From the NCBI GenBank assembly GCA_903789635.1, contig CAIFEY010000027.1:1-42765 (forward strand): DNA of 42,765 nucleotides, given 5' to 3'. The position numbers were made by a program, and so were the translations under genes. Origin of the DNA: an uncultured Eubacteriaceae bacterium (GTDB taxonomy: Bacteria; Bacillota; Clostridia; Peptostreptococcales; Anaerovoracaceae). Shown piece after piece: positions 1 through 42,765 of this stretch (position 1 is the stretch's first letter; every line of letters begins with the position of its first letter). The notes below the pieces were generated by a model, which worked only from the letters and a program-made list of their open reading frames with translations, was not told the origin of the DNA and ran no database searches.

Positions 1-53
1 CTAAAAAAACCGTTACACTTTTCCCGTGTCTACTTGACAGGGACCTGATCACC

Positions 54-155
54 GGTGCTTGGGAAAATGGCGAATTATCATGGAAATTCCCAAATTCCGG
101 GCCGTCGTCGTAATTCCAGCACATTGAAAAGAGGCTGTGTTTTTTCACAGCCCCG
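54..155. repeat. ~100-bp intergenic repeat, copy A
   Basis: This stretch is about 95% identical to 34855-34957 in the same orientation. It contains a 7-bp hairpin (59-65 with 87-93, TTGGGAA/TTCCCAA) and a second hairpin (133-139 with 146-152, GGCTGTG/CACAGCC) with a T6 loop. It lies beyond the 3' end of the minus-strand EAL gene. Copy B also sits past gene 3' ends, between convergent azlD and mscS, so a role in termination or mRNA 3' ends is possible. That role is inference. Confidence 0.8.
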
Positions 156-497
156 TCATATATTTACATATATTCTTTTACTCGTCGTCAGAAATAATCT
201 TATTCGGAAATAGTCCCGAAAAGTATCTCAATCCGATCATGCATGTTTTTCCTGTCATCCTCCCCACCCTTTTCATCATCCGCTGTATCCGTTGCAATCA
301 CTTGTCTGCAGCGGTTATAAGGGTTCGCCGGATGTGCGTCCCCGGACTGTGGATCTGCCGTCAAATCGCACGACGGCCAAAAAGGCGGTTTTCCCGGGCT
401 TTTTTTGCATCAGCGATAGTTGGGTCCTTGAAATAAACTCCTGGGCGGGTGAATTTTGTCGAAAAGGCGCGAATCGGGCGAATCTGATCCGGCAGTC
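156..497. other. Non-coding spacer downstream of EAL gene
   Basis: No convincing gene was found. The open frames here lack a good ribosome site and family resemblance. A GC-rich stretch ending in a T7 run on the plus strand (about 370-408) may help terminate transcription, but a clean stem could not be drawn. Confidence 0.4.
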
Positions 498-2675
498 CTA
501 TTTCTCGATGCTCCGCATGCTTTCGGAAGCCGCGGCGGCGGACTCGCTGGTCTCGTAGGTCTGGCTGTTGCGGATCTGCTCGTGGAGGTTCTGGAAGTTG
601 CGCGTCTTGATGCGGTTGATCGTGTTCAGGAGCGTGATGTTCTGGATTTCGGCGACGCCGAGCCAGAAGTTTTCCGTGCCGGCGATCCTGCGCGCCTGCA
701 GGCGGATGTCGTTTCCGCGGTAGACGTACAGCAGTGCGTTGTCGTCCTGCTCGGAATGGTAGACGTTCCTGAGGAAGTTGTGCAGGTTTCGGTCGAGATC
801 GGGGTCGATCTTGAAGACGTTGGCGATCGCGTTGTTCGCGGCCTCGATGTCCCTGGTGCCGGTCGTCTCGAGCTGCTTGTTGAACGCCTCGTTTCCGAAC
901 AGGATGCGGATCTGATCGTTCCGGTACTCAAAGATTGCGGTCGGCGTGTTGGTCACGACGGTGACCTTGCCGGCGGCGTCGTACAGCTGCGCCTCCGTGT
1001 CGGTCTCGAAGTAGATGTGCTTCTTCTCGAGGTTCTTGACGCACTCGTCGAACGGCAGAGGTCTGCTGAATGCCCAGCTCTGGATTTTGCCGCACCCGAT
1101 CTGGCGCAGGAATGAGAGCTGTTCCTCGGTCTCGACGCCCTCCGCGAGCGTGTGCATGTCGAGCGCCTCGGCCATCATCGCGACGCTTCGGATGATCTTC
1201 TTGCTGTTCTCGTCGAAGTTGCGGAAGAACTCGAGGTCGATCTTAAGTTCGTCAAAATGATAGTTATGCAGGGTGTTCAGCGACGAGTACTCGCTGCCGA
1301 AGTCGTCCAGGCAGACCTGGATGCCCCTGCGGTGGAACTGGCGGATGATGCGCTTCAGGTTGCTGCGGTTCCAGGCCATCGCGGTCTCGGTGATCTCCGC
1401 ACGCAGCAGGCGCGGCGGAATGTCGTACTTCAGGAGCGCGTACTCGAACGTCTCCATCGGGTCGGTCAGGTCAAAGTCCTGGCGCGACAGGTTGACGGCG
1501 ATCGGAACGACGGGCATGCCGGCGTCCAGGCGGCTTCTCAGCAGTTCTGCGGTCCTGTCCAGGATGTACGCGTCGAGCTGTGCGACCAGCTTCGCGTTCT
1601 CCAGCACCGGGACGAACGTCGCCGGGGAAAGCGGACCCTTCTCACGGTCCTCCCAGCGCGCAAGCGCCTCGAACCCACAGATTTTATTAGACAAAGTTCG
1701 AACCTGCGGCTGGAAATAGACTTTTATGTCTTTGTCCCTCATCGCGCGCTCGAAGTTGTTGAGGATGTAGATCCGCATCTCCGCTGCGCTTCCCATCTCG
1801 TCGGTGTAGACTGCAAACGAGCGGATTCCGTCGGTTCGGATCGTGTCGCAGGCGATTTTGGCGCAGTCGAACAGGTGGACCAGCGCGTCGAAGTCGAAGT
1901 CGGCGGCGTAGTTGGTCAGCGCCTTCGGGCGGAAGATTCCCGCCTTCATCTGGATTCCCGGCTCGTGGATGTAGCTGTTCACGTGATCGCAGGCGATGTT
2001 TACCTCCTCGAAGATGTTTTCCTTCTTAAGGAGTGCGTTGAAGTTGTCGCCGGTCAGATGGCCGATCAGGGCGTCCGGGAACTGGCGGTGCAGGATCTCC
2101 GCGATCTTTCTGAGCAGGCTGTCGCCCGCGGGCATTCCGTATTTTCGGTTATAGGACTTGAAGTTGGAAACATTAAAATACACCGGACAGAATTCCGTGA
2201 ATGTCCCGTCGGCAAGCTTGATGTGCGCCAGGTCCATCGCGCGCCGGTAGAATTCATGCATGCCCGGAAGTCCCGGGATCAGGTCGTGGTTGATGTTCTT
2301 TCGCAGGACGTCCGAACGGAAGGCCTGCAGGAGGTAGACGTCGCCGTAGCCGTTCACATGGACGGAACGGATCGGTCCCTCCGTGTGGCGGAGCCGGCCG
2401 GCCGTATCCTTGTAGCTGAATGCGAGGATGATCGGCTTGGTGTCGGTCTTCGTGAGCACATGAAGCGGCATGTAGTCCTGTTCCTCCATGATGCCCTGCA
2501 GCGTGCCCCCGCATCGCGAGAGAAACTCCTGTTCACTTTTACAGCCGTACATCTCAAGAAGCCCTGAGCTGACAAACAGAATCTGTTCCGTTCCGTCCTT
2601 GCTGATCAGGCAAATTCCGCCGCTGAGCTGATTGCAGATCGATGCAAACTCAGCATTTTTCAAGTCATTTAGCAT
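498..2675 (-). CDS. PAS / degenerate GGDEF / EAL protein, probable c-di-GMP phosphodiesterase
   Basis: The probable product is a 725-residue signalling protein that hydrolyses cyclic di-GMP. Domains in order are a PAS-like sensor (about 10-125), a GGDEF-type domain (about 130-285) whose signature has decayed to TGDNF (208-212), an EAL domain (about 300-555) and a C-terminal PAS-like segment with a Ser/Ala-rich tail. The EAL catalytic set looks intact: EAL 336-338, NLSR 395-398, EITE 427-430, DDFG 457-460, KID near 479 and EGVET near 512. The GGDEF half is therefore probably regulatory or inert. I chose the start at 2675 because GAGGA lies just upstream of it; an in-frame ATG at 2699 follows a hairpin with no ribosome site. 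No transmembrane helix is visible, so a cytosolic location is likely. A related protein lies at 20689-23019. The phosphodiesterase call rests on conserved motifs. Confidence 0.88.
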   Translation of the reverse strand: MLNDLKNAEFASICNQLSGGICLISKDGTEQILFVSSGLLEMYGCKSEQEFLSRCGGTLQGIMEEQDYMPLHVLTKTDTKPIILAFSYKDTAGRLRHTEGPIRSVHVNGYGDVYLLQAFRSDVLRKNINHDLIPGLPGMHEFYRRAMDLAHIKLADGTFTEFCPVYFNVSNFKSYNRKYGMPAGDSLLRKIAEILHRQFPDALIGHLTGDNFNALLKKENIFEEVNIACDHVNSYIHEPGIQMKAGIFRPKALTNYAADFDFDALVHLFDCAKIACDTIRTDGIRSFAVYTDEMGSAAEMRIYILNNFERAMRDKDIKVYFQPQVRTLSNKICGFEALARWEDREKGPLSPATFVPVLENAKLVAQLDAYILDRTAELLRSRLDAGMPVVPIAVNLSRQDFDLTDPMETFEYALLKYDIPPRLLRAEITETAMAWNRSNLKRIIRQFHRRGIQVCLDDFGSEYSSLNTLHNYHFDELKIDLEFFRNFDENSKKIIRSVAMMAEALDMHTLAEGVETEEQLSFLRQIGCGKIQSWAFSRPLPFDECVKNLEKKHIYFETDTEAQLYDAAGKVTVVTNTPTAIFEYRNDQIRILFGNEAFNKQLETTGTRDIEAANNAIANVFKIDPDLDRNLHNFLRNVYHSEQDDNALLYVYRGNDIRLQARRIAGTENFWLGVAEIQNITLLNTINRIKTRNFQNLHEQIRNSQTYETSESAAAASESMRSIEK

Positions 2676-2706
2676 GAAATAATAATTCCTCAGTCCCATT
2701 TAAAAG

Positions 2707-2777
2707 CAGCGGCAAGGACTGCCGCTGTCACTTGTTTATCATTAATACAATATATCACATTTGTTTCAATATGTCCA
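2707..2777 (-). promoter_or_regulatory. Promoter and 5' UTR hairpin of the EAL gene
   Basis: Reading the minus strand, TGGACA (2772-2777) and TATATT (2749-2754) are 17 bp apart. Between promoter and start codon is an 8-bp hairpin (2707-2714 with 2720-2727, CAGCGGCA/TGCCGCTG) followed by CTTTTAAA. The arrangement resembles a short attenuator. It could equally be an mRNA-stabilising stem. Confidence 0.5.
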
Positions 2778-2798
2778 CAGAAGCGACGGCAAGGACAA

Positions 2799-2876
2799 AA
2801 ACACATGTTTACTTTTTTTCTTGACAAAGAACGGATGTTTTGCTACTATATGGATATCGAAAGAAAACATTTGTTC
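2799..2876 (+). promoter_or_regulatory. SOS-type promoter with three LexA-like boxes
   Basis: TTGACA (2821-2826) and TACTAT (2844-2849) form a near-consensus promoter with 17-bp spacing. Three sites fit the Firmicute LexA pattern GAAC-N4-GTTC with small deviations: AAAC-ACAT-GTTT (2799-2810), GAAC-GGAT-GTTT (2829-2840, between -35 and -10) and AAAC-ATTT-GTTC (2865-2876, just before the ribosome site). Operator placement over and around the promoter is what a repressor would need. Family knowledge: the YneA-type LysM division inhibitor is LexA-controlled in Bacillus. Confidence 0.65.
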
Positions 2877-2887
2877 GGAGGTGCGTC

Positions 2888-3235
2888 ATGAAGAAGATCA
2901 GAATCGTCTCTAAGGTTCGTTTCACAGTGTTTATTATGATTCTGCTGATAGGGATTGCCGGCTGCCTGACCTCTGCGGTCACAGCGGATGCCGCGCAGAA
3001 GTCCGCCTCCCCTGCCCGCACCGCATCCCAGGAATCTCAGGAATACCATGCGGATCAGGAATACAGGACGATACATGTCTGCTCCGGAGACACCCTCTGG
3101 ACGATCGCCGATGCCTACGGAAAGAAGGACGGCGACATCCGTGCCTACGTTCAGCAGATCCGCGCGTTCAACCACATGGAATCTTCCGGCGAGCTTACTG
3201 CCGGCCAGACACTGCGCATTCCACAGCAGAACTGA
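2888..3235 (+). CDS. Small secreted/anchored LysM protein, YneA-like
   Basis: A 115-residue protein with a basic N-terminus, one hydrophobic segment (about 11-32) and a C-terminal LysM domain (about 58-113; key stretch SGDTLWTIADAY, ending TLRIPQ). LysM binds peptidoglycan, so the product probably acts at the outer face of the membrane or in the wall. Size and architecture match YneA, the SOS-induced cell-division suppressor of Bacillus, and the promoter carries three LexA-like boxes, which supports that reading. The start is fixed by GGAGGTG about 5 nt before the ATG at 2888; a longer frame from 2840 has no ribosome site. It is divergent from the EAL gene. It could instead be another small LysM protein, and lexA itself is not in the window, so I give no gene symbol. 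Confidence 0.8.
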   Translation: MKKIRIVSKVRFTVFIMILLIGIAGCLTSAVTADAAQKSASPARTASQESQEYHADQEYRTIHVCSGDTLWTIADAYGKKDGDIRAYVQQIRAFNHMESSGELTAGQTLRIPQQN

Positions 3236-3254
3236 AGTTCTGCATCGCCTTTTT
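3226..3254 (+). terminator. Terminator overlapping the stop codon of the LysM gene
   Basis: GCAGAAC (3226-3232) pairs with GTTCTGC (3237-3243), leaving a TGAA loop that contains the stop codon. A T5 run follows at 3250-3254. The T run is a few bases from the stem, so termination may be weak. Confidence 0.5.
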
Positions 3255-3656
3255 CTATCGTTTCAAGAACGTGCGTTTATAGCTAGGCTGTGCGTAAGGA
3301 TTCATCCGTCTGCTCAGCGCAGCGGCCGGTGAAGGTGAATTTTCTGCTCTCCTGCGTGACTGCAGGCGTGCATTTACTCCGCGTTCACCGTCTTGCTTGT
3401 TCCTGTTTCGCTTCAGCGGCAGGATCCGCTCGGCGCTTCGTTCGCTGCTGTGCACTTGCGTACTCCGGTTCGCCCAGACGCTCGCTTCTGCCGGACCCTG
3501 ACTTTTGCTGTTATCGGCCTCTGCCAACCGCTCCCCTCGGATCGTGCGGCCATGCCGGCCATTGACAATTGCTTCTATCGGATCGTATCGTATCGGTCCA
3601 TAGAATATAGACCAACTTAACATTTCCATTTACCGCGCCCGGCTGCCTCCGGGTGC
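3255..3656. other. Non-coding spacer
   Basis: About 400 bp between the LysM gene and the PucR terminator. Short frames exist on both strands but none has a ribosome site or a recognisable product. I see no strong hairpin or repeat. Confidence 0.4.
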
Positions 3657-3658
3657 AG

Positions 3659-3697
3659 AAAAGCCCGCCGGTCTTGCATCACTCCCGGCGGGCTTTT
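3659..3697 (-). terminator. Strong terminator after the PucR gene (possibly bidirectional)
   Basis: AAAAGCCCGCCGG (3659-3671) pairs perfectly over 13 bp with CCGGCGGGCTTTT (3685-3697). The U-run on the minus strand fits the end of the PucR gene at 3730. The stem also gives a T-run on the plus strand, so it may block transcription from both sides. Confidence 0.85.
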
Positions 3698-3729
3698 CTC
3701 ATGTTCTATTCTATTGTATCGTATTATTT

Positions 3730-5382
3730 CTAGAGGTGGAGGAACTGCAGCAGGAGCTGCGTCTTGATCCTGGAAATGTAGTCGTCCCAGTCGATGTGGA
3801 CGAGCTCCTCCGCCCTGGAGATCCTGCTCCTGACGGTATTGATGTGGACGTCCAGTTTCTTGGCGGTCAGGCTGAAGTTCATGTTGTTCTCCAGGTAGAC
3901 CTTCAGCGTGTGGAGGGTTTCCTCGTTCTTCTCGTCCCTGGAAAGCTCGCGGTAGTGCGACTCCATCTCCTCGAGCTCCTTCTCCGGGATGCGGATCCAG
4001 GCGAGCGGGCCGAGTTCGTCGTAGTCCCAGATGTTCTTCTCCGGGAAGATGATCTTTCCCATGTGAAGGACGTCCAGGCACTTCTGGATGTTGTCCTTCA
4101 GGTCGGAGAGCGGGTGCTTCTCCCTCACGGTGCTGTAGCAGAGCTCCGCCTCAGGCAGGTGTTCGGTGACGATCTCCTGGAAGTGCAGGATTCCCGATTC
4201 CAGTGCGGTCTTATCGATGTGACCGACTGCATCGGTCGGGATGTTGCAGCCCTCGGAGGAGAGCAGGATTACGCCCTCGTTTTCACCCAGGAAGGCGAGC
4301 CTTGCCGAGCGGTGGATCGTGGAGGAACGCAGTGCGTCCAGGAATACCGGCCGCGCGTTCTTGGCGCAGATGTCGTGGTTGGTCTGCTTGAAGTAAATGC
4401 AGATATAGTCGTCGTTCAGGGATACACCCTGTGTGTTTGCCTGGTAGATCAGCTTCTCACGGTCGATCTCGCTGTTGTCCAGCAGGGCGCGGATGAAGTT
4501 CTCGAACCCGGCGCTCCCGACGTTTTGTCCGACATAGATGTTCTCGTAGAGCTGCTGCATGATCAGGTAGGCCGTGCGCAGAGAGAGCTCGTCGTAGTGG
4601 TTGATGAACTCCCTGGATTCCACGAGGACCAGGTAGGCCTCGGTGATGCCGTTCACGGTGATCGGCGTCGTGATCCAGCTGAACCTCGGCTTCTTCCCCA
4701 TATCCTCGTTGAGGATGCGGAATCGTTCCATGTTCATGTAGTCGCAGATCAGATGCCTGGTGAACGGGACGGAAGGCTTCCAGAAATCGGTGATTTCCAG
4801 GGCGATCGTTCCGACTTCCAGAAGGAAGTCGTCAGAGCTGTAGTACGCCTTCTCCGACCGCACGTCGAACAGCATCGTCGGGAAGTGCGTCTCTTTCTCG
4901 ACGCCCTTCAGGATGTGCTGGATCTTGCGGTGCTTGTAGGATTCGCCGTCTTCCGGCTCATTGATCGCGTCGACGACGCCGAAGTCGCGGAAGCAGCGGT
5001 CCATGACCGCCGTCGTGATCTGGCTCGTGACGTCCTGGAAGCTGACGTAGTAAGGCATAGAGATCAGCGGGATCCCCAGTTCCTCGAAGTTCTGTACGGT
5101 CTCCTCCGGGAGATTGTTGAGGTAGGAACCTCTCTGGATCATCATTGCCGCGCAGTTGGCGATGTTTCCGTCGCGGAACGCATCGCGCAGGCACTGCGGC
5201 TCTTTCTGGAAGACGTATCCGGTTGCGAGAACGAGTTCCTTCCCTGTCATCCACTGAAACGCGTCTGGCGTGTCGACGGTAACGATGCCCTGTACTTCCC
5301 TCTGCAGTCCATTCCTGCCGGCAAGTACGTGGAAGTCCTGAAAGTAGTCCAGGTTCAGAAGCTGTTGTACTTGAATGCCCAT
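3730..5382 (-). CDS. PucR-family transcriptional regulator
   Basis: A 550-residue regulator. The N-terminal third (about 5-125) resembles the PucR/purine-catabolism sensor domain (the DxPDAFQWMTGKELVLATGY stretch is typical). The middle resembles the GGDEF-like CdaR region. The C-terminus carries the PucR helix-turn-helix (about 490-540), with TAKKLDVHINTVRSRISR as recognition region. Such proteins usually activate transport or catabolism of nitrogenous compounds. Its neighbour 98 bp upstream on the same strand is an alanine/glycine-type symporter, a plausible target. A terminator separates the two, so pucR may be expressed by read-through or its own promoter. AAGGTG precedes the ATG. Family assignment is firm; effector and targets are unknown. 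Confidence 0.9.
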   Translation of the reverse strand: MGIQVQQLLNLDYFQDFHVLAGRNGLQREVQGIVTVDTPDAFQWMTGKELVLATGYVFQKEPQCLRDAFRDGNIANCAAMMIQRGSYLNNLPEETVQNFEELGIPLISMPYYVSFQDVTSQITTAVMDRCFRDFGVVDAINEPEDGESYKHRKIQHILKGVEKETHFPTMLFDVRSEKAYYSSDDFLLEVGTIALEITDFWKPSVPFTRHLICDYMNMERFRILNEDMGKKPRFSWITTPITVNGITEAYLVLVESREFINHYDELSLRTAYLIMQQLYENIYVGQNVGSAGFENFIRALLDNSEIDREKLIYQANTQGVSLNDDYICIYFKQTNHDICAKNARPVFLDALRSSTIHRSARLAFLGENEGVILLSSEGCNIPTDAVGHIDKTALESGILHFQEIVTEHLPEAELCYSTVREKHPLSDLKDNIQKCLDVLHMGKIIFPEKNIWDYDELGPLAWIRIPEKELEEMESHYRELSRDEKNEETLHTLKVYLENNMNFSLTAKKLDVHINTVRSRISRAEELVHIDWDDYISRIKTQLLLQFLHL

Positions 5383-5427
5383 AGTTCACCTTACTCTCTA
5401 TCCTGTGTTGATGTTGACTTTGTTTTG

Positions 5428-5463
5428 AAAAAAACACTGCAAGCGACAGCCGCCTGCAGTGTT
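5428..5463 (-). terminator. Terminator between symporter and PucR genes
   Basis: AACACTGCA (5433-5441) pairs with TGCAGTGTT (5455-5463). On the minus strand the stem is followed by a run of about seven T, a classic intrinsic terminator 18 bp past the symporter stop. It may be partial, since pucR follows in the same direction. Confidence 0.85.
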
Positions 5464-5480
5464 CAGCGCTTTCGATATCG

Positions 5481-6866
5481 TTATTTATCGACGATCGGCA
5501 CCGGCGTCTCGTCGACGGCATCGATGTCGTTGATGTACTTTCTAGTCTCGCTCACGACGACTCCGGACAGGAGCAGCAGTGCGAGCAGGTTCGGGATTGC
5601 CATCAGGGCGTTCAGAATGTCCGAAATCTGCCAGAGCACGTTGAGCTCTGCGACCGGTGCGATGCACGCGATACCGCAGTACAGAATCCTGTACGGAATC
5701 AGCAGCCTTCGGCCGCCGATGTATTCCACCGCACGCTCTCCGTAGTACGCCCATCCCAGGATGGTCGAGTACGCGAACGTGAAGAGCCCGAGCGTCAGGA
5801 GGATCGGTCCTAATATCGGGATCTGTGAGAATACGATCGAGGTCAGGATTCCCCCGTTGATGGTGCCTCCCATGGTCATGCCGGGATGCCGGATGACGGT
5901 GGAGACCATGACCAGGCCGGACAGCGCGCAGATGACGACGGTGTCCCAGAACGTGCCCGTGGATGAGACGAGTGCCTGGCGGACCGGATTCCTGGTCCTT
6001 GCCGCTGCCGCGGCAATCGGCGCGGAGCCGAGTCCCGACTCGTTCGAGAACAGGCCTCTGACTACTCCGTACTGCATCGCGTAGCGGACTCCCCCGCCGA
6101 CGAGGCCGCCGGCAACGGATCCCCTGGCGAACGCCAGCCTGAAGACCGCCTTCAGCGCCGGGATCAGGTAGTGGTGGTTCATGCACAGGATGACAATGCA
6201 TCCCGCGATGTAGAACAGTGCCATGAACGGCACCATCTTCTCGCAGACGGAAGTGATGGAACGGATTCCGCCGAAGATGACGATCGCGGTGGCCGCCGCG
6301 GTGATCACGCCGACGACGATGTACGGAACGTGGAAGTTCTCGTGTGCGACCGTTGCGATGGCGTTAACCTGTGTCGCGCAGCCGGTTCCCAGGGATGCAC
6401 AGGCTGCGAACACTGCGAAGCACATGCCTGCGGCCTTCCCGAAGGTCTTCCATTTCAATCCGTAGCGCAGGACATACATTGCGCCGCCCTGCATCCGTCC
6501 GTCCGAGGTTCTCACTCGGTACTTCACTGCGAGTAATGATTCTCCGTACTTGGTCGCGATTCCGAATACGCCGGTCAGCCAGCACCAGAGGACCGCTCCC
6601 GGGCCTCCCAGGGCGATTGCGGTTCCGATACCGACGATGCTTCCGGTTCCGATTGTCGCGGCCAGAGCCGTGGACAGGGCCCCGAACGGGGATACCTCTC
6701 CTTCTGAGTCAGTGTCTTTCGTGAGGGAAAGCTTGATTCCCGTGCCGATCGTCTTTCTCTGGATAAAACCAGTCCGGAACGTCATAAACAGATGCGTTCC
6801 GAGTAATAGGATGATCATCCACAAGCCCCAGACGAAAGAGTCGGCCTGCCCAATTAGTTTAGTCAT
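5481..6866 (-). CDS. Alanine/glycine:cation symporter (AGCS family)
   Basis: A 461-residue integral membrane carrier, normal length for the AGCS (sodium:alanine or glycine symporter) family. Recognisable stretches include the N-terminal SFVWG start, the FGALSTALAATIGTGSIVG region (about 61-79), GAVLWCWLTGVFGIATKYGE (about 90-109) and SNESGLGSAPIAAAAA (about 274-289), all family hallmarks. About ten or eleven hydrophobic helices can be seen. It should import Ala, Gly or a related amino acid with Na+ or H+. It is transcribed from a clear promoter (6905-6933) with a tandem 12-bp repeat upstream, and is followed by a terminator and pucR. The ribosome site is weak, but the start matches the usual family N-terminus. 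Substrate is not predictable from sequence alone. Confidence 0.93.
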   Translation of the reverse strand: MTKLIGQADSFVWGLWMIILLLGTHLFMTFRTGFIQRKTIGTGIKLSLTKDTDSEGEVSPFGALSTALAATIGTGSIVGIGTAIALGGPGAVLWCWLTGVFGIATKYGESLLAVKYRVRTSDGRMQGGAMYVLRYGLKWKTFGKAAGMCFAVFAACASLGTGCATQVNAIATVAHENFHVPYIVVGVITAAATAIVIFGGIRSITSVCEKMVPFMALFYIAGCIVILCMNHHYLIPALKAVFRLAFARGSVAGGLVGGGVRYAMQYGVVRGLFSNESGLGSAPIAAAAARTRNPVRQALVSSTGTFWDTVVICALSGLVMVSTVIRHPGMTMGGTINGGILTSIVFSQIPILGPILLTLGLFTFAYSTILGWAYYGERAVEYIGGRRLLIPYRILYCGIACIAPVAELNVLWQISDILNALMAIPNLLALLLLSGVVVSETRKYINDIDAVDETPVPIVDK

Positions 6867-6904
6867 GTGTTCTCAATTAGTCCGATCTCTAAAATTACAT
6901 TATT

Positions 6905-6933
6905 ATTATAGGTCCACAACAAATTATTTTCAA
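6905..6933 (-). promoter_or_regulatory. Promoter of the AGCS symporter gene
   Basis: On the minus strand TTGAAA (6928-6933) and TATAAT (6905-6910) are spaced by exactly 17 bp. The transcript would start around 6898, giving a short leader of about 30 nt. Confidence 0.8.
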
Positions 6934-6955
6934 TCCTTTATTAGAAAACTTATCC

Positions 6956-6979
6956 AATTTTCCGTCGAATTTTCCGTCG
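6956..6979. repeat. Tandem 12-bp repeat upstream of symporter promoter
   Basis: AATTTTCCGTCG occurs twice with no gap (6956-6967 and 6968-6979), followed by AATTTTT. It lies about 22-46 bp upstream of the -35 box, the usual place for an activator. The adjacent PucR protein is the obvious candidate to bind it; that is inference. Confidence 0.75.
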
Positions 6980-7069
6980 AATTTTTGTATTTATTTAAAA
7001 TTAATTAAATAAATAACAAAGTAATCTCTGGAGGCCCCATGCGCCCTGGAAAACAATTTTGAAATATAT

Positions 7070-7114
7070 AAGAAAAAGAGAACATATCTGCATGATCTGC
7101 GGGGGTATGTTCTC
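7070..7114 (-). terminator. Terminator after the VTT-domain gene
   Basis: GAGAACATA (7078-7086) pairs with TATGTTCTC (7106-7114); on the minus strand the stem runs into TTTTTCTT. It lies about 90 bp past the VTT gene stop. A second, imperfect stem (about 7143-7182, CCCGG...CCGGG) lies between the two. Confidence 0.75.
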
Positions 7115-7205
7115 AAGTTTGAAAAATATTTGCTATTGTGCGCCCGGTCGGAATTTGTGTCTCTTCACAATTGCGCCGGGAGTTAGATATCAATGATGAT
7201 ATCGA

Positions 7206-7982
7206 TCAAGAAATTTTCTGGTAGAGTTGGTCGATAAATCGGTTAAGATCCTTTCGCTTGATGAAGCATACGAGGATGATGATCAGTACGGCAGCTCCAA
7301 CGATCGCCGTGACCGTGTAATTTTTCTGCATATACATCGACCCGAAGATCAGGCTGCCGAGCATGCCCGGGCACCTTCCGACCAGGGAGATCAGGATGAA
7401 CGGCCGCGCCTTCATGTTGGAAATTCCGGCGATGTAGCAGCAGATGTCCTTAGGCATCCCCGGGATCAGGTAGATGAAGAACGTCACGATGTACGCCCGC
7501 TCGCTGTTCATCATCTCGCGGTACTTGATGAGCTTCTCCGGCTTGATGAAGAGCTGCAGCGCGTCCTCGCCGAGGAACTTGGCGACGTAATACGTGATCA
7601 GGGTTCCCAGCATCGCGCCGATGACGGACAAAATAAGCCCGGGCAGGATCCCGAACAGGTAACCTGCTGCGAACTGGAACATCTCCCCCGGGAGGAAGCT
7701 GACCATGATCTGCAGAATCTGCGCGATGATGTAAAGCAGGAAGCTCTCGTGCCGGTACGTCCTGAGGTAGTGCACCACCGTCGAGAACGATTTCATGTCG
7801 GTCAGGATGTGGCGCTGGCAGAACAGGATGTACGCCGGGATGCCGATGAGAATGCCGATCAGAACCAGCATCTTCAGGACCGCGAACGCCTTCCGTTTGC
7901 CGCTCAGCGGCTTGATCTCCGGCAGATTCGGCGGAGGTGCGCTGCTCGTGTTCCTGCCCTTTTTATTGTCGATTTCCTCCAT
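7206..7982 (-). CDS. TVP38/TMEM64 (VTT-domain) family membrane protein
   Basis: A 258-residue polytopic membrane protein. The core carries the SNARE-associated/VTT signature: FLPGEMFQFAAGYLFG (about 115-130), GAMLGTLITYYVAKFLGED (about 142-160) and IPGMPKDICCYIAG (about 193-206). Related DedA/VTT proteins act in membrane lipid handling; the substrate here is unknown. The open frame extends 79 codons upstream, but that part is low-complexity Ala/Gln/Arg encoded by degenerate repeats. AAGGAG lies 7 nt before the ATG at 7982, which decides the start. It follows ynbB after a 289-bp repeat-filled spacer. Confidence 0.87.
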   Translation of the reverse strand: MEEIDNKKGRNTSSAPPPNLPEIKPLSGKRKAFAVLKMLVLIGILIGIPAYILFCQRHILTDMKSFSTVVHYLRTYRHESFLLYIIAQILQIMVSFLPGEMFQFAAGYLFGILPGLILSVIGAMLGTLITYYVAKFLGEDALQLFIKPEKLIKYREMMNSERAYIVTFFIYLIPGMPKDICCYIAGISNMKARPFILISLVGRCPGMLGSLIFGSMYMQKNYTVTAIVGAAVLIIILVCFIKRKDLNRFIDQLYQKIS

Positions 7983-8039
7983 GATCATACTCCTTAGGTG
8001 TTTTCCCCGGATATGTTCTCTTGGGTTTATGACGCGCGC

Positions 8040-8216
8040 CCGGCATTCCTCGCGCGGGCTGCGTGGGTTCGGCCAATCGCCTTGCTGGCCTGCATTTGCC
8101 GCACGAGCTTGCGTTTGTTGCGCGTTGGCTTGGCCGCTTGCCGCGCGTGGGCTTGCATTCGCCGCGCAGCCTTGCATTTTTCGCGCGACCCTGCGTTTGT
8201 CGCGCGTGCGCTTGGT
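8040..8216. repeat. Degenerate GC-rich tandem repeats upstream of VTT gene
   Basis: Imperfect units of roughly 20-30 bp recur, built around TTGCATTYGCCGCGCG or TGCGTTTGTCGCGCG. They keep an open frame on the minus strand that would add an Ala/Gln/Arg-rich extension to the VTT protein, but a strong internal ribosome site makes translation of this part unlikely. Confidence 0.6.
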
Positions 8217-8271
8217 CATCAGGACCGATGAGGAACTGGCCTGGCTGAGGATTTTGTCTGCGCCGCCAGGG

Positions 8272-9606
8272 CTAGAGGGTGATCAGTCCATCGCTCAAAA
8301 GCCTGCTCAGGGACATCATGACGCCGAGCTTGGAGTGCTCGTAGGTCAGGCCGCCCTGGAAGTACACGATGTACGGCGGGCGGATCGGGGCGTCGGCGGA
8401 GAGCTCGATGGACGAGCCCTGGACGAACGCGCCGGCGGCCATGACGACCTGGTCCTCGTAGCCGGGCATGTCCCACGGCTCCGGGGAGACGTAGGCATCG
8501 ACGGCCGCTGCCGCCTGCACGCCCTGGCAGAACGCGACGACCGCTTCTTTGGAGCCGAGCTTGACGCTCTGGATGATGTCGCTGCGCACGTCATCAAGCG
8601 ACGGGCAGATCTCGTAGCCGAGGCTGCTGTAGACCTGGCCGCAGAGGATCGCGCCTTTGGCGGCGTTGACGGTCACGGCCGGGGCCTCGAACAGGCCCTG
8701 CAGGATCGTCCGGGACTGGCCGAACATCAGGCCGCACTCCCCGCCGATGCCTGGGCAGGTTAACCGGTAGGAAATCTGGTCTACCAGATCCTTTCTGCCG
8801 ACGACGTAGCCGCCGGAGAGCGCCAGGCCGCCGCCCGGGTTCTTGATCAGGGAGCCCGCCATGATGTCGGTTCCGACGTCGGTCGGCTCGAGGATGTCGA
8901 GAAACTCGCCGTAGCAGTTGTCCGCCATCGTGATGATGTCAGGGTTTACGCTGTGGACCGCCTCGTTGAACGCGCGGACCTGGTCGATGCCGATGGCCTT
9001 TCGCCAGGAATAGCCGGTCGAGCGCTGGATGCAGCACATTTTTGTATTTGACTTGATCGCCTTCTTCACGCCCTCGATGTCGATGCTGCCGTCAGGAAGG
9101 AGCTCGACCTGGTCGTACTTAATGCCAAAGTCGTTCAGGGAGCCCATACCCTCGCCGCGGATGCCGATGACGTCCTCGAGCGTGTCGTACGGGCCGCCGC
9201 TGCAGTAGATGACCTCGTCGCCCGGGCGCAGGATGCCCTGCAGGGTGATGGACAGCGCGTGCGTGCCGTTTACGATCTGCGTGCGCACGAGCGCCGCCTC
9301 CGTGTGGAAGACGTCGGAATAGACCTTCTCGATGCCCTCGCGGCCCGGGTCGTCGTAGCCGTAGCCCGTGTTCCAGTTGAAGTGCATGTCGCTGATGTTG
9401 TTCTTCTGGAACGCCGCCACCACCTTATACTGGTTGTACTCGCGGATGCGGTCGAGCGTCTTGAAGCGGTCCCTGACCTTCTCCTCCGCAGCGTCGGTGA
9501 GGTCGACTGCGCGGGGATCCATGCCGAAGTTACTCTTCAGCATGCCGTCGATCGCGGCGCGCATGTCTGCTTCACTCACCCGTTCTTCCCTTGTCGTCAT
9601 ATCCAT
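8272..9606 (-). CDS. ynbB: Methionine gamma-lyase-like PLP protein (aluminium-resistance family)
   Basis: A 444-residue PLP-dependent enzyme of the YnbB family, normally annotated as methionine gamma-lyase family or aluminium resistance protein. The fold-type I pattern is visible: the FNWNTGYGYDDPGREGIE segment (about 76-93), the aspartate region TMADNCYGEF (about 228-237) and the probable Schiff-base lysine in GSLIKNPGGG (about 252-261). The enzyme presumably acts on sulfur amino acids; its real substrate is uncertain even in studied species. In many Clostridia this gene lies next to miaA/mutL, as here. AAGGAA precedes the ATG at 9606, and a second ATG two codons later is also possible. Confidence 0.9.
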   Translation of the reverse strand: MDMTTREERVSEADMRAAIDGMLKSNFGMDPRAVDLTDAAEEKVRDRFKTLDRIREYNQYKVVAAFQKNNISDMHFNWNTGYGYDDPGREGIEKVYSDVFHTEAALVRTQIVNGTHALSITLQGILRPGDEVIYCSGGPYDTLEDVIGIRGEGMGSLNDFGIKYDQVELLPDGSIDIEGVKKAIKSNTKMCCIQRSTGYSWRKAIGIDQVRAFNEAVHSVNPDIITMADNCYGEFLDILEPTDVGTDIMAGSLIKNPGGGLALSGGYVVGRKDLVDQISYRLTCPGIGGECGLMFGQSRTILQGLFEAPAVTVNAAKGAILCGQVYSSLGYEICPSLDDVRSDIIQSVKLGSKEAVVAFCQGVQAAAAVDAYVSPEPWDMPGYEDQVVMAAGAFVQGSSIELSADAPIRPPYIVYFQGGLTYEHSKLGVMMSLSRLLSDGLITL

Positions 9607-9993
9607 ACTGTATATTTCCTTCCCTCTTCTCGTTTTCCTTAATCGAATCCGTTCGATAATTCATTGAAAATTCATATTGTTACGTGATTCCGGCGGTTTT
9701 CGCATACGGGACGTCGCCGCTCCAGCCGCGGGGCGCAACTGCTTGGACACGGCGCCGCCGCCAAGTGCAGTTGTTTGGACGCCGCGCCGCAGACACTCAG
9801 ACGCCAGGCGCTGTCGTTCGGCGTTCCGAGCGCGGTGTTTCGGACGGTCGAATGCCGGCGTTCGTTGCGTCACAGGCGGCTGCCGGAGGTTTTCTGCGCG
9901 GTTTTCAGGGCGCGGCGGCGGTGTTTTCCGCGCGTCCGGGGGCTCCGAAACCAGGCCTGCCAGCAGGGCCGGCGGCGTTGGTTGACCGGATAA
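9607..9993. other. GC-rich non-coding spacer with hairpin
   Basis: No supported gene. Both strands have open frames, as expected at this GC content, but with repetitive Arg/Ala/Gly composition. A hairpin with a two-base bulge spans about 9738-9776 (CAACTGC-TTGG against CCAAGTGCAGTTG), and the sequence after it half repeats the same motif. There is no T-run, so it is not a standard terminator. Confidence 0.45.
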
Positions 9994-11157
9994 TTATTTT
10001 GTCGACTTATCCGGATCGACGTGCCTGGCGTAGGCCTCGGACTCCTTGCGCTCCTCTTCCCATTCCATGCCTTTCACGAGGTCGCGGCGGACGTGCTGCT
10101 TCTGGCGGGCGTAGAGCTGGGTCGTCGTGACCTGGTCGTGGTCCAGCAGGGCGGCGACGTCGTAAATGGAATTTCCGCGCCCGATCAGGCTCGTCGCGGC
10201 GGTGGCCCTGAGTTTATGCGGGCTGTAGCCTGCGCGGCGGCTCGTGTTCATGGCGATGGACGTGTACTTTTTTACGCAGGTTCGGATCTGCCGGCCCGTC
10301 ATGCGGTGATTCTGCAGCGACAAAAACAGCGCGTCCCGATCGCGTTCCTCGAGCAGGTCGTCGTGCGGCCGCTCCTCCTGGATGTACTCGCGGATGACCT
10401 CCTCGACCGAGCGGTTCAGCGGCATCAGCGACTCCTTGCCGCGCTTCCTGTAGATTTTGAACTCTCCGCGGTCGAAGTTGAACGAGCTCACATTCAGCTG
10501 CTGCAGCTCGCTGAGCCTCAGGCCGTACGTCAGGAACAGGACGAGGATCGCCTTGTCCCTGTACTTGGTCTTCTCCCAGTAGCTGCGTTCATGGCTGGTC
10601 AGCCCCTCGCCGTTCGTCACCGCGTCCAGCATGACCATGACCTCGTCGTCGTTCAGCGCCATGACCTCGTGCTCGCTCGCCTTCTGCACCCGGATCGGGT
10701 TGAAGCCGTCCGTGATGTTCTTCTCGAGGAGCCCGTCGCGGTAGAGCTGCTTGAACAGCACCGAGAGCGAGGCCTTCTTGCGGGCGAGTGAATAATTGCC
10801 GTTCTCGTAGATGTATGCGTGGTTGTCACGCTCCACCTTATACTGCCTGCACCAGTTCAGGAACTCGTTCACGTCCTGCGCCCGGATTTTCCTGAACTCC
10901 TCCAGCGTGACCTGCGCCGTGTCGACCGCCTGCGTGAAGTCCGTGACATTTACCAAATACTGGAAAAAGAAGTGCACATCCTGCAGATACGCGAGCTGCG
11001 TCGCCGGCAGCACATTTCCCCGCAAATAGAGAAAAAACCCACGCATCCACGTCGGCAGCGCCCTCTGCACGCGTTCGCTCTCCAGGAAAAGCTCCTTCTC
11101 CTTCTCGACCACGTTGTCCGGCCGATCCGTCTTGTTCTGAATCTTTACCGAATCCAT
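9994..11157 (-). CDS. Tyrosine recombinase / site-specific integrase
   Basis: A 387-residue XerC/D-type tyrosine recombinase. It has an N-terminal SAM-like core-binding domain (about 35-150) and a C-terminal catalytic domain (about 175-360). The catalytic set is visible: Arg in GLRLSE (R214), HKLR (H314, R317), LLDH (H340) and nucleophile Tyr in QLYARQ (Y349). The start at 11157 follows GGAGG; an in-frame extension of 49 codons comes from a 57-bp tandem repeat and is probably untranslated. It sits among housekeeping genes on the same strand, without other phage or transposon genes. It may be a resident chromosomal recombinase of the kind often found beside miaA/lexA in Clostridia rather than an active element. 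Its target site is unknown. Confidence 0.9.
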   Translation of the reverse strand: MDSVKIQNKTDRPDNVVEKEKELFLESERVQRALPTWMRGFFLYLRGNVLPATQLAYLQDVHFFFQYLVNVTDFTQAVDTAQVTLEEFRKIRAQDVNEFLNWCRQYKVERDNHAYIYENGNYSLARKKASLSVLFKQLYRDGLLEKNITDGFNPIRVQKASEHEVMALNDDEVMVMLDAVTNGEGLTSHERSYWEKTKYRDKAILVLFLTYGLRLSELQQLNVSSFNFDRGEFKIYRKRGKESLMPLNRSVEEVIREYIQEERPHDDLLEERDRDALFLSLQNHRMTGRQIRTCVKKYTSIAMNTSRRAGYSPHKLRATAATSLIGRGNSIYDVAALLDHDQVTTTQLYARQKQHVRRDLVKGMEWEEERKESEAYARHVDPDKSTK

Positions 11158-11179
11158 CGGTTTTCCCTCCTTCCTCTTA

Positions 11180-11326
11180 GACAAAGTCCACCCGCCCCGG
11201 CGCAACAGCTTCCCCGCCGCCAGGCATTGTCTTTCCGACAAAATCCATCCGCCCAGGCGCACCAGCTTTCCCGCCGCCAGGCACTGCCCTCCGACAAAGT
11301 CCACAAGCTCAATTCCACCAGCTTTC
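11180..11326. repeat. 56/57-bp tandem repeat, 2.6 copies
   Basis: Units start at 11180, 11237 and 11293, each opening with GACAAARTCCA and followed by a CRCCAGCTTYCCCGCCGCC-type core. Copies 1 and 2 are about 85% identical; the third is truncated. The array lies between miaA and the recombinase and preserves an open frame in the recombinase phase. Confidence 0.8.
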
Positions 11327-11366
11327 TATTAACGGTGTTATTGCCTTGTTAATATTTTGACGAATA

Positions 11367-12326
11367 TTACACATCCGCCTCTGCGCCGTATGCGAACGCC
11401 CGGACATCTTCAAAAATCGCCTCCAGGCACGATTCCGCGTCCTCGTACTCGCTGATGTTGAACCAGTGCATGTCCTTGTAGCGCCGGAACCACGTCATCT
11501 GCCGCTTCGCGAAGTGGCGGGTGTTGCGCTTGATCAGATCGACGGCCTCGTCCAGCGGGTATTCCCCGTGCAGGTATCCGATCATCTCCTTGTAGCCGAT
11601 GCCCTTCATCGAGATGTGCTCCTCCTCGAGCCCCATCGCGAGCAGACGCCGAACCTCGTCCTCGAGGCCCTGTTCCATCAGGATGTCGACGCGCAGGTTG
11701 ATGCGGTCGTAGAGCTCCTGACGGTCGCGCGCGAGCCCGATCAAAAGGAAGTCGTAATCCGGATTCCGCTTCGGCTCCCCGCTGAAATCGCGCCACTTTC
11801 CGCCGCTCTCCGCGACCTCCAGGGCCCGGATCACGCGCTTGACGTTGTTCGGGTGGATGTGCTCCGCGGCCGCCGGGTCCTTCCCGCGCAAAACCTCGTG
11901 CAGCGCCTCGTTCCCGTTCTCCCTGGCGAACGCCTCCCAGGCCTCGCGGCGCTTCGGATCTTCCGGCGGGCGGCTGAAGTCCAGGTCATACAAAATTCCG
12001 TCGAGGTAGAGCCCCGTGCCGCCCGCGACGATCGGGAGCTTCCCGCGCGAGCCGATATCCGCGATGCACGGCTTCGCGAGCTCCGCGTACCTCGCCGCCG
12101 AGAACGGCTCCCTCGGGTCGATGCAGTCGATCAGGTGGTGCACCGCCTGCGCCTGCTCCTCCGGCGTCGGCTTGGCCGAGCCGATGTCCATGAACTTGTA
12201 AAGCTGCATGGAATCGCAGGAGACGATCTCCCCGTTGAACTTCTTCGCAATCTCGATGGCAAAGCTGGTCTTTCCCACCGCCGTAGGGCCGCAGACCGCG
12301 ACCACCTTCTGCCTGGAACCTGTCAT
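11367..12326 (-). CDS. miaA: tRNA dimethylallyltransferase MiaA
   Basis: A 319-residue enzyme that transfers a dimethylallyl group from DMAPP to N6 of A37 in tRNAs reading UNN codons. The P-loop GPTAVGKT (13-20), the DSMQLYK segment (about 38-44), the GSAKPT region, IDPREPFSAARY (about 68-79) and IVAGGTGLYLDGILY (about 99-113) are standard MiaA motifs, and the length is typical. GAGAGGAG precedes the ATG. It belongs to the mutS-mutL-miaA cluster found in many bacteria, here split from mutL by about 2.5 kb of non-coding repeats. Its own promoter probably lies at about 12486. Confidence 0.96.
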   Translation of the reverse strand: MTGSRQKVVAVCGPTAVGKTSFAIEIAKKFNGEIVSCDSMQLYKFMDIGSAKPTPEEQAQAVHHLIDCIDPREPFSAARYAELAKPCIADIGSRGKLPIVAGGTGLYLDGILYDLDFSRPPEDPKRREAWEAFARENGNEALHEVLRGKDPAAAEHIHPNNVKRVIRALEVAESGGKWRDFSGEPKRNPDYDFLLIGLARDRQELYDRINLRVDILMEQGLEDEVRRLLAMGLEEEHISMKGIGYKEMIGYLHGEYPLDEAVDLIKRNTRHFAKRQMTWFRRYKDMHWFNISEYEDAESCLEAIFEDVRAFAYGAEADV

Positions 12327-12454
12327 GTACTCCTCTCCGTTTCTCTGCTATGTCGGGTTCTGCGTTCTGCCGCCCCCGCCTGAAAACCGGCGGACGTCTC
12401 CGCATTGAAAGATGCGGACTACGGTGCCTGGTTTTCCCGTTTCCTCAAATTAAC

Positions 12455-12491
12455 AGGGCTGCATGATCGCAGCCCCTTACTATTTAGTATA
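12455..12491 (-). promoter_or_regulatory. Probable miaA promoter element and leader hairpin
   Basis: TATACT (12486-12491, minus strand) could be a -10 box; no good -35 was found. Just downstream is a 7-bp hairpin, GGGCTGC/GCAGCCC (about 12455-12474), and a second stem around CCGCAT/ATGCGG (about 12395-12415) before the start codon. These could be leader structures. Confidence 0.4.
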
Positions 12492-12499
12492 CCATTTTC

Positions 12500-12720
12500 C
12501 CGCCATTCGCGCCACCCTGGCTGGTTCTGTCGAAACAAGCCGGCGGCGCTGCCCTGGTGAATTATGCGGATCAAGCCGCCCGCGCGGCATCATGGCGCGA
12601 ACCCGTCGGCGCACCACCAGGCAAGTGCTGATGAAAGAAGGTGCCGGTGCGCCACCCGGGCGATTTCTGTGGAAGAATGACGCTCGCGTGCTACCCTGGC
12701 TAATTCTGTAGAAGAAAGCC
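12500..12720. repeat. Degenerate tandem repeats upstream of miaA
   Basis: Three or four imperfect units, with spacing varying around 50-70 bp, contain CCCTGGYTRATTCTGT-like and GAAGAAAGCCGCCG-like blocks. Open frames across it look like by-products of the repeat. Confidence 0.5.
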
Positions 12721-12768
12721 GCCGCCGCCTGCCGAAGTCCGCCTCTACTGCGGTGCGAAACCGTGGAT

Positions 12769-13263
12769 GCTTTTCGAACGCGCCGATCACGGCAGACACG
12801 CTGAGCGCAGCAGACACGTTGGGTAAGAAGCGCTTGGTGAGGGCGCGTGTATACTGCATCCGCCGCTCTGTATTTCGGAAAATCACTTCCCGTTTTGCCC
12901 TTTCCGACACCGTCTTCCGTTTCTTCGGATTATCTTCTCCCTGATCAGGAATTCCGACTTATCCCTGCTGCGAACAGGCTGAATCTGTCGGCGCATGCAT
13001 CCCTTTCGGCCGACACCGACTCTGTTCATCCAGAAATGATTGCACAATTGCTATCGATCAGTCGTTTGCAGCTATTGGTTATATCGAATATGCCTTCGAG
13101 ATCAACTCTTTGGCGATATCCCATCGATCCATTGCTAATTTCATTTCCTCAGGTTTTCGGAAAGTGCCCCTCCAACCCCTGCAATTCCGAGTTATTTATT
13201 TCACAATCGGAAAAGATGTGTTGAGGTCGGCGCTTTCCGAACGCGCCGATCACGGCAGGCACG
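12769..13263. repeat. Dispersed direct repeat (32 bp, about 460 bp apart)
   Basis: A block reading GCTTTYCGAACGCGCCGATC and continuing ACGGCAGRCACG occurs at 12769-12800 and 13232-13263 with two mismatches. Weaker similarity continues for about 50 bp (ending near GGTGA). No gene was found between the copies. Confidence 0.75.
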
Positions 13264-13886
13264 GTGGGCACAGCTGACGCGCTGAATACAGAAGTGCTCG
13301 GTGAGAAGCGGAACGCGAAGTGTGAATGAATGAAAGTGGGCGTGCGGCCAGAGAGAAGTGAGCCCTCGCGGACAACCGCGCTCCCCGCCAACTTCTTACT
13401 ATTGGACAATAACACTCAATAGCAAGAAGAAACCGGAAATCTTCTTGGATATTGAATTTAATTCAAAATATAAGAAGCGCGCTCCCTACCGGATCAGGGC
13501 AATCCTAAATTATCAGAAAACTATCGGCGCCAATTATAGCGAAATTGCAGTTGGTGCGCAGGCATGGGATCGCGGCGCGGCGAATCCGCATGCATTCGCC
13601 AGGAAGCGGCCGAATATAATGAATGCGGATTCGCTGTCATGCGGGGAATGTGACTGCATGCGAGCTATACCTGACCGCCCGCTGCGACGATGCCGAAGCG
13701 CTGAGGCGAAAACAGCCTTTGACTGGCTTCCTATCAGCGAATTTTTTCGAGAAATTCACGAAGATTTCCCGAAAGTTCTTGCTTTTGATCCTTAATCACG
13801 AAATGTAAGAAATACCGCCAGATCACCGGGTTTATGGAGGTTGTTTAAGAACGGCAAAATTATTCCTATCGTCCACCTGCACCGCC
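13264..13886. other. Non-coding stretch, mixed composition
   Basis: No supported gene. It has an 8-bp hairpin at about 13422-13446 (CAAGAAGA/TCTTCTTG) and a short AT palindrome (TTGAATTTAATTCAA) in an AT-richer stretch around 13400-13560. Possible decayed sequence. Confidence 0.35.
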
Positions 13887-14766
13887 CGAATTCTTGCGAA
13901 GCACGTCTTCGCGCGTGGCGGAACCATCCTCCCACGGCCGCACTGCCCCGCGGACAATCACCGCTCCCCGCCGACCATCACCCCAAACCAGCAGGCCGTG
14001 GATCTCGAGAAGTTTTTACTTGTGCATTCAGCGGGTCGCGCGGGCGGAACCATCCTCCCACGGCCGCACTGCCCTGCGGACAACCGCACTCCCCGCCAAC
14101 CATTACCCCAAACCAGCAGGCCGCGGGTCTCGAGAAGTTTTTACTTGTGCATTCAGCGGGTCGTGCGGTATGCAGGGAGGAGGCCGTTCGTGAAAACTGA
14201 GAACGCCGTCCGCATATTAATGGGGAGACCACCTGCGTAATGCTGTCGCCCTCACGATTCGCAAGCAGAATGCGCCGCGAGAGTGATGGGGACTGCTTAT
14301 GCTTTTTCGGCCCAAGAGAGCGAGCCCGTGAGGGCGACGCTCGATTGGCCTGCCGAAAGTCGTATCATAGGCCGAATTCTTGCGAAGCACGTGTTCGCGC
14401 GTGTCGAAACCATCCCCCGCGGCCGCACTGCCCCGCGAACAACCGCACTCCCCGCCAATCATTACCCCCAAAACAGTACGCCGTGGATCTCGCGAAGTTC
14501 TTACCTGTGCATTCAGCGGGTCGCGCGGTATGCAGGGAGGAGGCCGTTCGTGAAAACTGAGAACGCCGTCCGCATATTAATGGGGAGACCACCTGCACTG
14601 TGCGAATTCTTGCGAAGCACGTGTTCGCGCGTGTCGAAACCATCCCCCGCGGCCGCACTGCCCCGCGGACAATCATCGCTCCCCGCCGACCATCACCCCA
14701 AACCAGCAGGCCGTGGATCTCGATAAATTCTTCCTTGTGTATTCAGCAAGTCGTGCGCATGTTAAC
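13887..14766 (+). repeat. Tandem array of decayed, inverted mutL 3'-end copies
   Basis: Four units run head to tail (about 13887-14040, 14041-14236, 14372-14596, 14601-14766). Each contains a block around GATCTCGAGAAGTT plus a CAT/TATTCAGC..GTCG tail that matches the last codons and 3' flank of mutL, but on the plus strand. Translated in that phase it reads CPADNHRSPPTITPNQQ followed by DLEKF, compared with CPHGRPTFIRF..DLEKF in MutL. Units 1, 3 and 4 begin with a conserved GAATTCTTGCGAAGCACG block. Positions 14166-14236 and 14526-14596 are identical over 71 bp. Confidence 0.75.
14245..14358 (+). other. Candidate structured RNA element with GTGA tetraloop
   Basis: This 114-bp segment lies inside an insertion within the repeat array. 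On the plus strand it folds as TTTCGGC(14305-14311)/GCCGAAA(14352-14358), CCAA/TTGG, a GA/GA internal loop, GAGCG/CGCTC, an A/GA internal loop and GCCC-GTGA-GGGC (14324-14335). GNRA-type loop and tandem G-A mismatches are typical of real RNA. A second 12-bp segment, GTCGCCCTCACG (14245-14256), is perfectly complementary to 14327-14338 and would break the apical hairpin, giving two alternative folds. No known family recognised. Confidence 0.4.
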
Positions 14767-14886
14767 GGGGCGGTCATGTGCGCTGCCTGAACTCTTGCGG
14801 AGCACGTGTTCAGGCAGCGTACGTGACCGCCCCTGTAAAGAAAGCGCACGACTTATTGAATGCGGCGGAAGAACTTCTCGAGATCC
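14715..14886. repeat. Large palindrome fusing mutL 3' end to its inverted copy
   Basis: The centre is a 26-bp stem (14767-14792 with 14808-14833) with two G-T wobbles and a 15-nt loop. Similarity continues outward so that 14715-14792 and the complement of 14808-14886 are near-identical over about 78 bp. The right arm includes the last ~34 nt of mutL. The inner stem may act as the mutL terminator, although it has no T-run. Confidence 0.8.
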
Positions 14887-16976
14887 CGCCTCGTAAAGCG
14901 GATAAACGTCGGCCTCCCATGCGGGCAGCTGAACGGGTTGCTGCACTGCGCGAGGCGGTCGATCAGCGCGTGCATCTCGGCGTCGGTGAGCTTCTCGTGG
15001 GCTTTGACTGCGCGCTTGCAGGAGTGTGTGATCAGCTTGTCGATGACGACGTTGTTCCGCAGACGGTCCGCGTCGGCAGAGCCGCCGGATGCCTGGTCGA
15101 GGAAGTCTTTGGCGAAGTCCTCTGCCTCGGAGATTGACATGAATGCCGGGATTTCGGAAATCTTGTAGGTGTCGGGGCCGAAGCCCTCGACGGTGTAGCC
15201 CATGTCCTCGAGCGCCGGTTTCCAGGCCTCCTCAGAGGCGGTCACGGCCGGCTCGGTCTCGAGGATGATCGGGAGCAGGATCGGCTGGCGGACCTTGTCC
15301 TCCTGCAGGTAGGCGCCGACGAGCTTCTCGTAGAAGCAGCGCTCGTGCGCGGCGTGCTGGTCGAACAGGTAGAAGCCGTCCTCGGCCTCCGCCATGATGT
15401 AGGTATTGAAGATGCAGCCCTTCAGCGTCAGGTCGGAGAAGTCGAACGGGCGCGGGCCCTCCGGCTGCAGGTCAAAGTCCAGAAGCGGACTGCGCCTCTC
15501 GGACGCGCCGGTTTCGCCGCCGGAACCTATTTCTGCGCCCTGCGCGAACGCCTGTTTCCTCGCCTGCTCGAGCTCGTTTTCCTGTTCCTTCTTCTTTCTG
15601 CGCTCCTCGAGGACCTGCTTCAGGTCGAGATGGGAGGCGTACTGCTGCCAGGACTTCAGGGACGCGGAATCCGTTGGGACGGCGTCGTCCGGGCGGCCGC
15701 CGGCGTGATTGGAAGAGGCGCCGCGGCCGCGCGTCGATCGTGAGGCTTGGCCGGCAGCTCCGGTCATGGAAAGCTGCTCGGCGTCTTTGCCGCTGAAGAA
15801 CGGTTCGGAAGCCTCAATTCTATCGCCGCCAGCGGCTCCAAGGCTTCCAGCGCTCTGGGCGGATCCGAATGCAGCAGCGTCCTGCGTTCTGTACGGCGTT
15901 CTGGCAGTGGCTTTGTCGGAGACGAAGGAGGTGTCGGAAGCGTTGGAATCTCCCGAGCTGCGGAGGTAGTAGTCCTGCACGTCGACGGCCGCGTCGAGGG
16001 CGGAGAGGGTTTGCCTGACGGCGTTCGTCACCGCGTCGCGGATCCTCTTGTCGTCGTGGAAGCGGACCTCCTTCTTGCTCGGGTGGATGTTGACGTCGAG
16101 GCCGTGGGGGTCGCTCTTAAGGAAGAGGAAGACGACCGGGTAGCGCCCGTCGAACATGCGGCGCTTGTAGCCCTCCGTCACGCCCTGCTCCAGCACGCGG
16201 CTCTTGACGACCCTGCCGTTGACGAAGTACGTCTGGTTCCGCCTGCTCGGGCGGGTCAGGGACGGCCTGGAGATGCATCCTGTGATCTGGATGCCCGGCT
16301 CCTCGTACTTCACCGGGAGGAGGTGCTCGTAGTCCTTTTGGTGGCTGACCGCGAGGATCGCGTCCTTCAGGTTTCCGTTTCCGGAGGTGGCAAAGACCAG
16401 CCTGCCCGAGTTAATCACCTGGAACCTGATCCTGCAGTACGCGACCGCAAGCTCGGACAAAAGCTCCAGGATCCTGCTGCTCTCCGCAGCGTCGGATTTC
16501 AGGAACTGCTTCCTCGCCGGGGTATTGTAGAACAGGTCGCTGACGATCATCGACGTGCCGACCGGGCAGCCGACCGGATCGTTGCTCAGTACCCTGCCCC
16601 CGTGCAGGACGACCCTGCGCCCGGCCGGGCTTTCCTCCGTCCTGGTGATCAGCGTCGTCCTCGTCACGGCCGCGATGCTCGCCAGGGCCTCCCCGCGGAA
16701 GCCCAGGCTCTCGATCGCGTCCAGGTCCTCCGCCTTGGTAATCTTGCTCGTCGCGTGGCGGAGGAAGGCCGTCTCCGTCTCCCTGGACGGAATGCCGCAG
16801 CCGTCGTCGGTCACGCGCATGTAGTCCTTTCCGCCGTGCTTCAGCTCGACCGTGATCGAGGACGCGCCCGCGTCGATGGAATTTTCCACGAGCTCCTTGA
16901 TGACGGAGACCGGGCGGTCGATGACCTCGCCGGCCGCGATCTTGTCGGATACGTTTTTCTCTAAAACCTGAATCAA
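14853..16976 (-). CDS. mutL: DNA mismatch repair protein MutL (endonuclease type)
   Basis: A 707-residue GHKL ATPase of methyl-independent mismatch repair. N-terminal ATPase motifs: ELVENSIDAGA (28-38), DDGCGI (57-62), GFRGEAL (92-98), and NIHPSKKEVRF (296-306). A Gly/Ser/Ala-rich linker spans about 335-510. The C-terminal nicking domain has the metal motif DQHAAHERCFYE (539-550), SCKRAVKAHEKL (652-663) and CPHGRPT (684-690), so this MutL should nick DNA itself. QPILLP (564-569) fits the beta-clamp binding motif QxxLxP. The start is TTG at 16976 with GGAAGG upstream. It lies 268 bp after mutS. Its last codons form one arm of a palindrome and seem to be the source of the decayed copies downstream. 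Confidence 0.96.
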   Translation of the reverse strand: MIQVLEKNVSDKIAAGEVIDRPVSVIKELVENSIDAGASSITVELKHGGKDYMRVTDDGCGIPSRETETAFLRHATSKITKAEDLDAIESLGFRGEALASIAAVTRTTLITRTEESPAGRRVVLHGGRVLSNDPVGCPVGTSMIVSDLFYNTPARKQFLKSDAAESSRILELLSELAVAYCRIRFQVINSGRLVFATSGNGNLKDAILAVSHQKDYEHLLPVKYEEPGIQITGCISRPSLTRPSRRNQTYFVNGRVVKSRVLEQGVTEGYKRRMFDGRYPVVFLFLKSDPHGLDVNIHPSKKEVRFHDDKRIRDAVTNAVRQTLSALDAAVDVQDYYLRSSGDSNASDTSFVSDKATARTPYRTQDAAAFGSAQSAGSLGAAGGDRIEASEPFFSGKDAEQLSMTGAAGQASRSTRGRGASSNHAGGRPDDAVPTDSASLKSWQQYASHLDLKQVLEERRKKKEQENELEQARKQAFAQGAEIGSGGETGASERRSPLLDFDLQPEGPRPFDFSDLTLKGCIFNTYIMAEAEDGFYLFDQHAAHERCFYEKLVGAYLQEDKVRQPILLPIILETEPAVTASEEAWKPALEDMGYTVEGFGPDTYKISEIPAFMSISEAEDFAKDFLDQASGGSADADRLRNNVVIDKLITHSCKRAVKAHEKLTDAEMHALIDRLAQCSNPFSCPHGRPTFIRFTRRDLEKFFRRIQ

Positions 16977-17065
16977 CAGGGACCTTCCTTTCTCTTAAAA
17001 TTGTAATTAAATTACCGGCAGTCGGCACGCTTAGGACTGTGCGGCGGCGCGAAATGCATGTATAC

Positions 17066-17103
17066 CGTATACAGACGCTCTATTCCCGTTGGATCTGTAT
17101 ACG
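17066..17103. promoter_or_regulatory. 10-bp inverted repeat between mutS and mutL
   Basis: CGTATACAGA (17066-17075) pairs perfectly with TCTGTATACG (17094-17103), separated by 18 nt. It lies in the 268-bp mutS-mutL spacer with no T-run, so an operator or an RNA-processing stem is as likely as a terminator. Confidence 0.5.
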
Positions 17104-17244
17104 CGGAGGACCTCAGCGGCTGTATGCGCTGTCTCGCGCTCCGTGCCGTGCGGCCTCGGTTCACGGTATCCAGCGCGGCAGCTCGTGCCCTCGCGCCTGG
17201 GTTCGTGGTCCTGCGCCGCCGGAAGTGTCCGCGCGCCGCCGAAA

Positions 17245-20235
17245 TTATTCCTTGTTCGCCAGCTCCTGCAGGATCTCCAGCTCGTGGATCGCCTGGGACG
17301 GCGTGATCTCCATGAGGTAGAGGCTGCGGATGCGCTCGAGCGCCGGGTTGAGCGGGCCTGCGAACAGGCTGAGCTGGACGCCGGATGCCTGAGCGGCGCT
17401 GCCTGCACTGCCGGAGGCCGTGCCGCTGTCGTTTGCGCCGTTTTCGCCGCCACGATCGGATTTCCTTAATTTTTCGGCGTCAGAAGCGGCGGATGCCGCC
17501 GGAGCGGCTTCCAGTGGCGTGGATTTCGCGGCGCCTGCGGTTTCAGCAGGGATCGGCGCGTCTTCGGATTTCGCGTATGCGGTTTCCGGCTCGCGCAGTT
17601 CGTCGGCCGCGGCGCTGTCTGCGCCGGTGTCAGCGGACAGTGCTGCATTCGCGGCCGCGGTACCGGTGGCCAGCGGGTCGGGTTCCAGATTGGATGGGGT
17701 GGATTTTGCCGCAATGGAAGCTGAATCCTGCGGATCCATCGAGTCGATCGCACTGTTTGGCGCGGTGGCGCTGTCCGATGAAGAGGTCAGGATCTGCGCC
17801 TCTGCCTCCTGCTCGCCGCCCTCGAGCTGGGCGAGCTTCTCCTCCGCGTCCTTAAGCAGCGGATCGGGAACGCCGGCCAGCCTGGCGACGTGGATGCCGT
17901 AGCTCCTGCTCGCGGAGCCCGGGACGATCTTGTGGAGGAAGACGATCTGACCGCTGTCCTCCAGGACGTCGATGTTGTAGTTTTTTACGCCGGGGATCTG
18001 GTCCTCCAGGACGGTCAGCTCGTGGTAGTGGGTCGCGAACATCGTGCGGATCTTCAGAGTGTCGCTGCAGAGGTATTCCACGACCGCCCAGGCGATCGAG
18101 AGTCCGTCGTAGGTGCTGGTCCCGCGCCCGATCTCGTCCAGGATGATCAGGCTGCGCGGTGTCGCGTGGCGCAGGATATAGGCGAGCTCGCTCATCTCGA
18201 CGAAGAACGTCGACTGCCCCTGCGCGAGGTTGTCGGACGCGCCGATCCTCGTGAAGATCCGGTCGACCGTCCCGATGTGTGCGCGGTCGGCAGGCACAAA
18301 GCACCCGATCTGCGCCATCAGCACGATCAGCGCGGTCTGGCGCATGTAGGTCGACTTTCCGGACATGTTCGGCCCGGTGATAATCATCATCGAGGCGTCG
18401 GTCTCGTTCATCTGTGTGTCGTTCGAGACGAACATGCCCATCTCGGTCGTCTGCTCGATGACCGGGTGGCGGCCGCCGGTGATGTCCAGCGCGTCGCTGT
18501 CGTCGACCTCAGGCCGCGTGTAGCCGTAGCGCAGGCTGACGTTCGCGAAGTCGGAGAGCACATCAAGCTGGGCGATCGCCTGCGAGCTCCGCTGAATCTC
18601 ACGGATCCAGCCCTCGATCTCGTGGCGGAGCTCCGTGAAGAGGTCGTACTCGAGGTCGTTGATCCTGCCTTCAGCGTTCAGAACGATGCCCTCCTGCTCC
18701 TTCAGCTCCGGGATGATGAACCGCTCCGCGCCGACCAGCGTCTGCTTCCTGATGTAGTCCTCCGGCACCTGGTCCAGGTTCGAGCGGCTGACCTCGATAT
18801 AGTAGCCGAAGACCTTGTTGAACCCGACCTTCAGGTGGGTGATGCCGGTGCGCTCCTTCTCCCTGGCCTCGAGCCCGGCGATCCAGGCCTTCGCGTCCTT
18901 GATGGAGTCCTTCATCGCGTCGAGCTGCTCGGAATAGCCCGTTCGGATCAGTCCGCCCTCCTTCACCGTCGCCGGCGGGTCCTCGGTGATCGCGCGCTCA
19001 ATCTTATCGTGAATCTCTTCGAGGTCGACGATGCTGTCCTTCAGCTCGTTCAAAAGAGAGCTCTGCGTGCCGTCCAGGGCCGCGCGGATCTGCGGCAGCG
19101 CGCCGATGGAATTCTTCAGCGCGATCATGTCCTTGCCGTTCGCATTTCCCGAGGCAATCCGCCCGCTCAGCCGCTCAAAGTCGTAGACTTGCTTCAGCGA
19201 CTCCCGGATATCGCTTAAGATTCCAGGATTTTCCAGAATCTCCTGCACCGCGTCGAGCCTCGCGTTGATGCGCTCCGTGTCGTTCAGCGGCTCCCTGAGC
19301 CAGTGCTTGAGCATGCGCGCGCCCATCGCCGTGCCCGTCTTATTCAGGATCCCGAGCAGCGACCCGGCCGTGCGCTTGTCGTACAGCGTCTCCGTGATCT
19401 CGAGGTTCCGAATCGTCGCCTTGTCCAGCGACATCCGCCCGCCGATCTCGTAGTAGCGGCAGTCCGTCAGCTGTGACAGCCCCTGCTTCTGCGTCTCCAG
19501 GAGGTAGGACAAAAGAGTTCCGACCGCCAGGATACAATGGTCCCTGCCGGCAAGCCCGAGTGCCGTCAGCGAACCGTTCCCGAACTGCGCGCGGACCGTC
19601 TCCTCCGCCGCCTCGAGCGAAAGCTCCTCCGGGTACGGGCTCACAAAAGCCCCGGTCAAGTGCTCCGCCTCCTTGGAATCGTGGTTCTCAAGCAGGTCCT
19701 TGTTTGCCAGAATCTCGCGCGGGGAGATGCGGACGAGCTCATTCAGCAGGTCCTCGTACGTCCCGTATTTTCCGCGCTGCTCGGTCACCGCGAGCTCTCC
19801 GGTCGAGATGTCGCAGTAGGCGACCGCCATCCCCTGCCCGTCCAGGTAGGCGCAGGCGAGGTAGTTGTTCTCGTCCTCCTTCAGAATCTGGGAGGAGGTC
19901 ACGGTTCCCGGCGTGACGACGCGGATGACGCCGCGCTTGACCATTCCCTTGGTCTTGGCCGGGTCCTCCAGCTGCTCGCAGATCGCGACCTTGTAGCCCA
20001 TCTCCACGAGTTTGGCGGTATAGGAATCCGCCGCGTGGAACGGGACGCCGCACATCGGCGCCCTCTCCTCGAGCCCGCAGCGCTTTCCCGTCAGCGTCAG
20101 CTCCAGCAGCCGGGAGACGAGCTTGGCGTCGTCGAAGAACATCTCGTAGAAATCGCCGAGCCGAAAGAACAGAATACAGTCCTTATACTGCTCGTGAATC
20201 TCTAAATACTGCTGCATCATCGGGGATAAAGCCAT
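17245..20235 (-). CDS. mutS: DNA mismatch repair protein MutS, with long disordered insertion
   Basis: A 996-residue mismatch-recognition ATPase; most MutS proteins are near 850-880. The mismatch-reading FYE (29-31) lies in GDFYEMF. Core, clamp and ATPase domains follow, with Walker A GPNMSGKS (621-628), Walker B LIILDEIGRGTS (697-708) and THYHEL (735-740). Residues about 806-952 are an Ala/Ser/Thr/Asp/Glu-rich stretch with no predicted fold, which accounts for the extra length. The beta-clamp motif QLSLF (954-958) stands right after it, then the usual C-terminal tail. AAGGAG precedes the ATG. mutL follows on the same strand. The insertion keeps the reading frame and genome-like third-position GC, so it is probably real and not an error. 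Confidence 0.96.
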   Translation of the reverse strand: MALSPMMQQYLEIHEQYKDCILFFRLGDFYEMFFDDAKLVSRLLELTLTGKRCGLEERAPMCGVPFHAADSYTAKLVEMGYKVAICEQLEDPAKTKGMVKRGVIRVVTPGTVTSSQILKEDENNYLACAYLDGQGMAVAYCDISTGELAVTEQRGKYGTYEDLLNELVRISPREILANKDLLENHDSKEAEHLTGAFVSPYPEELSLEAAEETVRAQFGNGSLTALGLAGRDHCILAVGTLLSYLLETQKQGLSQLTDCRYYEIGGRMSLDKATIRNLEITETLYDKRTAGSLLGILNKTGTAMGARMLKHWLREPLNDTERINARLDAVQEILENPGILSDIRESLKQVYDFERLSGRIASGNANGKDMIALKNSIGALPQIRAALDGTQSSLLNELKDSIVDLEEIHDKIERAITEDPPATVKEGGLIRTGYSEQLDAMKDSIKDAKAWIAGLEAREKERTGITHLKVGFNKVFGYYIEVSRSNLDQVPEDYIRKQTLVGAERFIIPELKEQEGIVLNAEGRINDLEYDLFTELRHEIEGWIREIQRSSQAIAQLDVLSDFANVSLRYGYTRPEVDDSDALDITGGRHPVIEQTTEMGMFVSNDTQMNETDASMMIITGPNMSGKSTYMRQTALIVLMAQIGCFVPADRAHIGTVDRIFTRIGASDNLAQGQSTFFVEMSELAYILRHATPRSLIILDEIGRGTSTYDGLSIAWAVVEYLCSDTLKIRTMFATHYHELTVLEDQIPGVKNYNIDVLEDSGQIVFLHKIVPGSASRSYGIHVARLAGVPDPLLKDAEEKLAQLEGGEQEAEAQILTSSSDSATAPNSAIDSMDPQDSASIAAKSTPSNLEPDPLATGTAAANAALSADTGADSAAADELREPETAYAKSEDAPIPAETAGAAKSTPLEAAPAASAASDAEKLRKSDRGGENGANDSGTASGSAGSAAQASGVQLSLFAGPLNPALERIRSLYLMEITPSQAIHELEILQELANKE

Positions 20236-20343
20236 GAATTATACTCCTTAACGTTTATTTTCGTACGATTTTCTGTTTCTGCTGTCGGATTATAGTCAAA
20301 CCCGAATCTTCTATACCATTAATTATTTCCCATAAAGGGCAAG

Positions 20344-20381
20344 CAGAACCAACCCCGCCCGTGAGGGTAGAATTGGTTCTG
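20344..20381 (-). terminator. Hairpin between the EAL2 operon and mutS
   Basis: CAGAACCAA (20344-20352) pairs with TTGGTTCTG (20373-20381); inside is CCC-GTGA-GGG (20358-20367). It is placed to end the EAL/small-protein transcript before mutS. There is little T-run on the minus strand, so the terminator call is moderate. The same CCC-GTGA-GGG cap appears in the element at 14324-14335. Closer to mutS, a TATAAT-like -10 lies on the minus strand near 20293. Confidence 0.45.
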
Positions 20382-20490
20382 TGTGTTTCCGTGTTCAATC
20401 TTATTTATTATACTCCGCTCCGCGGTTTCCTTCAAGCGCCGGGGCGCCGAGTGTGCGGCGGGTCTGCACTGGTCTGCGCAGCGCCTGTCC

Positions 20491-20655
20491 CTACTCTTCC
20501 CGGTCGAAGGTGCCGGTCCTGAGCAGTGTCGAGGACTCGGTCTTCTTCAGGTCGTACTTCTCGTCCTCGCTCTGCAGGATGACGTCGAGGTCTTCTGTGA
20601 GCAGCGGGCGGACGGTCAGCAGGACCATCTCGGTCTTCATGTTCGGAAGGTTCAT
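20491..20655 (-). CDS. Small 54-residue protein downstream of EAL gene
   Basis: A short open frame begins 33 bp after the EAL stop, with AAGGA about 10 nt upstream of its ATG. The product starts MNLPNMKTEMVLLTVRPLL and is rich in acidic residues toward the end (LQSEDEKYDLKK). Almost every codon ends in G or C, as in the neighbouring real genes, which supports coding. No family is recognised, and there is no signal peptide or membrane helix. Co-transcription with the phosphodiesterase suggests a shared role, but that is only context. Confidence 0.6.
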   Translation of the reverse strand: MNLPNMKTEMVLLTVRPLLTEDLDVILQSEDEKYDLKKTESSTLLRTGTFDREE

Positions 20656-20688
20656 AAATGTAAATTCCTTCCAGTCGCTGTCCTGTTC

Positions 20689-23019
20689 CTACTGCATCCT
20701 CGTGCGGAAGATCCTGCGGATGGTATTCTTATGCGCCTCGTTCAGCCTGGATTTTACGGTGCTCAGGTCGATGAATTCGGTGAACCGGTCGAAGTCGGCC
20801 GGGGCGACCGTCTCGTGCGCGTAGTGATCCAGGCGCTCCCTCAAGTCGAACGAGGTCTGCGGCTGGTTCGGGTCGACGATGACCTGCTGAAGCATGTTTT
20901 CCTTGATGTCGATCAGCATGATGTCGTCGTAGATATGGTAGAGGTTCTCCAGCAGCGCTCCCGACTGCGGCAGGCTGCGCGCGCTCGTGATGTTGTCCAG
21001 GCTCGCGGCGAACAGGTTTTTCCCCTCGCACTCGGCGAGTTTTTTGACCTTGAGACGCAGGAACTGGTCGTTCCTCGGGTAGTCGAACGTCTGCACCTTA
21101 TACGAGCTGCAGGCATAGGTTGCGCCCTGATGGAAGGCCCGTCCGAACGGGGTCGAGATCGTATTGATCTCCGACTCGCTGTCCTTCAGGCTTTCTTTGC
21201 CGCCGCTCTTCAGCACGTCCAGGAACTTCTCGTTCGCGTACAGGTACTTGGTATAGATGCCGTCGAACTCGCAGATCGCAAGCGACAGGTCGGTGTCAAA
21301 TTTCACCTGGCTGAGCGCGGAATAGTAATCCCTCCAGCGCCGCTCCTCGAACCCGTTGCTGTGCGTGACGCAGTGCTCCATGCACTGGTCGTAAGGCATC
21401 GGCTTTCCGAAGTAGTACCCCTGCGCCTTGTCGCAGCCAGCATTTCTCAGGAATTCGAACTGCTCGTTCGTTTCCACGCCCTCCGCGAGCGTGCGGTTCC
21501 CGAGGTTCTTATCCATCTCGATGATGGAGTGGATGATCGTCCTGGTCCTGCTCGAGCTGTTCGCGAGGAACGCCATGTCCATCTTCAGGACGTCGAAGGA
21601 GTAGTCCTTCAGCATGCTCAGCGTGGAATAGCCGCTGCCGAAGTCGTCCATCCAGATCTCGTAGCCGGCGTCGCGGAAGCTGTTTACGTCCTGCTTCAGC
21701 GTCGCGTCGTTTTGGACGAACGCACTCTCCGTGATTTCCAGGTGCAGGAAGTCCCTCGGGACCCTGTATTTCCTCGCGATGCCCTCGATCTCGTCGTACA
21801 GATCGCAGCAGAGGAAGTCCAGCCTAGACAGGTTCACCGAGATCGGGACGACGTCGTTGCCGGCGTCGAGCTGCGTCCTGAGGATCCTGCAGACGATCTC
21901 GACGATGTGCAGGTCCATGCGGTGGATCTGGCGGTTCTTCTCCAGGGCCGGAATGAAGTTGGCCGGGGAGAGCATGCCCCTCTTAGGGTCCTCCCACCTG
22001 GCGAGCGCCTCGAGCGCGCAGATCTTGCCGGAGATCGTCCGGACGACCGGCTGGAAATACGGGAGAATCCAGTTCTCCTCGAGTGCCTGGTCCAGGTGTG
22101 CGATGACGTACTCGTTGATCTCCAGCTGGCGGCTCGTGTCGTCGGTGAAAAACGCGCAGTACTGGTGGGTCTCCCAGCGGATGCTCTCGCAGGCGAGCTT
22201 GGCGCCGTTGAACGCGGCCTCCGCGTTCGCATCCCTGCCCTTCCACTGGTAGACGCCGATCTTGCAGTCCATCATGACGTTCGGGAGGGCGCTGACAATG
22301 CTCTCGTAGACGACCTTCACCTTCCGCTCGAGGCACTGCCCGTTGCACGCCTTGGCGAAAATCACGAAGTGGTCGACGTCGACGCGCGTGATCAGCTCGT
22401 CCGGGAACAGGGCCTGCAGCTTCTCCGAGACCTCACCCAGGAACTTGTCCCGGGCGTCAAGGCCTAGGTTCATGTTCAGCAGGCGGAAGTTCACGAGGTT
22501 GATGAACAGCATCGCGACATCGTCCATGTCCGCGTGCTCCTTGATGTATTCATCCGTCAGATAGAGGAAGTGGCGGATGCCGATCAGGCCGGTGATGTGG
22601 TCCGTCTCGAACTCCGTCAGCGTCGAGCTGATATCCGACAGGAAGATAAAATAAACCGGCCCTTCTTCCTTGGTCAGGACTAAGCGCCGATATTCTTCTA
22701 CGTAACGGCAGTCACCGCTGCGCGTGACGATGCGGTAACTGTTGCGGTATGAAATTGTCAGGGATTTCTTCACATTGGAAAGATTTCGACGCAGGGCGGA
22801 CAGATCCTCCTCATACACCATGGAATGGAAGGAGCCGCCGGTAAACTTATAGAATCCTTCCTCGGTTTCACAGCCGAAAATGGCTGGAATCTGGCTGTTT
22901 ACGAGCAGGACATGTCCATCCGATGCACGGTAAACGAGAAAACCTCCCGGAAGGTTATCGCAGCATAGATTATTCTCAATAGAAATAGGAATCTTGTCCC
23001 TGGTACTGCCCATACTCAT
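20689..23019 (-). CDS. PAS / degenerate GGDEF / EAL protein, probable c-di-GMP phosphodiesterase
   Basis: A 776-residue paralogue of the 498-2675 protein. A PAS-like domain (about 15-130) is followed by a GGDEF-type domain (about 140-290) whose signature is lost (VDVDHF, 213-218), an EAL domain (about 305-560) and a C-terminal PAS-like part with a helical tail. Catalytic residues look complete: EAL 337-339, NLSR 396-399, EITE 428-431, DDFG 458-461, KMD at 479 and EGVET 514-518. It should hydrolyse c-di-GMP in the cytosol, with PAS or the dead GGDEF domain as sensor. AAAGGA precedes the start. The promoter at 23060-23088 has a cre-like site in its spacer, suggesting carbon-source control. A 54-codon gene follows. 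Confidence 0.9.
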   Translation of the reverse strand: MSMGSTRDKIPISIENNLCCDNLPGGFLVYRASDGHVLLVNSQIPAIFGCETEEGFYKFTGGSFHSMVYEEDLSALRRNLSNVKKSLTISYRNSYRIVTRSGDCRYVEEYRRLVLTKEEGPVYFIFLSDISSTLTEFETDHITGLIGIRHFLYLTDEYIKEHADMDDVAMLFINLVNFRLLNMNLGLDARDKFLGEVSEKLQALFPDELITRVDVDHFVIFAKACNGQCLERKVKVVYESIVSALPNVMMDCKIGVYQWKGRDANAEAAFNGAKLACESIRWETHQYCAFFTDDTSRQLEINEYVIAHLDQALEENWILPYFQPVVRTISGKICALEALARWEDPKRGMLSPANFIPALEKNRQIHRMDLHIVEIVCRILRTQLDAGNDVVPISVNLSRLDFLCCDLYDEIEGIARKYRVPRDFLHLEITESAFVQNDATLKQDVNSFRDAGYEIWMDDFGSGYSTLSMLKDYSFDVLKMDMAFLANSSSRTRTIIHSIIEMDKNLGNRTLAEGVETNEQFEFLRNAGCDKAQGYYFGKPMPYDQCMEHCVTHSNGFEERRWRDYYSALSQVKFDTDLSLAICEFDGIYTKYLYANEKFLDVLKSGGKESLKDSESEINTISTPFGRAFHQGATYACSSYKVQTFDYPRNDQFLRLKVKKLAECEGKNLFAASLDNITSARSLPQSGALLENLYHIYDDIMLIDIKENMLQQVIVDPNQPQTSFDLRERLDHYAHETVAPADFDRFTEFIDLSTVKSRLNEAHKNTIRRIFRTRMQ

Positions 23020-23059
23020 CGAAATTTGTCCTTTCTTGATCGCATTCTAGATACTTTAT

Positions 23060-23088
23060 ATCATACCGTGAAAGCGTTTGTTTTGCAA
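23060..23088 (-). promoter_or_regulatory. Promoter with cre-like site in the spacer
   Basis: On the minus strand TTGCAA (23083-23088) and TATGAT (23060-23065) have a 17-bp spacer. On the plus strand the spacer holds TGAAAGCGTTTGTT (23069-23082), close to the CcpA cre consensus with one clear mismatch near its end. Bound CcpA there would block RNA polymerase. Confidence 0.55.
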
Positions 23089-23341
23089 GAAATACTAAAC
23101 GTTCAGTCTACCCTTAGTATAACACGGAATGTTGTTTCTGACACATATTCGCCGTGTTTATGTGTGACAAATCATACAATTGCCATAGCTTGCGCGAATG
23201 TACTGATGTTCTGCCTGTATTTCCTGCGATAATGACTGATATGAAAGAACGTGTTTTCCGAAAAATATGATCCAGTACGTCCATGTGATCAGTGTGCGAG
23301 ATCAGTGAACCTGCGGGTACCTCGGCCGTTTCCGAAACGGA
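23089..23341. other. Non-coding spacer upstream of EAL2 promoter
   Basis: No gene supported. A second possible -10 (TATACT, minus strand) lies near 23115-23120. The rest shows no strong hairpin. Confidence 0.35.
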
Positions 23342-23488
23342 CTACGACCTTCTGGCGGCCTCGTTGGCCTCGCGGTTCATCTTGCAGCAGTCCGGCACGC
23401 CGTTCTGCCCGTATTCCTTCTTGTTCTTCTCAGCGAGGCGCTTGATTTAGGCGTCCCAGGATGCTTTGATTTTTGCAGTAATCATCAT
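23342..23488 (-). pseudogene. Small Cys-Cys protein gene interrupted by an in-frame TAA
   Basis: An excellent ribosome site (AGGAGG, 23497-23502) lies 8 nt before ATGATG at 23488. The frame reads MMITAKIKASWDA, then TAA (23449-23447), then IKRLAEKNKKEYGQNG, VPDCCKMNREANEAARRS and stop. The halves join naturally across one codon, and codon use after the stop still looks like coding. The DCC-containing C-terminus resembles the small clostridial LDCC-motif putative metal-binding proteins (family from memory, moderate certainty). Explanations are a recent nonsense mutation, a base error or suppression. TAA is not a usual recoding signal. Confidence 0.6.
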
Positions 23489-23609
23489 TTCTTTTGCCTC
23501 CTAACCCAATTTGCCTTTTGTCGCATCTACTATATCACAGGATACCCATCAAATACATAGGTATAACGGAAAAAAACCGTGAAGACTCTGTGATATCTGT
23601 CTTGACATC

Positions 23610-23639
23610 GGCCTTGACATTGGTCCTGATGTCAAGGCC
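23610..23639. terminator. 11-bp hairpin downstream of hypothetical gene
   Basis: GGCCTTGACAT (23610-23620) pairs perfectly with ATGTCAAGGCC (23629-23639). It lies 28 bp past the 23668-24273 stop and has no T-run. The left arm is preceded by a partial direct copy, CTTGACATCGG. It could be a weak terminator or a 3' stabiliser. Confidence 0.5.
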
Positions 23640-23667
23640 GCGCGGGGGAAAAATCTAAGAGATTCGG

Positions 23668-24273
23668 CTAGTGCTGCATCCTGGCGTACTGCTGCTGGAT
23701 CTGATTCTGGAAGAAGTCGCCGAGGAAGTAGTGGCAGAGCACCATCGCCGTGTCGACGATCCGGTCGCCGGAGAAGTCGAAGTCGTAGGACTCGTTCGTG
23801 CTCTTGAACTGCGTTCCGATGCTCGTGTAGACGTGGTCGATCAGGTCGGACGCCTGGTACGCGCGGAGCTCGGTCTTAGGCATGTGCGGCGCCCAGAGCT
23901 GCTCGGAGATCTTCATCGAGACGACCAGGCAGTACATCGCGAACAGGTCGCTCTCGAGGAGATCCGTGAAGCGCTCGTCCTTGTGAAGCTGCTGCATCAG
24001 CTGGGTCAGCTCGGTCTGCGTGGCGGCGTACGTCTCCATCAGCGGGCGGAACTGCTGCGGCGACCTGCGCGCGGAAAGCGAGCGGCTGTACCACGCCATG
24101 CCCTCCGAACCGTAGTCCAGCGCGATCCAGCTCAGGTACTCCGCCCCCGCGAATAAAAACATCTCCAGCTTCTCCTTATTCTGCTCGCCGACCTCCGGGA
24201 ACTCCGCCGAGTCGCGGAACCTCACGACATCGTCTAAGACGCTCTGAAAATACGCGTTGTAATTATATTTCAT
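23668..24273 (-). CDS. Hypothetical protein, soluble, helical
   Basis: A 201-residue protein that I do not recognise. It starts MKYNYNAYFQSVLDDVVRF and has long amphipathic stretches without a signal peptide or membrane helix, so it is probably cytosolic and mostly helical. Aromatic residues are frequent and the C-terminus is Gln-rich (QNQIQQQYARMQH). AAGGAG lies upstream of the ATG. Codon use matches the neighbouring genes. It is followed by a perfect hairpin and a broken small gene, and preceded on the same strand by the DUF3793 gene after a 272-bp spacer, so it is probably a separate transcription unit. Confidence 0.75.
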   Translation of the reverse strand: MKYNYNAYFQSVLDDVVRFRDSAEFPEVGEQNKEKLEMFLFAGAEYLSWIALDYGSEGMAWYSRSLSARRSPQQFRPLMETYAATQTELTQLMQQLHKDERFTDLLESDLFAMYCLVVSMKISEQLWAPHMPKTELRAYQASDLIDHVYTSIGTQFKSTNESYDFDFSGDRIVDTAMVLCHYFLGDFFQNQIQQQYARMQH

Positions 24274-24545
24274 CCTGGTATCTCTCCTTGTATCTCAATT
24301 TCTCTGAATTTCTTTTCCTCCTATCCTATCACAGTTTGCCTCCCTTAGGGACAAAATTATCACGGGCATGAAAATAACTTATCTGCTGTCGGTCGTGTCA
24401 GGCGCGCTGCGCGCTGCGTCTTCCGACGCCTGTCCGAAATCATCTGACATTCTATCTATGCGCAGTCTTCAGCGCGGCGGCTATTTCCAGTTTCCTCCAG
24501 CTTCGAAAACCGCCGCGGCGCACCAATGCGAAGTTTCCGGGCGGT

Positions 24546-25127
24546 TTAAGCGCGCTGATCGGCCGCCGCCAGCTGGCGAAGGCTCATCCCCAAGCGGCAG
24601 GAATCCAGGCAGCACCTCCGGCAGTCCTCGTAGCGCCGGAAGAGTTCCTTCGCCTTCTCCTCGTCCCCGTACACCTTCCAGAACCCGCAGCACTTGTAGT
24701 TCTTCCCGCGGTTCTCGATGAAGCCCTCGACGTCGTCCGCCGGGTAGCCCAGGAACAAGCCGATCTCGTGCGGGAACTCCCCGCGTTCGGAGATCCGGCG
24801 CATCAGATGCATGACCTGGTGGTTGAGCGGGTCCCTGCATGCGGCCGGCGTGTAGCCGCACCGGCGGAGGATCCTGCGCGCCTTGGTGCAGGACAGGTCG
24901 CGGCGCAGGCAGCTTGGGCGGAAAACGTAGATCAGGACCCGGTTTCCGTGGAAGGAGAGCGGGATGACGCGGATGCCCTTCTCCGAAAGCTCGAGGTTCA
25001 GCCGCTTGAGCTCGTGCAGGATTTCCTCTCTCCCCTCGCAGCTCTCGCAGCGGTAGTTGAGGAGGTTCGCGGTCTTGATTCCGGCGAGTACCGGGGAACA
25101 GTGCATCAGGATGGTCTCTTCTGACAT
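24546..25127 (-). CDS. DUF3793 family protein
   Basis: A 193-residue Cys-rich protein. The N-terminus MSEETILMHCSPVLAGIKTA is typical of DUF3793, a family of unknown function found mostly in anaerobic Clostridia. Cys pairs occur in YRCESCEGR (about 25-33), KCCGFW and DCRRCCLDSC, suggesting metal binding or redox chemistry. The central FLGYPADDVEGFIENRG segment is a family hallmark. AAAGGAG precedes the ATG. It lies downstream of flavodoxin on the same strand, a pairing recalled from other genomes and often taken as an iron or haem link. A probable terminator between the two means the coupling may be regulatory rather than one transcript. Confidence 0.85.
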   Translation of the reverse strand: MSEETILMHCSPVLAGIKTANLLNYRCESCEGREEILHELKRLNLELSEKGIRVIPLSFHGNRVLIYVFRPSCLRRDLSCTKARRILRRCGYTPAACRDPLNHQVMHLMRRISERGEFPHEIGLFLGYPADDVEGFIENRGKNYKCCGFWKVYGDEEKAKELFRRYEDCRRCCLDSCRLGMSLRQLAAADQRA

Positions 25128-25480
25128 GGTCTTCGCTCCTTTCGATTGTGTCTGTGTGTCTGTCTGTCGTCTGTTGTCGTATCTGCTTTCTTATGTCTGC
25201 ATGCCTGCTGCAGGAAATACAGGCAGAAAATACAGGATCTCTATAGAAAACCGGCGGCCGCGGGAAAAAGCACGGCCGCCAAAGCGTATTTTGAAAATGG
25301 AAGAAATGGATTTCGTTGTAATTTATTGTTCCCAGCGTCTTTGTGCTTCGCTGAAGAGGGAGCGCATCCAAGCAGATCATCCAGGCACAGAACCAAAGTC
25401 CTGAATCACAGCTTTAGATCTCCGTTCCTTCCCCTGGCCTCTGCACCCCAGCGCTGGGTCGGGTATTTACACGTTTGCAG
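25128..25480 (-). terminator. Flavodoxin/DUF3793 spacer with terminator
   Basis: GGCGGCCG (25253-25260) pairs with CGGCCGCC (25273-25280), and the minus strand then reads GGTTTTCT, a likely terminator for flavodoxin at 25245-25280. Nearer DUF3793, about 25147-25185 is a simple-sequence tract of GACA/CAGACA units. No gene was found in the spacer. Confidence 0.6.
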
Positions 25481-25903
25481 CTAGGCTACTGCCTCGCCGA
25501 GTTTGCCGCAGCGATCGACCGCGTCGGCGTCCGGCGCCTCATTGCAGATTACGCTGTCGGTGGCGAGCAGAATGCCGTCGTTCTCGCAGCGCTCCTCCCA
25601 GGAAGTCATCCACGCGCCGTCTCCCCATCCGTAGGATCCGAACAGGGCGACCTTCTTTCCGCCCAGATTGTTCTCGACAGAAGCGAACATCGGCTCAAAT
25701 TCCGACTGTTCTAAAACTTCAACATCCATCGCCGGGCAGCCGAATGCGATTCCGTCGTACTCGGAGACCTTGTCCGGCGTAAACTCTGCCGCCGCGACGA
25801 CATCGACCTCCGCTCCCGCCTTCTTGGCTCCGTCCGCGACGGCGTCCGCCATCTGCTCGGTGTTGCCGGTCCCGCTCCAGTAAACAACTGCTACTCTACT
25901 CAT
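25481..25903 (-). CDS. Flavodoxin
   Basis: A 140-residue short-chain flavodoxin, an FMN electron carrier. The phosphate loop is WSGTGNTEQMA (9-19), with VAVVYWS as first strand; the second FMN loop region is near FGCPAMD (about 54-60), and the GSYGWGDGAW stretch (about 89-98) is characteristic. It probably replaces ferredoxin when iron is short. GGAGG precedes the ATG. The promoter at 26085-26113 overlaps palindromic sites resembling DtxR-family metal-repressor operators, which fits iron control. DUF3793 follows. Confidence 0.94.
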   Translation of the reverse strand: MSRVAVVYWSGTGNTEQMADAVADGAKKAGAEVDVVAAAEFTPDKVSEYDGIAFGCPAMDVEVLEQSEFEPMFASVENNLGGKKVALFGSYGWGDGAWMTSWEERCENDGILLATDSVICNEAPDADAVDRCGKLGEAVA

Positions 25904-26019
25904 TATTAAGCCTCCTTCTGTGCGGCGCCCTTCCGAAAAATCTGCTGTGATAACGGTCCGGACAGCCGCTGATATACATGATGATATGATTTGAAATATA
26001 GAGTGTTCGACCCCTGTCG

Positions 26020-26113
26020 AACGAGTTAGATGTAACTAACCTATGGACATACATCAGCATTTATTTCCCCTGCTGACACTATGTAGTTTAATGCATCTAA
26101 CTCGTTAAGTCAA
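26020..26113 (-). promoter_or_regulatory. Flavodoxin promoter with paired metal-repressor-like operators
   Basis: On the minus strand TTGACT (26108-26113) and TAAACT (26085-26090) are 17 bp apart. Two dyads overlap or follow: GTTTAATGCATCTAAC (26086-26101), covering -10 and spacer, and GTTAGATGTAACTAAC (26025-26040), about 40 bp into the transcript. Both share AACGAGTTAGATG in opposite orientation (26020-26032 and 26094-26106, perfect 13-bp inverted repeat). TTAG-N6-CTAA-like dyads resemble DtxR/IdeR-type iron operators. A short hairpin GTTCGAC/GTCGAAC lies at about 26005-26022. Confidence 0.6.
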
Positions 26114-26186
26114 TATCAATTTTTGAATTTATGTAAAAACATGTCGGTCTGTTCTCCGCCGCATTGCTGCGCGGTTTTGATTATAG

Positions 26187-26212
26187 AGAAAAGGAGCCGC
26201 GTCAGCGGCTCC
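26187..26212 (-). terminator. Terminator of the small Cys protein gene
   Basis: GGAGCCGC (26193-26200) pairs with GCGGCTCC (26205-26212) around a GTCA loop. The minus strand continues TTTTCTC. It lies about 100 bp after the stop at 26310. Confidence 0.85.
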
Positions 26213-26309
26213 CAGGAATTAAAGGATTTGAAATTATCCATGCCTGTCATGTGTATTTGTTTGCAGTAACTGTATGGTGCTGCAGGGTTAAGGAATTGAA
26301 ATTACGCCG

Positions 26310-26657
26310 TTACAGCAGGTCTGCCTTGTGGACCAGAACCATTCCGCCCGCCTGGCAGGCCGGACAAATGCATAATTTCTCACCATGCGCCTTCGCATCG
26401 GTCGCGGCCTTCAGCATTTTCTCCGCGCCTTCCTTTCCGAACAGGTTTTCGCCTGCGGCGGAACCTGCGAGTGCGATCAGCGAGTCAATCGAATTGACAT
26501 CCTCCTCCAGTTCCTTGATGAGCTTCTGTGCGACCTTCTTCTCATCCGGCGTACCGATGGCTTCCAGGTATTCCTTTCCGACTTCTTTCAGCTCAGGGCA
26601 GCAGGAAGGAGCATCGATCGTCTTCTGGACCGCTTCCTTGATTTCTTCTTTTGTCAT
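26310..26657 (-). CDS. Small conserved Cys-motif protein (annotated 'Hsp90' in some Clostridia)
   Basis: A 115-residue acidic, helical protein starting MTKEEIKEAVQKTIDAPSCC, with a C-terminal CxCPACQAG motif. As I recall, similar proteins carry the automatic label molecular chaperone Hsp90, but nothing here resembles an Hsp90 ATPase and I do not support that function. The four or five Cys residues suggest metal or redox binding. GGAGGTG before the ATG at 26657 fixes the start; the 14-codon upstream extension is not needed. A TATAAT (26716-26721, minus strand) may be its -10. It is a single gene with its own terminator, between iron alcohol dehydrogenase and flavodoxin. Confidence 0.75.
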   Translation of the reverse strand: MTKEEIKEAVQKTIDAPSCCPELKEVGKEYLEAIGTPDEKKVAQKLIKELEEDVNSIDSLIALAGSAAGENLFGKEGAEKMLKAATDAKAHGEKLCICPACQAGGMVLVHKADLL

Positions 26658-26838
26658 TGCTGACACCTCCGTATCTCTACACTCTCTCTGCTCATACACT
26701 TCTGTCTATATCCCTATTATACCCCCATTTGCCGTCAATATGCCTCAAAAAAGAAGAAATCATAGAAATATTTTACTGTTGTTTTAGACAAAGTATAAAT
26801 TGCAGGAATACTTATGGACTGCTGTGCATCGGCGGGCG

Positions 26839-28011
26839 CTACAGGCACTCGCGGTAGATCTGCTCGATCTCTTCCGCGGTCAGCGCGCGGTACCCGCCGC
26901 GGTTGATCTCGCAGGAACGGGCGACTTCGGAAAGGTCGGTGTTCTCCTCTGTGATTCCGATTTCGGACAGCCTGGTCGGCATACCGATCTCGCGGATGAA
27001 TCCGGCAAGCGCGTCGATTCCCGCAAGGGCGAGTTCGTCCTTTGTCCTGCCCTCCGCAGGGATCCCCCAGACCTCGGTCGCGAAGCGGCAGAACTTGGTC
27101 AGCCCGTCCTGGTAGATATGGCGGTAGTAGACCGGGTGCAGGACGGACAGCCCCTCGCCGTGATTGCAGTTGGTGTAGGCGCCGAGCGCGTGCTCCATCA
27201 TGTGGCACTCGAAGTCGGTGCTCTTGCCGAGCTTGATGATGCGGTTCTCGGCCATCGTCGACTCCCACATCAGGCTGCTCCTCGCGTCGTAGTCCTCCGG
27301 GTCCGCGATCGAGGCGCGCAGGTCGCGGATGACGCCGCGCATCAGGGCCTCGTTCAGGTCGTCGGAGACGTTCGGACCGTCCGGCTTTCCGAAGTAGATC
27401 TCCATCATGTGCGACAGAGAATCGAAGCCGCCTGAGACCATCTGGCGCCGCGGGAGGCTGAACGTGTATACGGGATCCATCAGGGCAAGCCTGGCGTTGC
27501 AGGCGTGGTAGTCTCGGCCGAGCTTCTCTTTTGTCTGCTCGTTCGTGATGACGCCCTCGCCGTTCACCTCGCTGCCCGTGCCGCTCGCCGTCACGATCAC
27601 GCAGACCGGGATCGGCTGAAAGTCGACCGTTCCCTGGTTCCGCCAAAAGTCGTTCCACGCGTCCCCGTCGTACCGCGCCGCGAGGGAAACCGCCTTGCTG
27701 CAGTCCATGACGCTGCCGCCGCCGACCGCGAGGATCAGGTCGACGTTCTCCCGCCTGGCGAGCTCTGCGCCCTCCAGGACCTTGGCATACGTCGGATTCG
27801 GCATGATGCCGCTGAACTCCGTGACCGTCTTGCCCGCCTCGCGCAGGATCTGCGTCACCTCGTCGTAAATGCCGTTCTTCTTGATCGAGCCGCCGCCGTA
27901 CGCGAGCATGACGCGCTCCCCGCACCCTTCCAGGAATTCGGGCAGGTGCTCCCGCACGCATCCCTTTCCGAACGCGACCTTCGTGCTGTTGTCAAAGACA
28001 AAATTGTTCAA
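26839..28011 (-). CDS. Iron-containing alcohol dehydrogenase
   Basis: A 390-residue group III (iron-type) alcohol dehydrogenase, closest in pattern to butanol dehydrogenase/YqhD-like enzymes that reduce aldehydes with NAD(P)H. The dinucleotide region carries GGGSVMDCSKA (97-107) and TASGTGSEVN (141-150). Metal ligands are likely D197, H201, H274 and H284 (FDSLSH, MMEHALGAYTNCNHGEG). Length is normal. The start is a TTG at 28011 with AGGAGG upstream. Its neighbours are DUF5714 upstream and the small Cys protein downstream, all on the minus strand. Likely role is redox balance in fermentation; substrate unresolved. Confidence 0.93.
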   Translation of the reverse strand: MNNFVFDNSTKVAFGKGCVREHLPEFLEGCGERVMLAYGGGSIKKNGIYDEVTQILREAGKTVTEFSGIMPNPTYAKVLEGAELARRENVDLILAVGGGSVMDCSKAVSLAARYDGDAWNDFWRNQGTVDFQPIPVCVIVTASGTGSEVNGEGVITNEQTKEKLGRDYHACNARLALMDPVYTFSLPRRQMVSGGFDSLSHMMEIYFGKPDGPNVSDDLNEALMRGVIRDLRASIADPEDYDARSSLMWESTMAENRIIKLGKSTDFECHMMEHALGAYTNCNHGEGLSVLHPVYYRHIYQDGLTKFCRFATEVWGIPAEGRTKDELALAGIDALAGFIREIGMPTRLSEIGITEENTDLSEVARSCEINRGGYRALTAEEIEQIYRECL

Positions 28012-28151
28012 GGGAAAATCCTCCTGTATCTTTTATTATTACATATCTTCTATTTCTTGGCTGATGAATGACGTGGGTCAGACTGCGGCTGCGCGCCCGG
28101 AATGTATCAAGAATCCATTATGTCCGGCGCGCGCCGCCGTGCGTCCGAAAG

Positions 28152-28871
28152 TTACGCCATCGGAATCGCGGAATCCGGGTGGTACGGGCAGCGCTCGACC
28201 AGGCACTCCGCGTTCTCGTTGAAAAACCCGCAGACGATGCGCTCCGGCATCTCCATCTTGACGCCGAGCTTCTCCTCCGTGAATTCCGCGGCGGTGCGCA
28301 TCGCGGTGAAGGAATTTCGCTTGCAGCACCTCGGGCCGCCGTAGGAGCCGATCTTGGCGAGCGCCTTGGAGGTAGCCTCGTTCGCCCAGCCCCAGGTCTT
28401 CTCGGACAGCGGCGTCGTCTCCGTGACGATGCTCGCGAACATGCCGACGCTGACCGCAGCGCCGCAGCAGCCCCAGAAACCGCAGGAACCGCCCGGATAC
28501 TGCCTCCCGCGCTGGACCATCTCCGCGATCGCATTCTTCAGGTCGATCTCGCCTCCCGCGTTGTGATACGCCGTCAAAAGCGCCGCGCCGACCATGACGT
28601 GGTGCTCCGGCCCGTGCATGTAGATATACGGATCGAGCATGATCTTCTGCGCGATCTTCACCGGATTCCTGCCCGTCTCCTTCAGACAGACGCGCTGAAT
28701 CACCTCGAGCCCCTCCTTCTCGTGACAGTCGTCGCAGACGTAGTGCCCGTCCTCGCAGCAGGCGTAGCTCATAAACTTCTTATGACAAAACTCGCACTTC
28801 ATCTCCTTCGGTTCGTTGTAGTAAACGAGTTTTTTGCCGCACACGAGGCACGCGTTCGGATCTCTGGCCAT
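28152..28871 (-). CDS. DUF5714 domain protein with zinc-ribbon-like N-terminus
   Basis: A 239-residue protein. The N-terminus carries several CxxC pairs (CLVCGKK, CEFCHKK, CDDCHEKEG) that look like a zinc ribbon. The rest matches DUF5714 by the MHGPEHHVMVGAALLTAYHN stretch (about 85-104), a PGGSCGFWGCCGAAVSVG segment and CCKRNSF. The many conserved Cys and His residues suggest metal or cluster binding; the function is unknown. GGAGGAA upstream of the second ATG (28871) favours that start over the ATG five codons earlier. A strong promoter is at 28961-28989. The alcohol dehydrogenase follows after 140 bp and may be co-transcribed. Confidence 0.85.
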   Translation of the reverse strand: MARDPNACLVCGKKLVYYNEPKEMKCEFCHKKFMSYACCEDGHYVCDDCHEKEGLEVIQRVCLKETGRNPVKIAQKIMLDPYIYMHGPEHHVMVGAALLTAYHNAGGEIDLKNAIAEMVQRGRQYPGGSCGFWGCCGAAVSVGMFASIVTETTPLSEKTWGWANEATSKALAKIGSYGGPRCCKRNSFTAMRTAAEFTEEKLGVKMEMPERIVCGFFNENAECLVERCPYHPDSAIPMA

Positions 28872-29199
28872 TCCAATTTCCTCCATTTATTCCATAAATA
28901 GCTCTTATACTCTGATTTTCATCTATCGCGTTTGTCTGTACCGCGTTCTATATCACGGTCAGTATAACAGCGATGACGGCGATTGACAATAGTCTGACGA
29001 TCCCGACAGCCGCTCTGCCGATATTCCTCTCCCCAGGACCCCTTCGGACTCCTCGGATTTTACGGATTCAGCCGATTTCCGGTTTTTCTTTTCGGCAAAG
29101 TCGACGCATTCTGCGCTATACTGAAGGAAATGAGGAACTGATGGATTCGGAAGGAATCACGGAAAGAACGTTCGGAACGCGAAACTCAGGGAGGGTGCG
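28872..29199. promoter_or_regulatory. Divergent promoter region of DUF5714 and DUF1232 genes
   Basis: On the minus strand TTGTCA (28984-28989) and TATACT (28961-28966) have 17-bp spacing, a good promoter for DUF5714. For the plus-strand DUF1232 gene a TATACT -10 is visible near 29116-29121 without a convincing -35. Confidence 0.65.
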
Positions 29200-30429
29200 A
29201 TGGACGACGAGAGAATGGACAACAGAAATGACAATATAGGTAATAGTAACGAGACCAGAGACGACGATGAGAATGACGTTCGTGTTGAAAGAGACGGCGG
29301 CATGGGTAATGGCAAGGATCATTTAAGCGGCATGGAATCCGAAACCGGCGGGCGCACGGTCTACGGGTACATTCCGAAGCACGCCGCACCCCCGAAAACC
29401 CGGCAGCACAGGAGGACCCTGGCGAAGCATTCGTTTTTGCCGTCGGACGTAAAGTTTCCGAAACCGCCGAAACTCCCTAAGCTTCCGAATATCGCCGGGA
29501 GCGGCAGGGCTAAGGGAAGTGAGAAGGCGCCCGTGCAGGCAGAGAACCAGAAAAACGGGAAGAAGCCCGAGCTCCCGCCCCTCACCCATGCGCGCGTCCA
29601 GGAGAAGCTCGAGGACTGGATCCGCCCATATAAAAAGCAGGCCGAGGACATCGTCAACCATAAGGCTTCGATGGAGGACCTGCTGATCAAGACGGACAAG
29701 CAGCTGAGGATGATCCCGAAGTACGGCCGCAAGTTCGCCTACATTCCCGAGCTCGCCCTGCTGCTGAAGAGCTACGTGAAGGGCGAATACCGCGACATCC
29801 CGCTGCCGCGCCTGATCTTTGTCGTCGCCGTGCTGGTCTACTTCGTCTCGCCGGTGAACATCTCGCTGGAGACCGTCCCGGTGCTCGGCCAGATCGACGA
29901 CGCCATCCTGATCGGCCTCCTCGTCAACTGGTGCTCCAAGGACATCAACAACTACATGAAGTGGCTGAAGGCAAACAACAAGGCCGCAGCCGACCTCGAG
30001 GATCCGGAGAATCCTGAAGAAGGCGGCGCCGCTGAAGAGGCCGGAACGTCTGAAGAGGTCGATGCTTCGGAAAACATCTGCCAATCATGCGTTGCTCCTG
30101 ATTCTGACGGCGAGCATGATCACGAGAATCGCCATCGCGGCGCCCTCGGTGATCAGCGGGACCATCGCGGCGTAGAAGGCGGGACCAGGCTGCATCCGGT
30201 AGTAGAGCACGTAGAGGACCATGCTGACCGCAAAGGCGGCGGCGACCACGACGATCATGAACAGGAAGCCGCCGCGCCCGAAGACACCGGCTGCCCGGAG
30301 CGCGTCGAGGACCAGGATTTCCAGGGCGCCCCACCCCGTGATCAGCAGGAGCTCGGTCGTCACGATGCGGTGAAAGAACCTGGTGGTCACGAACATCATG
30401 ATGAAGTAGACGAGGACTGCGCCAATTAG
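29200..30429 (+). CDS. DUF1232 (YkvA-like) protein with antisense C-terminal extension
   Basis: GGGAGGG before the ATG sets the start. Residues 1-140 are polar and disordered (an Asp/Asn/Arg-rich start, then Pro/Lys-rich). Residues about 150-270 hold the DUF1232 core, with YFVSPVNISLETVPVLGQID followed by DAILIGLL, typical of YkvA-like small membrane-associated proteins of unknown role. An acidic tail follows to about 290. From residue about 296 (base 30085) the frame runs antisense through the 3' two-thirds of the membrane protein gene at 30085-30675, giving a His/Asp/Glu-rich tail with no family resemblance. The natural end was probably near 30085, so the stop may have been lost. Confidence 0.7.
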   Translation: MDDERMDNRNDNIGNSNETRDDDENDVRVERDGGMGNGKDHLSGMESETGGRTVYGYIPKHAAPPKTRQHRRTLAKHSFLPSDVKFPKPPKLPKLPNIAGSGRAKGSEKAPVQAENQKNGKKPELPPLTHARVQEKLEDWIRPYKKQAEDIVNHKASMEDLLIKTDKQLRMIPKYGRKFAYIPELALLLKSYVKGEYRDIPLPRLIFVVAVLVYFVSPVNISLETVPVLGQIDDAILIGLLVNWCSKDINNYMKWLKANNKAAADLEDPENPEEGGAAEEAGTSEEVDASENICQSCVAPDSDGEHDHENRHRGALGDQRDHRGVEGGTRLHPVVEHVEDHADRKGGGDHDDHEQEAAAPEDTGCPERVEDQDFQGAPPRDQQELGRHDAVKEPGGHEHHDEVDEDCAN

Positions 30430-30675
30430 GACCGCCGTCCCGCTGAGCGCGCGCCTGTCTGCCGCGGCGGGCAGGCTGTTCGCGCCGGAGATCGACAGGA
30501 CCATGCCGGAGATCCCGCAAAGCGCGGAGATCAGCAGCAGTACCCCGTTCAGCCCGCCGACGCGGTTGACGCTGACGCCCGGCCGGTACGAGATGCTCCA
30601 CCAGATCAGGTAGAACACGCAGCAGCAGACCAGGAGGGCCTGGCCGACAAACAGTCTATGAGTTGCGGTATACAT
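30085..30675 (-). CDS. Hypothetical six-helix membrane protein
   Basis: A 196-residue protein with about six hydrophobic helices, starting MYTATHRLFVGQALLVCC. I do not recognise the family. GGAGG lies 9 nt upstream of the ATG at 30675; a longer frame to 30885 is Arg-rich and lacks a ribosome site. The last 345 bp overlap, on the opposite strand, the extended frame of the DUF1232 gene. Hydrophobicity and frame quality favour this one as the real gene in the overlap. No cofactor or transport motif is visible. Confidence 0.75.
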   Translation of the reverse strand: MYTATHRLFVGQALLVCCCVFYLIWWSISYRPGVSVNRVGGLNGVLLLISALCGISGMVLSISGANSLPAAADRRALSGTAVLIGAVLVYFIMMFVTTRFFHRIVTTELLLITGWGALEILVLDALRAAGVFGRGGFLFMIVVVAAAFAVSMVLYVLYYRMQPGPAFYAAMVPLITEGAAMAILVIMLAVRIRSNA

Positions 30676-31239
30676 TATGCATCGCCTCCAATATAAACGA
30701 TAACGAACGGCGGTTTTCCGGCGGCTCTGACGTGCCGGCCCGCGGCGGCCAAACACCGCGGTCTGCCGCGGCGCCGTCGAAGTAAACGACCGATTTTGAT
30801 TATCGCGCGGAATCCAACACCGCGCAGATCGTACCAACCAGGCGGCACACCAACTGCGAGCCAGGCTCCGCGCGCGAGTCCGCACAGCATAAGCCGCCGC
30901 CCGCCCCTTTCCTTCTTTATCTTCTATCTTCCTATTTCTTCTATTCTACCACTGATTCACCTTTACCACTGAATCACCGCTGATTTTCCAGGGAATCCCT
31001 GAGGCGGGCGGGATGGAAACGATTTTTCGGAATTTACCCCCTTGAAGTTGCGATTTCCGATTGTGAAATTATTAACTCGGAATTCGGGGGTACTATGGCG
31101 GAAATTCCGAATAGCTGTTGCATAGTAGATTTTTACAGCGACATTAGGGTTGTGAAATCTGTGGTATTTACCACAAAAGAGTGGGCGGACGAAGGCTGGT
31201 TCGGACGGTTGGCGGATGATTGGCGGTTCTTTGGACGGG
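30676..31239. other. Non-coding spacer with palindromes
   Basis: About 560 bp without a supported gene. It includes short hairpins: CCGCGG/CCGCGG around 30760, TGTGGTA/TACCACA at about 31160-31175, and an ACCCCC...GGGGGT pair across 31037-31092. An open frame at 31095-31367 runs into the HD gene on the other strand and lacks a ribosome site. Confidence 0.4.
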
Positions 31240-31283
31240 AAACAGCGGCGATTGCATCCGTGATGGTACAATCGCCGCTGTTT
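31240..31283 (-). terminator. Strong hairpin after HD-domain gene
   Basis: AAACAGCGGCGATTG (31240-31254) pairs perfectly over 15 bp with CAATCGCCGCTGTTT (31269-31283), 14-nt loop. It lies about 55 bp past the HD gene stop. The T-run is only three, so it may act as an RNA stabiliser as well. Confidence 0.7.
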
Positions 31284-31338
31284 AGAAAGCATAATAGGTA
31301 TCTCACGCCGAGGCTTGAGCGGGACGTGCGGCCGCGCG

Positions 31339-31926
31339 CTACTGCACGCTCTCCATCTCGGCGTTGATCAGGTCCTCGCTCTCCTTCATCGCCTGGAGGG
31401 TGCGGTCCATCAGGTCGTTCAGCTCCCAGCCGAGCATCTCTGCGCCCTGCTGGATGACCTCGCGGGAGCAGCCGGCGGCGAAGTTCTTGCTCTTATACTT
31501 CTTCTTCAGGGACTTGAGTTCCATGTCCTTGGTGCTCTTGGACGGGCGCATCAGCGCGGCGGCCCAGATCAGTCCGGTCAGCTCGTCGGAGGCAAAGAGC
31601 ACCTTCTCCATCTCATGCTCCGGCTTGACGTCTACGGTCAGGCCGTAACCGTGAGAGACGATCGCGTGGATCATGTCCTCGGAGACGCCGGCCTCCTCAA
31701 GCAGCTCCGGTGCCTTGATGCAGTGCTGCTCCGGGTATTCCTCGAAGTCCAGGTCGTGCAGCAGGCCGACGAGGCCCCAATATTCCTCGTCCTCCTCGTA
31801 TCCGAGCTCCCTCGCGTACCAGCGCATGACGGCCTCGACCGTCAGTCCGTGCTGGATGTGGAACGGATCCTTGTTGTATTTCTTTAACAGTTCGAGTGCG
31901 TCTTCTCTTGATATGGTGGATGTCAT
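31339..31926 (-). CDS. HD-domain hydrolase
   Basis: A 195-residue HD-superfamily metal-dependent phosphohydrolase. The metal ligands are visible as HIQHGLTVE (about 22-30), the HD pair in GLLHDLDFEEYPEQH (about 53-67) and HAIVSHGY (about 86-93). Substrates in this family are nucleotides or cyclic nucleotides; none can be assigned here. AAGGGG lies just before the ATG at 31926. It is the third gene of a minus-strand operon after tcdA and a small acidic membrane protein, with 31 bp to the latter. The strong hairpin at 31240-31283 ends the operon. Confidence 0.88.
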   Translation of the reverse strand: MTSTISREDALELLKKYNKDPFHIQHGLTVEAVMRWYARELGYEEDEEYWGLVGLLHDLDFEEYPEQHCIKAPELLEEAGVSEDMIHAIVSHGYGLTVDVKPEHEMEKVLFASDELTGLIWAAALMRPSKSTKDMELKSLKKKYKSKNFAAGCSREVIQQGAEMLGWELNDLMDRTLQAMKESEDLINAEMESVQ

Positions 31927-31957
31927 TTTCCCCTTACCCCTTTCTGGTTTACAATAA

Positions 31958-32359
31958 TTAATCTCTGTAACCGTCAGTGTTGTCACTGCCGTTGAAGCTT
32001 GCGATGTTGATGTGGATGCCGCCGCCCCTGCTGAGCAGCACGCCCGCGAGCGCGCCGGCCAGGACCAGCGTGAGGCCAGTCAGGAATTTTCTGCGGCCGC
32101 GGCGCACACGCCGTGCCTGCATGTCTGCCCTCGCGATGTCCGCGGCGGCTTCCGCCTCAGGGCCAGCCGCGTCGTAAACCGCGTCCGAAAAATCGTAGTC
32201 GGAATCATAATCGTAATCGGAGCCGGTCTCGGTGTCAAAATCGGAACCGTACCTCGCGTCACCGCTCTGCTGCGCCGCCTGCTCGGAATCCGCGAATGAT
32301 TCGGATTCGGATGCGGAATCGTATTGTCTAGTCCGGCTGGTCCGGATGTTTTCGTCCAT
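31958..32359 (-). CDS. Small acidic single-pass membrane protein
   Basis: A 133-residue protein without recognised family. Residues 1-75 are highly acidic and Ser/Tyr/Asp-rich, with the repetitive stretch DYDYDSDYDF. A basic cluster (RRVRRGRRK, about 83-91) precedes one hydrophobic helix (about 92-109) and a short tail. Positive-inside logic would put the acidic part in the cytosol. GGGAGG precedes the ATG. A 7-bp hairpin (32372-32389, GGATGAT/ATCATCC) lies directly before that ribosome site and could tune translation. It lies between tcdA and the HD gene, 54 and 31 bp away. Confidence 0.75.
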   Translation of the reverse strand: MDENIRTSRTRQYDSASESESFADSEQAAQQSGDARYGSDFDTETGSDYDYDSDYDFSDAVYDAAGPEAEAAADIARADMQARRVRRGRRKFLTGLTLVLAGALAGVLLSRGGGIHINIASFNGSDNTDGYRD

Positions 32360-32413
32360 TAGTATCCTCCCGGATGATGCTGATCATCCTCAATTTCGAA
32401 ATTCTATTAAAAC

Positions 32414-33208
32414 CTAGTTCTGCCTGCCGCCCTTGATGCGGTCAGACGGGTCGAATTCGGTCAGATCGAGCACGACTTCCGACGCGGCCATGATGCCGGC
32501 GGAAGGCGGTACGAACGAGGTCGAACCCGGGATGTCGCGGCGCTGCGTGCACTTGCGCTTGGTGCCCGGCGGGCAGATGCAGTGATTGCGGCAGGAGTTG
32601 TCGCTGTCTGAGAGCGGGCGGATCGGCGGCTCGGTCGAGAACACGACCTTCAGCTTCCTGACGCGGCGCTTCTTCATCTCCTTGCGCATGATCTTAGACA
32701 GCGGATCCATGCTCGTCTTGTAGATGTCGGTGACCTGCAGCTTGGACGGGTCGACGCGGTTGCCAGCACCCATGCAGGAGATTACCGGCACGCCGGCCTC
32801 CTTCGCCTGCATGACGATGTCGATCTTGGCGCTCATCGTGTCCAGGGAGTCGACGACGTAGTCGAAGTCGTGGAAATCGATCTGATCTGCCGTCTCGCCC
32901 GGCAGGTAGAACATCTTATGCTTGATGACCTTGATGTCCGGGTCGATCTGGTGCACGCGCTCCTCCGCGGCGTCCACCTTATACATGCCGATGGTCGCGC
33001 GCGTCGCCAGGATCTGGCGGTTCAGGTTGGTCAGGCAGACCTTGTCGTCGTCGATCACGTCGATCGTTCCGACCCCGCTCCTTGCCAGCGTCTCCACGAC
33101 CGATCCGCCGACGCCGCCGACGCCGAACACGGCCACTCTGCACGCGCGGAGGCGGTCGAGCGCCTCCTGCCCCATGACTAATTCAGTTCTGGAATATTGA
33201 TTCAGCAT
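32414..33208 (-). CDS. tcdA: tRNA threonylcarbamoyladenosine dehydratase TcdA
   Basis: A 264-residue E1-like enzyme that uses ATP to cyclise t6A37 in tRNA to ct6A. The nucleotide loop GVGGVGGS (about 30-37), the RTELVMGQEALDRLR start, DLDDDKV-like VIDDDKVCLTNLNRQ (about 52-66) and the SMDPLSKIMRKEMKKR segment are typical of TcdA/CsdL. C-terminal Cys residues (SCRNHCICPPG) are unusual in number and may bind metal. GGGAG precedes the ATG at 33208, which I prefer to the ATG eight codons earlier. It is the first gene of a three-gene operon. With miaA this window codes for two enzymes modifying A37. Confidence 0.9.
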   Translation of the reverse strand: MLNQYSRTELVMGQEALDRLRACRVAVFGVGGVGGSVVETLARSGVGTIDVIDDDKVCLTNLNRQILATRATIGMYKVDAAEERVHQIDPDIKVIKHKMFYLPGETADQIDFHDFDYVVDSLDTMSAKIDIVMQAKEAGVPVISCMGAGNRVDPSKLQVTDIYKTSMDPLSKIMRKEMKKRRVRKLKVVFSTEPPIRPLSDSDNSCRNHCICPPGTKRKCTQRRDIPGSTSFVPPSAGIMAASEVVLDLTEFDPSDRIKGGRQN

Positions 33209-33622
33209 TGCTTCTCCCGTTTCCCTTCCCATATCTTACTATCTTACCAAAAACCGCGGCGGTTTCCGTGAATTTCCTGTGTTTTCCGCCGCAGGTATGG
33301 ATATTCCTGTTTCTCTGCCCGCGGTCCGTCAGCATCTGGGCTGGCCCGGATTGATATCCGAACTGTGTGGTCCCCTTCGGAATCCCCTGCTTCATTTCCG
33401 CAGGGGGATTTCCAGAAAAAGTAACTCCGCCGGCATCTGTACAATATTAGCACACGCGCCCCCGCACTTCAACCGTCCCGGGGCCGCAGAACGGAGATGT
33501 TTTTACTTTTATTCCCATTAACATGATGGTATAATTGGTTTACAAACGCAGAAACAAATTTAATATGAAAATATTGTGTGACGTGAACAACAATCTGCGC
33601 GCCGCCCTGCGTCCGAATTCAG
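33209..33622. other. Divergent spacer tcdA/azlC
   Basis: No gene. A stem of about ten pairs with one bulge lies near 33381-33411 (AATCCCCTGC with GCAGGGGGATT); it would fall in the tcdA leader. On the plus strand a TATAAT (33530-33535) is a likely azlC -10, with a poor -35. Confidence 0.45.
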
Positions 33623-33666
33623 CGAATAGAAAACGAATAGAAAACGAATAGAAAAGGAATAGAAAA
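33623..33666 (+). repeat. Four tandem 11-bp repeats in the azlC leader
   Basis: Three exact copies of CGAATAGAAAA followed by one GGAATAGAAAA, 38 bp before the azlC start and inside a purine-rich tract. Eleven bp is about one helical turn, so repeated protein binding is possible. Slippage of the tract could also change expression. Confidence 0.8.
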
Positions 33667-33703
33667 GGAAAAAAAGAGAAGAAAGAGGAGAAAGGAAGGA
33701 AGA

Positions 33704-34495
33704 ATGAGAGAGGAAACAGTCAAAAAACGTACAGAACCATCAGCCATCAAGGCGGATGATTCGGCGAAGGTTCGGACTTTGTCTGAGGGCCTGCACCCGA
33801 GAAGGGATGCGCTGCGCGCCGCCCTGCCCGCGTCGTTTCCGGTCATGACCGGCTATGTGTTCCTCGGCATCACGCTCGGGATCTACGCGACGTCGCAGGG
33901 ATTTTCGCCGTGGTATCCGACGCTGATGGCGCTGACGATCTACGGCGGGTCGCTCGAGTTCGTCACGGTCTCGATGCTGCTCGCGCCGTTCGCCCCGCTC
34001 GTGTCGCTGTCGATGGCGTTCATGATCCAGGCGCGTCACCTGTTCTACGGCCTCGCGATGCTGGACAAGTTCAAGGGCACCGGCTGGAAGAAGTTCTTCC
34101 TGATCTTCTGGATGAGCGACGAGACGTTCGCGGTGACGTTTTCCGCGGATATCCCAGACAAAGTCGACCGGGGCTGGTTCTACTTCTTCGTGTCGCTGCT
34201 GGACTACCTGTACTGGGCAGTCGGCGTCACGGCGGGCGGCCTCGCGGGCTCGCTGATCACGATCAAGGCGCAGGGCCTCGACTTCGTCATGACGGCGATG
34301 TTCGTCGTGATCTTCCTCGACCAGTGGCTGAAGGAGAAGCGCCACTACACGGCATATATCGGGCTCCTGTCCGCCGCCGTCTGCCGCCTTGTCTTCTCCG
34401 CTGACTCCTTCATGATCCCGACGATGGTCCTGATCCTCGTGTTCCTGACCGCACTGCGCAAACCCCTCGAAAAGAAAGGAGGCTTCATCGAATGA
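33704..34495 (+). CDS. azlC: AzlC-type branched-chain amino acid exporter subunit
   Basis: A 263-residue membrane protein, the large subunit of the AzlCD exporter for branched-chain amino acids and analogues. The family pattern [20 protein letters not shown] (about 40-59), [13 protein letters not shown]-like [14 protein letters not shown] (about 76-89), [10 protein letters not shown] (about 110-119) and [10 protein letters not shown] (about 136-145) are visible, with about six helices. The first 35 residues are polar and longer than usual; a later start is possible but GGAAGGAAG directly precedes the ATG at 33704. It overlaps azlD by the ATGA at 34492, so the two are translationally coupled. 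Upstream are four 11-bp repeats. Confidence 0.92.
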
Positions 34496-34818
34496 CCATT
34501 TCCGAACAGATTATCACGATCGGCTGCTGCGTAGCGGGAACAATGCTGTCGCGCTTCCTGCCGTTCCTGCTCATCTCCTCACGCCGCCCGACCCCTAAGT
34601 TCATCATCTACCTCGGCAAGGCCCTCCCGTCCGCCATCTTCGGCATGCTGGTCATTTACTGCCTGAAGAACGTGACCTTCACGTCCGGAACCTTCGGCAT
34701 CCCCGAGCTCGCCTCCATCGCCGTCACCGTGCTGATCCACCTCTGGCGGCGGAACATGATGCTCTCTATGGCCGCGGGCACGGCGTGCTATATGGTATTA
34801 GTTAATCTCGTGTTCTGA
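34492..34818 (+). CDS. azlD: AzlD-type small exporter subunit
   Basis: A 108-residue protein with four hydrophobic segments, the small partner of AzlC. The segment [10 protein letters not shown] and the [20 protein letters not shown] stretch are typical of AzlD. Its ATG overlaps the azlC stop (ATGA), and AAAGGAGG lies within the end of azlC. Together they should export branched-chain amino acids; substrate range cannot be read from sequence. The ~100-bp repeat copy B follows 36 bp after the stop. Confidence 0.9.
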
Positions 34819-34854
34819 TTTCTCGCAGCTCTCGTGAGCAGACAAAATTCCGGC

Positions 34855-34957
34855 GGTGCCTGGGAAAATGGCGAATTGTCATGGAAATTCCCAAATTCCG
34901 GGCCGTTGTCGTAATTCCAGCACATTGAAAAGAGGCTGCGTTTTTCACAGCCCCGTT
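34855..34957. repeat. ~100-bp intergenic repeat, copy B
   Basis: Matches 54-155 at about 95%. It lies between the convergent azlD and mscS genes. Its second hairpin (34934-34940 with 34946-34952) has one broken pair compared with copy A. It is too short and has no open frame for an insertion sequence; a palindromic repeat family or small non-autonomous element is likely. Confidence 0.8.
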
Positions 34958-34995
34958 CATATCTTTAATCTTAACCTGAAGATCTAAATCACGAT

Positions 34996-35036
34996 CGATA
35001 AAGCGCAGCCGGCGCAGTCTGTTAACAGCGGCTGCG
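34996..35036 (-). terminator. Terminator of mscS
   Basis: CGCAGCCG (35004-35011) pairs with CGGCTGCG (35029-35036), and the minus strand continues CTTTATCG. It starts directly after the mscS stop. Confidence 0.65.
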
Positions 35037-35870
35037 TTATTTCTTCTTAATATGCACGTCCATCTGCGGATATGGGATCTCGATGCCCGCCTCGTCGAAC
35101 GCGATCTTGATGCGCTCGTTCATGTCCCACTTGGTCGGCCAGTAGTCTTCGGTGTTGACCCAGGCGCGGAACGCGATCGTGATGGAGCTGTCGTTCAGCG
35201 AGTCGACGTAGACGCTGCGGTCCTCGTCGTCGACGCGCTCGTCCTGGTCCAGGAGGGCATTCAGGATGTCCTTGGCCTGCTCCAGATCGGTGTTGTAGGA
35301 CACGCCGACGGAGACCTCGAGTTTGCGCTTAGGACGTGCGGTGACGTTGACGACGGCGTTGTTCGTCAGGTTGGAGTTCGGGATCATGACCAGCTTGTTG
35401 TCGACCGTGTAGAGAGTCGTGTAGTACATCTCGATCTTCTTGACCGTGCCCTCGTACCCCTCGCTCGCGACGATGATGTAGTCGCCCGCGCGGAACGGCT
35501 TCAGGAACAGCAGAAGGATGCCGCCCGAGAAGTTCGACAGGCCGCCCTGCAGCGCCAGCGATATGCCGATTCCGGCGGAAGCCAGGAGCGCGGCGATCGA
35601 GGACGCCTCGACGATCTGCAGCTTGACGATGATCGTGATGATCGCGAAGATCAGCGTGCCGTACTTGGTGATGGACACGATGAAGCTCTTCAGCGACTCG
35701 TCCATGTTGAATTTTGTTAATCTTTTATCAAGCCATGAGCAGAACTTCTTCAGGATTTTTCGGATGATCAGGTAAATAAGAATGGCCAGTGCAATGCGGA
35801 ACAGGAACTGTGCTGCCTGCCCGCCTGTATGCCTGGCCCAGGTTTCTAACTCTTGAATTGTCGGAAGCAT
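35037..35870 (-). CDS. mscS: Small-conductance mechanosensitive channel MscS
   Basis: A 277-residue MscS-family channel that opens under membrane tension and releases solutes on osmotic downshock. Three N-terminal helices are seen. The pore-lining TM3 runs over SSIAALLASAGIGISLALQG (about 90-109) and the beta domain follows with GGILLLFLKPFRAGDYI (about 115-131). NSNLTNNAVVNVT (about 164-176) is also a family hallmark. AAGGAG precedes the ATG. It is a single gene ended by a hairpin, convergent with azlCD. Confidence 0.95.
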   Translation of the reverse strand: MLPTIQELETWARHTGGQAAQFLFRIALAILIYLIIRKILKKFCSWLDKRLTKFNMDESLKSFIVSITKYGTLIFAIITIIVKLQIVEASSIAALLASAGIGISLALQGGLSNFSGGILLLFLKPFRAGDYIIVASEGYEGTVKKIEMYYTTLYTVDNKLVMIPNSNLTNNAVVNVTARPKRKLEVSVGVSYNTDLEQAKDILNALLDQDERVDDEDRSVYVDSLNDSSITIAFRAWVNTEDYWPTKWDMNERIKIAFDEAGIEIPYPQMDVHIKKK

Positions 35871-36075
35871 GTATTCTCCTTGTGCGTCTAACTTAAACGG
35901 AAGAACAGCATGCGCGGCCGGCGCGGCGCCCGGTCGGAAAACAGAGATGTTTCCGTTTGGCTGCCGCTGCCCCGGAAGTCGCGGGTTATGCAGGGATGAT
36001 TCGCTGATTCATCTCTGCGGCAGGTGCTTCTCCGTTGAAGCTGCGTCGGAACTTTGTCCAAACAGCGTTCAGCGG

Positions 36076-37152
36076 CTAGTCAAAATCACCTTCAAAGAAT
36101 GCGCAGGTCGTGCGGCCGTTCGTCTTGGCTTCATAGAGGGCAGAATCGGCGTTCGGATAGAGATCCTCACAGATGCCGTGCTCGGAGTACGCCGCGCCCG
36201 CGGTGATCGCGGTCTTCGGCAGGTCGTCCGCAGCCAGCTTCAGCTGCTCGTTCACCCTCGTGATGACTTCTTCCACCATTGTACGGCATTCCGCGCGTGA
36301 AAGTCCAGGGATTATTATCGCGAACTCGTCGCCGCCCATGCGGATGACGCGGTCGACCGGACGGATCGCCTTCTTCACCGTAATCGCGGTGCGGCGGAGG
36401 ACGATGTCCCCCATCTCGTGGCCGTAGGTGTCGTTCAGCTGCTTGAAGTGGTCGATGTCGAGCATGACGAAGCAGGTCGGCTCCTCGCTCTCTGAGAGCT
36501 TCTCGGCGAGCCCCTGGAATCCGAAGCGGTTCAGCAGCCCGGTCAGCGGGTCGTGCTCCGCCTGGTATCTCAGCTGGAGCTCCTTCTCCTTGATCGTGTT
36601 GATGTTCTGGATCGTCATGATCATGTGGATCGGGTTCCCGTCCTCGTCGTATTTACAAGGGATCAGGGACATCCTGCACCAGCCCGCTTCCTTTTCCATG
36701 TAGTCCAGGGTCAGTCGGCCGTGCTTCTTCAGGCGGTCGGCTACAGTCTCCGGATTCATGAATTCGTAAACCTGCTTCTTGTAGTCCTCGCGGACGGAAA
36801 GCAGGCAGTACTGCGTGATAATTGCGCGGTGGTCCTGCGGGGACGCCTCGTAGACGGAATAATCCCTAGGTACAGCGATCGGGTACGTGTGCCAGTTCGT
36901 CAGGTCGATCATGACCGTCGCGTGGAACATCTCAGTCAACGCATCCGCGACCTCGCGCTCCTTCTGGCCTTCTTTGACCCCTTCCGGCCGGAATGGGACG
37001 TCGAGGCCGTCGGAATAAATCGGCATTTTGTGCTCCTCCATCGGACTGTGGTCCGGGCGAATTGTGCCGGAGAGATCGAGCTGATTCATGTCCTGAGAGG
37101 ATTCCTGCTCATTCCGGGATCCCAGCTTTTGTTCTTTCTTATTTACACCCAT
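36076..37152 (-). CDS. Diguanylate cyclase (PAS-like plus GGDEF)
   Basis: A 358-residue c-di-GMP synthase. A polar N-terminus (1-70) is followed by a PAS-like sensor (about 75-190) and a GGDEF domain (about 195-355). The active site is the intact GGDEF in RVIRMGGDEFAII, and RPVD five residues before it is the RxxD inhibitory I-site, so product feedback is expected. DHDPLTGLLNR-like AEHDPLTGLLNRFGF opens the domain. The start at the ATG 37152 is preferred; a TTG two codons earlier is also open. No membrane helix is seen. With the two EAL enzymes in this window it forms a synthesis/breakdown set. Confidence 0.92.
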   Translation of the reverse strand: MGVNKKEQKLGSRNEQESSQDMNQLDLSGTIRPDHSPMEEHKMPIYSDGLDVPFRPEGVKEGQKEREVADALTEMFHATVMIDLTNWHTYPIAVPRDYSVYEASPQDHRAIITQYCLLSVREDYKKQVYEFMNPETVADRLKKHGRLTLDYMEKEAGWCRMSLIPCKYDEDGNPIHMIMTIQNINTIKEKELQLRYQAEHDPLTGLLNRFGFQGLAEKLSESEEPTCFVMLDIDHFKQLNDTYGHEMGDIVLRRTAITVKKAIRPVDRVIRMGGDEFAIIIPGLSRAECRTMVEEVITRVNEQLKLAADDLPKTAITAGAAYSEHGICEDLYPNADSALYEAKTNGRTTCAFFEGDFD

Positions 37153-37559
37153 GTACAAAACCTGCTGCGCGCATCCGCCGTCTCCCCTGCTGCATCGCGG
37201 ATCGCAGCCGCGAAAACAGGGTAAGGATGCACTCCTCCCCTTCTTCTATTTCTAATCAATTAGTTCTTATTCCAGTCAGTTATTTCTAATCAGAGTTTTT
37301 TATCAGTACACTGCGCGTGTCGAAGCGTGTCAGTTGGTGTCTTTCCGCCGTCGGCACTGCATTATGTACAGTGGTCTGGAAGATCGTACACATCATGTGT
37401 CTGATCAATTCACTCAATTAAGTAAACGACTTTTCATAATAATTATACGATACAAAATACAAAAATGATAGTATATCAGAAAAAAATCATGTGCTATGAT
37501 GTATACAGCCATTTATCATTGTTTCGGCAATATTTTACACACTTGGAGGCATAGATTGA
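37153..37559. other. AT-rich divergent promoter region
   Basis: No gene. AT-rich sequence from about 37400 probably holds the aldo/keto reductase promoter: a TATGAT at about 37495-37500 is a candidate -10, without a clear -35. A short inverted repeat GATC..ACACAT/ATGTGT..GATC lies at about 37382-37408. Confidence 0.4.
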
Positions 37560-38528
37560 ATGAATAAATATAAGCTCGGTAAAACGGATATTTTTGTCAC
37601 CCCGGTCGGCATGGGGACGCTGACGATGGGCTTCTCGCAGAAGAATCTCTCTCTGGAGGACGGCGCGTCGGTCATCGTGCACGCGGCCGAGCGCGGGATC
37701 AACTTCTTCGACACCGCGCAGTACTACGACACCTACCGCTTCCTTAGGCCGGCGCTGGACGAGATCCGCGCCCGCGGCCTCCCCCGCCCGGTGGTCTGCA
37801 GCAAGACGCTGGAGCCCGAGTATGACGGCGCAATGGACGCAGTCAAAGAATGCCTGGACGCCCTTAATCTCGACCAGGTCGACATCTTCCTGCTGCACGA
37901 GGTCCGCGGCGTGACAGATTTCCAGGCGCGCCAGGGTGCCTGGCAGGCCCTTCAGGACGCGAAGGCAGAGGGCTTGGTCAAAGCCGTCGGAATCTCCACA
38001 CACCACGTCGATGCCTGCCGGAAAATGGCGGAGATCCCTGCCTGCGACGTCGTCTTCCCGCTGATCAACAAGGCCGGGCTCGGCATCCGCGACGGGGAGA
38101 ATCCGGGGACGCGCGAGGACATGGAACAGGTGATCGCAGCCTGCAGCGCCGCCGGAATCGGCGTCTTCACGATGAAGGCGTTCGGCGGCGGCAACCTGAT
38201 CGAGGACTACCGGAGCTGCCTCGACTACGCGGCGAACATCCCGGGAAACGACGCCGTCATGATCGGCATGGCCGATAACGACCAGGTCGACAAAGCCGTC
38301 GAGTACTTCAGCGGCGCCCTCCCTGAGGACTACGTCCCGGACATCACCGGCAAGCACCTTCAGGTCGACCAGTCCGACTGCGAGGGCTGCGGCACCTGCA
38401 AGGCACGCTGCGTCAGCCATGCGATCTTCTGGAATAAAAACGGCCTGGCCGAAATCGACCAGACCAAGTGTGTGCATTGCGGTTACTGCGCGCCGGTATG
38501 CCCGGTCCGCGCAATCATATTTTTATAG
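37560..38528 (+). CDS. Aldo/keto reductase with C-terminal 4Fe-4S domain
   Basis: A 322-residue oxidoreductase. Residues 1-265 are an aldo/keto reductase barrel: the DTAQYYDTY segment (about 51-59) holds the catalytic Asp and Tyr, then CSKT and VGISTHH. The C-terminus (about 275-322) carries two 4Fe-4S motifs, CEGCGTCKARC and CVHCGYCAPVCP. This fusion is common in anaerobes and suggests electron exchange with ferredoxin instead of, or besides, NAD(P)H. GGAGG lies 11 nt before the ATG. It is transcribed alone, convergent with mmuM. Just past the stop a 16/17-bp sequence is duplicated (38528-38560). Confidence 0.93.
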   Translation: MNKYKLGKTDIFVTPVGMGTLTMGFSQKNLSLEDGASVIVHAAERGINFFDTAQYYDTYRFLRPALDEIRARGLPRPVVCSKTLEPEYDGAMDAVKECLDALNLDQVDIFLLHEVRGVTDFQARQGAWQALQDAKAEGLVKAVGISTHHVDACRKMAEIPACDVVFPLINKAGLGIRDGENPGTREDMEQVIAACSAAGIGVFTMKAFGGGNLIEDYRSCLDYAANIPGNDAVMIGMADNDQVDKAVEYFSGALPEDYVPDITGKHLQVDQSDCEGCGTCKARCVSHAIFWNKNGLAEIDQTKCVHCGYCAPVCPVRAIIFL

Positions 38529-38622
38529 GATATTCACTAGAGAGGATATTCCACTAGAGAGCGCATAAACGCATAGAATATCAGATACGCACCGGCAGCA
38601 AGGGGCAGTGAAACGTGATGGT

Positions 38623-39597
38623 TTACTGCTCGCTGACGAATGCATCGCGAGCCTTCGCGACCTCGACGATCTGCTCCGGCGTGGTCGAGCAGCAGCCGCC
38701 GACCGCGGCCGCACCGTCCTGATACCAGCCGATCGCCTGCTGCCGGTAGTCGTCGAGGAGGTCTCCGCCGGTCCAGATTTGGGTGACCGGATCGTAGACC
38801 AGCCCGCTGTTCGGATAGACGGCGACCGGGAGTCCCGTTTCCTTCAGGGCCTCGATCACCGGCTTCATGCAGTTCGGCGTCGAGCAGTTCGCGCCGATCA
38901 TCTTAAGGCGCGGGAATTTCTCACGGTCGGAGAAGATGCGGGCGGCCTCGTCGAACCCCTGCCCCTCGCACGTGTGAACGCCGTCCTCGGTCGTGAAGCT
39001 GATCCAGTAGTCCACGCCCAGTTTCTCGGCGATCTCCGCCTCGATCACGGCTTCAGGAAGCGACGGGACGGTCTCGTAGAGCATCAGGTCGGCACCCGCG
39101 CCGAGCAGGGCCTCCGTCTGCGTCTCGTGGAAGGAGCGGATCTGCCCCTCAGAAGCCTTGTAGCGGCCGCGGTACTCGCTTCCGTCGCAGAGATAAGCGC
39201 CGTACGGCCCGCAGGACGCGAGGGCCAGCGGGTATGCGCGGGAAGTTCCCGGGTTTTCCTTCGTGAACTCGTCCCAGAACTCATCACGTGCTTCCGTCAA
39301 AAGCTCTACTGACTTGCGGATGATTGCCTTTGCCTGCTGGCGGGTGAAGCCGTTCTCGATCAGGAGCTTAGGCGCAGCCTGATAGCTGCAGCTGATCCCG
39401 CAGTCGGCGCCCGCGCGGAAATAGCGCAGGTGGACCTCTTTCACGAGATCCGGCCGGTCGATCAGTGCCTCCGCGGTCCAGAGCCCGCCGCCCTTGACCG
39501 TGACGCCGAGCTGCTCGAGCGCCGTCGACATCGCGCCGTCGATGACCATGCGCTTAGACTGCTGAAGCAGGTTTTCCAATGTCTGCCGTCTTTCCAT
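38623..39597 (-). CDS. mmuM: Homocysteine S-methyltransferase
   Basis: A 324-residue Zn-dependent methyltransferase of the MmuM/betaine-homocysteine type, making methionine from homocysteine and S-methylmethionine or a similar donor. The zinc Cys residues are in GANCS (about 218-222) and GGCCSTTP (about 303-310); DGAMSTALE (20-28) opens the barrel. Its ATG lies one base after the stop of the 68-codon gene upstream, whose end holds the ribosome site (GAGGAG), so translation is probably coupled. No methionine riboswitch was seen upstream. Confidence 0.92.
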   Translation of the reverse strand: MERRQTLENLLQQSKRMVIDGAMSTALEQLGVTVKGGGLWTAEALIDRPDLVKEVHLRYFRAGADCGISCSYQAAPKLLIENGFTRQQAKAIIRKSVELLTEARDEFWDEFTKENPGTSRAYPLALASCGPYGAYLCDGSEYRGRYKASEGQIRSFHETQTEALLGAGADLMLYETVPSLPEAVIEAEIAEKLGVDYWISFTTEDGVHTCEGQGFDEAARIFSDREKFPRLKMIGANCSTPNCMKPVIEALKETGLPVAVYPNSGLVYDPVTQIWTGGDLLDDYRQQAIGWYQDGAAAVGGCCSTTPEQIVEVAKARDAFVSEQ

Positions 39598-39598
39598 G

Positions 39599-39805
39599 CT
39601 ACATCATCTCCTCAGGTTTATTCAGGCCAGGCGCGTCCGGGAACTGGTTCTCCGGGATCGGCATGTTGTCGTAGTACTCCTTGTTTTCCGAAACGCACTC
39701 GTAGACGATGTTGATCACGTCGATCTCGCGGTAGCCCTTCACCTTCATCAGCGGAAACGGCTTTCCGAAGTATTCCTCATATTGTCTCAGTAAAAGTTCC
39801 AGCAT
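39599..39805 (-). CDS. Small 68-residue protein coupled to mmuM
   Basis: AAGGTG precedes the ATG at 39805. The product begins MLELLLRQYEEYFGKPFPLM, is acidic in its second half and ends NKPEEMM. There is no signal or membrane helix and no recognised family. Codon use matches real genes here, and the one-base gap to mmuM supports coding. It may assist or regulate the methyltransferase; that is context only. Confidence 0.7.
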   Translation of the reverse strand: MLELLLRQYEEYFGKPFPLMKVKGYREIDVINIVYECVSENKEYYDNMPIPENQFPDAPGLNKPEEMM

Positions 39806-40257
39806 AAATTTTCACCTTTTTCCTTTTCGTATTTCTGCGTGTCCATGCATTCGGGCGCGTCTAAAATTTCTGCCCGGCACAGGTCACATCCCCATTATAC
39901 CACACCGGCGCCGTCCGAAAAAACGCCCGCCATCAATTCCGGAGCCGAGTTTTCACGGAATCCTTTGTCCGATCCAGGGACAAAGGCCAAGCGGACCTTG
40001 CCACCTCCCGGCTCTGCCGCCCTGCCCTTGCCACGCCCAGCCTCTGACGATCTGCCGCTGCCTCCTCCCGCTGCTGCCGCCCTGCCCTTGTCACTTCCCG
40101 ACCTTCCGCCCCGCTGGTTTCCGAGGTAGCCGGAATCTCGGTTTTGTGGTACGCTGTTACGAGTGACGGAAAACGTGTATAAGAACGTGTATACACCTGT
40201 ATAGATGAAAACAAGCACGCAGAAATATATATGGAATATATGGAAAGGAATGAATCT
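39806..40257. repeat. Spacer with degenerate GC-rich repeats before Nudix gene
   Basis: About 39985-40125 holds two imperfect units of around 60-75 bp built on CCGCCCTGCCCTTG and CACKYCC blocks. They preserve an open frame coding Gly/Ala/Arg repeats on the minus strand, which I regard as non-coding. Near 40140-40205 the sequence becomes AT-rich and contains CGTGTATAAGAACGTGTATA, likely promoter territory for the Nudix gene. Confidence 0.5.
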
Positions 40258-40779
40258 ATGGAAGCCATCGATGTATATAACCGCAACCGCGAATTCACCG
40301 GCCTCAAAATCGATCGCCAGCGTGAAAAGCTCCAGCCCGACCAGTACATGCTCTACGCGCTCGCCCTGATCGCTGACCGTGACGGCCGGTTCCTGCTGAC
40401 CCGCCGCGCGATGAACAAGAAGTGGGCACCGGGCGCCTGGGAAATCCCGGGCGGCGGCGTCGACGCGGGCGAAACCACCGAGACCGCGATGGTCCGCGAG
40501 GCCATGGAAGAGACCGGCCTCGACCTCTCTGACTGCAGGCGCGACCGCGTCCTGACCTACCGCAACGACGAGCCCGAGTCCGGCGACAATTACTTCTGCG
40601 ACATTTATCTCGCCCACTGCGACTTCCAGCCTTCGGACGTCCAGATCCAGGCCTCCGAAGTCCTCGAGTTCCGCCTCGCCACGGCTGAGGAAATCTGCGC
40701 CCTGAACGAGCAGAGCAGCGTCCTCCACTACGAGCGCATCATGGACGCCGTCCAGGCGGCAAAGGAGCTGGGGCTGTAA
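40258..40779 (+). CDS. Nudix hydrolase
   Basis: A 173-residue Nudix enzyme that hydrolyses a nucleoside diphosphate linked to another group. The full Nudix box GGVDAGETTETAMVREAMEE with TGL following fits Gx5Ex7REUxEExGU (about 70-92). The start at 40258 has AAGGA 9 nt upstream; two ATGs at 40231 and 40240 are less likely. Substrate cannot be assigned; the N-terminal NREFTGLKIDR resembles IDI/NudF-like members. It is the last supported gene; about 2 kb of non-coding sequence follows. Confidence 0.9.
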   Translation: MEAIDVYNRNREFTGLKIDRQREKLQPDQYMLYALALIADRDGRFLLTRRAMNKKWAPGAWEIPGGGVDAGETTETAMVREAMEETGLDLSDCRRDRVLTYRNDEPESGDNYFCDIYLAHCDFQPSDVQIQASEVLEFRLATAEEICALNEQSSVLHYERIMDAVQAAKELGL

Positions 40780-40991
40780 ACTTTAACGAGACTGCGCTGC
40801 CGGCGGGCAGAAGGAAGCGACGCTCCATTCGATGTCGCGTCGCTGTGATTGTAGAAAAGGTAGAAATCGGCCTCCGCTGGCGCGTTCGTCCGATTTCTAT
40901 GATTTTTTCGCCGCGCGCTATAATTGCTGGGATGGCGAGCGGCGAGCGGCCCGCCGGCCTGTTGGATGCTGGGGTTGAGGCCGCGGGCCGG
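40780..40991. other. Diverged hairpin unit after the Nudix gene
   Basis: TAGAAATCGG (about 40861-40870) pairs with CCGATTTCTA (about 40890-40900), then comes a T6 run, so this is a good terminator for the Nudix gene on the plus strand. After it CGCCGCGCGCTATAAT resembles the third part of the duplicated units at 40992 and 41670. Confidence 0.6.
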
Positions 40992-41236
40992 GCCCTCGCG
41001 GGACACTAGGATGAGGCGCCGCGGGGCGGCGAGATGGTCGCCGGATCCTCGGAGGGGCTCGGATCCGGGATTGTAGCGCGGCGTCGGCATGGATGCGGTC
41101 GCCGCGGGAAGGTTGAGATCCGGCTTCGCTCATGCTGACGCCGGATCTCTAGGATTGTTTCCCCCGCACGCTATAGAAAACTGAAAAAAGCGCGCGGGGG
41201 ACTTAGTGTATACAGTGTGCACCATTAAATGGTAAT
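40992..41236. repeat. 245-bp multi-hairpin unit, copy 1
   Basis: Nearly identical to 41670-41915 (few differences in the first 200 bp). It holds three stems: CCGGATCC/GGATCCGG (41041-41068), GAGATCCGGC/GCCGGATCTC (41115-41149) and a CCCCCGC..CGCT/AGCGCGCGGGGG stem (about 41161-41200), then the palindrome ACCATTAAATGGT. Stems one and two share the GATCCGG core and could pair with each other. No open frame is conserved. Confidence 0.85.
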
Positions 41237-41669
41237 TACCCACCTGCTCATTACCAGTAATCGTCATTTCTGCCGGCTATAATGAATTTTTCCTGTGAGC
41301 GGAATTGTTTTCGATTTCGTCCGGCTATAATTCATATTTTTCGTGATACAGAAGTTCGCTGGGCGATCCACCCTCCCGAGAACCGTAGCTTCTCGGCTAT
41401 TATTCAAGCTTGAAATAAAGCCGAAATTTTCTTCGGCGCCGCGATCATGTTGTCTGTATTAATGTGCGATAAGACCAATTGTATACTGGATAATTGCGAT
41501 CCGTGCCAATTCGCGCCCGTTTTTCATGACTCCGGGCGCGGGAGAATTCGGCTTGAAGAAATATATTTCAAATAGCCGGCAATGTATACACTTGGTTCGG
41601 CTGAGAGAGATATTTGAATTATAGCCGGCTGCGGCGACAGGGCGAGCAGGCCTCGCGGGATGCCGGGGT
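41237..41669. other. Hairpin-rich spacer between the two 245-bp units
   Basis: No gene. CCGGCTATAATTCA (41321-41334) is exactly inverted at 41615-41628, and related CCGGCTATAAT/ATAGCCGG blocks stand at 41273, 41394 and 41573. A strong bulged hairpin spans 41505-41552 (GCGCCCG/CGGGCGC core with AATTC/GAATT below). Confidence 0.55.
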
Positions 41670-41915
41670 GCCCTCGCGGGACACTGGGATGAGGCGCCGC
41701 GGGGCGGCGAGGTGGTCGCCGGATCCTCGGCGGTGCTCGGATCCGGGATTGTAGCGCGGCGTCGGCATGGATGCGGTCGCCGCGGGAAGGTTGAGATCCG
41801 GCTTCGCTTACACTGACGCCGGATCTCTAGGATTGTTTCCCCCGCGCGCTATAGAAAAATGAAAAAAGCGCGCGGGGAAGCTCAAAGTATACGGGATACA
41901 CCATTAAATGGTAAT
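41670..41915. repeat. 245-bp multi-hairpin unit, copy 2
   Basis: Second copy of 40992-41236, 678-679 bp away in the same orientation. The third stem is perfect here (CCCCGCGCGCT with AGCGCGCGGGG), while copy 1 has a mismatch. The ACCATTAAATGGT palindrome is retained. Confidence 0.85.
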
Positions 41916-42765
41916 CGCTACACCTTTAACAGACAACCGTTCACCCGACGGTTACCAGTAATTACCATTCTGAACACGACCGCCCTTTTTTCGGCGAACT
42001 TCTCCCGGAATAACCGCCTCGAAATTCCAGGCTTCGGGCTCGATGGCCCCGGGCTGCATTTTGCGTTCTGTCAGTGCGAATTAGGATCTATTTTATGAAG
42101 AAATCAAAAAACGTTCTGTCAATTTTTCCCGAAGAAGAAAATATGAATTCTTGTACGCCGATCTATACACGTAAATGCCGTTAACTCTTCCTCTGTTCCC
42201 CATCTCGATGTCCAAAGAGCACCTGTGATATCGCTATCTGAATGTGACTTTAACCAAACCTTAAGTTGTCAGATTCCATCGGTGTCATGTCAAGAATCAC
42301 CATTCCATTACAGCGATTTCTGACGTCGATACTCATTATCGTTAATCCGATTGCACGCAACCATTCCGAAATCTCGGATCTTCATCAAATAACATAATTA
42401 ATTTTTTAACATTTCCGAGAACGGGATTCTTCACAGTTTGACAAAATTCCGCGGGTCGCGTTGATAGCATATCTCACATCAGCCCCCGCGTTCGACCAGT
42501 CTGGTATCCCGGAAGAGAGTTCGGAGATATCATTACTGCTATCATCCACCAGTGTTCGAACATTCTGGTGTCCCGGAGGCCTGCGCGGCGACGGCTTTAA
42601 TGTTATCGTCTGCGGCACCGCGCCTTTGGCGCGCCCCTCACATTTAAACGGCGCGCCGAAACAATCAAAGGAATTGGACCAAAGCGGCAGCGACGTCCAA
42701 TTCCTTCCTTCTGTATATTCTTCAGGGAGTGTCCACCTGTTCGCAAGATTTTAACCACCCGTGAT
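41916..42765. other. Terminal non-coding stretch, partly AT-rich
   Basis: No supported gene. A 12-bp perfect hairpin (AAGGAATTGGAC with GTCCAATTCCTT) lies at about 42667-42706. A pair of direct repeats, GTTCGACCAGTCTGGTATCC (about 42491) and GTTCGAACATTCTGGTGTCC (about 42555), stands near it. Around 42230-42400 base composition drops in GC; a minus-strand frame there is broken by stops and could be a gene relic. Confidence 0.35.

Follow-up and report, generated by a model that had tools for sequence, protein, structure and literature searches.

Gene 3' ends mirrored around dispersed palindromic repeats in an uncultured Eubacteriaceae genome, with an array of inverted mutL ends

The window analysed here is the whole of contig C27 (42,765 bp), one of the 77 contigs that make up the 2.64-Mb draft genome of an uncultured Eubacteriaceae bacterium. 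It carries mutS, mutL and miaA on the same strand (Table 1), and a Xer-type tyrosine recombinase, whose best match is to the XerS model at a score below its cut-off, adjoins miaA (9994-11304). A distance of 2,526 bp separates mutL from miaA, and the spacer between them is composed, from left to right, of element C, units 1 and 2, spacer Y, element B, unit 3, a second Y, unit 4, element A and the mutL end. Comparison of this spacer with relatives, which had been proposed as a check in the first-pass annotation of this DNA, revealed that the MiaA P-loop motif lies 25-127 nt past the mutL stop codon in 13 of the 15 congeners whose mutL end was inspected, and that the whole spacer is absent from 13 of the 15. 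As for the two exceptions, only 33 nt of flank are present in G003, and the motif search gave no match in G012; a further congener, G009, lacks any MutL match. These congeners are distant, with 58-64% identity in the N-terminal part of MutL. A phage or plasmid origin was set aside, as blastn of positions 13887-14900 gave no match in 72,556 plasmid and 50,697 phage records; the exact A loop is likewise absent from viral_contigs. A known RNA family at the locus was also ruled out, since an Rfam search of 12300-17100 with E up to 1 returned just two matches, both to microRNAs and both short of the gathering score.

Table 1. Features of the mutL-miaA region (window positions unless another locus is named)
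Feature	Coordinates	Strand	Remarks
miaA	11367-12326	-	
Element C	13392-13815	.	partly palindromic dispersed family; in mutL-miaA spacer
A loop remnant	13877-13921	+	start of unit 1; E 0.07
Unit 1	13887-14042	+	opposite strand to mutL
X of other units	13911-13999, 14038-14124, 14397-14484	+	
Inverted copy m' of unit 1	14000-14043	+	33/45 identical columns
Unit 2	14043-14167	+	opposite strand to mutL
Inverted copy m' of unit 2	14125-14168	+	33/45 identical columns
Spacer Y	14168-14235	+	68/68 identical to 14528-14595; end resembles A left arm (by eye)
Element B	14236-14364	+	second dispersed family; between units 2 and 3
Further B copies	L204:5614-5859, L206:17169-17414, L203:18385-18632		
A loop remnant	14373-14397	+	start of unit 3; E 0.02
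Unit 3	14373-14527	+	opposite strand to mutL
Inverted copy m' of unit 3	14485-14528	+	33/44 identical columns
Degenerate element A	14577-14652	+	between units 3 and 4; E 2.1e-4
Unit 4	14603-14757	+	opposite strand to mutL
X of unit 4	14627-14714	+	no mutL homology; similar to flanks of some D elements
Giant palindrome	14708-14891	.	A core plus mirrored mutL end, ~184 nt
Inverted copy m' of unit 4	14715-14758	+	left palindrome arm; 36/45 identical columns
Element A	14762-14838	+	full palindromic copy, palindrome centre; loop GAACTCTTGCGGAGCACGTGTTC; E 2.0e-16
Source segment m	14844-14886	-	last 34 mutL coding bases incl. stop + 9 flank bases (43 bp)
mutL	14853-16976	-	707 aa, TTG start as listed; NCBIfam TIGR00585, 5.4e-154; source of copied 3' end
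mutS	17245-20235	-	

The first-pass annotation held that the 3' end of mutL recurs four times, inverted, on the opposite strand, and this stands for the 43 bp at the mutL end but not for the sequence upstream of them. Each of the four units closes with the reversed 14844-14886 segment; units 1, 3 and 4 consist of an A-loop, X and m', and unit 2 is without the loop. The units were aligned with the 3' end of mutL, represented by its last 150 coding bases and 53 flank bases, and compared with 1000 dinucleotide shuffles under strict and loose scoring. With coding and flank bases together, no shuffle reached the score of any of the four units under strict scoring (0/1000), and 2, 1, 1 and 0 of 1000 did so for units 1-4 under loose scoring; with coding bases alone, the counts per 1000 shuffles were 0, 0, 1 and 2 (strict) and 16, 10, 2 and 27 (loose). 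The alignment check proposed for the units thus came out in their favour at the mutL end. For the sequence preceding the final ~43 bp, 665, 346, 357 and 689 of 1000 shuffles equalled the similarity to mutL, and mutL homology of this part, X, was therefore rejected. Of the translated pattern CP..PTI..DLEKF, which had been likened to the MutL C-terminus, DLEKF is inherited from mutL, while the CP..PTI likeness, matched as well by shuffles, is a coincidence because X fits mutL no better than shuffled sequence does. What had been described as an array of mutL copies does contain the mutL 3' end, but also A-loop remnants, X and element B. When X was compared with sequence flanking a D element on L219, none of 500 shuffles was as good for any of the four units, and comparisons with four other D flanks gave mixed results (0 to 117 of 500 shuffles). 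The array is a mosaic in successive parts, with units 3 and 4 agreeing at 59/59, then units 1 and 4 at 48/49, then units 1 and 2 and units 1 and 3 at 45/48.

An assembly artefact or a chance similarity is, in our assessment, extremely unlikely. The draft state of the genome and the difficulty of assembling palindromes speak for it, but the two arms are mismatched at about 20-25% of sites, unlike an artefactual fold-back, the strict shuffles with flank never reached the observed scores, and similar structures are found on other contigs.

As had been claimed, the nearest inverted copy and the true mutL end form one hairpin, with element A at its centre. As single-stranded DNA, it folds at -70.2 kcal/mol, whereas shuffles average -29.2 (sd 3.2; z -12.8), and as RNA on the mutL sense strand it folds at -113.3 kcal/mol (z -12.5). 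The central hairpin had been taken for a terminator and is instead a copy of a dispersed palindromic element: a scan of 12250-14950 for T-tailed G+C stems, as in intrinsic terminators, gave three matches, all within 12455-12766, and none at A, so that A as the mutL terminator was ruled out. Selection for the mirrored ends themselves, with a very strong 3' hairpin protecting or isolating the mRNA of the upstream gene, would be consistent with the strength of the RNA fold and with the position of the hairpin between mutL and miaA, which are neighbours in 13/15 congeners. This explanation is nonetheless highly improbable, as it leaves unexplained why inverted copies lie at distances of about 490 to 850 bp, why the array is four-fold and why arms are mirrored at a non-genic site on contig C45.

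Element A has a core of 77 nt and a stem of 30 pairs, and its loop carries GCGAAGC or a near form. The oligonucleotide d(GCGAAGC) forms a DNA mini-hairpin of very high stability; no support for this stability was found in the open-access literature searched. Allowing up to 3 mismatches, the A-loop pattern occurs at 14 sites in the genome and at none in 16 congeners or in the backward control. A covariance model built from 12 copies identified at least 13 strong copies in the own genome (12 by construction, the one on C45 being new), a lower bound in that 150 of 1177 first-look candidates were scored. The 31 matches listed at E <= 0.1 include array remnants, a centre-deleted copy and hits to these palindromes on their reverse strand. 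Also among the 31 is C37:14186-14283 (E 1.3e-4), a different hairpin. With stricter filters, the covariance search found A in 0 of 147 other genomes of the family. Across the stem, 96.1% of 360 cells are paired and both sides have changed in 13 of the 30 pairs, with 0 of 500 shuffles as high; this covariation describes, rather than proves, a functional fold, because the rows were picked as palindromes. The wobble cells are asymmetric: on the strand complementary to the coding strand of mutL, of tpiA and of the C31 gene, 53 G-T cells were counted against 7 A-C cells (alignment A2), 36 of the 53 being supplied by four pair positions, as if one strand folds and is selected. One A copy on C43 (L207:8870-8919) is without the inner hairpin, by eye through a deletion between flanking direct CATGTG repeats.

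The other dispersed families were followed in the whole genome and in a sample of 40 stretches plus the window (812,471 bp), in which 19 of the 40 stretches had been picked since their contig held a repeat match. Element B has about ten copies in the sample, three of which hold ~125 extra bases at one shared internal position; the copy in the window has no Rfam match. Element C has matches on C13, C32, C40, C38 and C29, among others. D is a ~178-bp palindrome of the own genome (e.g. on C47, C26 and C15), with 56 own-genome blast matches, partial and both-strand matches included, and one 26-bp match among 16 congeners; several D copies have an outer layer in common.

For the 13 A copies, the 70 nt to the left of the core were compared with the 70 nt to its right, and each own pairing was ranked among 24 swapped pairings. 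Own arms topped all 24 in 6 of the 13 copies, clearly at mutL (53 v 36), tpiA (40 v 27), C43a (50 v 35) and C45 (65 v 36), and narrowly at C3 (44 v 42) and C35b (38 v 37). In the other seven, own arms were beaten or tied by one swapped pairing (C51), by five (C31) or by 10-22 (C35a, C18, C12c, C12a and C43b). Mean arm scores over the 13 copies were 36.7 for own and 22.6 for swapped pairings. For D, own arms topped all swapped pairings in just 1 of 17 copies. The A copy on C45 (L253:880-1140) has 64 columns of mirrored non-genic arms and lies upstream of a gene that we take to be htpG-like.

These arms bear on the possibility that transposition makes the mirror, with A, C and D as MITE-like elements that pass through a hairpin intermediate and copy one flank across upon insertion. 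Confinement of the dispersed palindromes to the own genome, among the genomes searched, would fit such a process, as would the G-T excess in the A stem, which looks as if a single strand were used. We consider it improbable, however: no target-site duplication is evident by eye (mirrored flanks would hide one), the own genome has no Y1 transposase match in a search that covered Y1 only, and 7 of the 13 A copies are without arms that beat all swapped arms. The Y1 transposase family of RAYTs (PF01797), expected in a genome with REPs of the GTAG type, had 0 matches in the own genome while the control matched in 5/14, and RAYT-driven REP spread was thus ruled out. Bacterial MITEs are short, dispersed and palindromic. 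Their inverted-repeat ends, small size and many copies are found in A (13 strong copies) and in D (56 blast matches), but A differs in that no target duplications were seen by eye and that no transposase with matching ends was identified, Y1_Tnp being the one searched. REP elements of the GTAG and CGTC groups are similar in being dispersed hairpins, often 3' of genes and sometimes within longer palindromes. Their stems carry a terminal tag and measure 5-13 bp in the GTAG group and 8-9 bp in the CGTC group (PMC3733652). The A stem is longer than these, and several copies have locus-specific flanking arms; CGTC does occur at the outer edge of many A copies, but there it does not tag a short stem.

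Mirrored ends at other genes were surveyed by comparing the end of each ORF of at least 100 aa in the sample with the reversed downstream 1.5 kb, at a score of at least 34. Hits were obtained for 10/648 ORF ends, as compared with 0/648 complement controls and 3/643 ORF starts. The same survey in two congeners gave 0/159 and 0/169 for ends, 1/159 and 0/169 for complement controls, and 1/151 and 0/164 for starts, the single control and start hits both belonging to G006 at the same threshold. Under a related scoring (ORFs of at least 150 aa, score at least 36), hits were found for 6/522 ends, 1/523 starts, 0/522 and 0/523 complement controls and 3/522 reversed controls; a stricter scoring over 1 kb (at least 30) gave 8/656 ends, 0/656 for each of two controls and 2/644 starts. 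Four of the ten survey hits are family-supported genes, namely mutL, tpiA and those for a transglutaminase-core protein and a trpR-like protein. Four others are likely spurious ORFs in repeats, with no Pfam match (L210 15944-16489, L189 11673-12230, L205 9123-9527 and L203 17557-18243), and two were set aside, outside the family search (L203 12058-12402 and L197 9029-9409).

At tpiA (C12), 27 bp, comprising 19 coding bases with the stop and 8 flank bases, are mirrored around an A copy. At the transglutaminase-core gene (C31; 723 aa), a reversed copy of the final 32 bases, stop included, lies 488-518 bp downstream, past B and A. At the trpR-like gene (C16; 121 aa; L216:11500-11900), which lies in a stretch sampled without regard to repeats, the gene end forms the outermost arms of a nested ~340-nt D-family hairpin (-129.3 kcal/mol, z -15.2), and 26 bases of it recur reversed twice downstream. 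The first-pass emphasis on a mismatch-repair gene as a special source is therefore not upheld, because these unrelated genes are mirrored similarly. The A core lies 15 nt from mutL and 13 nt from tpiA, both of whose ends are mirrored; among the 13 A copies, no other has an ORF of at least 150 aa terminating within 20 nt of it, in a count in which seven copies had one side without such an ORF in the locus. Source and copy are equally near the centre of the inverted repeat at mutL and at tpiA; the transglutaminase gene has B on one side only. Read in the orientation of the A loop, each of the three A-linked loci has its gene on the right-hand side and the mirrored copy on the left. Such a bias would be expected if a particular direction of replication mattered, but three cases prove little.

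We infer the following order of events at mutL. A dispersed palindromic A would have arrived some ten bases past the mutL stop. During replication, the nascent strand, having copied the mutL end and then A, would fold back on the A hairpin, template itself, copy the mutL end again in reverse and rejoin its proper template, and the product m'-A-m would be the giant palindrome. Exchange between the repeated A and X of neighbouring units could then multiply A-X-m' and shuffle its pieces, a putative source of the observed mosaic. The same process may have acted at other palindromic repeats of this genome, their arms taking in flanking DNA that includes gene 3' ends, and no function would be required.

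The proposition that the flank was copied to the far side of palindromic repeats by fold-back template switching there, and was then amplified by unit exchange, is in our view about as likely to be right as wrong. It retains the first-pass proposal of a template switch followed by tandem amplification as the preferred reading, although the hairpin is no terminator and only ~43 bp derive from mutL. It is favoured because source and reversed copy flank palindromic repeats at unrelated genes, and because of the locus-specific arms, the survey excess, the centre-deleted A copy and the array mosaic; the copies are locus-specific reverse complements of a nearby source, as template switching would produce. 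Against it stand the family support for only 4 of the 10 survey hits, the reversed control (3/522 vs 6/522), the hits among the G006 controls (1/159 and 1/151), the repeat-based choice of 19/40 stretches, and the 7/13 A and 16/17 D copies without arms topping all swapped pairings. Moreover, the E. coli reporters described in PMC7202029 fix 4 bases in an 18-bp repeat, far below 43 bp.

The reverse order, in which gene ends formed their own fold-back hairpins first and palindromic elements were inserted in the hairpin centres later, strikes us as rather unlikely. In its support, a PHP-domain gene (C29, L203:936-1802 and the next 20 nt) has a 17-bp hairpin with one mismatch, in which the final codons of the gene make up the stem, the stop codon falls in the loop and an element is absent; D sits within a D-like outer layer; and divergence is slightly greater in the outer mutL arms (36/45) than in the A stem (84% of 37). 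REP dimers lie inside palindromes in A. variabilis, H. neapolitanus and T. roseum, as stated in the passages on these genomes in PMC3733652. However, a fold-back of about 27-43 bp would be needed at each gene regardless, and bare end hairpins (score at least 24) are no commoner at ORF ends (4/518; reversed controls 2/518) than at ORF starts (5/518). In addition, when the 812-kb sample was searched for empty sites, the D layer gave only 3 unrelated hits, and the 8 hits for A, which include the centre-deleted A copy, contained no convincing empty site; mutL also runs nearly straight into miaA in 13/15 congeners.

Returning to the fold-back reading, template switching at inverted repeats is already known. 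In E. coli, it perfects inverted repeats, with the nascent strand templating itself, and the reporters described in PMC7202029 register the correction of 4 bases within an 18-bp imperfect repeat that is already there. Self-templating at an inverted repeat is common to that quasipalindrome process and to the one proposed here, in which, by contrast with the reporters, about 27-43 bp of flank would be added outside the repeat. Template switching has also been proposed to create RNA stems, as inferred for microRNA and rRNA genes (Monttinen and Loytynoja 2022, PMC8794818). As in our case, a reverse-complement copy would arise near its source in one event, and the stems described there are maintained; here, dispersed palindromes and protein-gene 3' ends of one bacterium are concerned, with later amplification. 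The open-access literature searched yielded no recognisable report in which the 3' end of a gene is mirrored around a dispersed palindrome.

Our findings suggest that palindromic repeats in this genome can grow by copying their neighbours. A broader reading, which we advance tentatively as possible but short of probable, is that the palindromes of this lineage accrete: dispersed elements would repeatedly copy one side onto the other, so that their arms record the neighbours and captured pieces are amplified. If so, this would be a standing mutational process and not a set of isolated accidents. Should the fold-back reading be true, these loci would provide natural, repeated cases in which about 27-43 bp at a gene end were copied by fold-back on a hairpin template and both the source and its copy can still be read, in a genome that has MutS and MutL together with SbcC and SbcD matches. 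The origin of long intergenic palindromes would then be directly testable, and one route by which coding sequence leaks into non-coding repeats would be at hand. Loss of SbcCD as the cause of palindrome survival was considered and rejected, as matches to SbcD (frame of 402 aa) and SbcC_Walker_B (frame of 945 aa) are present about 3 kb apart on C32.
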